Positions 1 to 64,000 of a stretch of 64,000 nucleotides of DNA are shown here, piece by piece. The DNA is taken from assembly GCA_030697205.1 (NCBI GenBank), contig JAUYQP010000014.1, positions 1 through 64,000 on the forward strand, given 5' to 3'. The notes below the pieces were generated by a model that saw only the letters and a list, made by a program, of their open reading frames with translations, did no database searches and was not told the DNA's origin. Each line of letters starts with the position of its first letter. Positions within the stretch are counted from its first letter, which is position 1. Source of the DNA: Mycobacteriales bacterium (GTDB taxonomy: Bacteria > Actinomycetota > Actinomycetes > Mycobacteriales > SCTD01). Both the position numbers and the translations under genes were made by a program.

Positions 1-1013
1 AGACTGCGGCGCATCGTGAGGTGCTGCGGGCGCGGGTGCTGTTGGCTGCGGCGGACGGCGTCGCGAACAGCGCGATCGCCTCCGAGCAAGGTGTGACGCC
101 GGTGACGGTGCGATCCTGGCGCAGGTCGTTTGAGGCCGACGGCTTGGCGAACTGGGGGAAGGTCGCGCCGGGGCGGGGCCGCAAGCCCTCTATCCCGGAG
201 GAGACGATCGCGAGGATCGTCACGCTCACCAAGACAACCCGCCCGAAGGGGCACACGCACTGGTCCTGCCGGACGATGGCCGATGAGGTCGGAGTCAGCA
301 AGGACACCGTGCAGCGGGTCTGGTCCGAGCTGGGCCTGCAGCCTCATCGGGTCGAGAGCTTCAAGGTCAGCAACGACCCGCGGTTCACCGACAAGCTCGT
401 CGACGTGGTCGGGCTCTACCTCGACCCGCCAGAGAAGGCCGTCGTGCTGTGCATGGACGAGAAGAGCCAGATCCAGGCGCTCGACCGCACCCAGCCCAGC
501 CTGCCGATGAAGAAGGGCCGGGCCGGCACCATGACGCACGACTACAAGCGCAACGGCACCACCACCTTGTTCGCCGCCTTGGACGTGCTGACCGGACGAG
601 TGATCGGCCAGTGCCTGCCGCGGCACCGGCACCAGGAGTTCCTGACCTTCCTCAAGACGATCGACCGGGAAGTCCCCAACGGCCTGCAGATCCACGTCAT
701 CCTGGACAACTACAGCACCCACAAGCACGCCGAGGTGCAACGCTGGCTCAGCCGGCACAAGCGCTTCCACCTGCACTTCACCCCGACCAGCAGCAGCTGG
801 CTCAACCAGGTCGAGAACTGGTTCGGCAAGCTCGAAGGCAAGAACCTGCGGCGCGGTGTCTTCGGCAGTGTTCGCGAGCTCATCGCCAGCATCGAGGAGT
901 TCCTCGAGGCCACCAATGACGACCCGACGCCCTACGTCTGGACTGCCACCGCAGAGTCCATTCTCGCCAAGATCGCGCGCGCCCGCGACACCCTCCAACA
1001 AGTAGTCAGCTAA
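1..1013 (+). mobile_element. IS630-family transposase, 5' end cut by the window edge
   Basis: DDE transposase of the IS630/Tc1-mariner type. An N-terminal helix-turn-helix region (reads ANSAIASEQGVTPVTVRSWR) is followed by a DDE core: CMDEKS (first Asp), VILDNYSTHK (second Asp) and NQVENWFGKLE (Glu). A GTG at 21 could start a 330-codon gene, but the frame stays open to base 3 with the family-typical residues AAHREVLRAR, so the true start probably lies left of the window. It stops at 1013. Terminal inverted repeats cannot be assigned because the left end is missing; the right end probably lies shortly after the stop, within about 1014-1035. The core is uninterrupted and looks functional. Confidence 0.9.
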
Positions 1014-1421
1014 TCAAGAGACGGACCACTAACAGGCGTTCGCGCTCGCCACCGCCCACGATGCGGCCGGGGCGCTGATCCGAGGTGTCGAACGAGCTCA
1101 CCTTCGCCTTCGGCGAGTCCGCAGCGACGACGGCGTCCTGCTCATCGAGCCACCAGTCGGGGCGGCGTGGATGAGGTGCCAGCTCATCGCAGCCGCTGCT
1201 CGCTACCGTCGTCGTGCACCTCGATCGGCATGACCCACCAGCCCTCAACCCCGCGGGCGGTGTCTCAGGCCAGTACGTCGTCGAGGTGGGCGTGGATGCA
1301 GGCCAGGGCGACCGCGTAGGAGCCTGTTACGCCCACCCCCGCAGGCGCGCCCCAGGAAGAGATGGGGCAGGGTCGGACTTGGAGGGATGGTCCCCTCCCC
1401 CTGATCCGAGGAGCACCACCT
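1014..1421. other. 408-base gap between transposase and OsmC-like gene
   Basis: No recognisable gene. It probably contains the right end of the IS630 element. The minus strand has short open stretches (for example 1006-1248) with protein-like composition but interrupted by stops, so decayed coding DNA next to the insertion is possible. The last bases (GAGGAG at 1408-1413) are the ribosome binding site of the next gene. Confidence 0.5.
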
Positions 1422-1856
1422 ATGGCAACACGCACCGCTCGCACCGCCTGGAACGGCGGGCTCATGGACGGCTCCGGCCAGGTCGAGCTGACCAGCAGCG
1501 GCGTCGGCACCTACGAGGTCGACTTCCCCAAGCGCACCGCCGACAGCTCGCCCGGGACCACGAGCCCGGAGGAGCTGATCGCGGCGGCGCACTCGTCCTG
1601 CTTCGCGATGTCGATCTCCAACGAGGTCGCGCAGGCCGGTGGCACCCCGCACAGCGTCGAGGTGGTCGCCGACGTCACCGTCGGCCCGGACAGCACCGGC
1701 GGCTTCGGCCTCACCGTGCACCTCAAGGCCGTCGTCGAGGTCGAGGGCCTCGACGACGACACCTTCGCCAAGGCCGCCGACGCGGCCAGGTCCGGCTGCC
1801 CGGTCAGCAAGGCCCTCGCGGCGATCCCCGTCACCGTCGAGGTCGTCCGCGCCTAG
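1422..1856 (+). CDS. OsmC/Ohr-family peroxide reductase-like protein
   Basis: 144-residue OsmC-superfamily protein; members reduce organic hydroperoxides with two conserved cysteines. Both cysteines are present: one in AAAHSSCFAM and one in ARSGCPVSKAL, at the expected spacing for the OsmC (YhfA/SACOL-like) branch. The ATG at 1422 is chosen over an upstream in-frame ATG at 1362 because GAGGAG lies 8 nt before it and MATRTARTAWNGGL is the usual beginning of the family. It stands alone, between the IS element and thrS, and is followed by a strong hairpin. The substrate (fatty acid versus small organic peroxides) cannot be told. Confidence 0.88.
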   Translation: MATRTARTAWNGGLMDGSGQVELTSSGVGTYEVDFPKRTADSSPGTTSPEELIAAAHSSCFAMSISNEVAQAGGTPHSVEVVADVTVGPDSTGGFGLTVHLKAVVEVEGLDDDTFAKAADAARSGCPVSKALAAIPVTVEVVRA

Positions 1857-1877
1857 CGCCGTCGTCTCGAGAGCGCA

Positions 1878-1914
1878 GGGCGGGGCGCGTCGATAGGGTC
1901 GACGCGTCCCGCCC
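1878..1914. terminator. 16-bp hairpin between osmC-like gene and thrS
   Basis: Arms 1878-1893 and 1899-1914 pair over 16 bp with one G-T wobble; the loop is TAGGG. There is no strong T tract. It may terminate the OsmC-like transcript; the TAGGGT at 1894-1899 also looks like a -10 box for thrS, so the site could be either or both. Confidence 0.55.
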
Positions 1915-1935
1915 TTCCGCATCCCTGGAGCTCCC

Positions 1936-3891
1936 GTGCCCACCGCTGATCCTGTCGTCACCCTCACCGTCGAGGCGGGGCAGGCCGGGCAGACGGCGGG
2001 CGCGCTGCTGGTCGCGGCCGGCGGCAGGGACAGCGCGGTCGCGCGGGTCAACGGCGAGCTGGTCGACCTGGCCCACGTGGTCGCCGAGGGCGACGTCGTC
2101 GAGCAGGTGCCCTACGCGAGCCCCGACGGCCTCATGGTGCTGCGGCACTCCGCGGCGCACGTGCTCGCCCAGGCGGTGCAGGCGCTGTTCCCCGGCACGC
2201 TGCTCGGCATCGGGCCGCCCATCAAGGACGGCTTCTACTACGACTTCCTGCCCGAGCGGCCGTTCACGCCGGAGGACCTCGCCGCCATAGAGAAGAAGAT
2301 GAGCGACATCACCCGGCAGCGGCAGACCTTCAGTCGCCGCGTGGTGACCGAGGCCGACGCGCTCGTCGAGCTCGCCGACGAGCGCTTCAAGTGCGAGCTG
2401 ATCGGCCTCAAGGGGTCGGCCCCGGAGGAGTCGCCCGAGGTCGGCGGCGCGGAGCTCACCATCTACGACAACCACGCGGGGGAGACGCTCGCGTGGAAGG
2501 ACCTGTGCCGCGGACCGCACCTGCCGACCACGCGCGACATCCCGGCGTACACGCTGATGCGCTCTGCCGCCGCCTACTGGCGCGGCGACCAGAAGAACCC
2601 GCAGCTGCAGCGCATCTACGGCACCGCCTGGGCGACCAAGGACGACCTCAAGGAGCACCTGCGGCTGATCGAGGAGGCCGAGAAGCGCGACCACCGCAGG
2701 CTCGGTGTCGAGCTCGACCTCTTCAGCTTCCCCGACGAGATCGGGTCCGGCCTCGCGGTCTTCCACCCCAAGGGCGGGGTCATCAAGCGGGAGATGGAGG
2801 ACTACGTCCGCGCGCGCCACATCGAGGAGGGCTTCCTCTACGTCGGGACGCCGCACATCTCCAAGGAGGGGCTGTTCCACACCTCCGGGCACCTGCCGTA
2901 CTACGCCGACGGCATGTTCCCGCCCATGGAGATGGAGGGCAGCGACTACTACCTCAAGGCCATGAACTGCCCAATGCACAACCTCATCTACAAGTCGCGC
3001 GGGCGGTCCTACCGCGAGCTGCCGCTGCGGTTCTTCGAGTTCGGGTCGGTCTACCGGAACGAGGCCTCCGGCGTCATCCACGGGCTCACCCGCGTGCGCG
3101 GGCTGACCCAGGACGACTCGCACTCCTACTGCACGAAGGAGCAGGCGCCGGACGAGATCAAGCACCTGCTGAGCTTCGTGCTGTCGCTGCTGCGCGACTT
3201 CGGGATCACCGACTTCTACCTCGAGCTGTCCACCCGTGACGACAGCAAGCCCGACAAGTTCGTGGGCTCGGACGAGGACTGGGCGACCGCGACCGCCGTC
3301 CTCGAGCAGTGCGCCCGCGACACCGGCCTCGAGCTCGTGCCCGACCCGGGCGGCGCGGCCTTCTACGGCCCGAAGATCTCCGTCCAGGCCAAGGACGCGA
3401 TCGGGCGCACCTGGCAGCTCTCGACGGTGCAGTACGACTTCAACCAGCCGCGCGGGTTCGAGCTGGAGTACCAGGCTGCTGACGGGACCCGCCAGCAGCC
3501 GGTGATGCTCCACTGCGCGAAGTTCGGGTCGATCGAGCGCTTCATCGGGGTGCTCACCGAGCACTACGCCGGTGCCTTCCCGGCGTGGCTGTCGCCCGTG
3601 CAGGTCACCTGCATCCCGGTGCACAGCGACTACGACGGCTACCTGTGGGACGTCGCGGCGAAGCTGAAGGCGGCCGGCATCCGGGTGGAGGTCGACGACT
3701 CCGACGACCGGATGCAGAAGAAGATCCGCAACGCCCAGAAGCAGAAGGTCCCCTTCATGCTCATCGCCGGTGGTGAGGACGTCGAAGCGGCTGCGGTGTC
3801 GTTCCGCTTCCGCGACGGCACCCAGGACAACGGCATCCCGGTCGACGAGGCGGTCGAGCGCATCGTCGCGGCGGTGCGGGCCCGCACGTGA
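1936..3891 (+). CDS. thrS: threonine--tRNA ligase
   Basis: Cytoplasmic enzyme charging tRNA-Thr. 651 residues, a normal full length. Domains in order: TGS (about 1-60), editing domain with the zinc-type motif HSAAH (71-75) plus Cys191/His195 in CRGPH, class II catalytic core with the zinc ligands Cys345 (MNCPMH) and His396 (DDSHSY) and a later His in MLHCAKFGS, and a C-terminal anticodon-binding domain (from about 550). GTG start at 1936, preceded by CTGGAG. The stop overlaps the GTG of the HIT gene by 4 nt, so the two are coupled, the same order as in mycobacteria. Confidence 0.97.
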
Positions 3892-4421
3892 GCGACCCGA
3901 CCGCGCACGAGGAGCAGCAGGGCGTCGGGATCCGCGACGCCTTCGATCGGCTCTACACCCCGCACCGCCTGGCCTACATCAAGGGCGAGGGCAAAGAGGG
4001 CTGCCCCTTCTGCGACATCCCGGCGCTGTCCGACGACGAGGGCCTGGTGGTCGCGCGTGGGGAGGTCTGCTTCGTGGTGCTCAACCTCTACCCCTACAAC
4101 GCCGGCCACCTCATGGTCGTCCCGTACCGCCACGTCGCGGGCTACGACGAACTGACCGACGACGAGGCCGCGGAGGTCGCGACGCTCACCCAGCGCGCCA
4201 TCCGGGCCGTGCGCCACGCGACGGGCGCGATGGGCTTCAACGTCGGCATGAACCTCGGGGTCGTCGCGGGTGCCGGCATCGCCGCGCACCTGCACCAGCA
4301 CGTCGTGCCGCGTTGGGGTGGCGACACCAACTTCATGCCTGTCGTCGGCCACACCCGCGTCCTGCCGCAGCTGCTCCCCGACACCCGAGCCCTGCTGGCG
4401 CAGGCGTGGTCGCGGGTGTAG
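3888..4421 (+). CDS. HIT-family hydrolase/phosphorylase (Ap4A phosphorylase-like)
   Basis: 177 residues. It has the histidine triad [10 protein letters not shown] and an upstream CPFC pair, as in the actinobacterial HIT proteins encoded between thrS and pgsA, whose M. tuberculosis member (Rv2613c) is described as a diadenosine tetraphosphate phosphorylase. Start GTG overlaps the thrS stop (GTGA). In mycobacteria pgsA follows directly; here an ABC transporter and the EF-G2/GNAT pair are inserted. Substrate inferred from family only. Confidence 0.9.
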
Positions 4422-5212
4422 CCAGAGCCGGACTCCGGCTCCTGGTGGTGGTCGTCTTCCTCACGCCCCTGGCTGTCGTGCTCTCCGGGTCGCTGCGCGA
4501 GGTGGGCCTGCCACCGCCCGCCGGCCTGGAGCTGCTGCCGAGCTCGCCGTCGCTGTCGTCGTACGCACGACTGCCCGAGGTCGTGCCGCTGGGGCGGCTG
4601 CTGCGGAACTCCCTGCTCGTGGTGGCCGTTGCGGTGCCCGTGACGACCCTGCTCGCGTCGTGGGCGGGGTTCGCGATGGCGCAGCTGCCGCAGCGGCGGC
4701 GGCGCGCGGTCGTCGTGCTGGTGACCGCGCTGCTGCTCGTGCCGCTGCCGATGGTGTGGGTGCCGCGCTTCGTGCTCTACCTCGAGCTCGGGCTGCTCGA
4801 CACGCTCGTGCCGCTGGTCGCGCCAGCGCTCGCCGCGACGACGCCGTTCACGGTGCTGCTGGCCTATCGCGCGTTCCGTCGGGTGCCGCCGGAGCTGTGG
4901 GAGGCGGCGCGGCTCGAGGGCGCGTCGGCGCTGACGACCTGGCGGCGGGTGGGGTTGCCGCTCGTGACCGCGACCACCACGGCGATCGCGGCGGTCGGCT
5001 TCGTCTTCCACTGGGGCAACTACCTCGACGCGCTGCTCTACGCGCGCTCCGCCGACACCCGGACCTTGCCGCTCGGCATCGGTGAGCTCGCGACCCTCGA
5101 CGGCGTGGAGCAGCCGGTGCTCTTCGCGGGTGCGGCGCTGCTGGCGATCCCGGCGGTGCTGGCGCTGCTCGCCGTGCAGCGCCCGCTGCTCGGCTCACGG
5201 GACGCGACGTGA
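4406..5212 (+). CDS. ABC transporter permease, MalG-like (sugar/polyol type)
   Basis: 268-residue inner-membrane protein with about six hydrophobic segments and the EAA loop EAARLEGASALTTWRR that contacts the ATPase. It resembles MalG/UgpE permeases of carbohydrate-type importers. The likely start is GTG at 4406, overlapping the end of the HIT gene by 16 nt; no strong ribosome site is visible, so translation is probably coupled. The next gene, the ATPase, overlaps by 4 nt. No solute-binding protein gene lies nearby, so the substrate is unknown. Confidence 0.85.
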   Translation: MVAGVARAGLRLLVVVVFLTPLAVVLSGSLREVGLPPPAGLELLPSSPSLSSYARLPEVVPLGRLLRNSLLVVAVAVPVTTLLASWAGFAMAQLPQRRRRAVVVLVTALLLVPLPMVWVPRFVLYLELGLLDTLVPLVAPALAATTPFTVLLAYRAFRRVPPELWEAARLEGASALTTWRRVGLPLVTATTTAIAAVGFVFHWGNYLDALLYARSADTRTLPLGIGELATLDGVEQPVLFAGAALLAIPAVLALLAVQRPLLGSRDAT

Positions 5213-6210
5213 CGGTGCGGCTCGAGGGCCTCGGGCTGCGCCACCCCGGGGCCGAGGGCTGGGCGCTTCGCGACGTGACGCTGACGGTCGAGCCGGGGGA
5301 GGTGCTCGCCGTCGTCGGGCCGTCGGGGTCGGGCAAGACCACCCTGCTGCGATTGCTCTGCGGGCTGCTCGAGCCGACCGAGGGCACCGTCGAGCTCCGC
5401 GGCGAGCCGCAGCGCGGGGTCCCGCCCGAGCGGCGACCGGTGGCGATGGTCTTCCAGGGCTTCGCGCTCTTCCCCCACCTCACGGTGCGCGACAACATCG
5501 CCTTCGGCATGCGGGTCCGCAAGGTGCGCGCTGCCGTGCGGCTGGCCCGGATCGAGGCGGCCGCCGGGCCGCTCGGGCTGACGCCGCTGCTCGACCGGCT
5601 GCCCTCGGAGCTGTCCGGTGGCGAGCGGCAGCGCACCGCGCTGGCGCGCGCGCTCGTGCGTGACCCGGCGCTGTTCTGCCTCGACGAGCCGCTGTCGGCG
5701 CTCGACCCGCTGCTGCGTGCCGACGCCCGCCGCGGCCTGGCCGAGCTGCTGCGCGCCGACGGTCGCTGCGCGGTGCTCGTCACCCACGACCAGTCCGAGG
5801 CGATGACCCTCGGCGACCGGGTCGCGGTCCTGCGGGCCGGTCGGCTCGAGCAGGTCGCGACCCCCCGCGAGCTCTACGACGCCCCCGCGACCCCCTTCGT
5901 CGCGTCCTTCGTCGGCACCCCGCCCATGTCGTTGCTGACCGGCGCCGACGGCGTCGCCGGCCCGCTGCGGAGGCCGGGCCTGACCGGTCCGTCGGTGCTC
6001 GGGGTCCGCCCTGAGCACGTGGCCGTGGGTGCCGGTGACGACGCGGTCGTCGCCTCGGTGGAGGACCACGGGCACGAGGCCTGGGCGCTGCTCGACACGG
6101 CCGCCGGGCGGCTGGTGGCCCGCTGCGTGCCCGGGTCCGCGCCGGCCGTCGGCACCCGGGTCGGGGTCGTGGTCGACCCGGCCCGCGTCCACGGCTGGCC
6201 CGCGCCATGA
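5209..6210 (+). CDS. ABC transporter ATP-binding protein (MalK/PotA-like)
   Basis: 333 residues. Walker A GPSGSGKTT (about 38-46), Q-loop VFQGFALFP, signature LSGGERQRTA, Walker B LFCLDEPLSALD, switch His in VTHDQSEAM. A C-terminal TOBE-like region begins near GVRPEHVAV, placing it with the MalK/UgpC/PotA ATPases of the CUT1 and iron/polyamine importers. GTG start overlaps the upstream permease stop by 4 nt. The partner permease follows after an 82-base gap that contains a long inverted repeat. Confidence 0.9.
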   Translation: MTVRLEGLGLRHPGAEGWALRDVTLTVEPGEVLAVVGPSGSGKTTLLRLLCGLLEPTEGTVELRGEPQRGVPPERRPVAMVFQGFALFPHLTVRDNIAFGMRVRKVRAAVRLARIEAAAGPLGLTPLLDRLPSELSGGERQRTALARALVRDPALFCLDEPLSALDPLLRADARRGLAELLRADGRCAVLVTHDQSEAMTLGDRVAVLRAGRLEQVATPRELYDAPATPFVASFVGTPPMSLLTGADGVAGPLRRPGLTGPSVLGVRPEHVAVGAGDDAVVASVEDHGHEAWALLDTAAGRLVARCVPGSAPAVGTRVGVVVDPARVHGWPAP

Positions 6211-6237
6211 CCCCCGCGCAGCCCGGCCCTCCCCGCA

Positions 6238-6299
6238 TGATCATCAGGGGATCTGCACGCGACACGCCGGGGCGCCCCGTGCAGGAGTCCTGATGATCA
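6238..6299. repeat. inverted repeat covering the ribosome site and start of the second permease
   Basis: Arms 6238-6259 and 6278-6299 (22 nt each) pair at 18 of 22 positions: 11 bp outermost and 7 bp inside, separated by a 4-nt mismatch. The right arm contains the AGGAG (6283-6287) and the ATG (6293) of the next gene, so a folded mRNA would hide the start. The loop carries CGACACGCCGGGGCG (6260-6274), found again at 7233-7247. Confidence 0.8.
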
Positions 6300-7198
6300 C
6301 GGGGCGCCCGCGGTGGGTGCGTCGCCCGTCGTACGACCTGGGCCTGTGGATGCTGCTGCTGCCCTTCCTCGTAGGCGCGGTCGCGCTGGTGCTGGTGCCG
6401 GCCGTCGTGACCGCGGGGTTCGCGTTCACGAGGTACGACGGGCTGTCGCCCGCGCGGTTCGTCGGGCTGGACACCTACCGGCAGCTGTTCGCCTACTCGG
6501 AGTTCGCGCGCGCCCTCAAGGCCACGGCGATCTTCCTCGCCCTCGCCGTGCCGCTGCGGGTGCTCGGCGGGCTCGGCCTCGCGCTGCTGCTGCACCGGCG
6601 CGAGCGGCTCGCCGTCCCGGGCCGGGTGGGGGCCTACCTCCCGACGGTGCTGCCCGATGCCGCGACCGCGCTGGTCTTCCTGTGGGTGGTCAACCCGGTC
6701 TACGGCCCGGTTGCCGTCGCGGCGCGGGCTCTCGACCAGACGCCCGGGCCGATCCTGCTCGACCCGCTCGGGGCGCGGCTGACGATCGTGGCGATCGCGG
6801 TCTTCAGCCTGGGGGAGGGCTTCCTCGTGACGCTCGCGGCACGGCGCGAGGTGCCGCCGGTGCTCTACGAGATGGCGCGGCTCGAGGGGGCGCGTGGGGT
6901 CGGGCTGTTCCGGCGGGTGACGCTGCCGACGCTCGCGCCGGTGCTGGGGCTGTTGACCGCACGCGACCTCGTCACCTCGATGCAGCTCGTCGTCGTGCCG
7001 GTGCTGCTGCTCACCCGCGGCGGGCCGCTCGGCTCGACCAAGCTGCTGCCGGTGCTCGCCTACGAGCGCGGGTTCCGCGAGCTGAAGTTCGGTGACGGCG
7101 CGGCGATCGCGCTGCTGCTGCTCGTGCTGACCGCGGTGGTGGTGGCGGTGCAGTACCGCCTGCTGCGTCGCTGGACTCGCGGGGCCGGCGTCCTCTAG
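6293..7198 (+). CDS. ABC transporter permease, MalF-like
   Basis: 301-residue membrane protein with about six hydrophobic helices; after a short basic N-terminus the first runs about 16-42 (reads LWMLLLPFLVGAVALVLVPA). The EAA-type loop reads EMARLEGARGVGLFRRVTLP. It pairs with the MalG-like permease and ATPase upstream to make a two-permease importer. ATG at 6293 is chosen because AGGAG lies 5 nt before it and the residues after it match family N-termini; both lie inside a long inverted repeat. The reading frame is open further upstream but overlaps the ATPase gene. Substrate unknown. Confidence 0.85.
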   Translation: MITGRPRWVRRPSYDLGLWMLLLPFLVGAVALVLVPAVVTAGFAFTRYDGLSPARFVGLDTYRQLFAYSEFARALKATAIFLALAVPLRVLGGLGLALLLHRRERLAVPGRVGAYLPTVLPDAATALVFLWVVNPVYGPVAVAARALDQTPGPILLDPLGARLTIVAIAVFSLGEGFLVTLAARREVPPVLYEMARLEGARGVGLFRRVTLPTLAPVLGLLTARDLVTSMQLVVVPVLLLTRGGPLGSTKLLPVLAYERGFRELKFGDGAAIALLLLVLTAVVVAVQYRLLRRWTRGAGVL

Positions 7199-7232
7199 CG
7201 CGAGCCCGCAGGGGTGGCTGATCGTCGCGTGA

Positions 7233-7287
7233 CGACACGCCGGGGCGGGCCGCGACACGATCACCATTCCGCAACGATGGTGATCAT
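7233..7287. repeat. palindromic element after the permease; possible terminator
   Basis: Begins with CGACACGCCGGGGCG (7233-7247, identical to 6260-6274) and continues with a hairpin of 9-bp arms GATCACCAT (7259-7267) and ATGGTGATC (7277-7285) with a 9-nt loop. It sits between convergent genes and could end transcription from either side, though no T tract is present. It looks related to the elements at 6238 and 38396. Confidence 0.7.
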
Positions 7288-7291
7288 CTCC

Positions 7292-7774
7292 TCACAGGTA
7301 GCGGGCCATCAGCAGGTCGTCCACGTCGACCCCGTCGATGCACCACTCGCCGCGCCGCACGCCCTCCACGACGTAGCCCTCGCGGGCGTAGAGCGCCTGC
7401 GCGCGGGGGTTCGTCCCGAAGACGCCGAGCCAGATCTTGCGGGCGCCCTGGGCCCTGGCTGCGGTCTCGGCGGCGCGCAGCAGGGCCGTCCCGACCCCTC
7501 GGCCACGCCGGTCAGGGTGCACCGCGACCCCCTGGACCCCGAGCACGTGGGCGTTCTCCGCCAGCTCCGTCCAGTGCTTGAGCTTGAGGTAGCCGACGAG
7601 CTCGCCGTCGATCTCCGCGACGAGCAGCGTCGACGGCGGCGTCGCGTCGGAGAGGAACGGCCCGCCGCGCGTCATGACGGATGGGAAGCCGGAGCGGCTG
7701 TCCCAGGCGACCGCGTCGAGCGCGGCCAGCGTGTCTTCGTCCGACGGCACCGCCCAGCGGGTCGCGACCGTCAC
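7292..7774 (-). CDS. GNAT-family N-acetyltransferase
   Basis: 160 residues. The acetyl-CoA binding motif A is clear in VAVHPDRRGRGVGTALLRAA, followed by NPRAQALYAREGY (motif B region), typical of stand-alone GNAT enzymes. The GTG start overlaps the stop of the EF-G-like gene by 4 nt, so it is the second gene of that minus-strand unit. The acetyl acceptor cannot be predicted; proximity to a ribosomal-factor paralogue does not prove a ribosomal substrate. Confidence 0.88.
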   Translation of the reverse strand: MTVATRWAVPSDEDTLAALDAVAWDSRSGFPSVMTRGGPFLSDATPPSTLLVAEIDGELVGYLKLKHWTELAENAHVLGVQGVAVHPDRRGRGVGTALLRAAETAARAQGARKIWLGVFGTNPRAQALYAREGYVVEGVRRGEWCIDGVDVDDLLMARYL

Positions 7775-9900
7775 GCCAGCACGTGCGGCGGGGCCGGCTC
7801 GTGCGCGAGGTAGCGGCGGGTGAAGGTGCCGGTCCCGTGGGTCAGCGAGCGCAGCTCGACGGCGTAGCGGGCCAGCTCGAGCTCGGGCACCTCGGCGTGC
7901 ACGACCGAGAGGTCGAGGTCGTGGTCGGCCAGCGGCTCGTTGCCGGTCACCCGGGCGCGCCGCCCCGACAGGTCGCTCATCACGGTCCCGACGAAGGCGG
8001 TCGGCACGGTCACCGCCACCTCGTGGACCGGCTCGAGCACCGTCGTCCCCGACGCGGCCGCTTCCCGGACGGCGAGGGCACCGGCGGACTGGAAGGCGGC
8101 GTCGGAGGAGTCTACCGAGTGGGCCTTGCCGTCGACGAGGGTGACCGACAGGTCGACGAGCGGGCGGTGGACGTCGTCGCCGTGGACGCCGCGCTCCATC
8201 TGCGCGCGCACGCCCTTCTCCACGGAGCCGTGGAACTGCGACGGGACCGACCCGCCGACGACCCGCGTGGACCAGACCAGGCCCGAGCCCGACGGCAGCG
8301 GCGCGACCTCGAGCACGACCACGGCGTACTGCCCGTGCCCCCCGCTCTGCTTCACGTGGCGGCCGGTCACGGTCACGGGCGCCGCGAGGGTCTCGCGCAG
8401 GCTGACCTGGTACGCCGGGGTCGTCACCGCCACGCCGTGGCGTGCGGTGAGCCGGTCGAGCAAGACCTCGGCGTGGGCCTCACCGACGCACCACAGGACG
8501 AGCTGCCCGGTCTCCGCCTGGCGCTCGAGTCGCACCGTCGGGTCCTCGGCGACGAGGCGCTGCAGGGCGGTCCCGAGTTTGTCCTCGTCGGCGCGAGACG
8601 CGGCCTGGACCGCGACGGGCAGCTGCGGCTCGGGCAGGTCCCAGGCCTGCACGAGCAGCGGGTCGTCCTTGGACGACAGCGTGTCACCCGTCTCCGCGGA
8701 GGTCAGCCGCGCGACCGTGCACAGGTCGCCCGCGCCGCAGGACGCCACCGGGCGCAGCGCCGACCCGAGTGGGGTCGAGAGCGCGCCCACCCGCTCGTCG
8801 ACGTCGTGGTCGGGGTGGCCGCGGTCGGCGAGGCCGTGACCGCTGACGTGCACGGCGACATCGGGCGTCAACGTGCCGGAGAAGACCCGCACCAGCGACA
8901 CCCGGCCGAGGTAGGGGTCGGTGGTGGTGCGCACGACCTCCGCGACCAGGGGCCCGTCGGGGTCGCAGCTGATCGGCGCGGCTGGGGAGCCGTCGGGTCG
9001 GGTGACCGTCGGGCAGGGGTGCTCGAGCGGGGTCGGGAACGCCGAGGTGAGGATCTCGAGCAGCTCGTCGGTGCCGAGCCCGGTCAGTGGTGCGGCGGCG
9101 AGCACGGGGTAGAAGTGCCCGCGGGCCACGGCTGTCTCGAGGTCCGCGACGAGCGTCTTGCTGTCGAGCTCCTCGCCCGCGAGGTAGCGGTCCATGAGGG
9201 TCTCGTCCTCGGACTCCGCGATGATCGCCTCGATGAGGTCGCCGCGGTGGCCCTCGACGAGCGTGAGGTGCTCCGGGTCCGGGTCGCGCTCGACCCGCTC
9301 GCCCGACGACCAGTCCCAGACCCGCTGCGACAGCAGCCCGATCAGGCCGGCGACCGAGCCGTCGTCGGAGTGCATCGGCAGGTAGAGCGGCAGCACCCCG
9401 TCGCCGAAGACGCGCTGGCACAGCGCGACGGTGTCGTCGAAGTCCGCGCGCGGCTTGTCGAGCTGGGTGACGACGACTGCCCGGGGCATCCCCACCGCGG
9501 CGCACTCGTCCCACAGCTGCTGGCTGAGCGCGTCGACGCCCTGCACCGCCGACACGACGAACAACGCGGCGTCGGCCGCGCGCAGCCCTGCGCGCAGCTC
9601 CCCGACGAAGTCGGCGTAGCCGGGGGCGTCGAGCAGGTTGACCTTCACCCCGGCGTGCTCCAGGGGCGCGAGCGCCAGGGACACCGAGCGCTGCTGGCGG
9701 TGCTCGACCTCCTCGCTGTCGCAGACCGTCGTGCCGTCCTCGACCCGACCGGGCCGCGCGATCGTGCCCGTGCGGGCCAGCAGCGCCTCGACCAGCGTCG
9801 TCTTGCCGGCCCCCGCGTGTCCGACGAGGACGACGTTGCGGACGAGCTCCGCAGGGCGCGGCGCCGGTGCGGGCCCCGCCTTGCCCGTGTCCCTTGCCAT
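7771..9900 (-). CDS. elongation factor G-like protein (EF-G2 type)
   Basis: 709 residues in five EF-G-like domains. The P-loop is GHAGAGKTT (27-35). The other GTPase motifs diverge from true EF-G: DAPGYAD in place of DTPGH, and TQLDK in place of NKxD. Actinobacteria commonly carry this paralogue (M. tuberculosis FusA2, Rv0120c); its role is not established and it is not the main translocase. ATG at 9900 is used because GGAGG lies 5 nt upstream; the frame is open much further but without a good start. It is read divergently from pgsA across a 100-base gap. Confidence 0.9.
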   Translation of the reverse strand: MARDTGKAGPAPAPRPAELVRNVVLVGHAGAGKTTLVEALLARTGTIARPGRVEDGTTVCDSEEVEHRQQRSVSLALAPLEHAGVKVNLLDAPGYADFVGELRAGLRAADAALFVVSAVQGVDALSQQLWDECAAVGMPRAVVVTQLDKPRADFDDTVALCQRVFGDGVLPLYLPMHSDDGSVAGLIGLLSQRVWDWSSGERVERDPDPEHLTLVEGHRGDLIEAIIAESEDETLMDRYLAGEELDSKTLVADLETAVARGHFYPVLAAAPLTGLGTDELLEILTSAFPTPLEHPCPTVTRPDGSPAAPISCDPDGPLVAEVVRTTTDPYLGRVSLVRVFSGTLTPDVAVHVSGHGLADRGHPDHDVDERVGALSTPLGSALRPVASCGAGDLCTVARLTSAETGDTLSSKDDPLLVQAWDLPEPQLPVAVQAASRADEDKLGTALQRLVAEDPTVRLERQAETGQLVLWCVGEAHAEVLLDRLTARHGVAVTTPAYQVSLRETLAAPVTVTGRHVKQSGGHGQYAVVVLEVAPLPSGSGLVWSTRVVGGSVPSQFHGSVEKGVRAQMERGVHGDDVHRPLVDLSVTLVDGKAHSVDSSDAAFQSAGALAVREAAASGTTVLEPVHEVAVTVPTAFVGTVMSDLSGRRARVTGNEPLADHDLDLSVVHAEVPELELARYAVELRSLTHGTGTFTRRYLAHEPAPPHVLA

Positions 9901-10000
9901 GTCGGCCTCCGGCTCGTGGGGGTGGCGGGCGGATGCCCGTGCCCGCACTCTGCCGCGCCGGAGCGCCTCGCGACAAGCCGCCACGGCTAGCCTTGCCCAC

Positions 10001-10612
10001 ATGCTCAATCTGCACGTTCGGCCGGCGCTCGCCAAGGTCGTCGACCCGGTCGCCCGCGTCCTGCTCCGGGCAGGCGTCGGTCCCGACGCGATCACCGTCG
10101 CGGGCACCCTCGGGGCGGTCACCGGCGCGCTGGTGTTCTTCCCCCGCGGCATGTTCTTCACCGGCACCGCGATCGTGTTCTTCTCCGTCCTCACCGACCT
10201 GCTCGACGGCACCATGGCGCGGATGCGCGGCACCTCCAGCCGCTGGGGTGCCTTCCTCGACTCGACCTGCGACCGCATCGCCGACGCGGCCATCTTCAGC
10301 GGTCTCGTGCTCTGGTACGCCGGGGACGGCGACTCCCTGCTGCTCTGCGCGGTGGCCGCCTTCTGCCTCGCCGGTGGGTCGATCGTCAGCTATGCGAAGG
10401 CGCGCGCCGAGGGCCTCGGCCTGCGCTGCGACGTCGGGCTCGCCGAGCGCGCCGAGCGGCTCATCCTCGTCCTGCTCGGGACCTTCCTCGTGGGCCTCAC
10501 CGCTCCGGAGTGGGTCCTCGCGGTCGCGCTGTGGCTGCTCGCGGCGGCCACGGCCGTCACCGTCGGCCAGCGGCTGGCCGAGGTCCGCCGCCAGGCGAGC
10601 CTCCCGGCGTGA
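10001..10612 (+). CDS. pgsA: phosphatidylinositol phosphate synthase
   Basis: 203-residue membrane CDP-alcohol phosphotransferase. It makes phosphatidylinositol phosphate from CDP-diacylglycerol and inositol phosphate, the first lipid step toward PIMs. The family motif is complete: D66-x2-D69-G70-x2-A73-R74-x8-G83-x3-D87-x3-D91. About six hydrophobic helices are visible. ATG at 10001 has no clear ribosome site and sits just after TAGCCT, so a leaderless mRNA is possible. It is followed by the acyltransferase and pimA with 4-nt overlaps, which supports PI rather than PG specificity. Confidence 0.93.
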   Translation: MLNLHVRPALAKVVDPVARVLLRAGVGPDAITVAGTLGAVTGALVFFPRGMFFTGTAIVFFSVLTDLLDGTMARMRGTSSRWGAFLDSTCDRIADAAIFSGLVLWYAGDGDSLLLCAVAAFCLAGGSIVSYAKARAEGLGLRCDVGLAERAERLILVLLGTFLVGLTAPEWVLAVALWLLAAATAVTVGQRLAEVRRQASLPA

Positions 10613-11508
10613 CCCGGCTCGCTGGAGTCGTCGCGGGCGTCCTGACCGGGCGCGCGACGGATGCGGCGTACGCCGGTGGCTGGGCCCTCGTGAAGGCACT
10701 GCCCGAGGGGGTCGCGGCCCGGCTCTTCGACCGGGGGGCCGACCTGTCGGTGCGGCGCGGAGGCAAGGGCGTCGACCGGCTGCGCGCCAACCTCGCCCGC
10801 GTCGCGCCGGGCCAGGACGTCGTCGGCGCCGCGATGCGCTCCTACGCCCGCTACTGGCGCGAGGTCTTCCGGCTCCCGACGATGCCCGTCACCTACGTCG
10901 TCGCCCGCACCGAGCCCGTCCACGAGCACCACCTGCGCGACGGCCTCACGGCCGGCAGGGGCGTCGTGCTCGCGCTGCCGCACAGCGGCAACTGGGACAC
11001 CGCCGCGGTCTGGCTGATCGGCACCGGCACCCGCTTCACCACCGTCGCGGAGCGCCTGCGTCCGGAGTCGCTGTTCGACCGCTTCGTGGCCTTCCGCGAG
11101 TCGCTGGGCATGGAGGTGCTGCCGCTGACCGGCGGCGAGCGCAGCCCCTTCGACGTCATGGTCGAGCGGTTGCGCGACGGTGGCTGCCTCGCCCTGCTCG
11201 CTGACCGCGACCTGTCGGCCCGCGGGGTCGAGGTCGACTTCTTCGGCGCCCGCACCCGGATGCCCGCGGGCCCCGCCTCGCTCGCGCTGGAGACCGGTGC
11301 GGCGCTGGTCCCGGTCCACCTGTCCTTCACCCCCGACGGGTGGTGCATCGAGTTCTTCCCGCCTGTCGCCCACACCGACGTCGCGACGATGACCCAGGCG
11401 ATGGCCGACGCCTTCGCCGACGGCATCGCGCGGCACCCCGCCGACTGGCACATGCTGCAGCGGCTGTGGCTCGAGGACCTGGAGCCCAGACCCGAGGCAG
11501 GCCCGTGA
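10609..11508 (+). CDS. phosphatidylinositol mannoside acyltransferase (PatA-like)
   Basis: 299-residue lipid A acyltransferase-family (LpxL/HtrB fold) protein. The catalytic HX4D motif is HSGNWD. In the pgsA-patA-pimA operon of mycobacteria the equivalent protein (Rv2611c) acylates the mannose of PIM on the inner face of the membrane. GTG start overlaps the pgsA stop by 4 nt, and its stop overlaps pimA by 4 nt, so all three are one coupled unit. Function is assigned from family plus operon position. Confidence 0.92.
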   Translation: MTRLAGVVAGVLTGRATDAAYAGGWALVKALPEGVAARLFDRGADLSVRRGGKGVDRLRANLARVAPGQDVVGAAMRSYARYWREVFRLPTMPVTYVVARTEPVHEHHLRDGLTAGRGVVLALPHSGNWDTAAVWLIGTGTRFTTVAERLRPESLFDRFVAFRESLGMEVLPLTGGERSPFDVMVERLRDGGCLALLADRDLSARGVEVDFFGARTRMPAGPASLALETGAALVPVHLSFTPDGWCIEFFPPVAHTDVATMTQAMADAFADGIARHPADWHMLQRLWLEDLEPRPEAGP

Positions 11509-12743
11509 GGGTCGGGATCGTCTGCCCCTACACCTGGGACGTCCCCGGCGGCGTGCAGGCCCACGTGCGCGACCTCGCCGAGTCGCTGATCTCCCAGGGC
11601 CACGAGGTGTCGGTCCTCACCCCCGTCGACGAGCCCGACGAGGCAGACCTCCCGTCCTACGTCGTCCCCGCCGGCCGGGCCGTCCCCGTGCCCTACAACG
11701 GCTCGGTCGCGCGGCTCGCCTTCGGCCCCCTGTCGCTCGCCCGCACCCGTCGCTGGCTGCGCGAGGGCCGCTTCGACGTCCTGCACGTCCACGAGCCGAC
11801 CGTGCCGTCGCTGTCGATGCTCGCGACCTTCGCCGCCCGCGGCCCCATGGTCGCGACCTTCCACACCGCCACGACCCGCAGCCGCGCCCTGCAGGTCTTC
11901 GGCACCGCTCTGCAGCCGGGTCTGGAGAAGATCACCGGCCGGATCGCGGTGTCGCCGGCTGCCCGCCGGGTCGTCGTCGAGCACCTCGGCGGTGATGCGG
12001 TGCTCGTCCCCAACGGCGTCGAGGTCAGCCGCTTCGAGGGCGCGCAGCCGTTCCCCGACCGCGGCGACGCCCCGACGGTGTGCTTCCTCGGCCGCATCGA
12101 CGAGCCCCGCAAGGGCCTCGCCGTCCTGCTCGAGGCACTGCCCGAGCTGGTCCGCCGCGTCCCCGACGTCCGGCTGCTCGTCGCCGGCCCCGGTGACGTC
12201 GAGGAGGTCCGATCCTCGGTGCCGCTGGCCCTGCGCGAACGGGTCGAGCTGCTCGGCCTGGTCAGTGACGCCGACAAGCCGCGGGTCTACGCGAGCGGCG
12301 ACGTCTACTGCGCGCCCAACACCCACGGCGAGTCCTTCGGCATCGTGCTCATCGAGGCGATGGCCGCCGGCACCCCCGTCGTCGCGTCCGACCTCGAGGC
12401 CTTCCGCCGGGTGCTCGAGGACGGGGGAGCGGGCGTGCTCTTCCCGGTCGGTGACGCCGCCGCCCTCGCGGAGGCGCTCGCGGACCTGCTGGCCGACCCG
12501 CGGCGCCGCGCGGCGCTGTCGGCGACCGGCCACGAGGTCGTGCGCCGCTACGACTGGGCGACCGTCACCCGCATGGTCCTGGCCGTCTACGAAGCGGTGC
12601 GCGAGGCCGCACCGGTCGACCTCGACGACGTCCTCACCGAGGAGCTGCACGGGCTCGCCGACTCCGTCGACGGCAGCGACGACGACCCCGGCCGGCTGCT
12701 GCCGGCGCTGCGGTCCTGGATCGCCCGGCTGGACCCGCGGTGA
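11505..12743 (+). CDS. pimA: phosphatidylinositol alpha-mannosyltransferase
   Basis: 412-residue GT4 glycosyltransferase that transfers the first mannose from GDP-mannose to phosphatidylinositol at the cytoplasmic membrane face. The N-terminal domain begins RVGIVCPYTWDVPGGVQAHV with the GG(V) nucleotide-sugar loop; the C-terminal domain has FLGRIDEPRKG and the EX7E-like motif in HGESFGIVLIEAMAAGTP. Longer than PimA of mycobacteria by a C-terminal acidic tail (about 375-412). GTG start overlaps patA. Confidence 0.93.
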   Translation: MRVGIVCPYTWDVPGGVQAHVRDLAESLISQGHEVSVLTPVDEPDEADLPSYVVPAGRAVPVPYNGSVARLAFGPLSLARTRRWLREGRFDVLHVHEPTVPSLSMLATFAARGPMVATFHTATTRSRALQVFGTALQPGLEKITGRIAVSPAARRVVVEHLGGDAVLVPNGVEVSRFEGAQPFPDRGDAPTVCFLGRIDEPRKGLAVLLEALPELVRRVPDVRLLVAGPGDVEEVRSSVPLALRERVELLGLVSDADKPRVYASGDVYCAPNTHGESFGIVLIEAMAAGTPVVASDLEAFRRVLEDGGAGVLFPVGDAAALAEALADLLADPRRRAALSATGHEVVRRYDWATVTRMVLAVYEAVREAAPVDLDDVLTEELHGLADSVDGSDDDPGRLLPALRSWIARLDPR

Positions 12744-13234
12744 CCGGCGTCGGCAGCGTGACCACTGCGGTCGTCGTCCTCGTCCTGCTCGCCTCCTACA
12801 TCACCTGGACCGCCGGCCGCCTCGACCGCCAGCACGCCCGCGTCGACGCGGCCTGGGCAGCGCTCGATGCCCAGCTCGTGCGACGGGCCGCCGCCGCCCG
12901 GGCTCTCGTCCCGCTGCTGCCGCCCGGCCCGGCGACCGACCGGATGGCGGCGCTCGCCCACGACGCCGTCGAGGCCGGTGACGAGGGCAGGGAGACCGTC
13001 GAGAACGACCTGACCCGCGCACTGCGGGCCGTCGTCGCGCACGCCCCCGCCGGCGCGGCCCTCGACGAGCTCGCCGCCGCCGGGGTCCGGGTGGGGCTGG
13101 CCCGGTCGTTCCACAACAGCGCCGTCAAGGACACCCGCTCGCTGCGCTTCAAGCGGATGGTCCGGGCACTGCGGCTCGCCGGGCGGCGTCGGATACCGGT
13201 CTTCTTCGAGATCGACGACACCGCCCTCACCTGA
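12740..13234 (+). CDS. LemA-like conserved membrane protein
   Basis: 164 residues: one N-terminal membrane helix (about 7-25) followed by helical segments. The stretch beginning RLDRQHARVDAAWAALDAQL resembles the start of LemA-family proteins, and ARSFHNSAVKDTRSLR matches a conserved motif of the protein usually encoded after pimA in actinobacteria. The C-terminus FFEIDD is also typical. GTG start overlaps pimA by 4 nt. No biochemical role is established; it probably belongs to the membrane-lipid operon. Confidence 0.8.
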   Translation: MTGVGSVTTAVVVLVLLASYITWTAGRLDRQHARVDAAWAALDAQLVRRAAAARALVPLLPPGPATDRMAALAHDAVEAGDEGRETVENDLTRALRAVVAHAPAGAALDELAAAGVRVGLARSFHNSAVKDTRSLRFKRMVRALRLAGRRRIPVFFEIDDTALT

Positions 13235-13250
13235 CGGCCCCGCGGTCGGC

Positions 13251-13285
13251 GGCCCTGTCCCGGCACCGGCCCTGTCCCCGGCACC
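13251..13285. repeat. 17-18 nt direct repeat, two tandem copies
   Basis: GGCCCTGTCCCGGCACC at 13251-13267 is followed at once by the same sequence with one extra C at 13268-13285. It lies in the 125-base gap before the DUF3048 gene. Function unknown; probably simple duplication. Confidence 0.7.
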
Positions 13286-13359
13286 ACAGCACGCTTGCCG
13301 CGTGGCCAGCACGGGCGCGTCTGCCGGACGTCCGCGGCCCTGGGACGTAGCGTCGCCCC

Positions 13360-14415
13360 GTGACCACCCGGACGCGCGGCGCCTTCCCCCGGGTCGTCGG
13401 CGGCCTGCTGCTCGGCGCCGCCCTGGTCGCCGGCTGCGGCACCGAGCCCGCCGCGCAGCAGCCGCCGGCCGCGGTGCCGGTCAAGGCCACCGCCGCGCCC
13501 GCCACGACCCCACCCGTGACAGCGCGCCCTACGCCCACCGGGCCGGCGAGCCCGCTGACCGGCACCCGCCCCGCTCCCACTGCCGGGCTGGTCGCGCTCA
13601 AGGTCGACAACTCCCCGCTGGCCCGGCCCTACCACGTCGGGCTCGACCGGGCGGCCGTCGTCTACGAGGAGCTCATGGAGGGCGGGTCGACCCGCTTTCT
13701 CGCGCTCTTCGACGGCAGCGACCGGCGCGAGGTCGGCCCGATCCGCAGCGTCCGGGAGAACGACATCGAGCTGCTGCGGCCCTACGGCAAGGTCGCCGTC
13801 GGGTTCAGCGGCGGCAACACCGGCGTGAAGCGCAAGTTCGCGGCGGCGGTGCGGGCCGGGCGGGTCCTCGACGCCTCCTACGACGCACTGCCCTCGTCGT
13901 ACCGCCTGGGGGCCCTGCGCAAGGACGCCCGCAACTTCTTCACGGTCCCGGCGACGCTCGTGCGCCAGCGCCCGCAGGCGGTCGTGCCGCGGGACGTGGG
14001 GTTCCGCTTCGGTCCGGCGCTGCCGGGCGCGCCGACCCGCACCGCGCGGGTGGGCTTCTCCCACATCGCCCGCGTCGACGTCCGCTACGACCCGCCGAGC
14101 GGGAAGTGGGCGGTGTTCCAGGACGGCCAGCGGATGCGCGGGGTCGCCGCGGCCAACATCGTCGTGCAGCGGGTGCGGGTCCGCGGTAGCCAGTACTCCG
14201 ACGTCAACGGCCAGGTCAGCCCCTTCTCGGTGACCACCGGGAGCGGCGAGGTCACGGTCCTGCGCGACGGCCGGCGCACTACCGGGACGTGGAAGCGGCT
14301 CGGCGCGGCGACCGGCACCCGCTACTACGACGCGAAGGGGCGTGACATCGCTCTCAAGCCCGGCCCCACGTGGGTCCTGCTGCTGCCTTCGGGGCGACCG
14401 TTGACCTTCGGCTGA
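13360..14415 (+). CDS. DUF3048-family lipoprotein (YerB-like)
   Basis: 351 residues. A lipoprotein signal peptide with lipobox LVAGC (Cys at about 27) is followed by a Pro/Ala/Thr-rich linker (about 30-70) and a DUF3048 domain with the family stretches VDNSPLARP and DRAAVVYEELMEGGSTRF. Exported and lipid-anchored by prediction; the biochemical role is unknown. GTG start at 13360 shortly after the sequence ACGTAGCGT. It stands alone between the PIM genes and pdxS. Confidence 0.88.
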   Translation: MTTRTRGAFPRVVGGLLLGAALVAGCGTEPAAQQPPAAVPVKATAAPATTPPVTARPTPTGPASPLTGTRPAPTAGLVALKVDNSPLARPYHVGLDRAAVVYEELMEGGSTRFLALFDGSDRREVGPIRSVRENDIELLRPYGKVAVGFSGGNTGVKRKFAAAVRAGRVLDASYDALPSSYRLGALRKDARNFFTVPATLVRQRPQAVVPRDVGFRFGPALPGAPTRTARVGFSHIARVDVRYDPPSGKWAVFQDGQRMRGVAAANIVVQRVRVRGSQYSDVNGQVSPFSVTTGSGEVTVLRDGRRTTGTWKRLGAATGTRYYDAKGRDIALKPGPTWVLLLPSGRPLTFG

Positions 14416-14456
14416 CCTAGGATGAGGGCGCTCCCGCTCCCTCTGGAAGGCCCGCC

Positions 14457-15347
14457 ATGACAAGCCCTGTGACCGGTTCCCCGCTCGTCAAGCGCGGCAT
14501 GGCGGAGATGCTCAAGGGCGGCGTGATCATGGACGTCGTCAACGCCGAGCAGGCCCGGATCGCCGAGGACGCCGGGGCCGTCGCGGTCATGGCGCTCGAG
14601 CGCGTGCCCGCCGACATCCGCCGTGACGGTGGCGTCGCGCGGATGAGCGACCCCGACATGATCGACGGCATCAAGGCCGAGGTCTCCATCCCGGTCATGG
14701 CCAAGGCCCGCATCGGCCACTTCGTCGAGGCCCAGGTCCTGCAGGCGATCGGCGTCGACTACATCGACGAGTCCGAGGTCCTCACCCCCGCCGACTACGC
14801 CCACCACATCGACAAGCAGTCCTTCACGGTGCCGTTCGTCTGCGGCGCGACCAACCTCGGCGAGGCGCTGCGCCGCATCTCCGAGGGCGCGGCGATGATC
14901 CGCTCCAAGGGCGAGGCCGGCACCGGTGACGTGTCGCAGGCGACCACCCACATCCGCACCATCCTCGGCGAGATCAAGCGCCTCACCGTCATGGACTCCG
15001 CGGAGATCTTCGAGGCCGCGAAGGAGATGCGGGCCCCCGTCGAGCTGGTCCGCGAGACCGCCGAGCTCGGCCGGCTGCCCGTCGTGCTCTTCACCGCCGG
15101 CGGCGTCGCGACTCCGGCCGACGCGGCGATGATGATGCAGCTCGGCGCCGACGGCGTCTTCATCGGCAGCGGCATCTTCAAGTCCGGTGACCCCGTGTCG
15201 CGCGCCCGCGCGTGCGTCGAGGCCACCGCGTTCTTCACCGACGCCGAGCGCATCGCCAAGGTGTCGCGCGGTCTCGGCGAGGCCATGGTCGGCATCTCCG
15301 TCGACTCCCTCGGCGCGGGGGACCTGCTCGCCAAGCGCGGTTGGTAG
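14457..15347 (+). CDS. pdxS: pyridoxal 5'-phosphate synthase subunit PdxS
   Basis: 296-residue TIM-barrel synthase subunit. It condenses ribose 5-phosphate, glyceraldehyde 3-phosphate and ammonia to PLP. Highly conserved blocks are seen: [34 protein letters not shown] and [11 protein letters not shown] (active-site Lys). ATG at 14457. A TAGGAT at 14418-14423 is a plausible -10 box. Its ammonia comes from the glutaminase PdxT, whose gene overlaps the 3' end. Confidence 0.97.
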
Positions 15348-15997
15348 CCCCGCTCGTCGGCGTGCTCGCCCTGCAGGGCGACGTCCGGGAGCACGTGGCC
15401 GCGCTCGAGGCAGCAGGGGCGCGTACGACGCCCTTGCGGGCGCCCGGTGAGCTCGCCGGTCTCGACGGGGTCGTGATCCCGGGCGGGGAGTCCACCGCGA
15501 TCGGCCGCCTGCTCGGGCTGTTCGACCTGCTCGAGCCGCTCCGGGACGCCGTCGCACAGGGCCTTCCGACGTACGGCTCCTGCGCCGGGATGGTGCTGCT
15601 CGCCGACGAGGTGCTCGACGGCCTGCCCGGTCAGCCGCTGCTCGGCGGGCTCGACGTGTCGGTGCGGCGCAACGCCTTCGGGTCGCAGGTCGACAGCTTC
15701 GAGGCCGACGTCTGCTTCGCCGGGTCGCCGCTGCACGCCGTCTTCATCCGCGCGCCCTGGGTCGAGCGCGTCGGCCCGTCGGTCGAGGTGCTCGCCCGCG
15801 TTGCGTCCTACGACGCGAGCGCGCCGCTGCAAGGCCGACCGCAGGACGCCACGGACGGCGATGTTGGTCGGGCCGCCGGTAGGGTCGTGGCGGTGCGGCA
15901 GGGCGCGGTGCTCGCGACCGCCTTCCACCCCGAGCTCACGGGCGACACCCGCGTGCACGGACTGTTCGTCGAGATGATCCAGGAGGCGCGGGGATGA
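15341..15997 (+). CDS. pdxT: pyridoxal 5'-phosphate synthase glutaminase subunit PdxT
   Basis: 218-residue class I glutaminase feeding ammonia to PdxS. Oxyanion/nucleophile region [12 protein letters not shown] and YGSCAGM (Cys), with the His-Glu pair in FHPELTGD. The only start giving the normal N-terminus ([14 protein letters not shown]) is TTG at 15341, overlapping the pdxS stop by 7 nt; the next in-frame GTG (15362) would delete the first strand. About 25 residues near the C-terminal third ([16 protein letters not shown] region) are longer than in B. subtilis PdxT. Confidence 0.92.
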
Positions 15998-16743
15998 GCG
16001 GCCACTCCAAGTGGGCGACGACCAAGCACAAGAAGGCCGTCGTCGACGCCAAGCGCGGCAAGCTGTTCGCCAAGCTGATCAAGACCATCGAGGTCGCGGC
16101 CCGCACGGGTGGCCCGGACCCGGCCGGCAACCCGACGCTCGCCGACGCGATCGCCGGTGCCAAGCGGCTCTCGGTCCCGTCCGACAACATCGAGCGGGCC
16201 ATCAAGCGCGGCAGCGGCGAGATGGGCGACGCCGCGGCCTACGAGGAGATCACCTACGAGGCCTACGGCCCGGGCGGCGCCGCGCTGCTGGTGGAGTGCC
16301 TCACCGACAACCGCAACCGCGCGGCCGCCGAGGTCCGGATCGCCATCACCCGCAACGGCGGCAACCCGGCCGACCCCGGCTCGGTGGCCTACCTGTTCGG
16401 CCGCAAGGGCGTCGTGCTCATCACCAAGACCGACGGGCTCACCGAGGACGACGTGCTGACGGCTGTTCTCGATGCCGGCGCCGAGGACGTCAACGACCAG
16501 GGCGAGGCCTTCGAGGTGCTCTGCGACCCCACCGACACCCGCGCCGTGCGCGACGCCGCCACGGAGGCCGGCCTCACGGTCGACTCCGCGGACATGGCCT
16601 GGCTGCCTTCGCTGTCGGTGCCGCTCGAGGACGAGGCCGCCCGCAAGGTCCTCAAGCTGGTCGACGCCCTCGAGGACCTCGACGACGTGCAGAACGTGTG
16701 GGGCAACTTCGACGTCTCCGACGAGGTCCTCGAGTCCGTCTGA
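15994..16743 (+). CDS. YebC/PmpR-family DNA-binding or translational regulator
   Basis: 249-residue TACO1/YebC protein, full length, beginning with the invariant [14 protein letters not shown]. Family members are described as transcription regulators and, more recently, as factors relieving ribosome stalling. Encoded between pdxT and ruvC as in many actinobacteria. ATG overlaps the pdxT stop by 4 nt. Confidence 0.95.
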
Positions 16744-16744
16744 C

Positions 16745-16767
16745 CGCCCCGCCCGGCCGCGGGGGCG
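16745..16767. terminator. GC-rich hairpin between convergent genes
   Basis: CGCCCC (16745-16750) pairs with GGGGCG (16762-16767) around an 11-nt loop, in the 24-base gap between yebC and the convergent HD-GYP gene. No T tract; possible bidirectional stop signal. Confidence 0.45.
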
Positions 16768-18117
16768 TCAGACGAGCGAGATGACGGTGCGGCGCTGCTC
16801 GAGGCGCAGCAGGTGGCGCAGCAGGTCCGGGTCGAGCCGGCGCAGCGCGTCGACGGCCGCGGGGTCGAACTGCGTGCCCGCGTGGCGGTCGAGCTCGTCC
16901 AGCGCTGCGGTCAGCGACAGCCCCTGGCGGTAGGGCCGGTCCGAGGTCATCGCGTCGAGCGCGTCGGCGACCGAGAACAGCCGGGCCTGCACCGGGATCT
17001 GCTCGCCGACGAGGCCGCGCGGGTAGCCCAGGCCGTCCCACCGCTCGTGGTGGGTGAGGACCAGCTCGGCGACGACGGGGGAGAAGCCCGCCTCGCTGAC
17101 GATCCGGAAGCCGATGTCGGGGTGGCGGTCCATGACCGCGCGCTCGGCCTCGTCGAGGGGACCCTGCTTCTGCAGGACCGCGTCGGGGACGCCGATCTTG
17201 CCGACGTCGTGCAGCAAGAACCCGAAGGCCAGCTGCGGGTCGGCGGCCAGCGCCGGGTCGACCTCCTCGAGCAGCGCCTGACCGAGGGCGGCGACCCGCT
17301 CGACGTGGCCGCCGGTGGTGGAGTCGCGGGCGTCGATCGCCCCGGCCAGCGCGGCGGCGGTCGACCGGTGCCGGTCGGCGAGCTCGGCGGCCGCGGCGTC
17401 GGCGACGGCCTTCGCGGCCGCGAGGTCCTCGGCGAGCGCCTGCAGCCGCACGACGGAGTCGCGGGTCTGGCGGAGGTACTGCTGCTGGCCGACCCGCACG
17501 AGCAGCGGCGGCACCAGGAACGCGACCAGCCCCCACAGCCCCGCGGTCGTCCAGGCGTAGCCGAGCGCGGCCGCCAGCACGCCGTACGCCGCGAAGTGGG
17601 GAAGCGACCACGACAGGTCCGTGCGGAAGACCTCCGCGGGCGTGCGTCGCTGGTCGAGGCCGACCACCAGCGCGACGAGCCCGTTGTCGACCGCGAAGTA
17701 GCCCAGGCCGCTCGCCAGCCCCGCGACCCCGAGCGCGGGCAGGGACGACCACGGGAGCAGCGCGAAGGGGACCGCGGCGACCCCGGCGGCGACGACGAGC
17801 GCGGCGGTGTTGAAGACGTACTGCTCGGCCCGCCGGCTGCGCGCGGCCGCGGTCGTGGCCAGTCCGGCGGCCCCGGCGGCGACGACAGCGGCGACCGGCT
17901 CGCCCGCGGCCAGCGCCGCCAGCACCGGCACGGCCGACAGCGAGACCGTCGTCGAGCCGTAGACCTCTTCGCCGAGCAGCTCGGCCGCGACCGCGAGACC
18001 GGCGAAGACGGCGACGGCCAGCAGGGAGGCGGGCGGGGCGGCCAGCAGCACGACGGCCAGCACGACGACGGCGCCGAGCAGAGCGCCTGCGACGGCGGTG
18101 ACGACAGCGCGCTGCAT
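16768..18117 (-). CDS. membrane-bound HD-GYP domain protein (candidate c-di-GMP phosphodiesterase)
   Basis: 449 residues. Residues 1-215 hold about seven or eight hydrophobic segments, a coiled helix follows (about 215-250), then an HD-GYP domain. Key residues are intact: the helix around HVERV (His271), HDVGKIG (His303-Asp304), RHPDIG, HHERWDGLGYP with the GYP signature at 364-366, and SVADALDAMTSDRPYR. This supports hydrolysis of cyclic di-GMP, although some HD-GYP proteins act on other dinucleotides. The membrane part probably senses something. It is divergent from ruvC and convergent with yebC. Confidence 0.92.
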   Translation of the reverse strand: MQRAVVTAVAGALLGAVVVLAVVLLAAPPASLLAVAVFAGLAVAAELLGEEVYGSTTVSLSAVPVLAALAAGEPVAAVVAAGAAGLATTAAARSRRAEQYVFNTAALVVAAGVAAVPFALLPWSSLPALGVAGLASGLGYFAVDNGLVALVVGLDQRRTPAEVFRTDLSWSLPHFAAYGVLAAALGYAWTTAGLWGLVAFLVPPLLVRVGQQQYLRQTRDSVVRLQALAEDLAAAKAVADAAAAELADRHRSTAAALAGAIDARDSTTGGHVERVAALGQALLEEVDPALAADPQLAFGFLLHDVGKIGVPDAVLQKQGPLDEAERAVMDRHPDIGFRIVSEAGFSPVVAELVLTHHERWDGLGYPRGLVGEQIPVQARLFSVADALDAMTSDRPYRQGLSLTAALDELDRHAGTQFDPAAVDALRRLDPDLLRHLLRLEQRRTVISLV

Positions 18118-18202
18118 CCGGCGTACCCCCTTTTAGACCCATTCCCGTGAGACCGGTCCCGAGAGTGGCACGCAGTGCACCGCCCAGCACCGCGCCACGC
18201 CG

Positions 18203-18227
18203 GGGCGCGCCTCCCCTCGGCGCGCCC
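18203..18227. repeat. 9-bp inverted repeat upstream of ruvC
   Basis: GGGCGCGCC (18203-18211) and GGCGCGCCC (18219-18227) with a 7-nt loop, in the 160-base divergent gap between the HD-GYP gene and ruvC. TAGTCT at 18238-18243 is a plausible -10 box for ruvC. Confidence 0.7.
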
Positions 18228-18277
18228 GACGGCCCCCTAGTCTCGGGGAACAGGTGTTCTACAGGCGGGAGCCGGGC

Positions 18278-18802
18278 GTGCGGGTGCTGGGGGTCGACCC
18301 GGGGCTGACGCGGTGCGGGCTCGGCGTGGTCGAGGGCGCGCCCGGGCGGGCCACCCTGGTCGCCGTGGGTGTGGCGCGCACACCGGCCGACGCAGAGCTG
18401 GGCGCGCGGTTGGTCGCGCTCGAGGAGGAGGTCGAGCGCTGGCTCGACCTGCACCGTCCCGACGCGGTGGCCGTCGAGCGGGTCTTCGCGCAGCACAACG
18501 TCCGCACCGTGATGGGCACCGCGCAGGCCGGCGCCGTCGCCATCACCTGCGCGGCCCGCCGCGGCCTGCCCGTCGCGCTGCACACCCCGAGCGAGGTCAA
18601 GGCCGCCGTCACCGGCTCCGGCCGCGCCGACAAGGCCCAGGTCGGCGCGATGGTCACCCGGCTGCTGCGCCTCGACGCGCCCCCCAAGCCCGCCGACGCC
18701 GCTGACGCCCTCGCCCTCGCGATCTGCCACCTGTGGCGCGGGGCCCAGCAGCAGCGGCTCGCCACAGCGCTGGCCGGAGCACGGACAGGAGTACGCCGGT
18801 GA
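18278..18802 (+). CDS. ruvC: crossover junction endodeoxyribonuclease RuvC
   Basis: 174-residue Holliday junction resolvase. Acidic active-site positions are visible in VLGVDPG, AVERVF and [15 protein letters not shown] at 18278 is preferred over GTG at 18254 because GGGAG lies 6 nt upstream and [14 protein letters not shown] is the usual N-terminus. The stop overlaps ruvA by 4 nt; ruvC, ruvA and ruvB form one unit. Confidence 0.95.
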
Positions 18803-19406
18803 TCGCGTCCGTCGAGGGGGTCGTGACTGCCCTGACCCCGGACGGCCTCGTGGTGCGGGTCGGCGGGGTGGGGCTCGCGCTCCACACGACGCCGGGCACG
18901 AAGGCGCGCGCCCGCGTGGGCGAGCAGGTGGCCTTCGCCACCAGCCTCGTCGTGCGCGAGGACAGCCTGACCCTCTACGGCTTCGGCGAGGACGACGAGC
19001 GGCTCGTCTTCGAGATGCTGCAGTCCGCGAGCGGTATCGGGCCGAGAGTCGCGCAGGCCGTGCTGTCGGTGCACGCCCCCGACGCGGTCCGCCGCGCGCT
19101 GCTCACGGAGGACCTCGCCGCGTTGTGCCTCGTGCCCGGCATCGGCAAGAAGGGCGCCCAGCGGATGGTGCTCGAGCTCAAGGACAAGGCCGCCGCCCTC
19201 GGGGTCCTCGACGACACGCCCGCGCCCGTCGCGGCCGGGCTGCCCGCCTGGCAGGCGACGCTCGGGGCCGCGCTCGGCGGCCTGGGCTTCACCACCGCGC
19301 AGGTCGACGACGCCGTCGCCCGGCTGGCAGAGTCGCGACCGGACGCCACCGACGCCGACGTCCCGGTGCTGCTCAAGGAGGCCCTCGCGATGCTCGGACG
19401 CGCCCG

Positions 19407-19410
<4 letters not shown>
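18799..19410 (+). CDS. ruvA: Holliday junction branch migration protein RuvA
   Basis: 203 residues, normal length. N-terminal OB fold ([11 protein letters not shown] start), central helix-hairpin-helix motifs ([14 protein letters not shown] and [20 protein letters not shown]) that bind the junction, and a C-terminal domain that contacts RuvB. GTG start overlaps ruvC by 4 nt. Confidence 0.95.
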
Positions 19411-20459
<1,049 letters not shown>

Positions 20460-20613
20460 GCCACTCGGGAACCCCCTGCCCGGTCCGCTCGTCGTCCTCC
20501 CGAGGCCCCGCCTCGCGCACCGGCACCCGGTTTGCGGCTAGCGTTCGGTGGTCGCGCCCCTCCCGATGAGGGCTGACGGGCGCCCGCTTCTCGACTCAAG
20601 GAGTCACTCGGCC

Positions 20614-22344
20614 GTGGCACGTTCAGGTCCAGCGTCGCGCAACCAGCTGCACGTCGGCAGGTACTTCGGTGCCCTCGCGGCGCTGTTCGCGATCATGTAC
20701 TCCGTCGTCTGGTTCGGTGGCGACGACGGTCCGCTCACCCCGAAGCTCGGCCTCGACCTGCGCGGTGGCGCGAGCGTCGTGCTACAGGTACAGCAGGAGC
20801 AGGGCGACACGCCGCCGACCCAGGCGCAGCTCGACACGGCCATCGAGATCATCCAGCGCCGCGTCAACGGCCTGGGTGTCGCCGAGGCCGAGGTCGTCAC
20901 GCAGGGCAGCAACATCGTCGTGTCGGTGCCGGGCGGCACCCGGGAGTCGCTGCGGGCCCTCACCGTGACGGCGCAGCTGCGCTTCCGCGAGGTCCTCAAC
21001 CAGGCGGCCGGCAGCCCGCAGCCGATCCCGACGGCCGTGCCCACGACCGTGCCGACCGGCAGCCCGGCTCCGACTGCCAGCGCGCCGGCCGTCAACCCGG
21101 CACCGAGCGCCACGAGCAACGGCCGCGCCGTCCCGCCGGCCCTGCTCGGCGTCGCCGCGCCGACCCCCACTCCCACCGCGACGGCGACCTCCGCGGCCAG
21201 CCCGGCCGCTACCCCGAGCGGCGCGGCCAGCCCGACGCCGACCGCCTCCGGCGGGCCCGCCTACACCGGGCCGAAGTCCGGCGACGTCTACACCCCGCAG
21301 GCCTTCGAGGCGCTCGACTGCAGCGTCCCCGGCGCCCGCGAGGGCGGTTCGCTCGACAAGCCCGAGCAGCAGATCATCGCCTGCTCCGACGACGGCGCCG
21401 TGAAGTACCAGCTCGACGCCGCCGCGGTCATCGGCACCGACGTCAAGGGCGCGACCGCGAGCCTCGACCAGTTCGGCACCGGTTGGCAGATCGTCGTGAG
21501 CTTCACCGGTGAGGGCCAGAAGAAGTTCACCGACCTCACGGTGAAGACGACCGGCAAGAACGTCGCGATCGTGCTCGACGGCCTGGTGCTCTCGGCCCCG
21601 ACGATCAACGAGCGCATCGACGGCGACGCCCAGATCACCGGCGACTTCAACCGCAAGTCCTCGGCCGAGCTCGCCAACACCCTCAAGTACGGCGCCCTGC
21701 CGCTGTCGTTCACGACCGGCCAGGTCGAGGTCGTCTCGGCCACCCTCGGCGACGACCAGCTCAGCGCCGGGCTCATCGCCGGCGGCATCGGGATCGCGGT
21801 CGTGATCGTCTACGCGATCCTCTACTACCGCATCCTCGGGCTCGTCACGATCTTCGGGCTCGGCGTCGCCGGATCGTTGGTCTACGGGTCCGTCACGATC
21901 CTCGGCGACCAGATCGGCTTCGCGCTGTCGCTCGCCGGCATCGCCGGCTTCATCGTGGCCGTGGGCATCACCGCCGACTCCTTCATCGTCTACTTCGAAC
22001 GACTGAAGGACGAGGTGAGAGAGGGGAGAAGCCCACGCAGTGCCGCCGACCGCGCGTGGGTCCGGGCCAGGCGCACGATCCTGTCCGCCAACTCGGTCAG
22101 CTTCCTGTCCGCCATCACGCTGTACTTCCTGTCGGTCGGCTCGGTCCGCGGCTTCGCGTTCACCCTCGGCCTGTCGACCCTGATCGACGTCGTCGTGGTG
22201 TTCCTGTTCACCCGGCCGCTGGTGTCGTTCCTGTCGCGCTACCCGTGGTTCACGAACGAGAAGCTGTCCGGTCTCGCGCGTCCGCGCGGTGCAGTCGACC
22301 CCACGCCGGGCAAGCCCGGTCCCACCGCTCCCCAGGAGGCCTGA
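20614..22344 (+). CDS. secD: protein translocase subunit SecD
   Basis: 576-residue membrane protein that, with SecF, aids late steps of Sec export. First membrane helix at about 21-35, then the large extracytoplasmic P1 domain (GLDLRGGASVVLQV; ITGDFNRKSSAELANTLKYG) and five C-terminal helices (about 390-560). A Pro/Thr/Ala-rich low-complexity insert (about 130-235) splits P1. GTG at 20614 is used because AAGGAG (20598-20603) lies 10 nt before it. It forms a unit with secF. Confidence 0.95.
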   Translation: MARSGPASRNQLHVGRYFGALAALFAIMYSVVWFGGDDGPLTPKLGLDLRGGASVVLQVQQEQGDTPPTQAQLDTAIEIIQRRVNGLGVAEAEVVTQGSNIVVSVPGGTRESLRALTVTAQLRFREVLNQAAGSPQPIPTAVPTTVPTGSPAPTASAPAVNPAPSATSNGRAVPPALLGVAAPTPTPTATATSAASPAATPSGAASPTPTASGGPAYTGPKSGDVYTPQAFEALDCSVPGAREGGSLDKPEQQIIACSDDGAVKYQLDAAAVIGTDVKGATASLDQFGTGWQIVVSFTGEGQKKFTDLTVKTTGKNVAIVLDGLVLSAPTINERIDGDAQITGDFNRKSSAELANTLKYGALPLSFTTGQVEVVSATLGDDQLSAGLIAGGIGIAVVIVYAILYYRILGLVTIFGLGVAGSLVYGSVTILGDQIGFALSLAGIAGFIVAVGITADSFIVYFERLKDEVREGRSPRSAADRAWVRARRTILSANSVSFLSAITLYFLSVGSVRGFAFTLGLSTLIDVVVVFLFTRPLVSFLSRYPWFTNEKLSGLARPRGAVDPTPGKPGPTAPQEA

Positions 22345-22345
22345 C

Positions 22346-23542
22346 ATGGGCATCGGCAGCAGGCTCTACCGCGGCGAGACCGAGTTCCAGATCATCGGCA
22401 AGCGCAAGCGGTTCTACGCCATCGCCATCACCCTGGTCGCCATCAGCTTCGCGAGCATGATCTTCCGCGGCTTCAACCTGGGTGTGGAGTTCAAGGGCGG
22501 GGCGGTGTTCCAGTGGCCGTCCAACAGCTCCTCGGTCGAGGACGCCCGCGCGCTGTTCGAGGACCTCCAGCTCGAGGAGGTCATCGTCCAGACCGTCGGG
22601 CGCTCCAACGGCGAGGAGGACCTCAAGGTCCAGACCCCGCCGATCACCGACAAGCAGATCGACGACGTCATCGTCGCCATCACCGAGCGGTTCCCGGAGG
22701 TCCAGGAGTCGCAGATCATCTCGTCCAACGTCGGGCCCGCCTGGGGAGAGCAGGTCACCAACAAGGCGATCCAGGGCCTGGTCGCCTTCCTCGTCCTGGT
22801 GATGATCTACATCTCGATCCGGTTCGAGCCCAAGATGGCCTTCGCGTCGATCGTCGGGCTGCTGCACGACCTCGTCCTGGCCGCCGGCATCTACTCCCTC
22901 ACCGGCTTCGTCGTCACCCCAGCGACGATCATCGCGCTGCTCACCATCCTGGGCTTCTCGCTGTACGACGCGGTGGTGGTCTTCGACAAGGTCGAGGAGA
23001 ACACCCGCGGGATCGCCGGCGGCAGCTCGACGACCTACACCGAGGCCGCCGAGCTCGCGCTCAACCAGACCTTCATGAGGTCGGTCAACACCACGCTGAT
23101 CGCCCTGCTCCCGGTGTCCGGGTTGCTGTTCGTCGGGGCGTTCCTGCTCGGCGCCGGCACGCTCAAGGACCTCGCGCTCGCGCTGTTCGTCGGCATGGCT
23201 GCCGGCGCTTACTCCTCGATCTTCCTGTGCACCCCGCTGTTCGTGGAGCTCAAGGAGCGCGAGGACGCCTACATCAAGCTGACCCAGCGCGTCCTCGCCC
23301 GCCGCTCCGGCCAGGTGAGCAAGGCCGGCGGCCGCTTCGCGCAGCGCGCAGCGGCCCGCGCCGCCGGGCAGCCGCTCCCGCCCGACGAGGACCTCGCGGC
23401 CGGTGACGGCCCGACCGCCACTGCCGTCGTGACCCCCGCGACCGCCCAGCCCGCGGCCGGCACCCGGCGCCCGCCGCAGGCGAAGAGCAAGGGCGGCCGC
23501 CCCGGTCAGCCGAGCGGCAAGAAGAAGCGGAAGAAGCGCTAG
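22346..23542 (+). CDS. secF: protein translocase subunit SecF
   Basis: 398 residues, six membrane helices, with the SecF signatures GVEFKGGAVFQ and GFSLYDAVVVFDKVEENTR. The C-terminal tail (about 330-398) is Ala/Pro-rich and ends in a lysine/arginine run (KKKRKKR), cytoplasmic by topology. ATG at 22346 follows AGGAGG by 6 nt, 1 base after secD ends. Its stop shares one base with the apt start. Confidence 0.95.
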   Translation: MGIGSRLYRGETEFQIIGKRKRFYAIAITLVAISFASMIFRGFNLGVEFKGGAVFQWPSNSSSVEDARALFEDLQLEEVIVQTVGRSNGEEDLKVQTPPITDKQIDDVIVAITERFPEVQESQIISSNVGPAWGEQVTNKAIQGLVAFLVLVMIYISIRFEPKMAFASIVGLLHDLVLAAGIYSLTGFVVTPATIIALLTILGFSLYDAVVVFDKVEENTRGIAGGSSTTYTEAAELALNQTFMRSVNTTLIALLPVSGLLFVGAFLLGAGTLKDLALALFVGMAAGAYSSIFLCTPLFVELKEREDAYIKLTQRVLARRSGQVSKAGGRFAQRAAARAAGQPLPPDEDLAAGDGPTATAVVTPATAQPAAGTRRPPQAKSKGGRPGQPSGKKKRKKR

Positions 23543-24078
23543 TGGACCTGACGGCGCTGCTGCGGGAGCGGGTCCTCGACGTCCCTGACTTCCCGACCCC
23601 TGGCATCGTCTTCAAGGACATCTCGCCGGTCCTCGCCGACCACGACTGCTTCACCGCCGTCGTCGACGCGATGGTGGCCGACCACCCGGTCGGCAGCATC
23701 GACAAGGTCGTCGGCATCGAGGCCCGTGGCTTCCTGCTCGCAGCCCCCGTGGCCTACCACGTGGGGGCCGGGCTGGTCCCGTGCCGCAAGCCCGGCAAGC
23801 TGCCACGCGAGACCCACGAGGTCCGCTACGACCTGGAGTACGGCACCGACGCCCTGCAGGTCCACCGCGACGCCTTCGCGCCGGGGGAGCGGGTCCTCGT
23901 CGTGGACGACGTCCTCGCCACCGGCGGCACCGCGGCCGCGGTGGTCGAGCTCGTCCGCCGGGCCGGTGCGGTCCCGGTCGCGCTGTCGGTGCTCATGGAG
24001 CTGACCTTCCTGCCGGGCCGCGCGACCGTCGAGGCCGCCCACCCCGGCTTGCCGGTGCACGTCCTGCTGCCTGTCTGA
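23542..24078 (+). CDS. apt: adenine phosphoribosyltransferase
   Basis: 178-residue purine salvage enzyme converting adenine and PRPP to AMP. PRPP-binding motif VLVVDDVLATGGT and the conserved GIEARGF and PRETHEVRY loops are present. GTG start overlaps the secF stop by 1 base. The secDF-apt-rel order matches mycobacteria. The stop codon sits inside a perfect palindrome. Confidence 0.95.
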   Translation: MDLTALLRERVLDVPDFPTPGIVFKDISPVLADHDCFTAVVDAMVADHPVGSIDKVVGIEARGFLLAAPVAYHVGAGLVPCRKPGKLPRETHEVRYDLEYGTDALQVHRDAFAPGERVLVVDDVLATGGTAAAVVELVRRAGAVPVALSVLMELTFLPGRATVEAAHPGLPVHVLLPV

Positions 24079-24087
24079 CAGACAGGC
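24069..24087. promoter_or_regulatory. 19-nt perfect palindrome across the apt stop codon
   Basis: GCCTGTCTG (24069-24077) and its exact reverse complement (24079-24087) flank a single A. The centre is too tight for a normal hairpin, so it looks more like a protein-binding dyad. It lies 51 bases before the rel start and just upstream of TAGACT (24102-24107), a plausible -10 box for rel. Confidence 0.55.
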
Positions 24088-24137
24088 GACTGGCCCGCCC
24101 GTAGACTCGGCTGCACCCCGAGCCTGAGGAGCCGCCC

Positions 24138-26558
24138 GTGGCAGGTGACGTCACCCCCGTCGCGAGCCCGCCCGGCGACAGCACCGACGAGGACGCCCTC
24201 GCCGCCGTGTCGCCGCAGGCACAGCCGCGCCCGGCCGACGCCACTGCCGAGCCTGCTCCGACGGGCGGTTCCGGCGTACCCCTGCTCGACGACGACGAGG
24301 ACCCCGACACTGGTCCGCCGACCGGGCGCCGGGTCCGGGCTCGGCTGGCCCGGCTCACCCGCTCCGGGCCCGGCGAGGTCCTGCCGGTCCTCGAGCCGCT
24401 GGTCCGCACCATCCGCGCGTCGCACCCCAAAGCCGACGTCAAGGTCGTGCAGCGCGCCTACGAGGTCGCCGAGCAGGTCCACGACGGCCAGCGCCGCAAG
24501 AGCGGCGATCCCTACATCACCCACCCGCTCGCGGTCACGACCATCCTCGCCGAGCTCGGGATGGACACCACCACGCTGGTCGCCGCGCTGCTGCACGACA
24601 CCGTCGAGGACACCGCCTACACCCTGGCCCAGGTCGAGGACGACTTCGGCGCCGACGTCGCGCACCTCGTCGACGGCGTCACCAAGATCGACAAGGTGAA
24701 GTTCGGCGACGCCGCGAAGGCCGAGACGATCCGCAAGATGGTGGTCGCGATGGCCCGCGACCCGCGGGTGCTCGTCATCAAGCTCGCGGACCGCCTGCAC
24801 AACATGCGGACCCTGCGCTACATGCCGCAGGACAAGCAGGAGCGCACTGCCCGCGAGACCCTCGAGATCCTCGCTCCGCTCGCGCACCGCCTCGGCATGA
24901 ACACCATCAAGTGGGAGCTTGAGGACCTGTCGTTCGCGACCCTCTACCCCAAGAGGTACGACGAGATCGTGCGCCTGGTCGCGGAGCGGGCGCCCTCGCG
25001 CGACACCCAGCTCGCGGAGGTCGTGGAGCGGGTGTCGACCGACCTGCGGGCCGCCAAGATCAAGGCGACCGTGACCGGGCGGCCCAAGCACTACTACTCG
25101 ATCTACCAGAAGATGATCGTGCGGGAGCGCGACTTCGGCGACATCTACGACCTCGTCGGGATCCGGGTCCTCGTCGACGACGTGCGCGACTGCTACGCCG
25201 CGCTCGGCACCATCCACGCGCTGTGGTCGCCCGTGCCGGGGCGCTTCAAGGACTACATCGCGATGCCCAAGTTCAACATGTACCAGTCGCTGCACACGAC
25301 GGTGATCGGCCCTGAGGGCAAGACCGTCGAGATGCAGATCCGCACCCAGGAGATGCACAAGCGCGCGGAGTACGGCATCGCGGCGCACTGGAAGTACAAG
25401 GAGGGGCCGGTCGACAGCGCCCCCGGCGCCCCCTCTCGCGGCGACGAGATGGCCTGGCTGCGCCAGCTGCTCGACTGGCAGCGCGAGGCCTCGGACCCCG
25501 ACGACTTCCTCGACTCGCTGCGCTTCGACCTGCACTCCACCGAGGTCTTCGTCTTCACGCCCAAGGGCGACGTCATCGCGCTGCCCGCCGGCTCCACGCC
25601 GGTCGACTTCGCCTACTCGGTCCACACCGAGGTCGGTCACCGCTGCATCGGCGCCCGGGTCAACGGCCGGCTGGTGCCGCTCGAGTCGACCCTGGAGCAC
25701 GGCGACGTCATCGAGGTCTTCACCTCGAAGGCCGAGACCGCCCACCCGTCGCAGGACTGGCTGCAGTTCGTCAAGAGCCCCCGGGCGCGCAACAAGATCC
25801 GGCAGTGGTTCGCCAAGGAGCGTCGCGAGGACTCCGTCGAGGCCGGCAAGGACGCGCTGACCCGCGCGATGCGCAAGGCGGGCCTGCCGCTGCAGCGGCT
25901 GCTCGGCGGTGACGGGCTGCTCGCGGTCGTCAAGGAGCTGCGGCTCGCCGACATCACCGCGCTCTACGCCGCCGTCGGCAGCGGTGAGGTGTCGGCGCAG
26001 ACCGTCGTGCACAAGGTCGTGCAGTCCCTCGGGGGCGCCGACGGGGCCGCGGAGGACCTCGCCGAGACCGCTGTCCCGACCCCGCGCAAGGCGCGCACCC
26101 GCACCCCGGGCGACCCGGGCATCGTCGTCAAGGACGTCAGCGACGTCTGGGTCAAGCTCGCCAAGTGCTGCACGCCGGTGCCCGGCGACGACGTCGTCGG
26201 TTTCGTCACCCGCGGCCGCGGCGTCTCGGTCCACCGCCGCGACTGCGTCAACGCCGACCAGCTGCTCGCCGAGCCCGACCGCGTCGTGGCCGTCGAGTGG
26301 GCCCCGACCGCCGGCTCGCTGTTCCTCGTCAACATCCAGGTCGAGGCGCTCGACCGCACCCGGCTGCTGTCCGACGTCACCCGGATGCTCTCCGACGCGC
26401 ACGTCAACATCCTGTCGGCGACGGTGACGACGACCCGCGACCGCGTCGCGGTCTCCCGCTTCTCCTTCGAGATGGCCGACCCGAAGCACCTCGGGCACCT
26501 GCTCACCCAGGTCCGCGCCGTCGAGGGCGTCTACGACGCCTACCGCGTCACCAGCTGA
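24138..26558 (+). CDS. rel: bifunctional (p)ppGpp synthetase/hydrolase Rel
   Basis: 806-residue RelA/SpoT homologue that makes and degrades the stringent alarmone. Order: acidic Ala/Pro N-terminal extension (1-90), HD hydrolase domain with HDTVEDT (His153-Asp154), synthetase domain with [14 protein letters not shown] domain (about 465-530) and C-terminal ACT domain (about 730-806) with CCTPVPGDD upstream. Both catalytic halves look intact. GTG start at 24138, TGAGGAG upstream. Single long-type Rel as in other actinobacteria. Confidence 0.96.
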
Positions 26559-26584
26559 CCTGACTCGCGCGGACGTCAGTTCAG
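26555..26584. terminator. hairpin between rel and convergent PIN toxin gene
   Basis: Arms 26555-26564 and 26575-26584 pair at 9 of 10 positions with a 10-nt loop. It overlaps the rel stop and the 3' end of the toxin gene, so could serve both strands; no T run. Confidence 0.5.
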
Positions 26585-26959
26585 GACGACCACGCCGATC
26601 CGTCGGGCAGCCTCGGCCAGCGACCGGTCGAAGGTCGCGAGCCGCGCCCCGTGCGTCACTGCCGTGTCGAGCACGCAGCAGTCGGGGAGCTTGAGGCCGG
26701 TCGCGACACGGAGCTCCGCGAGTCGAAGCGGCTCGTCGTCGTCACGCGGCGCCACCGCCACGCCCATGGCGGTGATGTCCGAGAGCAGCTGTGCCGCGCG
26801 GCCGACACGCGCGCCGCCGACGAGCACCTCGGTCAGGGTCATCGTGTGCAGGAGGAAGCCCTCGGCCGCGCCTGCGTCCAGCACGCTGGTTGCGTCGGCA
26901 TGGTGCTCGTCACCGGCGGAGAAGTGGGCGACGAGCACGCTGGCGTCGAGAGCGATCAC
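26576..26959 (-). CDS. PIN-domain ribonuclease toxin (VapC-like)
   Basis: 127 residues. The PIN acidic set is present: Asp5 (MIALDASV), Glu44 (TLTEVL), Asp93/Asp98 (LPDCCVLD) and Asp111 (TFDRS). VapC toxins cleave tRNA or rRNA. The start overlaps the upstream antitoxin-like gene by 4 nt in a classic toxin-second arrangement. Inserted between rel and the cyclophilin gene. Confidence 0.88.
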
Positions 26960-27219
26960 TCCGGCCAGTCGGCGCGCAGCTCGTCGAGGTAGCCCTCGCC
27001 GAAGGCATCGGGGTAGGCGCCCTTGGACACGCTCACGGCCGTGCGCCGCGCCTGCGTCACGCGCGCCGACTCGTCGGCCAAGGCGCTGTCACCGGCATCG
27101 ACCAGTCGCAGGAGAAGTCGAGAGCGGGACTCGTTCGGCCAGCGTGCCGCTGCGCGGTCCAGGGCCCGGGCCACCTCGGGTGTCTCGGTGATCTGGTGTC
27201 GCGGTCGGGCTGTGGGCAC
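26956..27219 (-). CDS. VapB-like antitoxin
   Basis: 87 residues from GTG at 27219. It has a short basic N-terminus and a ribbon-helix-helix-like segment ([19 protein letters not shown], then [14 protein letters not shown]), with an acidic, tryptophan-ended C-terminus ([10 protein letters not shown]) likely to bind the toxin. TACACT ends about 7 bases before the GTG, so the mRNA is probably leaderless. A longer form from 27255 is possible but would start upstream of that -10 box. Confidence 0.75.
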
Positions 27220-27273
27220 GCGAAGAGTGTACCACCAATACGTCGGGTGACCCACCGACGCGGGGCCCGGTGG

Positions 27274-27316
27274 ACGACGAGAGGCCGGCCCGCGGTGCGG
27301 ACCGGCCTCTCGTCGT
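27274..27316 (-). terminator. 15-bp hairpin downstream of the cyclophilin gene
   Basis: Arms 27274-27288 and 27302-27316 are perfectly complementary over 15 bp with a 13-nt loop. It lies 12 bases past the cyclophilin stop on the minus strand and upstream of the antitoxin promoter, so termination of the former is likely. Confidence 0.75.
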
Positions 27317-27327
27317 ACGGGTTGCTG

Positions 27328-28134
27328 CTAGGCGGTCTTGAGCTTGGCCCGCAGCTTGGTGATCTTCAGCTCGGTCTTGGGCTTGCCGTCACCCGCGGGC
27401 TCCGAACCACCGGCCGCGACCTTGAGCAGCACGTCGAGGCCACCCGTGATCGTGCCGAACGGGGTGTACTGCGGCGGCAGCTGGGTGTCCTTGTAGACGA
27501 GGAAGAACTGGCTGCCGTTGGTGTTGGCGCCGGAGTTGGCCATCGCGACCGTGCCCGCGGGGTAGGTCGCCCCGGCGAGGTTCTCGTCGGGGAAGGCGTA
27601 GCCCGGGCCGCCGCTGCCGGTGCCGGTCGGGTCGCCGCACTGCAGGACGAAGATGCCCTCGGTCGTGAGCCGGTGGCACGACGTGGCGTCGAAGAAGCCG
27701 AAGTGGGCCAGCGAGCGGAAGTTGTTGGAGGTGCACGGCGCGGCCTTGGAGTTGAGCTCCAGGACGACCTTGCCTCGGTTGGTCTCCATCGTCGCCACGG
27801 CGGTCTTGACGCGCTCGACCCCGGTCGGGGGCGGCAGCGCCGGGAGCACCTTGCCTCCCGACGGCTCGCCGGTCTTGTTGTAGGCGCACGTCGTCGCGGT
27901 GTTGGCCGCGGGCGACGCGGTGGGTGTCGGGTTCGAGCTCGCGACCGTGTCGTCGTCGCCACCCAGCACGCTGCTCGCGGCGAAGGCCGCTCCGGCCCCG
28001 ATCACCACGATCGCGATGACGGCGGCGATGACGGTCTGGCGCTGCTTGCGGCGGGCCTCGGCTGCCGCACGTCGCGCCGCCTGTCGCTCCGCGCGCATCC
28101 GTGCGAGCTCGCGCTCGCGCTTGCTGCTGGCCAC
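27328..28134 (-). CDS. membrane-anchored cyclophilin-type peptidyl-prolyl isomerase
   Basis: 268 residues. A basic charged N-terminus (about 1-35), one membrane helix (36-57), a Ser/Thr/Pro linker and a cyclophilin domain (about 100-268) with [42 protein letters not shown] and PPQYTPFG. The active-site Arg-type positions are altered to the actinobacterial pattern. The domain is predicted outside the membrane. Start GTG at 28134, AGGAGG 7 nt upstream; TAGGAT (minus strand, 28178-28183) is a likely -10. Equivalent to ppiB next to relA in M. tuberculosis. Confidence 0.9.
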
Positions 28135-28257
28135 GCCGGGTCCTCCTGAGTCGGGCTCCATGGTGCTCACGGCCCTGATCCTAGGGAATACCGGTCGATC
28201 AGGCCGCAAGCGCGCCGGTAGGGTCGTCCTCTCACACCTGCAACAGGAGGGACGGAC

Positions 28258-28941
28258 GTGCTGGTCCGCGGGTTCCCGGCCGGCTCGTTCGGGACGAACT
28301 GCTTCGTCGTGGCGACCGGTCCCGGTCAGGAGTGCGTCGTCGTCGACCCCGGACAGGACGCCGTCCCCGGTCTCGACGACCTGCTGCGCGAGCACCGCCT
28401 CCAGCCGGTCGCGGTGCTGCTGACCCACGGCCACATCGACCACATGTGGTCGGTCGTGCCGGTCTGCGGGGCCCACGGCATCCCCGCCTACGTCCACCCC
28501 GACGACCGCGCGCTCCTGTCCGACCCGGCCCGCGGGCTGTCGATGGCGGTGGGCTCCCAGCTGTTCGGCGGGATGACCTTCAGCGAGCCCGACGACGTCG
28601 TCGAGCTGTCGGAGGCCGGGCCCATCGAGCTCGCCGGGGTCCGCTTCGAGGTCGACCTCGCGCCGGGCCACACGCCCGGGTCGATCGTCTTCCGGACCGG
28701 CGATGACGAGCCCGTCATGCTCGCCGGCGACCTGCTCTTCGCCGGCTCGATCGGTCGCACCGACCTGCCCGGCGGCGACTGGGGCCAGATGCAGGACTCA
28801 CTGCGCCGCGTCGTGCTGCCGCTCCCTGACGAGACCGTCGTCCTGCCCGGTCACGGGGCAGCGACCACGATCGGCCGTGAGCGCGCGACCAACCCCTTCC
28901 TGCAGGAGCTCGTCCCCGCCCCGCCGACCCGGGGGCTGTAG
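28258..28941 (+). CDS. metallo-beta-lactamase-fold hydrolase (glyoxalase II-like)
   Basis: 227 residues. Zinc motif THGHIDH, then GHTPGS, AGDLLF and PGHGAATT, giving the two-metal set of glyoxalase II-type hydrolases. Counterpart of Rv2581c, which sits in the same place before hisS. GTG at 28258 follows AGGAGGGA; TAGGGT at 28219-28224 is a plausible -10. Actual thioester substrate unknown. Confidence 0.9.
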
Positions 28942-30185
28942 GTGTTCACCGCCCCGAAGGGCACCTACGACGTCCTGCCCGGCTCGGCCTTCCTCGAGGT
29001 CCGCGACGCGCTGCTCGCGCCCTCGGTGCTGGCCGGTTACGGCTGGGTCGAGCCGCCGGTCTTCGAGGACACTGCGCTGTTCTCCCGCGGTGTCGGGGAG
29101 TCCACCGACGTCGTCAGCAAGGAAATGTTCACCTTCACCGACCGCGGCGACCGCTCGCTGACGCTGCGGCCGGAGGGCACCGTCGGGGTCCTGCGCGCCG
29201 CGCTGCAGGCCGGCCTCCACCGCGGCCAGCTGCCGGTCAAGCTGCGCTACGCCGGGCCGATGTTCCGCGCCGAGCGCCCCCAGGCCGGCCGCTTCCGGCA
29301 GTTCCAGCAGGTCGGTGTCGAGGCGCTCGGTGTCGACGACCCGGCGCTCGACGCCGAGGTCGTTGCCCTGGCCTGGCGCGGCTACGCCGAGGTCGGCGTG
29401 ACCCAGGCCCGGCTGCTGCTCACCTCGCTCGGCGACGCCGCCTGCCGACCCGCCTACCGCGACGCGCTGCAGGCCTTCCTCGCCGGGCTCGACCTCGACG
29501 CGGAGACCCGCCGCCGCGCCGAGCTCAACCCGCTGCGCGTCCTCGACGACAAGCGCCCCGAGGTCCAGGCCCAGCTCGCCGACGCGCCTCTCATCAGCAC
29601 CTCGCTGTGCGCCGACTGCGCGACCCACCTCGAGCAGGTACGCCGGCACCTCACGGCGATGGGCGTCCCCTTCGAGGACGCGCCCCGGCTCGTCCGTGGG
29701 CTCGACTACTACATGCGCACGACCTTCGAGTTCGTCCACGACGGCCTCGGCGCGCAGTCCGCGATCGGTGGCGGTGGCCGCTACGACGGGCTGTCGGAGC
29801 TCATCGGCGGGCCCGCGCTGCCCGGGATCGGCTGGGCCCTCGGGGTCGAGCGCACGATGCTCGCCCTGGAGGCGGAGGGCGTCGCGCGCGGGGCCGCGCC
29901 GGCCGCGCAGGTCTTCGTCGTACCCCTGGGGTCTGCTGCCAAGGACCGCGCCGTGCTCATCGTCGACGCCTTGCGCCTGGCCGGCGTCGCGGCCGACCTC
30001 GCCTACGGCGACCGCGGCATGAAGGGCGCCATGAAGGCCGCGGACCGCAGCGGGGCGGCCTATGCCGTCGTCCTCGGCGACCGCGACCTCGAGGCCGGCG
30101 CCGCGCAGGTCAAGGACCTGCGCACCACCGACCAGACCGCCGTACCCCTCGACGACGTCGTCGAGGTCCTGAAGGAGAAGCTCCT

Positions 30186-30189
<4 letters not shown>
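28942..30189 (+). CDS. hisS: histidine--tRNA ligase
   Basis: 415-residue class II synthetase. Starts [13 protein letters not shown]; motif 2 region [19 protein letters not shown], histidine motif [12 protein letters not shown] and GGGGRYDGL, and a C-terminal anticodon-binding domain (about 320-415). GTG directly follows the MBL gene stop; the hisS stop overlaps aspS. Confidence 0.96.
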
Positions 30190-31943
<1,754 letters not shown>

Positions 31944-31961
31944 CCCCCGGGGAGGAGGGGG

Positions 31962-32705
31962 CTACCAGCGGGAGCGGACGGTGAGCGGGCCGCTGGTGAA
32001 CGGGTGCTCGTCACGGAAGCCCAGGCTCGAGTAGAGCGCCCGCCCGCCGGTGTTGTCGGCGTACATCCCGAGGGTCACCACGTCGCAGCCCTCGTCGAGC
32101 AGGTCCCGGGTCAGCCACGCGGTCACCGCCGCGCCGAGGCCCTGGCCGCGGGCGGACGGCGCGACCGCGATGCCCGACAGGTGCCCGACGCCGGTCGCGC
32201 CGGAGGTGTCCGCGGCGCAGGCGAGCAGCCCGGACGCGCCGAGGACCCCGACCCAGCGGCGGGCGTCACCGGCGCGCGGGTCCACCGACGCGGCAGGGTT
32301 CGCGACCGCGAGGAAGTCCGCCAGCAGGTCGACGTCGGTGACCTCGACGACCCGCTCCTCGCCGGCGCGGACCGCAGGCGCGACGTCGGTCCAGCGGAAG
32401 TCCCAGTCGGTGCCCTGCAGCTCGACCCAGGCGGGCAGCAGCGCGGCGGTCCCGCGGGGCAGCGTCACCCGCTGCTTGGTCCGCAGCTCGGGCGCGAGGT
32501 CCCCGACGAGCTGGGCGACCGCGAGCGGTGAGCCGAGCGCCGACAGGTAGGACACCCGCTCCTCCGCGTCGGTGCCGAGCCAGGCCACCGCCCCCTCGCC
32601 GAGCCAGCCCGTCACGAGGTCGCGGCGCAGGGTCCCGCGCGCAAAGGGGTCGTGCCCGGTCGCGACGAGCACCTCCGCCGCCGAGCCGAGCACCGTGACC
32701 GCCAC
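31962..32705 (-). CDS. GNAT-family acetyltransferase
   Basis: 247 residues: an N-terminal region without clear motifs (1-110) and a C-terminal GNAT domain with LSGIAVAPSARGQGLGAAVT (acetyl-CoA loop) and NTGGRALYSSLGF. FR47-like arrangement. GTG start at 32705. Convergent with aspS and divergent from the caspase-like gene. Substrate unknown. Confidence 0.85.
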   Translation of the reverse strand: MAVTVLGSAAEVLVATGHDPFARGTLRRDLVTGWLGEGAVAWLGTDAEERVSYLSALGSPLAVAQLVGDLAPELRTKQRVTLPRGTAALLPAWVELQGTDWDFRWTDVAPAVRAGEERVVEVTDVDLLADFLAVANPAASVDPRAGDARRWVGVLGASGLLACAADTSGATGVGHLSGIAVAPSARGQGLGAAVTAWLTRDLLDEGCDVVTLGMYADNTGGRALYSSLGFRDEHPFTSGPLTVRSRW

Positions 32706-32755
32706 ACCTCGACCCTACGGCCGGGCAGGAAAGCGGTAGAACAGGGTCGAACTAC

Positions 32756-32783
32756 CTCAACTCCGACCCTGACCCGTGCCGAA
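32756..32783 (+). promoter_or_regulatory. FliA/sigma-28-like promoter motif before the caspase-like gene
   Basis: CTCAA at 32756-32760 and GCCGAA at 32778-32783, spacer 17. It matches the motif found seven times in the pilus island (spacer 16 there). The gene start is 10 bases beyond the -10, so the transcript would have almost no leader, and the AAGGAG that overlaps the -10 would not be transcribed if this promoter is used. Confidence 0.55.
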
Positions 32784-32793
32784 GGAGCAAGAC

Positions 32794-33567
32794 GTGGGAG
32801 TACGACGCAAGGCCGCTGCCGGGGTGGCGCTCGCCCTGGGCGTGACGCTCGTGCCCGCCGCGGAGGCCAAGGTCGTCGCCTCGCCGGAGAACCGCTTCGC
32901 GGTGCTCGTCGGCATCACCGACTACCGGTCGCCCACCAAGGACACCGTGGGTGGGGTCGGTGACGTCGAGACCGTCCGCAAGGTGCTGCTCAACCGCGGC
33001 TGGCGCAACGACCGGATCATGGTCCTCACCGACGAGCAGGCCACCGGCGCCCGCATCCGCTCGGGGATGCAGTGGCTCGTCGACAACTCCCGCGCCGGCC
33101 AGACGTTCTCCTTCTTCCACTACTCCGGCCACGTGAAGCAGAACGACGGCCACGAGCGGCTCTGGCCGATCGACCGCGAGTTCATCGCCGACACCACCGT
33201 GGCGAGCACGCTGGGCAAGATCCGCGGGTCGTCGTGGGTCAACATCAGCGGCTGCGAGGCAGGCGGCTTCGCGGAGAGCCTGCCCGATTCCGACACGTTG
33301 TTCACCGCCTCGAGCGGTCGCTACGAGAAGTCCTACGAGCACCCCGACTGGAAGAAGTCGATCTGGAGCGGGCTGGTCTTCGACGCCGGCATCCACAAGG
33401 GCAAGGCCGACGCCGACGGCGACAAGAAGGTCAGCGTGCAGGAGGCGGTGCAGTACGCCGCCCCGATCGCCAAGCAGATGACCGCCGCGCAGCGCCCCTA
33501 CGGCCGTCAGACCCCGGTCGTGCTCGGCGACAAGCGCTCGCTCAACCTGGCCGCACCCCGCGTCTGA
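32794..33567 (+). CDS. secreted caspase-like (peptidase C14/metacaspase-type) protein
   Basis: 257 residues. A signal peptide (basic MGVRRKAAAG, hydrophobic core, AEA cleavage site near residue 25) is followed by a caspase-fold domain starting FAVLVGITDY. The catalytic dyad is visible: His113 in FHYSGH and Cys154 in NISGCEAGGF. GTG at 32794 is chosen over GTG at 32776 because it gives a clean signal peptide and has AAGGAG 7 nt before it. The cleavage target is unknown. A FliA-like promoter motif lies directly upstream. Confidence 0.82.
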   Translation: MGVRRKAAAGVALALGVTLVPAAEAKVVASPENRFAVLVGITDYRSPTKDTVGGVGDVETVRKVLLNRGWRNDRIMVLTDEQATGARIRSGMQWLVDNSRAGQTFSFFHYSGHVKQNDGHERLWPIDREFIADTTVASTLGKIRGSSWVNISGCEAGGFAESLPDSDTLFTASSGRYEKSYEHPDWKKSIWSGLVFDAGIHKGKADADGDKKVSVQEAVQYAAPIAKQMTAAQRPYGRQTPVVLGDKRSLNLAAPRV

Positions 33568-33589
33568 GGTCCACGTCTAGGGTCGTGGC

Positions 33590-34987
33590 GTGACCGAGTC
33601 CCTCTTCGACGCCGCCGAGCGCGCGGCCGAGGAGCGGGTCGCGCCGCTGGCGGTCCGGATGCGGCCGCGCACCCTCGACGAGGTCGTCGGCCAGCAGCAC
33701 CTGCTCGGCCCCGGTCAGCCGCTGCGTCGGCTGGTCGAGGGCGACGCGCCGCTGTCGGTCGTGCTGTGGGGTCCGCCCGGCACCGGCAAGACCACGATGG
33801 CGCTGCTCATCGCGACCCAGACCAAGCGCCGCTTCCGGGAGCTGTCCGCGGTGACGGCGGGCGTCAAGGACGTCCGGCAGGTCGTCGAGGAGGCCAAGCG
33901 GGCGCTCGGCGAGACCGGCGCGCAGACCGTGCTGTTCGTCGACGAGGTGCACCGCTTCTCCAAGACCCAGCAGGACGCGCTGCTGCCGAGCGTCGAGAAC
34001 CGCTGGGTCACCCTCGTCGCCGCCACCACCGAGAACCCCTTCTTCTCCGTCATCAGCCCGCTGCTGTCACGGTCCCTGCTGCTGACCCTCGAACCGCTCA
34101 CCGACGACGACGTGCGCGCGGTCGTCCGCCGCGCCGTCACCGACCCGCGCGGTCTCCCAGGGGTCACCCTCGAGCCCGACGCGGAGGACTTCCTGGTCCG
34201 CCTCGCCGGCGGTGACGCCCGCCGTGCCCTCACCGCGCTGGAGGCGGCCGCCGTCGAGCCGGTGCTGACGCTGGAGGTCCTCGAGCGGGCCGTCGACCGG
34301 GCCGCCGTCCGCTACGACCGCGACGGCGACCAGCACTACGACGTCATCAGCGGCTTCATCAAGTCGATCCGCGGCTCCGACGTCGACGCCGCGCTGCACT
34401 ACCTCGCCCGGATGCTCGAGGCGGGGGAGGACCCGCGCTTCATCGCGCGCCGCCTCGTCGTGCACGCCAGCGAGGACATCGGCATGGCCGACCCGTCCGC
34501 GCTGCAGGTCGCGGTCGCCGCCGCGCAGGCGCTGGAGCTCATCGGGCTGCCCGAGGCGCGCATCAACCTCGCGCAGGCCGTCATCCACCTCTCGCTCGCC
34601 CCGAAGTCCAACGCCGTGATCGCGGCCGTCGACAGCGCCGTCGCCGACGTGCGCGCCGGCCTCACGGGCACGGTCCCGCCGTACCTGCGTGATGCCCACT
34701 ACCCGGGGGCGAGCACGCTCGGCCACTCGGGCTACCGATACCCTCACGACTTCCCGGGACGGGTCGTCGCGCAGCAGTACGCGCCCGACCCGGTCGTCGG
34801 GCGGGAGTACTACTCGCCTGGCGGTCTGGGGGTCGAGCGCGTCGTCTCCGAGCGGCTCGCCGGGCTGCGCGAGGTCCTGCGCGGAGACCGGCGGGTGGTC
34901 CCGGAGGACGTCGCGACCGGCTTCCGTCCCCGCTGCAACCCCGCACCACCCCGTCCCGAGGAGCTCGGGCAAGACAAGGAGCAGTAA
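33590..34987 (+). CDS. rarA: replication-associated recombination ATPase RarA/MgsA
   Basis: 465-residue clamp-loader-like AAA+ protein acting at stalled forks. Walker [10 protein letters not shown], Walker [19 protein letters not shown], sensor [12 protein letters not shown], and the MgsA C-terminal part ([21 protein letters not shown]). GTG at 33590, TAGGGT a few bases upstream (33578-33583). Next to alaS as in other actinobacteria. Confidence 0.95.
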
Positions 34988-35440
34988 GTGGTCAGCGTCG
35001 GCGACGTCGTCGGGCTCGTGTTCGCGATCTTCTTCGCGATCCTCGTGCTCGTCCTGTGCTTCCTGCTCGTGCGCCTCACGCGCGTCATCGACGAGACCCG
35101 CAAGCTGGTCGAGGGCATCACCGACAAGACGGTGCCGCTGCTCGGTGAGGTGACGACCTCGGTGACCCACGTCAACGAGGAGCTCGTCCGCGTCGACGCG
35201 ATCACGGCCAACGTCCAGTCGATCACCGCCAATGCGTCGTCGTTGACCTCGCTGTTCGCCGCGACCCTCGGCAGCCCCGTCGTCAAGGTCGCCGCCTTCT
35301 CCTACGGCGTGCGCCGGGCCGCGGCCAAGCGCTCGCACGCCGACGTCGAAAAGCAGGTGCGGGCGCAGCTGAAGAGCGAGAAGACTGCAGCCAAGGCGCC
35401 CGCGGTGCCGGCCGCTGCGAAGAAGGCGAAGAAGAAGTGA
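34988..35440 (+). CDS. DUF948 membrane protein
   Basis: 150 residues. One N-terminal membrane helix (about 7-28), then a helical, likely coiled-coil domain with regularly spaced Thr/Val ([19 protein letters not shown]), and a Lys/Ala-rich tail. This is the DUF948 pattern (YtxG-like), usually found between rarA and alaS in actinobacteria. Function unknown. GTG starts right after the rarA stop. Confidence 0.85.
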
Positions 35441-35685
35441 CCCGCAGGCTGTTCTACGTCGCGCTCGGCGCGACCGTGGGCGTCCTCGTCGTGCGCAAGG
35501 CGCAGGAGGCGGCGGCCAAGCTCACGCCGGCCGGGATGGCCGGCGGGCTGACCGGCGCGATCGGGGGGCTCGGCGACGCGATCCGCGACTTCGGCGCGGA
35601 GGTCCGCGCGGGCATGGCCGAGCGCGAGGACGACCTGCGCAGCCAGCTCGGCCTCGACGGCACCAACGACCTGATCGACTCCTGA
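35437..35685 (+). CDS. small conserved actinobacterial protein (DUF6167-like)
   Basis: 82 residues: a short N-terminal hydrophobic helix ([16 protein letters not shown]), then Ala/Gly-rich amphipathic helices ([20 protein letters not shown]) and an acidic tail. It resembles the small protein commonly encoded just before alaS in actinobacteria. GTG overlaps the DUF948 gene by 4 nt. Function unknown; probable partner of the DUF948 protein at the membrane. Confidence 0.8.
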
Positions 35686-35687
35686 CG

Positions 35688-38342
35688 ATGCGCTCCGACG
35701 AGATCCGCTCCCGCTTCCTCGGCCACTTCGAGGGTCGCGGGCACTCCGTCGTGCCGTCGGCCAGCCTCATCGCCGACGACCCGACGCTGCTGCTGGTCAA
35801 CGCCGGCATGGTGCCGTTCAAGCCCTACTTCCTCGGCGAGCAGCCCGCCCCGTGGCCGCGCGCCGCGTCGGTGCAGAAGTGCGTGCGCACCCTCGACATC
35901 GACGAGGTCGGCAAGACGACCCGCCACGGCTCGTTCTTCCAGATGGCCGGCAACTTCAGCTTCGGCGACTACTTCAAGGCCGGCGCGATCGAGCTGGCCT
36001 GGGAGCTGATGACCAAGAGCCAGTCCGACGGGGGCTACGGCCTCGAGGAGGACAAGCTCTGGATCACCGTCTACCTCGACGACGACGAGGCCTACGACCT
36101 GTGGCGCGGCATCGGCGTCTCCGAGAGCCGCATCCAGCGCCTCGGCAAGAGCGAGAACTTCTGGTCGATGGGCGTCCCCGGGCCGTGCGGGCCCTGCTCG
36201 GAGCTCAACTACGACAGAGGAGAGGCGTACGGCGAAGCGGGCGGGCCGGCGGTCAACGGCGAGCGCTACCTCGAGCTCTGGAACCTCGTCTTCATGCAGT
36301 ACGAGCGCGGGCCGGGCACGGGCAAGGACGACTACCCGATCCTCGGTGACCTCCCGAGCCAGAACATCGACACCGGCATGGGCATGGAGCGGATGGCCGC
36401 CGTGCTGCAGGGCGTCGACAACCTCTACGAGATCGACACCTCGATGGCGATCCTCACCCAGGCGGCGGCGCTGACGGGGGCGCGCTACGGCGCGGACCAC
36501 GCCTCCGACGTACGCCTGCGGGTCGTCACCGACCACGTCCGCACCGCGCTGATGCTCGTCGGCGACGGCGTGACCCCCGGCAACGAGGGCCGCGGCTACG
36601 TCCTGCGGCGCATCGTGCGCCGGGCGGTCCGTGCGATGCGCCTGCTGGGCGCCGGCGAGCCGGTGATCCGCGAGCTGACCGAGTCCGCGATCGGTGCGAT
36701 GGGGCCGCAGTACCCCGAGCTCGTCACCGACTCCTCGCGGATCCACACCGTGATGGCCGCGGAGGAGGCGTCGTTCCTCGAGACGCTGTCCAAGGGCGCG
36801 ACCATCTTCGACGCGGCCGTCCCGGCGGCCCGTGCGTCGGGGGGCGTCCTCGCGGGGGCGGCGGCCTTCCAGCTGCACGACACCTACGGCTTCCCGATCG
36901 ACCTCACGCTGGAGATGGCAGAGGAGCAGGGGCTGTCGGTCGACGAGGAGGGCTTCCGGGCCCTCATGCTCAAGCAGCGGACCCGGGCCAAGGAGGACTC
37001 CCGCCGCAAGAAGGTGCACGCCGACGTCTCGGCGTACCGCTCCCTGCTCGACCTCGCGGGCGCGTCGGAGTTCACCGGCTACACCTCGGTGTCGTCGGAG
37101 GCGACGGTGCGCGGGCTGCTCGTCGACGGTGAGGTCGCGTCTGCGGCCCGCGAGGGTGACGACGTCGAGCTGGTGCTGGACCGCACCCCCTTCTACGCCG
37201 AGGGCGGTGGGCAGAAGGCCGACCAGGGCCGGATCGTGCTCGCCGACGGCACCGTGCTCGAGGTCGGCGACGTGCAGCGCTCGCTGCCGGACCTCGTCGT
37301 GCACCGCGCCCGCGTCGTGTCCGGTGCGGTCGAGGTCGGGGCCTCGGTCCTGGCCGAGGTCGACATCGAGCGGCGCCGCGCGATCTCGCGCGCCCACACC
37401 GCGACCCACCTGGTCCACCAGGCGCTGCGCGCGGCCCTGGGGGAGCAGGCCACCCAGGCCGGATCCGAGAACAACCCCGGCCGCTTCCGCTTCGACTTCG
37501 CCTCGCCCGGCGCGGTCCCGGCCTCTGCGCTGCGCGACGTCGAGCAGGAGATCAACGAGATCGCGCTGGCCGACCTCGAGGTGCGCGCGTTCGTCACCAC
37601 GCAGGAGGAGGCGCGCCGGATCGGGGCCATGGCGCTGTTCGGCGAGAAGTACGGCGACCAGGTGCGGGTCGTCGAGGTCGGTGACTACGCGCGCGAGCTG
37701 TGCGGTGGCACCCATGCGGCGCGCTCCGGTCAGCTCGGCGTCGTGAAGCTGCTCTCGGAGGCCTCGATCGGCTCCGGTGTGCGGCGTGTCGAGGGCCTCG
37801 TCGGGCTCGACGCCTACTCCTTCCTCGCCCGCGAGCAGGCACTGGTGTCGCAGCTCGCCGGGCTGCTGAAGGTCCCGTCCGACGAGCTGCCCGACCGGGT
37901 CGCCGGCCTGCTCGAGAAGGTCCGCGACGCCGAGAAGGAGCTGGGCGCGCTGCGTGCCGGTCAGGTGCTGCAGCGGTCCGGTGAGTTCGCTGCGGGCGCC
38001 GTGGACCTCGGCGGCGTGCGCTTCGCGGGCATCGTCGCGCCCGACGGCACCCCCGGTGACCTGGTCCGGTCCTTGGCGCTCGACGTCCGCGGCCGCCTCG
38101 ACGGTCCGTCCGCGGTGCTCGTGGCCGCCGGAGGGGAGCGGGTCACGCTGGTCGCCGCGGTCAGCCCGGAGGCGATCGCCCGGGGTGTGACCGCGGGTGC
38201 GCTGCTGCGGGCCGCGGCCGAGGCCGTCGACGGCAAGGGTGGCGGCAAGGACGACGTCGCGCAGGGCGGCGGCACCAAGCCGGCCGGCATCCCCGACGCG
38301 CTCGTCCGCGCCGAGGCCCACCTCCGCGCGTCACTCACCTGA
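35688..38342 (+). CDS. alaS: alanine--tRNA ligase
   Basis: 884 residues, full length. Catalytic domain begins [30 protein letters not shown]-type block reads [11 protein letters not shown]; editing domain zinc ligands HTATH (near 570) and CGGTH (near 672); C-terminal C-Ala/DHHA1-like region with the [12 protein letters not shown] glycine block. ATG at 35688, 2 bases after the small gene. A 144-base gap with a palindromic element separates it from ruvX. Confidence 0.97.
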
Positions 38343-38395
38343 CGCCCGCCCCGCGCCCTGACTGCGCCCGGACATGTTCCGCCCCGCCCGTTTCT

Positions 38396-38463
38396 CGCGA
38401 CGATCTTCGCCCTGTTGCGATTCGCTGAGCGTGACCTGCCGCAAGGAGACGAAGATCATCGCG
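38396..38463. repeat. long imperfect palindrome between alaS and ruvX
   Basis: Outer arms CGCGACGATCTTCG (38396-38409) and CGAAGATCATCGCG (38450-38463) pair at 13 of 14 positions; TTGCG (38415-38419) and CGCAA (38440-38444) pair inside. No T tract. Shared features with the element at 7233-7287 (GATGATC ... TTGCGG ... GATCGT ... TCGCG, then a GGGCGGGGC-rich side on the minus strand) suggest one dispersed repeat family. Confidence 0.7.
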
Positions 38464-38486
38464 CTAGGGGAGCCGGGGGTGGGGTC

Positions 38487-38915
38487 GTGACCACCACACG
38501 GCCGGGAGTGGTCCTGGCGGTCGACGTCGGCACCGTCCGCGTGGGCGTCGCCGCCTCCGACCCCGACCGGCTGCTCGCGTCACCGGTCGAGACCGTCGCG
38601 GCTCCCGGCCTCGCCCGGGTCGCCGAGCTCGTGGCCGAGCGCGCCGCGGTGGTCGTCGTCGTGGGCCTGCCCACCAGCCTGTCGGGCCGCTCGGAGTCCG
38701 CGAGCGCCGACATGGCCCGCGACTACGCCGCGCAGCTCGCCCCGCTGGTCGCACCCGTGCCCGTCGAGCTGGTCGACGAGCGCCTCACCACCGTCACGGC
38801 CACCGCCGCCCTGCGCGCGTCAGGCAAGAAGGGCAAGGCCGCCCGCGCCGTCGTCGACCAGGCCGCGGCGGTCGCGCTGCTGCAGGGCTACCTCGACCGA
38901 CGGCCCACCCCCTGA
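38487..38915 (+). CDS. ruvX: RuvX/YqgF-family RNase H-fold nuclease
   Basis: 142 residues. First acidic motif VVLAVDVGTVRVGVA, then VVVGLPTSLSGRSE and the DERLTTVTA and VDQAAAVALLQGYLD motifs of YqgF (pre-16S rRNA maturation/Holliday junction resolvase-like). GTG at 38487 gives the usual N-terminal length; the frame is open further upstream into the palindrome. Between alaS and mltG as expected. Confidence 0.93.
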   Translation: MTTTRPGVVLAVDVGTVRVGVAASDPDRLLASPVETVAAPGLARVAELVAERAAVVVVVGLPTSLSGRSESASADMARDYAAQLAPLVAPVPVELVDERLTTVTATAALRASGKKGKAARAVVDQAAAVALLQGYLDRRPTP

Positions 38916-38979
38916 CAGACACAGCAGCGTCGGCGGGCCGCCATGTCCGCGCGGGCGTTCCCGACGTAGGCTCGCCGAT

Positions 38980-40071
38980 GTGACCGATCTGCTCGACCTG
39001 CGCGAGGACCGCCCCGGCCCGCGGCCCAGCAAGCGCCTCCCGAAGCCGGTCGGGCTGCTCGTCGTGGCGGTGGTGCTGCTCGCGATCGTCGGCGGCGTCG
39101 TGCTCGGTGGCAAGGCGCTGGTCGGGAGCTTCCGCAGCAACCCCGACTTCGAGGGCTCGGGCAGCGGTCAGGTCGTCGTGCAGATCCGCGACGGCGACAC
39201 TGCTCGCGCCATCGCCGCGACCCTGCTCGACAAGGGCGTCGTGAAGAGCATCGGCGCCTTCACAGAGGTCGCGGCCGACGACACCCGCAGCCGCGGCCTG
39301 CAGCCCGGCTTCTATCAGCTCCGCGAGATGATGAGCGCCGAGGCCGCGCTCACGCTGCTGCTCGACCCCGCGGCACGTCTGCGCGGGCGGGTCACGATCC
39401 CCGAGGGCACCTCGGTCGAGGGGGCGCTCGAGCTCATCGCGAAGAACACTGAGGTCCCGCTGGCCGACCTCAAGGCCGCCGCGGGCAACCCCGGCGCGCT
39501 CGGGCTGCCCGCCTACGCCAAGGGCCGGCTCGAGGGCTTCCTCTTCCCCGCCACCTACGACGTCGAGCCCGGCACCAGCGCAGTCGAGGTCCTGCAGACG
39601 ATGGTCCAGCGCTACGACGTGGAGGCCGAGACGGTCGACCTCGTCGCGGGCGCCCAGGCACTGGGTCTGACGCCGTACGACGTGCTTGTCGTCGCGAGCC
39701 TCATCGAGCGCGAGTCGCGCATCGACGACGAGCTGCCCCAGGTCGCGCGCGTCATCTACAACCGGCTCGAGCAGAAGATCCCGCTCGGCATCGACGCGGC
39801 GGTGCTCTACGGCCTCGGCCGACGCGCCGGCGGGCTCACCCAGAGCGACCTGCGCAAGGACACGCCCTACAACACCCGCATCAAGCAGGGCCTGCCGCCG
39901 ACCCCGATCGCCAACCCCGGCACCGCCGCGCTGCTCGCCGCGCTCGCCCCCTCCGACGGCGACATCCTCTACTACGTCCTCGCCGACAAGGACGGTCGTC
40001 ACCTCTTCACAGCGGACTACGACGAGTTCCTGCGGCAGAAGGCGAAGTCCCAGCGCGAGGGCATCTTCTAG
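38980..40071 (+). CDS. mltG: endolytic murein transglycosylase MltG (YceG)
   Basis: 363 residues. Cytoplasmic N-terminus, one membrane helix (about 27-48), LysM-like region with VQIRDGDTARAIAATL, then the YceG catalytic domain with the active-site Glu in ASLIERES and the blocks VIYNRLEQKIPLGIDAAVLY and YNTRIKQGLPPTPIANPG. Cleaves nascent glycan strands outside the membrane. GTG start; aroE begins on the base after its stop. Confidence 0.95.
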   Translation: MTDLLDLREDRPGPRPSKRLPKPVGLLVVAVVLLAIVGGVVLGGKALVGSFRSNPDFEGSGSGQVVVQIRDGDTARAIAATLLDKGVVKSIGAFTEVAADDTRSRGLQPGFYQLREMMSAEAALTLLLDPAARLRGRVTIPEGTSVEGALELIAKNTEVPLADLKAAAGNPGALGLPAYAKGRLEGFLFPATYDVEPGTSAVEVLQTMVQRYDVEAETVDLVAGAQALGLTPYDVLVVASLIERESRIDDELPQVARVIYNRLEQKIPLGIDAAVLYGLGRRAGGLTQSDLRKDTPYNTRIKQGLPPTPIANPGTAALLAALAPSDGDILYYVLADKDGRHLFTADYDEFLRQKAKSQREGIF

Positions 40072-40833
40072 GTGCGGGCCGCCGTCCTCGGCTCGCCGAT
40101 CGCCCACTCGCTCTCACCTGCGCTGCACCGCGCGGCTTACCTCGCGCTCGGTCTGGACTGGACGTACGACGCCGTCGAGTGCACGTCCGGTGAGCTGGCC
40201 GCGTTGCTGTCCGGACTCGGTCCCGAGTGGGCGGGCCTGTCCCTGACGATGCCGCTCAAGCAAGCGGTCCTGCCGTTGCTCGACACCGTCACCGACCTGG
40301 CCCGCGACGTCGCCGCCGCCAACACGGTGCTGGTGCGCGACGGGGTGCGGCACGGCGACAACACCGACGTGCACGGGATCGTGGCCGCGCTGCGCGAGGC
40401 GGGGGTGGCTGCCGTCGGCCGGGCGATCGTGCTGGGCGGGGGAGCGACGGCCCGGTCGGCGTTGGCGGCGCTGCGCGAGCTCGGCTGCGACGACATCGGG
40501 CTGGTGGTCCGCTCGGAGCCGGTGGAGACCCTCGCGGCGGGGGAGCGGTTGGGGTTGTCACCGCGCGTGGTCGGGCCGGAGATGATCACCAAGGCGGACC
40601 TCGTGATCAGCACCCTGCCCGTCGGCGCGGGCGATGCGCTGCGCGAGCACGTCGTCGGCGTACCCGCCCTGCTCGACGTCGTCTACGCGCCCTGGCCCAC
40701 CGCGCTCGCCACCGCCTGCGGGGGAGTGGTCGTGGGGGGAGCGGCGATGCTGCTGCACCAGGCTGCCCGCCAGGTCGAGCTCATGACCGGCCGCCCCGCC
40801 CCACTCGAGGCCATGCGCGCGGCCCTGGCCTGA
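40072..40833 (+). CDS. aroE: shikimate dehydrogenase
   Basis: 253 residues. Shikimate-site residues in LGSPIAHSLSPALH, catalytic Lys in TMPLKQAV and Asp in NTDVHG; NADP-binding loop VLGGGATARSALAAL. GTG immediately after mltG. The rest of the pathway (aroC, aroK, aroB) lies 18 kb away, beyond the pilus island, where mycobacteria keep mltG-aroE close to aroC; the pilus genes therefore look inserted in this stretch. Confidence 0.93.
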   Translation: MRAAVLGSPIAHSLSPALHRAAYLALGLDWTYDAVECTSGELAALLSGLGPEWAGLSLTMPLKQAVLPLLDTVTDLARDVAAANTVLVRDGVRHGDNTDVHGIVAALREAGVAAVGRAIVLGGGATARSALAALRELGCDDIGLVVRSEPVETLAAGERLGLSPRVVGPEMITKADLVISTLPVGAGDALREHVVGVPALLDVVYAPWPTALATACGGVVVGGAAMLLHQAARQVELMTGRPAPLEAMRAALA

Positions 40834-40850
40834 AGCATCCCGGCTCGTGG

Positions 40851-40945
40851 TCCGAACTGCGTCCAGTCCCGCCCTCACGCATGACGGCCACGGGGGCTCA
40901 TGCGCGGACCGCCACCTGAGCCCGCGGAGGTGGAAGCAGTTCGGA
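40851..40945. repeat. branched hairpin element after aroE
   Basis: Outer stem TCCGAACTGC (40851-40860)/GCAGTTCGGA (40936-40945), 10 bp, encloses two hairpins: CGCATGA (40878-40884)/TCATGCG (40898-40904) and CCACCT (40912-40917)/AGGTGG (40928-40933). Flanking bases add partial pairing. It could be a palindromic mobile repeat or a structured RNA. The rest of the 287-base gap to the next gene holds only the promoter and dyad described separately. Confidence 0.65.
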
Positions 40946-41042
40946 TCCGAGCACGGGCGACGACCCGCTCGTCCGGCAGGGTGACGTGAGGCTCGCGCAC
41001 CCCACTGCGGGCCCGCCCGTGGGGACAGCGCCGTGACCGGCG

Positions 41043-41069
41043 CTCAAGCCCGTGACCGTCGGTGACGAT
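41043..41069 (+). promoter_or_regulatory. FliA/sigma-28-like promoter motif, Roadblock operon
   Basis: CTCAA (41043-41047), 16-bp spacer, GACGAT (41064-41069). Predicted transcript start near 41076, five bases before the dyad at 41081. Drives the polarity-module genes from 41121. Confidence 0.6.
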
Positions 41070-41080
41070 GGAGTCCTATC

Positions 41081-41103
41081 GGACGGTCAGGGCCTGACCG
41101 TCC
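41081..41103. promoter_or_regulatory. 23-nt perfect dyad in the leader of the Roadblock operon
   Basis: GGACGGTCAGG (41081-41091) and its exact reverse complement (41093-41103) flank one G. The core GACGGTCA also pairs with TGACCGTC at 41053-41060. Position just after the predicted transcript start suits a repressor operator; the tight centre argues against a simple hairpin. Confidence 0.6.
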
Positions 41104-41120
41104 CCGAAGGGAGCCCCCGC

Positions 41121-41684
41121 ATGTCCGACCTGCACTCCGGAAGCCGCTCGGACCGACTCGACAGGGCGATCCACGGGCTGCTCGCGCAGACCCCGGAGAT
41201 CGAGGCCGCCGCGGTGGTGTCCTTCGACGGGCTCCCCATGGCCTCGGCACTGCCCCCGTCGATGGACGAGGACCGCGTCGCCGCGATGAGCGCCGCGCTG
41301 CTCTCGCTCGGTGAGCGCGCTGCCCAGGGCCTCGGCCGCGGTGAGCTGTCCCAGGTCTACATCGAGGGCGACTCCGGCACCGTCTTCCTCATCTCCGCCG
41401 ACGACGAGGCTGTCCTCGTCGCCGTGGCCGCCCAGGGCGCCAAGGTCGGGATGATGCTCTACGAGGTGAAGCGCTGCGCCGCGGCCGTCGCCGAGGTCCT
41501 CCGCGAGGAGGGCACCCAGGCGGAGGAGCCCGAAGTCGCCGCCGTCCCGGCCCAGCCCGAGCCGGTCCTTGCGGCCGTCCCGGACTACTCCGCTCCTCCC
41601 GCGCAGGCCGACGCCGCGGCCGGCTGGTCGTCGTACGCCCCGTCCGGGTCTGTCCTGCCCGGCGAGACCTCGGCCTGGTCCTAG
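41121..41684 (+). CDS. Roadblock/LC7-domain protein (MglB-like)
   Basis: 187 residues. Roadblock/LC7 domain at about 10-120 (IHGLLAQTPEIEAAAVVSFD, VFLISADDEAVLVAVAAQGAKVG), then a Pro/Ala-rich tail. Such proteins regulate small GTPases; the GTPase encoded two genes on and the pilus context suggest an MglB-like GTPase-activating role in pilus polarity. ATG at 41121 with GAAGGGAG upstream. Conservon (Cvn) Roadblock proteins of Streptomyces are the alternative, but no sensor kinase or DUF742 gene accompanies it. Confidence 0.85.
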   Translation: MSDLHSGSRSDRLDRAIHGLLAQTPEIEAAAVVSFDGLPMASALPPSMDEDRVAAMSAALLSLGERAAQGLGRGELSQVYIEGDSGTVFLISADDEAVLVAVAAQGAKVGMMLYEVKRCAAAVAEVLREEGTQAEEPEVAAVPAQPEPVLAAVPDYSAPPAQADAAAGWSSYAPSGSVLPGETSAWS

Positions 41685-41718
41685 CTCGAACCCACCCCCC
41701 TGACCTGACGGGATCGAC

Positions 41719-42804
41719 GTGAGACTCGAGGGAACGCTCGACGCGTTCAGCCTCCCCGACATCTTCCAGCTGCTGAGCTACACGAAGAAGACGGGGACGC
41801 TGCACCTGCGCCGCGACAGCGCGCACGGGGTCGTCCACCTGCGCGACGGTGCCGTCACCGGCGCCCGCTCCGACGTGGCGCGACAGGCCCTCGGCCGCCG
41901 TGTCGTGGGCGCCGGCCTGGTCGACGACGAGAGCCTGGAGAAGGCCGTCGAGGTCGTCTCCGGCGACCCCGCGACCGGCCTCGCCAAGGCGCTGCTCGAC
42001 CTCGGCGCGATCGACGGCGAGCTGCTGCGCGGCCTTGCGGCCGAGCACGCCACCGACTCCGTGTTCGACCTACTTCGCTGGCCCGACGGCGAGTTCGCCT
42101 TCGTCGTCGACGAGACCGACCCCGATGACCTCGGAGCCGCCCTGTCGGTCGAGGACGTCGTCACCGAGGGTCGTCGCCGCCTCGAGACCTGGCCCGAGCT
42201 CACCGTCGCGGTGCCCTCTCCCGACGCGGTCGTGTCCGTCGTCCCGTCTCCCACCGGTGACCCGGCGCTCGCCCGCGACGAGTGGTCGCTGGTGGCCCTC
42301 GTCGACGGTCGACGCAGCGTCGCCGACCTCGTCGTGCTCTCGGGCAAGGGGGAGTACGCCGTCGTCAGCGCGCTCGCCGGTCTGGCCGCGCGCGGGCTCG
42401 TGTCCCTGACCGGTGGCGACGACGCCGTCCTGCGGCGCCAGGCCCTGCTCGCCCAGCTCGAGGGCCTCCCGGCGCCGGTCGCTGCGGCGCCCCCGCAGCC
42501 CCCTGCCGTCATCGAGGCTCCCGTCCAGCGCAAGCCGGTCATCCCGGAGCGCCCCGAGCCCTTCACGCCCGCCCGGCAGCCCGAGCACGTCGAGGAGGTC
42601 CCGGCGTACGTCCGCTCCGCTCCCGAGCCGGTCCACGCCAGCGTGTCGACCCCGCCGCCCTCTGCTCCCGCCGCTACCGTCACCCAGACGGTCGGCTCGA
42701 CGGCCCTTGCCCCCGAGGCCGCCCCGTCGCACCTCATCGAGCGGGATCCCAGCGTCAACAAGAGCCTGCTGCTCCGTCTCATCGCAGGCGTGAGGGGGTT
42801 GTAG
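41719..42804 (+). CDS. DUF4388 (PATAN-like) protein
   Basis: 361 residues. N-terminal DUF4388 domain (LEGTLDAFSLPDIFQLLSYT, KTGTLHLRRD), a domain rich in acidic residues (about 85-150), a winged-helix-like part (about 185-245, LVALVDGRRSVADLVVLSG) and a Pro-rich tail. DUF4388 proteins often accompany two-component or GTPase modules controlling surface motility in other phyla. GTG at 41719. It is followed without gap by the GTPase gene. Confidence 0.85.
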   Translation: MRLEGTLDAFSLPDIFQLLSYTKKTGTLHLRRDSAHGVVHLRDGAVTGARSDVARQALGRRVVGAGLVDDESLEKAVEVVSGDPATGLAKALLDLGAIDGELLRGLAAEHATDSVFDLLRWPDGEFAFVVDETDPDDLGAALSVEDVVTEGRRRLETWPELTVAVPSPDAVVSVVPSPTGDPALARDEWSLVALVDGRRSVADLVVLSGKGEYAVVSALAGLAARGLVSLTGGDDAVLRRQALLAQLEGLPAPVAAAPPQPPAVIEAPVQRKPVIPERPEPFTPARQPEHVEEVPAYVRSAPEPVHASVSTPPPSAPAATVTQTVGSTALAPEAAPSHLIERDPSVNKSLLLRLIAGVRGL

Positions 42805-43389
42805 GTGAGCAGCCGCACTCCGGGCCGCCGCAAGCACGGCGGCACCGCGGTCAAGATCGTCGTCACCGGGCCGTTCTCGGCCGGCAAGACGACCCTGATC
42901 CGCACCATCAGCGAGATCACGGTCCTGTCGACCGAGAAGGACATCACCGACAACACCCGGTCCCGCAAGGCCGAGACGACCGTCGCGATGGACTTCGGCC
43001 GCATCACGATCGACCGCGACCTGGTCCTCTACCTGTTCGGTACGCCCGGTCAGGACCGCTTCGACTTCATGTGGGAGATCCTCGGCGAGGGCATGCTCGG
43101 CTACGTCCTGCTCGTGGACGCGACCCGGCCCGACAGCATCGAGGAAGCCGTCGGCATCCTCGCGGCCTTCCGCAAGATGGCCCGCGTGCCCTTCGTCGTC
43201 GGCCTCAACCGCGCCGCCGGCCTCGACCCCTCCGACGAGGCCCGCGTCCGCGCCGCCCTCGCGCTCGGTGACGAGGTCCCGGTCGTCCCCTGCGACGCCA
43301 CCGACCGCGAGTCGGTCAAGGCCGTCCTGCTCGCGCTGCTCTACTCCGTCGTGGACCAGCTCGACGCCGCCGAGCCCGCCCGCGCCTGA
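42805..43389 (+). CDS. small Ras-like GTPase (MglA/CvnD-type)
   Basis: 194 residues. P-loop GPFSAGKTT (about 22-30), G3 motif GTPGQDRF, and a G4 region VVGLNRA in which the usual NKxD is altered. Effector region around TTVAMDFGRI. This is the actinobacterial MglA-like family also found in Streptomyces conservons. Together with the Roadblock protein it likely forms a polarity switch for the pili. GTG starts right after the DUF4388 stop. Confidence 0.88.
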   Translation: MSSRTPGRRKHGGTAVKIVVTGPFSAGKTTLIRTISEITVLSTEKDITDNTRSRKAETTVAMDFGRITIDRDLVLYLFGTPGQDRFDFMWEILGEGMLGYVLLVDATRPDSIEEAVGILAAFRKMARVPFVVGLNRAAGLDPSDEARVRAALALGDEVPVVPCDATDRESVKAVLLALLYSVVDQLDAAEPARA

Positions 43390-43766
43390 TGCTCTCGCTC
43401 TTCCGACGTCGCAAGGGCCGCCACCAGCTCGGTGCCGCCGTGACGTCGATCCCGGCCCTGGCCCCTGCGGTCCCAGCCCCGGTTCACCCGCGTACGCCGG
43501 AACCCGCGCCCGCACCCGCGGCCTCTGGGATGACCGGCTCCTTGCCTTCGCCCCCGCCCCCGCCCGTGGTCGCGCCGGCGCCGGTGGCCGTGGCCGTCCC
43601 GCCGCCGGTCGCGGTCGGGCGGGTGGTCGCGGCCGTCGCCGCGCCGCAGCTCGGGCCGCGCGTGGAGCTCGGCTTCCGCGACGGCTCCCGTGCCTCTCTC
43701 GACCCGTCGTCGGAGCAGGCCAGGGCTCTGGAGGACATCGCGGCGGTCCTCACCCGCAAGGACTGA
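43389..43766 (+). CDS. small Pro/Ala-rich protein of unknown function
   Basis: 125 residues: a basic N-terminus (MLSLFRRRKGRHQ), a long Pro/Ala/Val linker (about 20-90) and a short C-terminal domain (PRVELGFRDGSRASLDP) that is not recognised. No membrane segment. ATG overlaps the GTPase stop by 1 base, so it belongs to the same unit. Role unknown; perhaps a scaffold for the GTPase module. Confidence 0.65.
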   Translation: MLSLFRRRKGRHQLGAAVTSIPALAPAVPAPVHPRTPEPAPAPAASGMTGSLPSPPPPPVVAPAPVAVAVPPPVAVGRVVAAVAAPQLGPRVELGFRDGSRASLDPSSEQARALEDIAAVLTRKD

Positions 43767-43788
43767 CGCGGCCGACTGCTCCGAACGG

Positions 43789-43815
43789 GTCAAGGACGAC
43801 GGGGGTCGGGCCGAA
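43789..43815 (+). promoter_or_regulatory. FliA/sigma-28-like promoter motif, O-antigen-ligase/pilB unit
   Basis: GTCAA (43789-43793), 16-bp spacer, perfect GCCGAA (43810-43815). The GTG start follows 10 bases later, so the mRNA would be nearly leaderless. The GCCGAAGGAG here is identical to that before the caspase-like gene. Confidence 0.65.
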
Positions 43816-43824
43816 GGAGTCAGT

Positions 43825-45207
43825 GTGATCGACGCCCCTCCTGCGCCCACGGTGGTCGATGCCGTGCCGCGTCCTCGTCCGGCCGCACGAGAGCGGCTCG
43901 GCGACGCTGCTGTCGGTGCCGTGCTTGCCTACTGGGCCACCTACCTGACGTGGGGGACCGGCGGCCGCGAGCCGCACCGACTCTCCTACCTCGCAGCGCT
44001 CGTCCTCGTCGCGTTCGCGGTCGTCCAGCCTTGGCGCTCGGTGAGCCCACGCCTGTTGCTGTGGGCCAACGCGCTGGGTCTCGCGGCGGGCCTGGTGGTC
44101 CTCACCGCTCCGACAGGGCTCGAGGGCCGGGACGAGGCCGCGTCCTACGCGATCGTCGGCCAGCTCGTCGTGCTCGTCGCGGCATGGGCGAAGGACCCGA
44201 TCCGTCGCCTCGCGGTCGTGGCAGCAGTGCTCGTCTTCGGCATCTTGCAGCTCTCGATGGGCTGGCTCGCCTGGTGGGGCGGCGCGGATCCGAGCAACCC
44301 GTTCATCGGCACCTTCTACTGGCACAACCAGGCAGGCATTGCCCTCGCAGCAGCTGCGGTCGCCGCGTACGGCTGCTTGCTGCTGCTCGACGGACCGCTG
44401 CGGACGCTGTCCTGGGTCGTGGCGCCCCTTGCCGCTGCGGGGACGGTCGTGAGCACCAGCCGAGCGTCGATGGGCGGCCTGGTCCTGGGCCTCGTGGTCG
44501 TGCTCGCTCTCGGGGCGTGGCAGCGCGCTTGGCGTGCGTCTGCTCGCGTGTTGGTCGCCGCCGCGGCAGGGTGGGTGACCTCACTGGTCCTCGTCTCTCC
44601 GGTCTTCTTCGCCTCGGCTGACGGGGGCGGCGTGTCGCCGCTCGCCGGGACATCCGCTCGTGGCGCAGCCGAGCCCCTGTCGGGCAACACCGACGCCCGG
44701 CTCTACTCCTGGGACCTGGCGGTCGACGTTTTCCGCGAGTGGCCGCTGACGGGCGCGGGCTTCCACGGCTTCAAGAGCGCGAGCAGCCAGCTGGTGGGCG
44801 AGCCCCAGCAGTTCGCCCACTCCCACAACGGCTTCCTTCAGGCGGCCGCTGACGGCGGCCTCGCCCTCGCGCTGCCGGTGTGGATCGGTGCGCTCGCTTT
44901 CGCGTGGATCGTCCTTCGCCGCGTGGTTCGTGAGGGCAGAGCGCTCGAGCCGGCGCTCTTGGTCGCGCTTCCCGTGCTCGGTCTTCTCGTGCTCCATGCG
45001 GGCATGGACTTCGACTGGAGCTACCCCGCGCTCGCCTGCGCCACCGGCCTCGTCGCGGCGATCTTCCTGACCGCACCGAGTGTCGACGAGTCGACGCACT
45101 CCCGTCGCGCGGGTGCTGCTGTGGCACTTACCCTGCTCGTGCTGGCCGCGGTCGGCGCCTGGGGCGGCGGACTGGACCTCAACGCCACGGTCGGAGGCGG
45201 CGCGTGA
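43825..45207 (+). CDS. O-antigen ligase/polymerase-family membrane protein
   Basis: 460 residues with about 11-12 membrane helices and a large extracytoplasmic loop (about 270-345) holding AHSHNGFLQAAADGG (332 on), the Wzy_C signature of O-antigen ligases and pilin O-glycosyltransferases (PilO/PglL/TfpW classes). Actinobacteria have no LPS, and the gene is fused by a 4-nt overlap to pilB, so glycosylation of pilin or another surface molecule is the best guess. GTG at 43825 lies just behind a FliA-like promoter. Confidence 0.8.
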   Translation: MIDAPPAPTVVDAVPRPRPAARERLGDAAVGAVLAYWATYLTWGTGGREPHRLSYLAALVLVAFAVVQPWRSVSPRLLLWANALGLAAGLVVLTAPTGLEGRDEAASYAIVGQLVVLVAAWAKDPIRRLAVVAAVLVFGILQLSMGWLAWWGGADPSNPFIGTFYWHNQAGIALAAAAVAAYGCLLLLDGPLRTLSWVVAPLAAAGTVVSTSRASMGGLVLGLVVVLALGAWQRAWRASARVLVAAAAGWVTSLVLVSPVFFASADGGGVSPLAGTSARGAAEPLSGNTDARLYSWDLAVDVFREWPLTGAGFHGFKSASSQLVGEPQQFAHSHNGFLQAAADGGLALALPVWIGALAFAWIVLRRVVREGRALEPALLVALPVLGLLVLHAGMDFDWSYPALACATGLVAAIFLTAPSVDESTHSRRAGAAVALTLLVLAAVGAWGGGLDLNATVGGGA

Positions 45208-46871
45208 AGCAGCTCGGCGACATCCTGCTCGAGGGCGGCCACGTCACCCCGGAGCAGCTCGCGGACGCCGTCGAGGAGCAACGCCGGCTCGGTCGCAGCC
45301 TCGGCCGTGTGCTCGTCGACCTCGGGGTGCTCACCGAGGGCCAGCTCGTGGGCGCGCTCGCGACCCAGATCGGGCTGAAGTTCGTCGACCTCTCCGACTA
45401 CCCCGTGGACGGGTCCGCGGTGAGCAGGGTCCCGGACTCGGTCTGCCGGCGCCACAACGCACTGCCGATCGGCTACGAGGACGGCAAGCTCGTCGTCGCG
45501 ATGGCCGACCCGGCCAACGTCTTCGCGATGGACGACATTCGGTCGATGACCGGCATGGAGGTCAAGCCGGTCGTCGCGACCAAGCCCGACGTCCTCGCTG
45601 CGATCAACCGCTACCACCGCGGTGACGCCGAGATGGACGACCTCACGATGGCCCTCGATGCGGGCCAGGACGACGAGGACGACCTCACCAAGGTCAAGGA
45701 GATCGTCGAAGACGCTCCCATCGTCAAGTTCGTCAACCTGCTGATCACCCAGGCGATCCAGGACCGGGCGTCGGACATCCACATCGAGCCCACCGAGCGC
45801 GACCTGCGCGTGCGGTTCCGCATCGACGGCGTACTCCACGAGATCATGCGCTCGCCGAAGACCATCACCTCCGGTGTGACGTCCCGCCTGAAGATCATGG
45901 CGGACATCAACATCGCCGAGCGGCGCATCCCGCAGGACGGCAGGTTGTCGGTCAACGCCAACGGCAAGAAGATCGACCTGCGTGTTGCCACGCTCCCGAC
46001 GGTGTGGGGCGAGAAGGTCGTCATGCGCATCCTGGACAACACGACGGCCATGATGAAGCTGTCGGACCTCGGCTTCGGCGACGAGAACTACGAGGTCTAC
46101 TCGAAGAGCTTCGTCAAGCCCTACGGGATGATCCTCGTGACCGGCCCGACGGGTTCCGGCAAGTCGACGACGCTCTACGCGACGCTCAACATCGTCAGCA
46201 AGCCCGAGGTCAACGTCATCACCGTCGAGGACCCGGTCGAGTACCGCATCCCGGGCATCAACCAGGTGCAGGCCAACCCCAAGGCGGGCCTGACCTTCGC
46301 CGCGGCGCTGCGCTCGATCCTGCGCTCCGACCCCGACATCGTGCTCCTCGGTGAGATCCGCGACCGGGAGACGGCGCACATCGCGATCGAGGCTGCGCTC
46401 ACCGGCCACCTGGTCCTGTCGACCCTGCACACCAACGACGCGCCGTCGGCGATCGTGCGCCTCACCGAGATGGGCATCGAGCCCTTCCTCGTCGGGTCGG
46501 CGCTCGACTGCGTCCTCGCACAGCGCCTCGCCCGCAAGCTGTGCGGCAAGTGCAAGGAGGCCTACGTCCCCACCCGGGAGGCCCTTGCCGAGATGCGCTT
46601 CCCCTGGTCGCCCGACGAGCCGCCGCCGACGCTCTACCGCCCGATCGGCTGCAGTGCCTGCTCCAAGACCGGCTACAAGGGGCGACTGGCCCTGCACGAG
46701 GTCATGGCCGTCAGCGAGGAGATCGAGAAGCTCGCTGTCGAGCACGCCTCCGCGCTCACCATCTCCAAGGTCGCGCTCGAGCAGGGGATGATCACGTTGC
46801 GCAACGACGGCCTGACCAAGGTCAAGGCCGGCCACACGTCGATGGAGGAGATCCTGCGCGTCGTCGTCTGA
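45204..46871 (+). CDS. pilB: type IV pilus extension ATPase PilB
   Basis: 555 residues. N-terminal MshEN-like domain (1-150; repeats such as LGDILLEGGHVTPEQLADAV). Members of this domain family can bind cyclic di-GMP. C-terminal GspE/PilB ATPase: Asp box SDIHIEP, Walker A GPTGSGKST (314-322), Walker B ILLGEIRDRETA, His box STLHTNDAPSAI and a zinc tetracysteine (CGKC near 447, CSAC near 483). GTG overlaps the ligase-like gene by 4 nt. Confidence 0.95.
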   Translation: MKQLGDILLEGGHVTPEQLADAVEEQRRLGRSLGRVLVDLGVLTEGQLVGALATQIGLKFVDLSDYPVDGSAVSRVPDSVCRRHNALPIGYEDGKLVVAMADPANVFAMDDIRSMTGMEVKPVVATKPDVLAAINRYHRGDAEMDDLTMALDAGQDDEDDLTKVKEIVEDAPIVKFVNLLITQAIQDRASDIHIEPTERDLRVRFRIDGVLHEIMRSPKTITSGVTSRLKIMADINIAERRIPQDGRLSVNANGKKIDLRVATLPTVWGEKVVMRILDNTTAMMKLSDLGFGDENYEVYSKSFVKPYGMILVTGPTGSGKSTTLYATLNIVSKPEVNVITVEDPVEYRIPGINQVQANPKAGLTFAAALRSILRSDPDIVLLGEIRDRETAHIAIEAALTGHLVLSTLHTNDAPSAIVRLTEMGIEPFLVGSALDCVLAQRLARKLCGKCKEAYVPTREALAEMRFPWSPDEPPPTLYRPIGCSACSKTGYKGRLALHEVMAVSEEIEKLAVEHASALTISKVALEQGMITLRNDGLTKVKAGHTSMEEILRVVV

Positions 46872-46891
46872 CGGGCGGGTGGGCCAAACGG

Positions 46892-46918
46892 CTCAAGGCA
46901 CTCACCCCGAGGGCCGAT
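46892..46918 (+). promoter_or_regulatory. FliA/sigma-28-like promoter motif, pilT-pilC unit
   Basis: CTCAA (46892-46896), 16-bp spacer, GCCGAT (46913-46918). It lies 20 bases after the pilB stop. Leader to the pilT GTG about 45 bases. Confidence 0.65.
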
Positions 46919-46968
46919 GCCCGAGGGGAGACCCGGCGCCTCCGCGCCGGTACGAGAAGGGACAGCAG

Positions 46969-48420
46969 GTGGACCAGCACTCCCAGGCCGGCGGCATGGA
47001 CGGGTTCTTCGCGTCCACGCCACCCGCCCCTTCTCCGCTCGACCCGCAGTGGCAGGCCGCCCCTCAGATGGAGGCTCACGACCCGCTGGGAGCGGCATCT
47101 TCGGGATCGGTGAGCTTCGACCTGGACGCTCCGGTCGCCGCTCCGACCGCCACGCTGTCGATGCCCCTCGCACCTGCTGCCGTTCCCCTGGTGGCCGCGC
47201 CGGCCGTCGCCGCGCCCGCACCGAGCTGGGAGCCGCCCGCGTACGTCCCGGCCCAGGCTGCGGAGGAGGTCGTCGAGTACGAGGAGGTCGAGGAGGACGA
47301 GGACCTTCCCGTTGACCGGGGCCTTGTCCGCATCGGCGCCGAGGACTCGTCCGATGACAGCGCCTTCCTGGCCGATCTTCTCGTGCACGTGATCGACGCT
47401 GGTTGCTCGGACCTCCACGTGACCGTGGGTGCGCCGCCGACTGTCCGAAAGAGCGGCTCTCTCGTCGCGGTGGAGGACTACGCGGTCCTCACGCCCCAGG
47501 TCGTGCAGAAGACCCTCTACGCGATCATGTCGCAGAAGCAGCGCGAGAAGTTCGAGTCCGAGCTCGAGCTCGACTTCGCCTACTCGCTTCCGGGACGAGC
47601 CCGCTTCCGCGTCAACGTCTACAAGCAGCGCGACGCCATGGGCGCGGCCTTCCGCCTCATCCCCTACGAGATCAAGGCGCTCGAGGACCTGGGCGTCCCG
47701 CCGTCGATCAGCAACCTCGCGATGCTTCCGCGCGGCTTCGTCCTCGTCACCGGTCCCACGGGCTCAGGGAAGTCCACGACCCTGGCGGCCGTCGTCGACC
47801 TCGCCAACCGTCAGCGCAACGACCACATCATGACCGTCGAGGACCCGATCGAGTTCCTCCACCAGCACAAGAACTGCCTCGTCAACCAGCGCGAGGTCGG
47901 CGAGGACACCTGGTCGTTCAAGAACGCGCTCAAGCACGTCCTGCGCCAGGACCCCGACATCATCCTGGTCGGCGAGATGCGTGATCTCGAGACGATCGAG
48001 ATCGCCCTGACCGCGGCTGAGACCGGTCACCTCGTCATGGCAACCCTGCACACCCAGGACGCCGCGCAGACCATCGACCGCGTCATCGACGTCTTCCCGC
48101 CGTCACAGCAGCAGCAGGTCCGAGTGATGCTCTCCGGGGCGCTGCAGGGCGTCGTCTGCCAGCAGCTGGTCAAGACCGCCGACGGCAAGGGCCGCGTCGT
48201 CGCGACCGAGGTCATGATCGCTACCCCGGCGATCCGCAACCTCATCCGTGAGGGCAAGACCCACCAGATCTACTCGGCTCTGCAGGCCGGCGCGAAGCAC
48301 GGCATGCAGACGATGGACAGCAGCCTCGCGACTCTCGTGCGGCAGGGCAAGATCACGTACGACGCGGCGTTGGAGAAGTGCCACCACGTCGAGGACTTCA
48401 ACCGGCTCTGCGGCCGCTGA
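46969..48420 (+). CDS. pilT: type IV pilus retraction ATPase PilT
   Basis: 483 residues. Residues 1-110 are an unusual Pro/Ala/acidic extension (ends EEVEEDEDLPVDRG); the rest is PilT: GCSDLHVTVGAPP, Walker A GPTGSGKST (near 262), VGEMRDLETIEIAL, HTQDAAQTIDRVIDVFP and the PilT signature AIRNLIREGKTHQI. Retraction drives twitching or adhesion. GTG at 46969, GAAGGGA upstream. No tetracysteine, as expected for PilT. Confidence 0.93.
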   Translation: MDQHSQAGGMDGFFASTPPAPSPLDPQWQAAPQMEAHDPLGAASSGSVSFDLDAPVAAPTATLSMPLAPAAVPLVAAPAVAAPAPSWEPPAYVPAQAAEEVVEYEEVEEDEDLPVDRGLVRIGAEDSSDDSAFLADLLVHVIDAGCSDLHVTVGAPPTVRKSGSLVAVEDYAVLTPQVVQKTLYAIMSQKQREKFESELELDFAYSLPGRARFRVNVYKQRDAMGAAFRLIPYEIKALEDLGVPPSISNLAMLPRGFVLVTGPTGSGKSTTLAAVVDLANRQRNDHIMTVEDPIEFLHQHKNCLVNQREVGEDTWSFKNALKHVLRQDPDIILVGEMRDLETIEIALTAAETGHLVMATLHTQDAAQTIDRVIDVFPPSQQQQVRVMLSGALQGVVCQQLVKTADGKGRVVATEVMIATPAIRNLIREGKTHQIYSALQAGAKHGMQTMDSSLATLVRQGKITYDAALEKCHHVEDFNRLCGR

Positions 48421-48433
48421 GAGGGATTGACTC

Positions 48434-49651
48434 ATGGCAACGGCAACGTTCGAGTACAAGGTCCGCGACAAGACCGGGGCGATCAAGACCGGCAAGCTCG
48501 ATGCGGAGTCGCAGGCGCAGGTCGCCAGCAAGCTCAAGGGCATGGGCTACGCCCCCGTGAGCATCACCCAGGCGAACTCCGGCATGTCGAAGGAGATCTC
48601 CTTCGGGCGCAAGAAGAAGGTCAAGCTGCGCGACCTTGCGATCTTCTCCCGTCAGTTCGCGACGATGATCAACAGCGGTCTGAGCCTGCTTCGCGCGCTC
48701 AACATCCTGTGCGAGCAGACCGAGAGCAAGGAGCTCGCCCGCGTACTCGCCGAGGTCCGCAACGAGATCGAGACCGGCAACAGCCTCTCGGCCGCTATGG
48801 CGAAGTTCCCCGACGCGTTCCCGCCGCTCATGGTCAACATGTGCAAGGCCGGTGAGGTCGGTGGCTTCCTCGACTCCGTGCTGCTGCAGATCGCCGAGAA
48901 CTACGAGGCCGAGGTCAAGCTCAAGGGCAAGGTCAAGGCCGCGATGACCTATCCGGTCGTGGTCTTCGTCATGGCCATCCTCATGTGCCTGGTCATGCTC
49001 ATCTTCATCGTGCCGGTCTTCGCGAAGATGTTCGAGAGCCTTGGCAGCACGCTGCCACTGCCCACCCGTGTGCTGGTGATGCTCAGCGGGGTCCTCAAGA
49101 CCGGTGGGCCGATCTTCCTGCTGGGGGGCATCGGTCTGACGGTCTGGTGGGGCAAGGTCAAGCGGACCGAGCGGGCCCGCAACATCGTCGACCCGCTCAA
49201 GCTCAAGGCCCCAGTGTTCGGGCCGCTGTTCCAGAAGATCGCGCTGAGCCGCTTCACCCGCAACCTCGGCACGATGATGAAGAGCGGTGTGCCGATCCTG
49301 CAGAGCCTCGACATCGTCGCGGACACCACCGGCAACGTCGTGCTGGCCCGCGCCATCCGTGACGTCCAGGACAGCGTCCGTCAGGGTGAGTCGCTCACCA
49401 AGCCACTGATGGACCATCCGGTGTTCCCGCCCATGGTCGTGCAGATGATGGCCGTCGGCGAGGACACCGGTGCGCTCGACACCATGCTGCTCAAGATCAG
49501 TGACTTCTACGACCAGGAAGTAGAGGCGACCACTGAGTCGCTCACGGCGCTTATCGAACCCCTCATGATCGCCTTCCTGGGGACCGTGGTCGGCGGCATG
49601 ATCGTGGCGCTGTACATGCCCATCTTCAAGGTCTTCGACCTGATCGAGTAG
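48434..49651 (+). CDS. pilC: type IV pilus inner-membrane platform protein PilC
   Basis: 405 residues with the two T2SSF domains (ATPase-facing; FSRQFATMINSGLSLLRAL and LSRFTRNLGTMMKSGVPIL) and three membrane helices (about 170-190, 220-240, 375-398). GTALYMPIF-type end reads MIVALYMPIFKVFDLIE. ATG at 48434, 13 bases after pilT. Confidence 0.95.
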   Translation: MATATFEYKVRDKTGAIKTGKLDAESQAQVASKLKGMGYAPVSITQANSGMSKEISFGRKKKVKLRDLAIFSRQFATMINSGLSLLRALNILCEQTESKELARVLAEVRNEIETGNSLSAAMAKFPDAFPPLMVNMCKAGEVGGFLDSVLLQIAENYEAEVKLKGKVKAAMTYPVVVFVMAILMCLVMLIFIVPVFAKMFESLGSTLPLPTRVLVMLSGVLKTGGPIFLLGGIGLTVWWGKVKRTERARNIVDPLKLKAPVFGPLFQKIALSRFTRNLGTMMKSGVPILQSLDIVADTTGNVVLARAIRDVQDSVRQGESLTKPLMDHPVFPPMVVQMMAVGEDTGALDTMLLKISDFYDQEVEATTESLTALIEPLMIAFLGTVVGGMIVALYMPIFKVFDLIE

Positions 49652-49668
49652 TTTGCTCGCTCGACGAG

Positions 49669-49729
49669 AGGCGTCGCCCGACAGGGTCGGCGCCTGTCGT
49701 CGTTTCGGCCCGAAAGTTTTTTCTTTCGG
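49669..49729 (+). terminator. terminator region after pilC
   Basis: A bulged hairpin (49669-49695; AGGCG/CGCCT and CCGAC/GTCGG) is followed by TTTCG-GCC-CGAAA (49703-49715) and GTTTTTT, a standard intrinsic terminator. CCGAAAG (49710-49716) can instead pair with CTTTCGG (49723-49729) around the T run. The pilA promoter begins 3 bases later. Confidence 0.75.
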
Positions 49730-49731
49730 AC

Positions 49732-49758
49732 CTCAAGGACCCCCGAAGCCGGCCCGAA
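49732..49758 (+). promoter_or_regulatory. FliA/sigma-28-like promoter motif, pilA
   Basis: CTCAA (49732-49736), 16-bp spacer, CCCGAA (49753-49758). Predicted transcript start near 49765, just before the riboswitch. Confidence 0.65.
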
Positions 49759-49784
49759 GTAGTAGTTGTCATCGAGCCGCACGA

Positions 49785-49862
49785 CCGAGCAAGGGCACAC
49801 CCGCTGTGAGGCGGGGTCGCAAAGCCAGGGGACCCACCGGGTCAGCCCAGCCACCTCGGCCG
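49785..49862 (+). ncRNA. cyclic-di-GMP-I (GEMM-I) riboswitch in the pilA leader
   Basis: The leader matches the GEMM-I pattern. P1: CCGAG (49785-49789) with CTCGG (49855-49859). A GGGCAcACC block (49793-49802 region) leads into P2, a 6-bp stem CCCGCT/GGCGGG (49800-49805, 49810-49815) closed by the GNRA tetraloop GTGA. The junction GTCGCAAAGCC (49816-49826) corresponds to the conserved GACGCAAAGCC. P3: GGG-GACCC/GGGTC-AG-CCC (49828-49848). After it come CCTCC/GGAGG (49865-49878) and a 7-bp stem (49879-49885/49903-49909); no T run, so control is probably not by intrinsic termination. Confidence 0.85.
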
Positions 49863-49942
49863 GACCTCCTCCCGGAGGGCCGCGCAGGGGAACCAGCACC
49901 ACGCGCGGCTCACATCCAGATCAGTCCCGGAAGGACACAGCC

Positions 49943-50350
49943 ATGCTGGCTCGCATTCGTAAGGCCAAGGAGAACGGCGAGGGCGGCTTCACCCTCATCG
50001 AGCTCCTCGTCGTCATCATCATCATCGGCATCCTCGCCGCCATCGCCATCCCGACCTTCCTCAACCAGCGCAAGAAGGGCTGGGACGCGTCGGCAAAGTC
50101 CGCGCTCAAGAACGCCGCGACCGCGCAGGAGTCCTACTTCACGGACGCCTCGACCTACATCGACGACGACGACTTCACCGACAATGTTGGCCTGGACGCC
50201 GAGGGCTTCAACGCCACCAGCACCGTCACGCTGACCACGGTCACCGCGACTGCCGCCGCCTACTGCATGCAGGCGTTCCACACGAGCAACACGACCAACG
50301 TGTGGAAGCTCGACAGCGCCACCGGCTCCCCGGTGCTCGGCACCTGCTAG
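49943..50350 (+). CDS. pilA: major-type IV pilin PilA
   Basis: 135-residue type IVa prepilin. Leader MLARIRKAKENGEGG is cut after Gly15; mature protein starts FTLIELLVV with Glu at +5 and a single hydrophobic helix. The C-terminal part is small, Thr-rich (STVTLTTVTATAAA) and has two cysteines (near 107 and at the end) able to form the D-loop disulfide. ATG at 49943 with GGAAGGA 7 nt upstream. Expression appears subject to a FliA-like promoter and a c-di-GMP riboswitch; an intrinsic terminator follows, so it is monocistronic. Confidence 0.95.
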   Translation: MLARIRKAKENGEGGFTLIELLVVIIIIGILAAIAIPTFLNQRKKGWDASAKSALKNAATAQESYFTDASTYIDDDDFTDNVGLDAEGFNATSTVTLTTVTATAAAYCMQAFHTSNTTNVWKLDSATGSPVLGTC

Positions 50351-50365
50351 TCCAAGCAATGCACG

Positions 50366-50400
50366 AGCGGGGCGGCCTTCGGGTCGCCCCGCTTTTGTGT
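50366..50400 (+). terminator. intrinsic terminator after pilA
   Basis: AGCGGGGCG (50366-50374) pairs with CGCCCCGCT (50385-50393), 10-nt loop, followed by TTTTGTGTT. Confidence 0.88.
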
Positions 50401-50409
50401 TGTCCGGGG

Positions 50410-50436
50410 CTAAACCCGACATGGTGTCGAGCCGAT
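50410..50436 (+). promoter_or_regulatory. FliA/sigma-28-like promoter motif, second pilin
   Basis: CTAAA (50410-50414), 16-bp spacer, GCCGAT (50431-50436). The ATG is 9 bases later and has no ribosome site, indicating a leaderless mRNA. Confidence 0.62.
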
Positions 50437-50445
50437 TCCTAACGC

Positions 50446-50853
50446 ATGCGCCAGCGGGGAGAAGACGACGGATTCACGCTCATCGAGTTGCTGGTCGTCG
50501 TCATCATCATCGGGGTCCTGTCCAGCATTGCGATCCCCTCGTTTCTCAAGCAGCGCGAGAAGGGCTGGAAGTCGGCGGCTGTCAGCGACATGAAGAACGC
50601 CGCTACAGCTGTCGAGACGCTCGCCTCCGCGAACGAGGGTAGCTACCTGGTCGCGAACGGAGCCGATCAGGACTCGGCGTTCCTGCAGGACGAGGGGTTC
50701 AACCCCACGCGGTTTGTGAGCCTGGTCGTTTCGGCGACCAGCTCGAGCTACTGCATCACAGGTGTCACGACGCAGCTGCCCGACAAGACCTTCCAGTTCC
50801 GGAGCACTACGGGTGTCGTCGACATCTCGAACGGCGTCGTGCCGCCCTGCTGA
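50446..50853 (+). CDS. second type IV pilin
   Basis: 135-residue prepilin paralogous to PilA. Leader MRQRGEDDG cut after Gly9; mature FTLIELLVVVIIIGVLSSIA with Glu+5. The two proteins share the N-terminal helix and QR-KGW motif but differ beyond residue 50; this one also has two cysteines (SYCITG and the C-terminal Cys). Alternative or minor pilin. Own FliA-like promoter, apparently leaderless, and not preceded by a riboswitch. Confidence 0.92.
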   Translation: MRQRGEDDGFTLIELLVVVIIIGVLSSIAIPSFLKQREKGWKSAAVSDMKNAATAVETLASANEGSYLVANGADQDSAFLQDEGFNPTRFVSLVVSATSSSYCITGVTTQLPDKTFQFRSTTGVVDISNGVVPPC

Positions 50854-50865
50854 TGGGCCGGTCGG

Positions 50866-50892
50866 CTCAAGACCAGGATCCGTCTGGACGAA
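50866..50892 (+). promoter_or_regulatory. FliA/sigma-28-like promoter motif, minor pilin operon
   Basis: CTCAA (50866-50870), 16-bp spacer, GACGAA (50887-50892). Precedes the PilV-like gene at 50916 (GTG, AGGAGG-like AGGAGGT upstream at 50902-50908). Confidence 0.62.
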
Positions 50893-50915
50893 GCAGATGA
50901 CCAGGAGGTTCCACC

Positions 50916-52553
50916 GTGCTTCGTAGTCCTGCTCCCCGCGAGCATCGCCAGGATGACGACGGGTTCTCACTCGTCGAGACCGTGGTGGCGCTCGGCCTTG
51001 CTGCGACCGTCCTGCTGGGCCTGCTCGGGGCGGGCCTGTTCTCGGTCAAGTCGGCTGTGACCGCGCGGCAGAATGCCTCGGCTGGTGACCTGCTCAACAA
51101 GGCTCTTGAGGACGCACGGAGCCTGGACTTCGCGGCGATCACCATGCGCACGACGGATCTCGGTACGGACCCGCGCATCAGCGCCGGGACCCCGAGGACG
51201 TTCAACCCGGGGACCGGCACGGCAGAAGCAGTCGACGCTCGCGACGTCGGGGCCATCTTCCCGCACATCGCGACGCAGACGACGACCAACGCCACCTACA
51301 CCGTCGCGCGCTACGTGACGCTGCCGCCGGGCACCGTCTTCGACGCCAACGGGCTGCCGAGTGCGCGCCGGCTGTCGGTCATCGTCTCCTGGACCCAGAA
51401 CGGCAAGCTGCGGACGCAGACCACGAGCACGATCTTTACCAAGACGCGCCGTGGTCTGCCGTTGCCCTTCTTCACCTTCGCCTACAACGGTCCCGCCACG
51501 GTCGTCGGCGGCACGGCGACGATCAGCAAGAACCCTGGCAACGACCTCAGCTACGGGCTGCTCGTCCGCAACCAGGGCGCCCGTGACGCGTGGACCATCA
51601 CGTCGAGCACGTCGTCTTTGGGCTGGCGCTACTACATGGACACCGACAAGAACGGCATCTGGTCCGGGGATGCGAGCCCCTCGGGTGAACCGGAACTGTC
51701 GGCCGCCAGCACAGGACTCCTGGAGTCGGGCGCCCTGCCCTTCTACGTCGTGGCGCACCGCGTGATCGGCGCCACCGAGTCGGAAGGGACGACCACGACG
51801 ATCTTCACGGCGACGTCCGAGGCGCAGCCGACCATCCCCGGCAAGAACGTCATCACCTCCCTCATCATCACCAACGGAGCCGTGGTGGTGCCGACGTCCT
51901 CGGCCTCGCCAACCCCCTCGCCGACCGCGGGTGCGACCCCGTGCACGCCCGGCAACAACGTTAACGTGGTGGACGACCTCACCGAGCCGGCGGCTACGCG
52001 CCCCAACGGCAACGCCTACTCGCTGACGGACCTCAACCTCACCAACGGCCCAGGGACGCGAGACTCAACGACCCAGGGCATCGGCACGATGAGCGCTGAG
52101 CGGGGGGCGTTGCAGAGCCAGCTCTGCAACTGGTCCACCGACCAGCAGACCAACCAGGCGGGCCGACTGCTCATCCCCGGCGGCGTGGCGCCGTTCGGCG
52201 TGGCGGAGTGGCGATACAAGGCCCGTTCCAACAACGGTGAGTCCTTCGACGGCACCGCTGTGCTGGTCCTGCACCTGCAGTGCGTCGACCCCTCGGTGAC
52301 GCTGACAGCGTCTGTGTCGTCCGTGGCAAACAACGCCCCGACCCTGCAGAAGTCCGCGACGGCGACGTCGCCGTCGTCCTGCAACGCGGGCGGCTTCCGC
52401 CGGTTGGACATCCCACTGGCCTTCCCCGGTTCGTTCAATGTCGGCACCGGAGCCAACGACTACCTGTCGGTCAAGCTCACCACCTCCGGCAACGTTCGGC
52501 TCGCCCACGGCCTGTCGACCCCGACGTCGCGACTGGTGGTGGCGGTCAAGTGA
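50916..52553 (+). CDS. large minor pilin (PilV-like) with extended C-terminal domain
   Basis: 545 residues. Type III signal: cut after Gly16, mature FSLVETVVALGL with Glu+5. The pilin-like part (to about 190) is followed by a beta-rich region (about 195-325), a Ser/Thr/Pro linker (PTSSASPTPSPTAGATP) and a second globular domain (345-545) with four cysteines. Ordinary PilV proteins are under 200 residues, so this looks like a pilus-tip adhesin. First gene of a three-gene overlapping unit (PilV-, PilW-, PilX-like). Confidence 0.85.
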   Translation: MLRSPAPREHRQDDDGFSLVETVVALGLAATVLLGLLGAGLFSVKSAVTARQNASAGDLLNKALEDARSLDFAAITMRTTDLGTDPRISAGTPRTFNPGTGTAEAVDARDVGAIFPHIATQTTTNATYTVARYVTLPPGTVFDANGLPSARRLSVIVSWTQNGKLRTQTTSTIFTKTRRGLPLPFFTFAYNGPATVVGGTATISKNPGNDLSYGLLVRNQGARDAWTITSSTSSLGWRYYMDTDKNGIWSGDASPSGEPELSAASTGLLESGALPFYVVAHRVIGATESEGTTTTIFTATSEAQPTIPGKNVITSLIITNGAVVVPTSSASPTPSPTAGATPCTPGNNVNVVDDLTEPAATRPNGNAYSLTDLNLTNGPGTRDSTTQGIGTMSAERGALQSQLCNWSTDQQTNQAGRLLIPGGVAPFGVAEWRYKARSNNGESFDGTAVLVLHLQCVDPSVTLTASVSSVANNAPTLQKSATATSPSSCNAGGFRRLDIPLAFPGSFNVGTGANDYLSVKLTTSGNVRLAHGLSTPTSRLVVAVK

Positions 52554-53131
52554 CTCTCCTCACGCGATTGCGCTCGGACGACTCCGGCGTCAGCCTGGCC
52601 GAGGTCCTCGTCGCCATGACGCTCGCCCTGGTCGTCGGGACGATGGTGCAGGTCGGCTTCCTCAACGCCTCTCAGCTGTTCCGCATCACCGAGGCGGAGA
52701 CCGACGGCCAGACCGACGTCAAGACGACGGTCCAGCGGCTCGGGCGCGACATCCGGGCGGCCCGCAGCCTCGACGCCGGCGCGTCGCCGTCGCAGCTGGT
52801 GGTGTGGGTCGACACCAACTCCGACTACAAGAAGCAGAACTCGGAGATCGTGACGTGGAACTTGCAGGCCTCACCGTCGGTCGCGGGGCAGTTCGACGTG
52901 ACGCGGACGGACGGTGCCGGCTCGCGACGGCAGTCTCGTCTCATCGTGAGCAACCTCGCGTTCTGCTATCGCGTCACGGCTGCGAGCGGTTGCCTCGCCA
53001 CGCCACTGACGCAGGCTCAGGCCGAGAGCGTGCGTGTGGTCTCCAGCAACATCGTCTACGACGCCGTCGTCTCCCAGGGGACCGATCCCCGCACGGCCCA
53101 GTTCTCCGAGCGGATGAGGAACGTGATCTGA
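52550..53131 (+). CDS. minor pilin PilW-like
   Basis: 193 residues. Prepilin site cut after Gly13, mature VSLAEVLVAMTLALVVG with Glu+5. Contains the segment QRLGRDIRAARSL typical of PilW/GspJ-type minor pilins. GTG overlaps the upstream gene by 4 nt. Expected to form the tip priming complex. Confidence 0.85.
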   Translation: MTLLTRLRSDDSGVSLAEVLVAMTLALVVGTMVQVGFLNASQLFRITEAETDGQTDVKTTVQRLGRDIRAARSLDAGASPSQLVVWVDTNSDYKKQNSEIVTWNLQASPSVAGQFDVTRTDGAGSRRQSRLIVSNLAFCYRVTAASGCLATPLTQAQAESVRVVSSNIVYDAVVSQGTDPRTAQFSERMRNVI

Positions 53132-54552
53132 TGACCGTCCTGCGGCGCCTTCAGCAGCGAGTAGCCCGAGGGCGGGGCGACGACGGCTTTTCCATGATCC
53201 TCGTGGTCTGCATCACCGCGACCGTTCTCGGCCTGGTTGCCGTGACGACAGCGTCTGCCATCCGTGCGTTGAGCTCGTCCGACGAGCACAACAGCTTCGA
53301 GGGAGCCCTGGCAGCCGCGGAAGCCGGCATCGACCGGACGCTGTCGACGATCAACCTGGCCTACAACGGCACTCCCAAGGTGCTCGACTACACGACTCCG
53401 GCGCCGTGCGCGGTCGCTCCACCCACTGCGGCACAGGTCGCCAACGCCGAGGCCGAGCGGACCTGGATCCTCGGCGAGCTCGAGGCACTGCCGTCCAGCT
53501 GCCTCCAGAACAGCGGGTCTGGCGAGTTCCTGGCCGTGCGCCCGGCTGGTCGGCAGGCGGTCTACTCGCTCGGATGGAGCCCGACCGCCACGGCTCCGCG
53601 CGCAGAGCGCCGGCTCGTCAAGGCGGAGTACCTCTTCGCTCCCTACAAGCCGACCAACGCTCTGCTCACCCAGGGCGGAGTCGACTTCAGCGGCTCCGTG
53701 GCGATCACCTCGCCGAACGCCAGTACCTCGGCCGACGTGCACTCCAACAGCGACATCCTCGGCTACAACAACAGCCTCAACGTCCAGGGGGCGATCTCCG
53801 CGTCCGGCACTCTGCCGGGTGCCTGCCCCGCTGGTGTCACGGGCGGCTGCACCTCCCTTGCGGACCTGCAGGACGTGCCGGTCGTGAGCGCGCTCGCGCT
53901 CTATCTCGACTCCGCCCGCAGCAACGTGGGCATCTGGTTCGACCTGTGCCCTGACGGTCGGGTCCGCACCCCGAGCACGACGGCCAACGCGCTTCCCTGC
54001 ACGGGAGCCGATGTGGGCGGCTCCGGTTACCGCGGCTGGGAGTTCACCGCTGGCTCGGGGACGACTGCGCCGCTCTGGACCCTGCCGAGGACCGCGGGAG
54101 GGCCCTTCGAGGGCACGTACTACGTCTACGAGGGCGACGCCAAGGTGGGTGACAGCGGCAACAGCTCGACCCTGTGGCCGATCACTGTCATCGCCGAGGC
54201 CAAGCGCACCGGCGTGGTCAACGCGGCGACCTGCGACAAGCTGGGTGGCAACATCGAGTGGAAGCTGTTCAACCTCACCCCCAAGCTCCCGGGCATCCAG
54301 TTCCTCGCCGACGCCAACCTCACCGGGGACGCCAATGCCAACGCAGGGTCCGGCCTCTTCCTCGCGGGCGACAAGATCGACCTGCAGACCAGCAGCGCGG
54401 TGATCACGGGCGCCGTCGTGGCGTCCAACAGCTGTGCTGCGCAGGGATCCAACACGGTGCAGGGCATCACGCTGAACTACGACGACTCGACGGAGAGCGC
54501 CCTCAAGGACATCATCCGCACGACGCTCTGGCTGGAGTACCCGTCAGCCTGA
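53131..54552 (+). CDS. large minor pilin PilX/GspK-like
   Basis: 473 residues. Cut after Gly19, mature FSMILVVCITATVLGL; position +5 is Leu, not Glu, which is the hallmark of the tip-most GspK/PilX type. After a PilX-like EAGIDR segment, a long C-terminal region (about 170-473) with repeated Ala/Gly/Thr/Asn stretches (for example SADVHSNSDILGYNNSLNVQ) resembles bacterial surface beta-helix or polymer-type domains seen in PilX-adjacent proteins. ATG overlaps PilW-like stop by 1 base. Confidence 0.8.
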   Translation: MTVLRRLQQRVARGRGDDGFSMILVVCITATVLGLVAVTTASAIRALSSSDEHNSFEGALAAAEAGIDRTLSTINLAYNGTPKVLDYTTPAPCAVAPPTAAQVANAEAERTWILGELEALPSSCLQNSGSGEFLAVRPAGRQAVYSLGWSPTATAPRAERRLVKAEYLFAPYKPTNALLTQGGVDFSGSVAITSPNASTSADVHSNSDILGYNNSLNVQGAISASGTLPGACPAGVTGGCTSLADLQDVPVVSALALYLDSARSNVGIWFDLCPDGRVRTPSTTANALPCTGADVGGSGYRGWEFTAGSGTTAPLWTLPRTAGGPFEGTYYVYEGDAKVGDSGNSSTLWPITVIAEAKRTGVVNAATCDKLGGNIEWKLFNLTPKLPGIQFLADANLTGDANANAGSGLFLAGDKIDLQTSSAVITGAVVASNSCAAQGSNTVQGITLNYDDSTESALKDIIRTTLWLEYPSA

Positions 54553-54587
54553 GCCACGTGGGCTCGCGTCGCTGGTAGACAGCCGAC

Positions 54588-55370
54588 GTGGACGTCTTCC
54601 TGGCTGCGCTCTGCGCGCTTCTCGGTCTTGCCATCGGATCGTTCCTCAACGTGGTGATCCACCGCGTGCCGAGGGGCGAGTCGGTGGTCAGCCCACCGAG
54701 CGCGTGCCCGCAGTGCGGCAACGCCATCCGGCCAAGGGACAACGTGCCGGTGCTCGGTTGGCTGCTGCTCAAGGGCAAGTGCCGCGACTGCAGCGAGCCG
54801 ATCAGTGCGCGCTACCCGCTCGTGGAGGCCCTCACCGGGGTCCTGTTCGCGGTCATGGCGCTGCGGTTCGGTCTCGACTGGGTGCTGCCGGCGTTCCTCT
54901 ACCTCGCGGCGGTCGGGCTGGCGCTCGCGCTCATCGACCTCGACACCAAGCGGCTGCCGGACGCGCTGACGCTGCCCAGCTACGTCGTGGGGGCGGTGCT
55001 CCTCGGCGTACCTGCCGTGCTCGACGACCGGGGCGACGACTACGTCAGGGCGCTGCTGGGTGCAGCCGTGATGTTCGGGCTCTACTTCGCGCTGTGCTTC
55101 GCCTACCCGGCCGGCATGGGCTTCGGGGACGTCAAGCTCAGCGGCGTGCTCGGGCTCTATTTGGGATTCCTGGGCTGGGGTGAGCTCGTCGTGGGGCTGT
55201 TCCTCGGGTTCTTCCTCGGCGGGGTCTTCGGGATCGCGCTCATGGCCGTCAAGAAGGGCGGTCGCAAGACGGCTGTGCCCTTCGGCCCGTTCATGCTCCT
55301 GGGCGTGCTCGTGGCGGTGCTCGTCGGCGGCGATCTGGCCCAGGCGTACAGGGACCTGATCGGCGTCTGA
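54588..55370 (+). CDS. pilD: type IV prepilin peptidase PilD
   Basis: 260-residue membrane aspartyl protease that cleaves and N-methylates prepilins. Two CxxC pairs (Cys40/43, Cys65/68) in the cytosolic methylase loop, catalytic Asp in ALIDLDTKRLPD (near 117) and in GMGFGDVKLS (Asp181). About eight membrane helices. GTG at 54588, 35 bases after the PilX-like gene; no separate FliA-like motif is convincing, so it is probably the last gene of the minor-pilin unit. Confidence 0.95.
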   Translation: MDVFLAALCALLGLAIGSFLNVVIHRVPRGESVVSPPSACPQCGNAIRPRDNVPVLGWLLLKGKCRDCSEPISARYPLVEALTGVLFAVMALRFGLDWVLPAFLYLAAVGLALALIDLDTKRLPDALTLPSYVVGAVLLGVPAVLDDRGDDYVRALLGAAVMFGLYFALCFAYPAGMGFGDVKLSGVLGLYLGFLGWGELVVGLFLGFFLGGVFGIALMAVKKGGRKTAVPFGPFMLLGVLVAVLVGGDLAQAYRDLIGV

Positions 55371-55415
55371 CAGGGCGGGATTGCGCCGTACGGCGCAGCC
55401 GTGTCACCCACATCG

Positions 55416-55442
55416 CTCAAGCCCGGGGCCGGAGAGTCCGAT
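55416..55442 (+). promoter_or_regulatory. FliA/sigma-28-like promoter motif, pilM operon
   Basis: CTCAA (55416-55420), 16-bp spacer, TCCGAT (55437-55442). Leader to the pilM GTG about 65 bases. Confidence 0.62.
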
Positions 55443-55513
55443 GCGGAGTGGGACACCGACCAAGAGGTCGGGACCTCGCGGCCGGTAGGTCGCTGCACGA
55501 GGGGACCAGGGCA

Positions 55514-56578
55514 GTGGCAGGCAGACCAGTGGTGGGTCTCGACATCGGGACGTCCGGTGTGCGGGCCGCCGAGCTGAGCACGGGCAAGGGCCCGGCGACG
55601 CTCGAGCGGTTCGGGCAGGTGGCACTCCCTGCGGGAGCGGTTCGCGACGGCGAGGTGATCGACGTCGACACGGTCGCGTCGGCCATCAAGCAGCTGTGGG
55701 CGCAGGCGAAGTTCAGCACCAAGAAGGTCGTCGTGGGGGTGGCCAACCAGAAGGTGGTCGTCCGCCAGGTCGACCTCCCGTGGCTGCCGACCGCCGAGCT
55801 GAAGAAGTCGCTCGCCTTCCAGGTGCAGGACTTCATCCCGATGCCGGTGGAGCAGGCGATCCTCGACTTCCACCCGCTCGAGGAGTTCACCAACGACTCC
55901 GGCGCCCGGATGCTTCGCGTGCTGCTCGTCGCCGCGGCCCGCGACATGGTCGGCAGCGCCATCGAGGCCGTCGAGAAGGCCGGCCTGCAGCCGAGCATGG
56001 TCGACCTCAACAGCTTCGCCGTCCTGCGCAGCATGGTCGGCCCGGAGACCGGGCTCGGCAGCATGCAGGCCGAGGCCCTCGTCGACGTCGGCGCGAGCGT
56101 CACCAACATCGTGGTCCACCAGGGCGGCGTCCCGCGCTTCGTGCGCATCCTGCTCATGGGTGGTGGCGACATCACCGACGCCGTCGCCGAGCGCATGGGC
56201 GTCCCGATGGACCAGGCCGAGTCGGTCAAGCAGACCACCGGCCTCGCGACCGTCGCCGGCGCCGCCGAGGCGCACCCTGCCAACCGCGCGATCGAGCAGA
56301 CCGGCAGCGCGCTGGTCGAGGAGATCCGCGGCTCGCTCGACTACTACCTCGCCCAGCCCGGCGCCGCGCGCGTCGGTCGGGTGGTTGTCTCCGGTGGCGG
56401 CTCGCGCCTCACCGGTCTGGTGGAGCGGCTCTCGGCCGCGACCCGCCTCCCGGTCGAGTCCGCTCGCCCGATGTCCCTGCTCAAGATCGGCAAGACCGGC
56501 CTGACCAACGAGCAGCTCGCCTACGTCGAGCCGATGGTCAGCGTCCCGGTCGGCCTCGCCCTCGGAGTGGCCTCATGA
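55514..56578 (+). CDS. pilM: type IV pilus assembly protein PilM
   Basis: 354-residue actin-like ATPase on the cytoplasmic side of the alignment complex. Phosphate-binding strand VVGLDIGTSGVRAAEL, second phosphate motif ALVDVGASVTNIVV, adenosine motif VVVSGGGSRLTGL. It binds the N-terminus of PilN. GTG at 55514, with GAGGGGA upstream. The stop overlaps pilN by 4 nt. Confidence 0.95.
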   Translation: MAGRPVVGLDIGTSGVRAAELSTGKGPATLERFGQVALPAGAVRDGEVIDVDTVASAIKQLWAQAKFSTKKVVVGVANQKVVVRQVDLPWLPTAELKKSLAFQVQDFIPMPVEQAILDFHPLEEFTNDSGARMLRVLLVAAARDMVGSAIEAVEKAGLQPSMVDLNSFAVLRSMVGPETGLGSMQAEALVDVGASVTNIVVHQGGVPRFVRILLMGGGDITDAVAERMGVPMDQAESVKQTTGLATVAGAAEAHPANRAIEQTGSALVEEIRGSLDYYLAQPGAARVGRVVVSGGGSRLTGLVERLSAATRLPVESARPMSLLKIGKTGLTNEQLAYVEPMVSVPVGLALGVAS

Positions 56579-57243
56579 CCGCCGTGACCCAGGAGACCCG
56601 CCTCGTCGGCACCGGTCTCGCCCTCCTCCCGCGGGTCAACCTGCTCCCGCCGGAGATCGAGGAGCGCAAGAAGCTCAAGCAGATCCAGGTCGGCCTCGGT
56701 GCAGCCGTGCTCGCCTCGGTCGGCGTCGTCGGTGTCCTGGTGATGGCCGCCAACGGCAGCCTCAACAGCGCCAACGAGGAGCTCGCCACTGCGACCACGC
56801 AGAGCACGCAGCTCAAGGCCGAGGCCGCGACCTACGCCAACGTCACCGCGGTCTACGCGCAGGCGGCCGCCGCCCAGGCGCTGCTCACGCAGGCCATGGG
56901 CGAGGAGGTCCGCTACTCCCGCTTCATGAACGACCTCAGCCTCACCGTCCCGGACAACGTCTGGGTCAAGGCCGTGGCGTTCTCCCAGGGCGCGGCCCCG
57001 GGCGCAGCCGGCACCACAGAGCCCGGCATCGGCACGGTCACCTTCAGCGGCGTGGGCTTCAGCCACGACGACGTCGCGGTCTGGCTCGAGTCGCTCGCGA
57101 CCCAGAAGGGCTACACCAACCCCGACTTCACCAACTCGACCGAGACGCTGATCGGGACCCGCAAGACGGTCACCTTCACCTCCACGGTGCAGATGACCGC
57201 TGCTGCTCTCTCCGGGCGCTACACGAAGCCGCTGGGAGGCTGA
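56575..57243 (+). CDS. pilN: type IV pilus assembly protein PilN
   Basis: 222 residues. Cytoplasmic N-terminus with LPRVNLLPPEIEERKK (the PilM-binding motif), one membrane helix (about 40-62), coiled coil (about 65-105) and an extracytoplasmic ferredoxin-like domain. ATG overlaps pilM. Confidence 0.93.
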   Translation: MTAVTQETRLVGTGLALLPRVNLLPPEIEERKKLKQIQVGLGAAVLASVGVVGVLVMAANGSLNSANEELATATTQSTQLKAEAATYANVTAVYAQAAAAQALLTQAMGEEVRYSRFMNDLSLTVPDNVWVKAVAFSQGAAPGAAGTTEPGIGTVTFSGVGFSHDDVAVWLESLATQKGYTNPDFTNSTETLIGTRKTVTFTSTVQMTAAALSGRYTKPLGG

Positions 57244-57244
57244 C

Positions 57245-57949
57245 ATGGACAAGCTCAAGCAGTACGTCGCGCTGACCGTCGTCGGCTGCCTCGCGGTCCT
57301 CGCCGCCGGCTGGTTCCTGCTGGTCTCGCCCAAGCGGTCCGAGGCCTCCGAGGCGCAGCTCGCCGCGGACGCGCAGGTCACCGCCAACAGCGCCCTGCGC
57401 ACCCAGATCGAGGTCCTCAAGGCCCAGGCCAAGAACCTCCCGAAGGAGCAGGCCAAGCTCGCGGCCGTCGCGGCCAAGATCCCGTCCAACCGCGCGATGC
57501 CGGCTCTCATCCGGGCCCTCACCACCGCCGCCGAGGACGCGGGCGTCGAGCTCGTCACCCTCGCCCCCGGCGCGACCGCCGTCGCGGCTCCCGCGGCTGC
57601 TGCCCCGGTGGCCCCGGCCGCGGGCGCAGCCCCGGCAGCCCCCGTCGCCGGTGCGGCCACCTCGGCCGCCGGTCAGCTCGGCTCGATCCCGGTGACGCTC
57701 AACGTCGTCGGCGGCTACTTCCAGGTGCAGCAGTTCCTCGCCAACCTCGAGGACCTCAAGCGGGCCATCCGCTTCACCACGGTGAACCTGGCCCCCGGCA
57801 CCAACCCGGTCAAGCCCGCCGCGACCGGCACCAACGTGGATGACGGCCGCACGCTGACCGCCACCCTCACTGGTCAGGTCTTCCAGGTCGTCGGAGCGCC
57901 CGCCGCCGCGGCCGCCCCGGTCGCCCCCGTCGCAGCTCCGGCGAAGTAG
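57245..57949 (+). CDS. pilO: type IV pilus assembly protein PilO
   Basis: 234 residues: membrane helix (about 7-27), coiled coil (35-85), then a domain with the PilO/GspM fold (SIPVTLNVVGGYFQVQQFL) interrupted by an Ala/Pro-rich loop (112-145) and ending in another Ala/Pro tail. Forms the alignment complex with PilN. ATG 1 base after pilN. Confidence 0.92.
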   Translation: MDKLKQYVALTVVGCLAVLAAGWFLLVSPKRSEASEAQLAADAQVTANSALRTQIEVLKAQAKNLPKEQAKLAAVAAKIPSNRAMPALIRALTTAAEDAGVELVTLAPGATAVAAPAAAAPVAPAAGAAPAAPVAGAATSAAGQLGSIPVTLNVVGGYFQVQQFLANLEDLKRAIRFTTVNLAPGTNPVKPAATGTNVDDGRTLTATLTGQVFQVVGAPAAAAAPVAPVAAPAK

Positions 57950-57960
57950 GAGAGAGAGAC

Positions 57961-58620
57961 ATGTCTGAGTTCCCCTTCGCCGACCAGGCCGACTCCGTCG
58001 AGGAGTCCGGCGACGACAAGAAGAAGCTCCTGCTGGTGGGTGGTGTGGCCGCGGCCGTGCTGCTCGGTGGTGGCGCCTTCTTCCTGACCAGCGGCGGCGA
58101 CGCCGAGGAGGAGGCCTTCTTCGTCCCGAAGCGCCCCGCCAAGGTCGCCCCCGCCGCCGCCCCGAAGACCCCGGCCAAGCTCCCGGTCGTCTTCGCGGCC
58201 CCCGTCGGCCGGGACCCCTTCCGGGCCCTCTACACCGCGCCGACCGGCGGCGGCGCAGCCGCGCCGGCAGGCGGTACGACGACCACCCCCGTCACCACGA
58301 CGCCCACCACGGCGCCGACCACCGGTGGCAGCACGGTCGTCATCACGCCGACCACCCAGCCGACCAGCTCCACCCCGACGCAGACCGCGAGCCAGAGCAC
58401 CATCCGGCTCAAGGCCTACGACATCAACACCAAGGTCGGCACCTTCGTCCTCGACGGCAAGACGACCGTCACGGGCAAGGTCAACGACGTGCTCGCCAAG
58501 AAGGTCCTCATCATCGCGATCCGCCCGGACCGCGAGCCCGGAACCTTCTTCGCCACGCTCAAGGTCGGTGACGGGGCGAACTTCGACGCCCACTTCGGGC
58601 AGACCGTCGTCATCCCGTAG
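57961..58620 (+). CDS. bitopic pilus protein, PilP-like position
   Basis: 219 residues: acidic cytoplasmic N-terminus, one membrane helix (about 22-42), a linker with GRDPFRAL (similar to the secretin-contacting motif of PilP), a Thr/Pro-rich region (about 95-140) and a beta-rich C-terminal domain (IRLKAYDINTKVGTFVLDGK). PilP in diderms links PilNO to the secretin, which is absent here, so this may instead contact the cell wall. ATG at 57961 with AGGAGAGA upstream. Last gene of the pilM unit. Confidence 0.75.
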   Translation: MSEFPFADQADSVEESGDDKKKLLLVGGVAAAVLLGGGAFFLTSGGDAEEEAFFVPKRPAKVAPAAAPKTPAKLPVVFAAPVGRDPFRALYTAPTGGGAAAPAGGTTTTPVTTTPTTAPTTGGSTVVITPTTQPTSSTPTQTASQSTIRLKAYDINTKVGTFVLDGKTTVTGKVNDVLAKKVLIIAIRPDREPGTFFATLKVGDGANFDAHFGQTVVIP

Positions 58621-58644
58621 AACAGGCCCTGGCACACTCACGGT

Positions 58645-59826
58645 GTGCTGCGCTGGTTGACCGCCGGGGAGTCCCACGGCCCTGCCCTCGTGGCAGTGCT
58701 CGAGGGGCTCCCCGCCGGCGTTCTCGTGACCACCGACGACGTCGCCGACGACCTCGCCCGGCGACGCCTGGGCCACGGCCGCGGCGCCCGGATGACGTTC
58801 GAGAAGGACGAGGTCAGCTTCCTCGGGGGAGTGCGCCACGGGGTCACCCAGGGCGGGCCGGTCGCCATCACGGTCGGCAACACCGAGTGGCCCAAGTGGG
58901 AGACCGTCATGGCTCCCGACCCCGTCGACCCCGAGGTCCTCGCCGAGCAGGCCCGCAACGCGCCGCTCACCCGCCCGCGCCCGGGTCACGCGGACCTCGT
59001 CGGCATGCAGAAGTACGGCTTCGACGACGCCCGCCCCGTCCTCGAGCGCGCCAGTGCCCGGGAGACCGCGGCCCGCGTCGCGCTCGGCAAGGTCGCCAAG
59101 CACTTCCTGCTGCAGGCGTACGGCGTACACGTCCTGTCCCACGTCGTCTCGATCGGCTCGGCCGCCGTGCCGCCGGGGACCGCGCTGCCCGGCCCCGACG
59201 ACCTCGACGCGATCGACGAGAGCCCCGTGCGGGTCCACGACAAGGCGTCGGAGGCCCTGCTCGTCGCGGAGGTCGACGCGGCCCACAAGGAGGGCGACAC
59301 CCTCGGCGGGATCGTCGAGGTCCTCGCCTACGGCCTGCCGCCCGGCCTCGGCAGCCACGTCCACTGGGACCGCCGCATCGACGCCAAGCTCGCCGCGGCC
59401 CTGATGGGCATCCAGGCCATCAAGGGCGTCGAGGTCGGTGACGGCTTCGACGCCGCCCGCAAGCGCGGCAGCCAGGTCATGGACGAGATCGTGCGCGGCG
59501 ACGACGGGCTGACCCGCACGAGCGGCAACCTCGGCGGCACCGAGGGCGGCATGACCAGCGGCGAGGTCCTGCGGGTCCGGGCCGCGATGAAGCCGATCAG
59601 CACCGTCCCGCGGGCCCTGAAGACCATCGACACCGCGACCGGCGAGGCTGCCGCGGCCCACCACCAGCGCTCCGACGTCTGCGCGGTGCCCGCTGCCGGG
59701 GTCGTCGCCGAGGCGATGGTCGCGCTGGTGCTCGCCGACGCCTTCCTCGAGAAGTTCGGCGGTGACTCCGTCGAGGAGACCCGCCGCAACCACGAGGCCT
59801 ACCTGAAGGCGCTGCAGATCCGTTGA
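58645..59826 (+). CDS. aroC: chorismate synthase
   Basis: 393 residues. FMN enzyme converting EPSP to chorismate. Starts [20 protein letters not shown]; conserved [30 protein letters not shown] and [17 protein letters not shown] (with conserved His and Asp). GTG at 58645, with no ribosome site; the preceding CACACT could be a -10 box of a leaderless transcript. Returns to the core aro genes after the pilus island. Confidence 0.96.
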
Positions 59827-59896
59827 CGCCCCTCCACCGCCACCGCCACCCCGCCACCCCCGCCACCCACCCCACCCCCTCCGCTCGTGCGCCGGT

Positions 59897-59927
59897 GTCG
59901 GCGCTAACGACCCCCCGTAGCGCCGAC
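59897..59927. repeat. 10-bp perfect hairpin between aroC and aroK
   Basis: GTCGGCGCTA (59897-59906)/TAGCGCCGAC (59918-59927), 11-nt loop, with further partial pairing outside (GTGCGC/GCGCAC). Preceded by a CCACC-rich tract (59830-59880). Possible terminator of aroC or a dispersed palindromic repeat. Confidence 0.65.
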
Positions 59928-59956
59928 CCGAGCGCACACGCGCGGGGGTGGGGGTG

Positions 59957-60520
59957 GTGACGGACGCGCTGACGGACGCGCTGACGGACGCCCAGACGCA
60001 GCCGCTCGTCGTGCTGGTCGGGGCACCCGGCGCGGGGAAGACGACCGTGGGACGACTCGTCGCCGAGGCGCGGGGCGTGGCTTTCCGCGACACCGACGCC
60101 GACATCGAGGCCGCTGCCGGTACGCCGATCAGCGACATCTTCTTCGACTCCGGTGAGGATCACTTCCGCGCGCTCGAGCGGGCCGCGGTCGCCACGGCCT
60201 TGGCCGAGCACGAGGGGGTCCTGGCACTCGGTGGGGGAGCGGTGCTCGCGGACGAGACCCGCGAGCTGCTTCGCGGCCATCACGTCGTCTTCCTCGCCGT
60301 CGGCCTGTCCGACGCCGCCACCCGCGTCGGTATGGCCGCCAGCCGGCCCGTCCTCACCCTCAACCCGCGCGCGGCGCTGAAGGTCCTGCTCGACGCCCGG
60401 CTCCCGCTCTACCGCGACGTCGCGACCGCGGAAGTCCCCACCGACGGCCGCTCACCCCAGGACGTCGCCGCTGACGTCCTTCAGACCCTGACGACCGAGA
60501 GCCCTGGCACGTCGTCATAG
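59957..60520 (+). CDS. aroK: shikimate kinase
   Basis: About 187 residues. Walker A GAPGAGKTT, shikimate-binding DTDADIE, and the LALGGGAVL and lid-Arg regions are present. Three GTG codons (59948, 59954, 59957) could start it; the last is used. The first residues are a tandem TDALTDALTDAQ repeat, unlike most AroK. The 3' end overlaps the convergent PIN toxin gene by 40 bases. Confidence 0.9.
   Translation: MTDALTDALTDAQTQPLVVLVGAPGAGKTTVGRLVAEARGVAFRDTDADIEAAAGTPISDIFFDSGEDHFRALERAAVATALAEHEGVLALGGGAVLADETRELLRGHHVVFLAVGLSDAATRVGMAASRPVLTLNPRAALKVLLDARLPLYRDVATAEVPTDGRSPQDVAADVLQTLTTESPGTSS
59959..59994 (+). repeat. 12-nt tandem repeat, three copies, at the aroK N-terminus
   Basis: GACGGACGCGCT at 59959-59970 and 59971-59982, then GACGGACGCCCA at 59983-59994; encodes TDAL-TDAL-TDAQ before the P-loop domain. 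Confidence 0.85.
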
Positions 60521-60870
60521 TCGGCGTCCTGCGTCACGACGTCGAGGTCATGGGCCAGCGCGGTGGCCGCGACCCAGGAGTCGTTCATCGGCATGCGGCG
60601 ACCCAGCTGGCGCAACTGCTCGCGCAGCTGCGTCCACGCCTCGGCGACCTCGACGTCGACGGGTAGGGGATCGAGCGCCAAGGCGCCCTCGAGCGTCGCA
60701 AGGCGCAGGGCACGCTGGTCCGGAGGTGCGGTGAGCACTCCGAGCCGGAGCTCGGCGATGGTCACGATCGAGACGAACACCTCGCGAGGCACCAGTGCCT
60801 CTCGCACCGGGCGACCTGACTCGAGCGCCACCAGGACGGAGGTGTCGAGGAGTGCGGGCCTCAGCGCCAC
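60481..60870 (-). CDS. PIN-domain ribonuclease toxin (VapC-like)
   Basis: 129 residues. Acidic PIN residues: Asp9 (LLDTSVLVAL), Glu40 (TIAELRLG), Asp97 region (NDSWVAATA) and Asp114 region (TQDADYDDV). GTG start overlaps the antitoxin gene by 10 bases. Its 3' end overlaps aroK. Distinct from the PIN toxin at 26576. Confidence 0.88.
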   Translation of the reverse strand: MALRPALLDTSVLVALESGRPVREALVPREVFVSIVTIAELRLGVLTAPPDQRALRLATLEGALALDPLPVDVEVAEAWTQLREQLRQLGRRMPMNDSWVAATALAHDLDVVTQDADYDDVPGLSVVRV

Positions 60871-61118
60871 GGGAGGTCGTCCGTCGTCTCCGGCAGCATT
60901 TCGCGCAACTCGTCGAGCAACCCTCTGTCAGCCGGGCGGAACCGGCGGAAGAAGACGTCAGACGGCATGCTCCGTGGGCGGGTCCGCGGGTCGATGGCCG
61001 AGAGCCGAACCCGGTCCTGACCGTTCACGGTGATGATGACGTCTTCACCTGCGTCGACCTTGCGCAGCACGCCAGCAGTGTCGTTGCGGAGCTCGCGAGA
61101 GGGCACTCGAACCATCAT
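60861..61118 (-). CDS. Phd/YefM-type antitoxin
   Basis: 85 residues. The N-terminal RVPSRELRNDTAGVLRKVDA and DVIITVNGQDRVRLSAI match Phd/YefM DNA-binding antitoxins; the C-terminus (RFRPADRGLLDELREMLPE) would bind the toxin. Start ATG at 61118 (or 61115). A perfect dyad touches the start codon and likely mediates autoregulation. Confidence 0.87.
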   Translation of the reverse strand: MMVRVPSRELRNDTAGVLRKVDAGEDVIITVNGQDRVRLSAIDPRTRPRSMPSDVFFRRFRPADRGLLDELREMLPETTDDLPWR

Positions 61119-61134
61119 GGCTACGACTGTAGCC
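61119..61134. promoter_or_regulatory. operator-like dyad at the antitoxin start
   Basis: GGCTAC (61119-61124)/GTAGCC (61129-61134), 4-nt centre. On the minus strand it overlaps TACAGT, a good -10 box, so antitoxin binding here would block transcription and the mRNA would be leaderless or nearly so. Confidence 0.65.
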
Positions 61135-61201
61135 GTCCTGCTACGGTACGCGCCGTGCATGCCTCCACCCGTCCGGCGCGTCCGTTAGGCAGGATGGTCA
61201 G

Positions 61202-62388
61202 ATGCGCCCTCCCCTGATCGAGCGCGTCACCGTCGAGGGCTACCGCGCCCTGCGTGACGTGCACCTCAAGGGCGTCCAGCCGTTGACGGTCCTCGTCGGG
61301 CCCAACGGGAGCGGCAAGTCCACCTTCTTCGACGTGTTCGCCTTCCTCGGTGAGTGCTTCAGCGATGGTGTCCGTCGCGCCTGCGACAAGCGCAACGGCT
61401 TGGCCGACATGCGCAGTCGCGGCTACGACGGCCCGGTCCGACTCGAGTTCGCCTACCGCGAGGCGCCTGGCGAGCGACTTATGACCTATGTCCTCGAGCT
61501 TGCCGAACACGGCGGTCGACCGGTCATCAGCAAGGAACTGCTCCGGTGGTCGGTCGCGCCGAGTGGGGGCCGACCGACACACGTCCTCGAGTTCGCGAAC
61601 GGCTCGGGCTTCGTCGTCGACGAGGCGACCGGGGAGAAGACGCCGCAGACGTTGGCCGAGCCGGACCTGCTCGCGGTCAACGCCCTCGGCCAGCTCAAGG
61701 ACCACCCTCGGGTGGAGGCCCTGCGACGCTTCATCACGGGCTGGCACGTTTCCTACCTCACAGCCAGCGCTGCCCGTGGGGTGCCCGAGGCCGGCCCGCA
61801 GGAGCACCTGTCCCGCAGCGGGGAGAACCTCGCGAACGTGCTGCAGTACCTGCGGGAGCAGCACCCCGACCGGCTGCGCAGCATCCTCGCCTCCCTTTCC
61901 AGCAGCATCCCGCAGCTCGAGAGCGCCACCGACGAGCTGTCGCCGGACGGGCGACTGGTGCTGTGGCTCAAGGACGCTCCCTTCGAGCGACCCGTCCTGT
62001 CGCGCTACGCCAGTGACGGCACGCTGAAGATGCTGGCGTATCTCGTGCTCCTGCACGATCCGGACCCCGCGCCCTTCATCGGGATCGAAGAGCCGGAGAA
62101 CTACCTGTACCCGACCCTCCTCGAGGGTCTGGCGACCCAGTGCAAGGTCGCGGCCGAGCGGTCCCAGGTGCTCGTGACCTCGCACAGCCACGAGTTCCTC
62201 AACGCGCTCGACCCTGGAGAGGTCGTCCTGTTCGCGCGCGACGAGAGTGGCTACACCAAGGTGCACCGACCACTCGACGTCACGGGTATCGGGTCGATGC
62301 TCGACGCCGGGGCGCATCTCGGCTGGCTCTGGCGCGAGGGCTACCTCGAGGCGCCTCGGCCGGAGCTGACCGTGCCGGACCAGACCGC

Positions 62389-62392
<4 letters not shown>
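61202..62392 (+). CDS. AAA family ATPase (AAA_21/OLD-like, SMC-type)
   Basis: 396 residues. Walker A GPNGSGKST (33-41), a signature-like segment SRYASDGTLKMLAYL (near 265-280), Walker B FIGIEEPENYLYP (near 290-300) and the D-loop/His switch VLVTSHSHEFLNAL. This is the stand-alone ABC/SMC-like ATPase found in defence pairs (with Toprim or nuclease partners). ATG at 61202. Overlaps its partner gene by 4 nt. Confidence 0.88.

Positions 62393-64000
<1,608 letters not shown>

Follow-up and report, generated by a model that had tools for sequence, protein, structure and literature searches.

The window analysed here, that is, the whole 64-kb stretch of DNA, contains a type IV pilus cluster in which Pfam annotation of the ORFs shows a PilB-like ATPase carrying an MshEN domain, another T2SSE ATPase, PilC, PilA, a second pilin, two ORFs that match no Pfam family, a prepilin peptidase, PilM, PilN and PilO. 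The pilA gene (49943-50350; this gene, its leader and the second pilin gene lie on the + strand) encodes a type IV pilin with an N_methyl domain (PF07963) and a ComP_DUS domain (PF16732) scoring at its cut-off. It is preceded by the Shine-Dalgarno region GGAAGGA (49929-49935), located inside a small hairpin (49924-49927/49933-49936) of the predicted minimum-energy fold, and followed by a terminator-like site of 13 pairs with a T-rich tail (50365-50394) and by the gene of the second pilin (50446-50853, PF07963). The MshEN domain, a known c-di-GMP-binding domain, corresponds to a PF05157 match (E = 1.9e-24) in the PilB-like ATPase (45204-46871). By eye, its tandem motifs have kept the LG and the final Q, with the first arginine replaced by Q and S, and motif 1 exhibits an H at position 11; a strict MshEN motif pattern gave no match in PilB. 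At a short distance upstream of the pilus cluster, a group of Roadblock, DUF4388 and small-GTPase-like genes (41052-43389) resembles a conservon or polarity module.

The search of both strands of the window against 4227 Rfam families led to a single match at or above the gathering score, the c-di-GMP-I (GEMM-I) aptamer RF01051 at 49784-49858 (+), which covers the full model (1-87) with 44.4 bits (E = 2e-5) for a gathering score of 35 bits. The original prediction, made from the letters alone, had placed a GEMM-I riboswitch directly upstream of pilA, to be checked by a covariance-model search, and had restricted it to the first of the two pilins; the score lies above the family threshold, and in the window-wide search no Rfam family matches the second pilin above its cut-off. 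No RF01051 match was obtained with the same family search in 14 well-known control genomes. The predicted hallmarks could all be located: P2 (49800-49805/49810-49815) with its GTGA loop (49806-49809), the junction hallmark GTCGCAAAGCC, P3 (within 49828-49848) and the closing P1, with its 3' strand at 49853-49859.

The ligand contacts, in the numbering of the Vc2 aptamer, are presumably G20 at 49794, A47 at 49821 and C92 at 49854. Each of the three is present in 15/15 leaders of alignment A3, which comprises 15 of 22 pilA leaders (L058 and L128 were left out of A1 to A3, L017 of A2, and L017, L033, L034, L061 and L123 also of A3). In alignment A4 (29 rows), A47 and C92 are found in 29/29 rows and G20 in 28/29, the remaining row having a gap. 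P2, P3 and the GCAAAG core are retained in the 15 aligned leaders, in line with the conservation expected among relatives, and P3 exhibits covariation, certain of its pairs being open in certain leaders (n = 15). Since every defining feature tested here was found, the element was filed as a c-di-GMP-I riboswitch: the pilA leader looks like a member of RF01051 with predicted ligand binding. In A1 and A3, pilA-type aptamers mostly exhibit the junction GGCACACC with GTCGC; L010 and many non-pilin aptamers exhibit GGCAAACC with GACGC, so that two non-canonical positions appear to have changed together.

The aptamer could alternatively be a GEMM-I variant that senses 3',3'-cGAMP, as described for the pilM riboswitch of Geobacter metallireducens in the accessible part of PMC9262584. 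However, the mutant said to accept cGAMP too is G20A, according to the accessible part of PMC7288161, which covers A47 and the G20A and G20A/C92U mutants of GEMM-I; G20 and C92 are described as conserved in the portion consulted of PMC9049102. In both alignments G20, and never A20, stands in every row with a letter, and cGAMP sensing is thus extremely improbable.

RF01051 was detected above cut-off in 20 of the 24 family genomes. In the order, a match was obtained in 29 of 298 genomes (above cut-off in 28), and 20 of these 29 belong to the same family. Thirteen of the 39 family aptamers that were read stand before PilA, at 72-92 bases from the ATG; one of the 13, L036, runs into a contig end with its pilin start readable. 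For 24 of the 26 non-PilA aptamers, a candidate ORF begins 9-40 bases downstream, and several of these ORFs have signal-peptide-like starts by eye. The genome itself has a second, sub-threshold c-di-GMP-I match of 31.5 bits (L002, G000:C25:61077-61151, - strand), located 14 bases upstream of a secreted-looking candidate ORF with a signal-peptide-like start; a neighbour of L002 resembles, by eye, a polysaccharide chain-length protein.

When named genomes were scanned with a pattern, 89 stretches were reported, and the reading of 80 loci (81 aptamers) showed a pilin by motif downstream of 17 of them, all on contigs labelled Actinomycetota; L076 was left out of these pilin leaders because its contig ends, and the same contig, read as L036, shows the pilin start. 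We also used a model of the whole leader, R1, which was given the aptamer pairs only and matches 41 of 394 class genomes. The 30 R1 loci returned (including our own) come from 30 of these 41 genomes, the matches of the other 11 lying outside the reading, and all stand before a type IV pilin as judged from its N-terminal motif, in 12 families. Three of them repeat by coordinates leaders already in hand (L067, L086 and L095), as probably do L053, L088 and L123. One of these pilA leaders, L067, lies on a contig that bears the label of a Bifidobacterium breve MAG, which looks doubtful. At the level of the phylum, 97 of 396 genomes matched R1, all but our own with at most 73.6 bits, the match covering the whole model in some and just its aptamer part in others; 7 of the 29 new loci (L178-L206) precede a pilin by motif, L187, missed by the core pattern, having been left unread.

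Upstream of the aptamer lies a sigma28/WhiG-type promoter, CTCAAG-N15-CCCGAAGTA (49732-49761; CTCAAG at 49732-49737, CCCGAAGTA at 49753-49761), so that the aptamer does stand, as had been proposed, between a FliA-like promoter and the pilin start. No sigma70-type site was found in a scan of 49600-51000. The promoter resembles the flagellar consensus TAAA / GCCGATAA that WhiG reads according to the accessible part of PMC8325347. By pattern matching without shuffle control, a CTCAAG/CTAAAG ... CCGA element was identified upstream of 20 of the 22 pilA leaders (L088 and L123 had no match, and the stretch printed for L033 is an overlapping one). Among 31 further pilin leaders, the strict pattern matches 15 and the loose pattern 22, for shuffle expectations of 0.03 and 0.43. 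Transcription probably starts around a conserved GTCATC (49768-49773), as suggested by spacing: in this leader, as in most others, GTCA begins 36 bases after the first base of CTCAAG. Its invariance in A1 is a product of selection, since the A1 leaders were cut to begin at GTCA. The strict sigma28 pattern has four matches in the window (46892, 48920, 49732 and 55416) for 0.33 expected, two of them inside coding ORFs; the match at 55416-55442 ends six bases before the first listed pilM start codon. The second pilin has a sigma28-like promoter as well (TAAA-N16-GCCGAT, 50411-50436), and since this near-consensus element ends nine bases before the ATG, the corresponding mRNA may be almost leaderless.

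The genome encodes WhiG (286.8 bits for a cut-off of 189.6), the one sigma factor of the FliA/WhiG family above cut-off, in a gene near rnhB-like and comM-like ORFs (named by eye). It also encodes RsiG (PF22802), as an open frame of 229 aa that contains the exact motif E(X)3S(X)2R(X)3Q(X)3D twice. Two features of a WhiG/RsiG regulon member were found, a sigma28-type promoter upstream of pilA and, in the genome, WhiG and an RsiG with c-di-GMP motifs. A second RsiG-like frame of 193 aa (L208, G000:C13:211510-211635) carries a single exact c-di-GMP motif. RsiG is present in 39 of the 41 R1-matching class genomes vs 90 of the 353 others, and in all 30 leader-bearing genomes. Among 89 PilC-bearing genomes, it accompanies the leader in 28/28 cases and occurs in 36/61 genomes without it (Fisher p 1.9e-5, uncorrected for kinship and with the leader-positive set being these 30 genomes, so that the 11 other R1-matching genomes, e.g., G324 with a match beside pilC, count as negative).

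In other actinobacteria, RsiG loaded with c-di-GMP holds WhiG, as described in the part consulted of PMC8325347. Since both proteins are encoded here, the pilA promoter is probably not independent of c-di-GMP. The original prediction of a riboswitch input separate from promoter control stands for the FliA-like promoter itself, but probably not for its independence from the second messenger. By analogy, the action of WhiG and RsiG on the pilA promoter is expected to carry over from Rubrobacter, and c-di-GMP would probably gate the pilin twice, through the RsiG-WhiG promoter and through the riboswitch.

Downstream of the aptamer, the leader can be folded into hairpin I (49865-49878, CCTCC 49865-49869 / GGAGG 49874-49878) and hairpin II (49877-49911, strands 49877-49885 / 49903-49911). 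Hairpin II is paired in 87.2% of the cells of A3, with four pairs changed on both sides; in A4 the pairing is 67.1% and uneven, and the count of double changes is reached by 363/500 shuffles. The two hairpins are arranged like an antiterminator and a terminator, as would suit transcriptional attenuation, in which one of the ligand states would make the leader stop transcription ahead of pilA. Among pilin leaders from other classes, L193 and L202 have by eye a hairpin and a U run after the aptamer, a sign that this aptamer may act through termination in those leaders. In the present leader, however, no U run follows hairpin II, and between aptamer and pilA the scan of 49600-51000 detected nothing like a terminator on the + strand, in agreement with the earlier remark that no T run comes after the aptamer. 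The scan contains two terminator-like sites (0.9 expected in shuffles), one on the - strand inside pilA and one on the + strand, the stem with a T-rich tail, which stands after pilA instead (50365-50394). We consider attenuation unlikely.

The original prediction had proposed that a pyrimidine run (49865-49873) might mask the Shine-Dalgarno sequence directly, the run being complementary to the purine-rich GGAAGGA. This proposal is not supported: in the ligand-free ensemble of the window's own leader, the run forms 0.02 expected pairs with the Shine-Dalgarno sequence vs 4.9 with the local GGAGG, and it is replaced in leader L019. Shine-Dalgarno openness is moreover unchanged when the aptamer is enforced (see below). 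Masking was rejected on these three grounds and appears very improbable as the mode of control.

A third element is a putative long-range helix, P0, formed by GAGCCGC (49774-49780) and GCGGCTC (49905-49911), the latter located before the ribosome-binding site. The five core pairs of P0 are preserved in 14/15 A3 leaders. In A4, an alignment that was not fitted to P0, 8 known or near-identical rows were set aside for this count, and 19 of the remaining 21 rows preserve all five pairs. A C-G pair is replaced by U-A in four leaders from four families (L034, L166, L169 and L171). In A4, 86.2% of the P0 cells pair vs 30-41% when the strands are slid; shuffles average 82.5%, and the observed value is reached by 2/500 of them, the covariation score by 1/500 and the count of double-change pairs by 35/500. 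The energy of the bare duplex reaches p<0.05 against shuffles in 14 of the 22 first leaders, in 3 of the 24 leaders of a second set (mean z -0.92) and in 3 of 7 leaders from other classes; as a proof of P0 it was rejected as too weak beyond the first leaders. By eye, two of the other-class leaders, L180 and L206, can form uninterrupted helices of 9 and 11 pairs with a quite different sequence (p 0.02 and 0.03 for their energies against shuffles). Swapping the 5' and 3' regions among the 22 leaders, many of which are close kin, favoured own partners (permutation p 0.00025), the own partner ranking sixth or lower in about half of them. The same swap among the 7 other-class leaders gave -22.6 for own vs -17.9 for foreign partners, with energies alone significant in 3/7. 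As judged from these alignments, P0 can pair the 5' end of the mRNA with the region upstream of the ribosome-binding site, at a conserved position and with covariation. Hairpin II and P0 are mutually exclusive, since they share their 3' strand.

The aptamer itself has a possible competitor, the anti-aptamer helix AP1, in which the P1 3' strand with C92 (49854-49857) would pair with a downstream purine run (49887-49890). Its support from comparison is weak: in A4, AP1 is paired in 65.5% of the cells, with no double change; together with hairpin I the value is 72.9%, vs 70.9% and 60.9% at slides of -2 and +2, and the count of double changes is reached by 392/500 shuffles. We then enforced the aptamer structure in folds of the 22 leaders. 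The mean cost was 5.4 kcal/mol, which c-di-GMP binding would plausibly pay, and AP1 pairing fell from a mean of 2.4 bp in the free leaders to 0.5 bp; the aptamer may plausibly exchange with the anti-aptamer. P0 went from a mean of 7.3 to 6.3 bp and Shine-Dalgarno openness from 0.41 to 0.39. Folding thus makes no output visible, since P0 changes little and Shine-Dalgarno openness not at all. The lack of a clear output would fit a genuine aptamer in a leader that stays unresponsive to cellular c-di-GMP, and a precedent exists in the c-di-GMP-I riboswitch Bc1, which interacts with c-di-GMP while gene expression is unchanged, according to the accessible part of PMC11218506. The contact positions and the leader layout have nevertheless been kept in 12 families of the class, and we consider a silent aptamer quite unlikely.

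We favour, with slightly better than even confidence, a transcript from the WhiG promoter that carries a c-di-GMP-I riboswitch acting on mRNA stability or translation. This explanation builds on computed parts, i.e., the aptamer, its contact positions, the recurrence in 12 families, the promoter pattern and the presence of WhiG and RsiG; the steps that lead from closure of P1 to the output are those we infer. The transcript from the sigma28-type promoter would begin with the riboswitch leader, and c-di-GMP would close P1 and thereby exclude AP1, which would use C92. The loss of AP1 would shift the balance of hairpins I and II vs P0, the helix that would join the extreme 5' end of the mRNA to the region preceding the ribosome-binding site. 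The output would then be mRNA stability, with a clamped or exposed 5' end, or translation, rather than intrinsic termination. The lack of a terminator and of Shine-Dalgarno masking, together with the presence of P0, points to this mode, either mRNA stability or translation by another route. Since c-di-GMP-loaded RsiG should keep WhiG away from the promoter, we lean slightly towards c-di-GMP lowering pilin at both steps. A riboswitch of opposite sign, which is almost as probable, would give most pilin at intermediate c-di-GMP. More tentatively, the output of the riboswitch may be the mRNA's own 5' end, clamped by P0 or released by the competing hairpin under the influence of the ligand; with RsiG-WhiG and possibly the MshEN domain of the pilus ATPase, a single second messenger would then control this pilin at two or three consecutive steps in this branch of the Actinomycetota, a version that we regard as possible but doubtful.

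The aptamer resembles Vc2 of Vibrio cholerae (RF01051) in its fold, its GNRA-type P2 loop, its GCAAAG core and its G20, A47 and C92. Unlike the RF01051 consensus, P3 here lacks the CUAAG and UAUG stretches, which form the loop receptor. The leader differs from Vc2 in the 72-92 bases between aptamer and ATG, the long-range 5' helix and the pilin gene that follows. A c-di-GMP riboswitch tied to type IV pili is also known in C. difficile (Bordeleau 2015). The C. difficile riboswitch reportedly has an unrelated class II aptamer and a terminator platform. In G. metallireducens, a GEMM-I aptamer likewise precedes the type IV pilus gene pilM, but this riboswitch senses cGAMP, controls transcription through a terminator and belongs to another phylum (PMC9262584, accessible part). 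Sigma28-type promoters on type IV pilus genes, together with RsiG and WhiG, are shared with the known WhiG/RsiG system (PMC8325347), a paper in which the word riboswitch does not occur; the RsiG found here differs in having twin motifs and a single-motif paralogue. Among the matches listed in the open-licence literature, we found no description of a c-di-GMP riboswitch before an actinobacterial pilin, and none is described in the accessible parts of PMC8325347, PMC9262584, PMC7288161, PMC5013675, PMC10519070, PMC6916266, PMC11218506 and PMC9049102.

If our explanation is correct, a main pilin of a broad actinobacterial set (at least 28 of the 89 PilC-bearing genomes sampled in the class) would be under double c-di-GMP control on one transcript, by a sigma/anti-sigma switch and by a riboswitch. 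The two inputs might then strengthen one another, or instead define a range of c-di-GMP in which pili are made.
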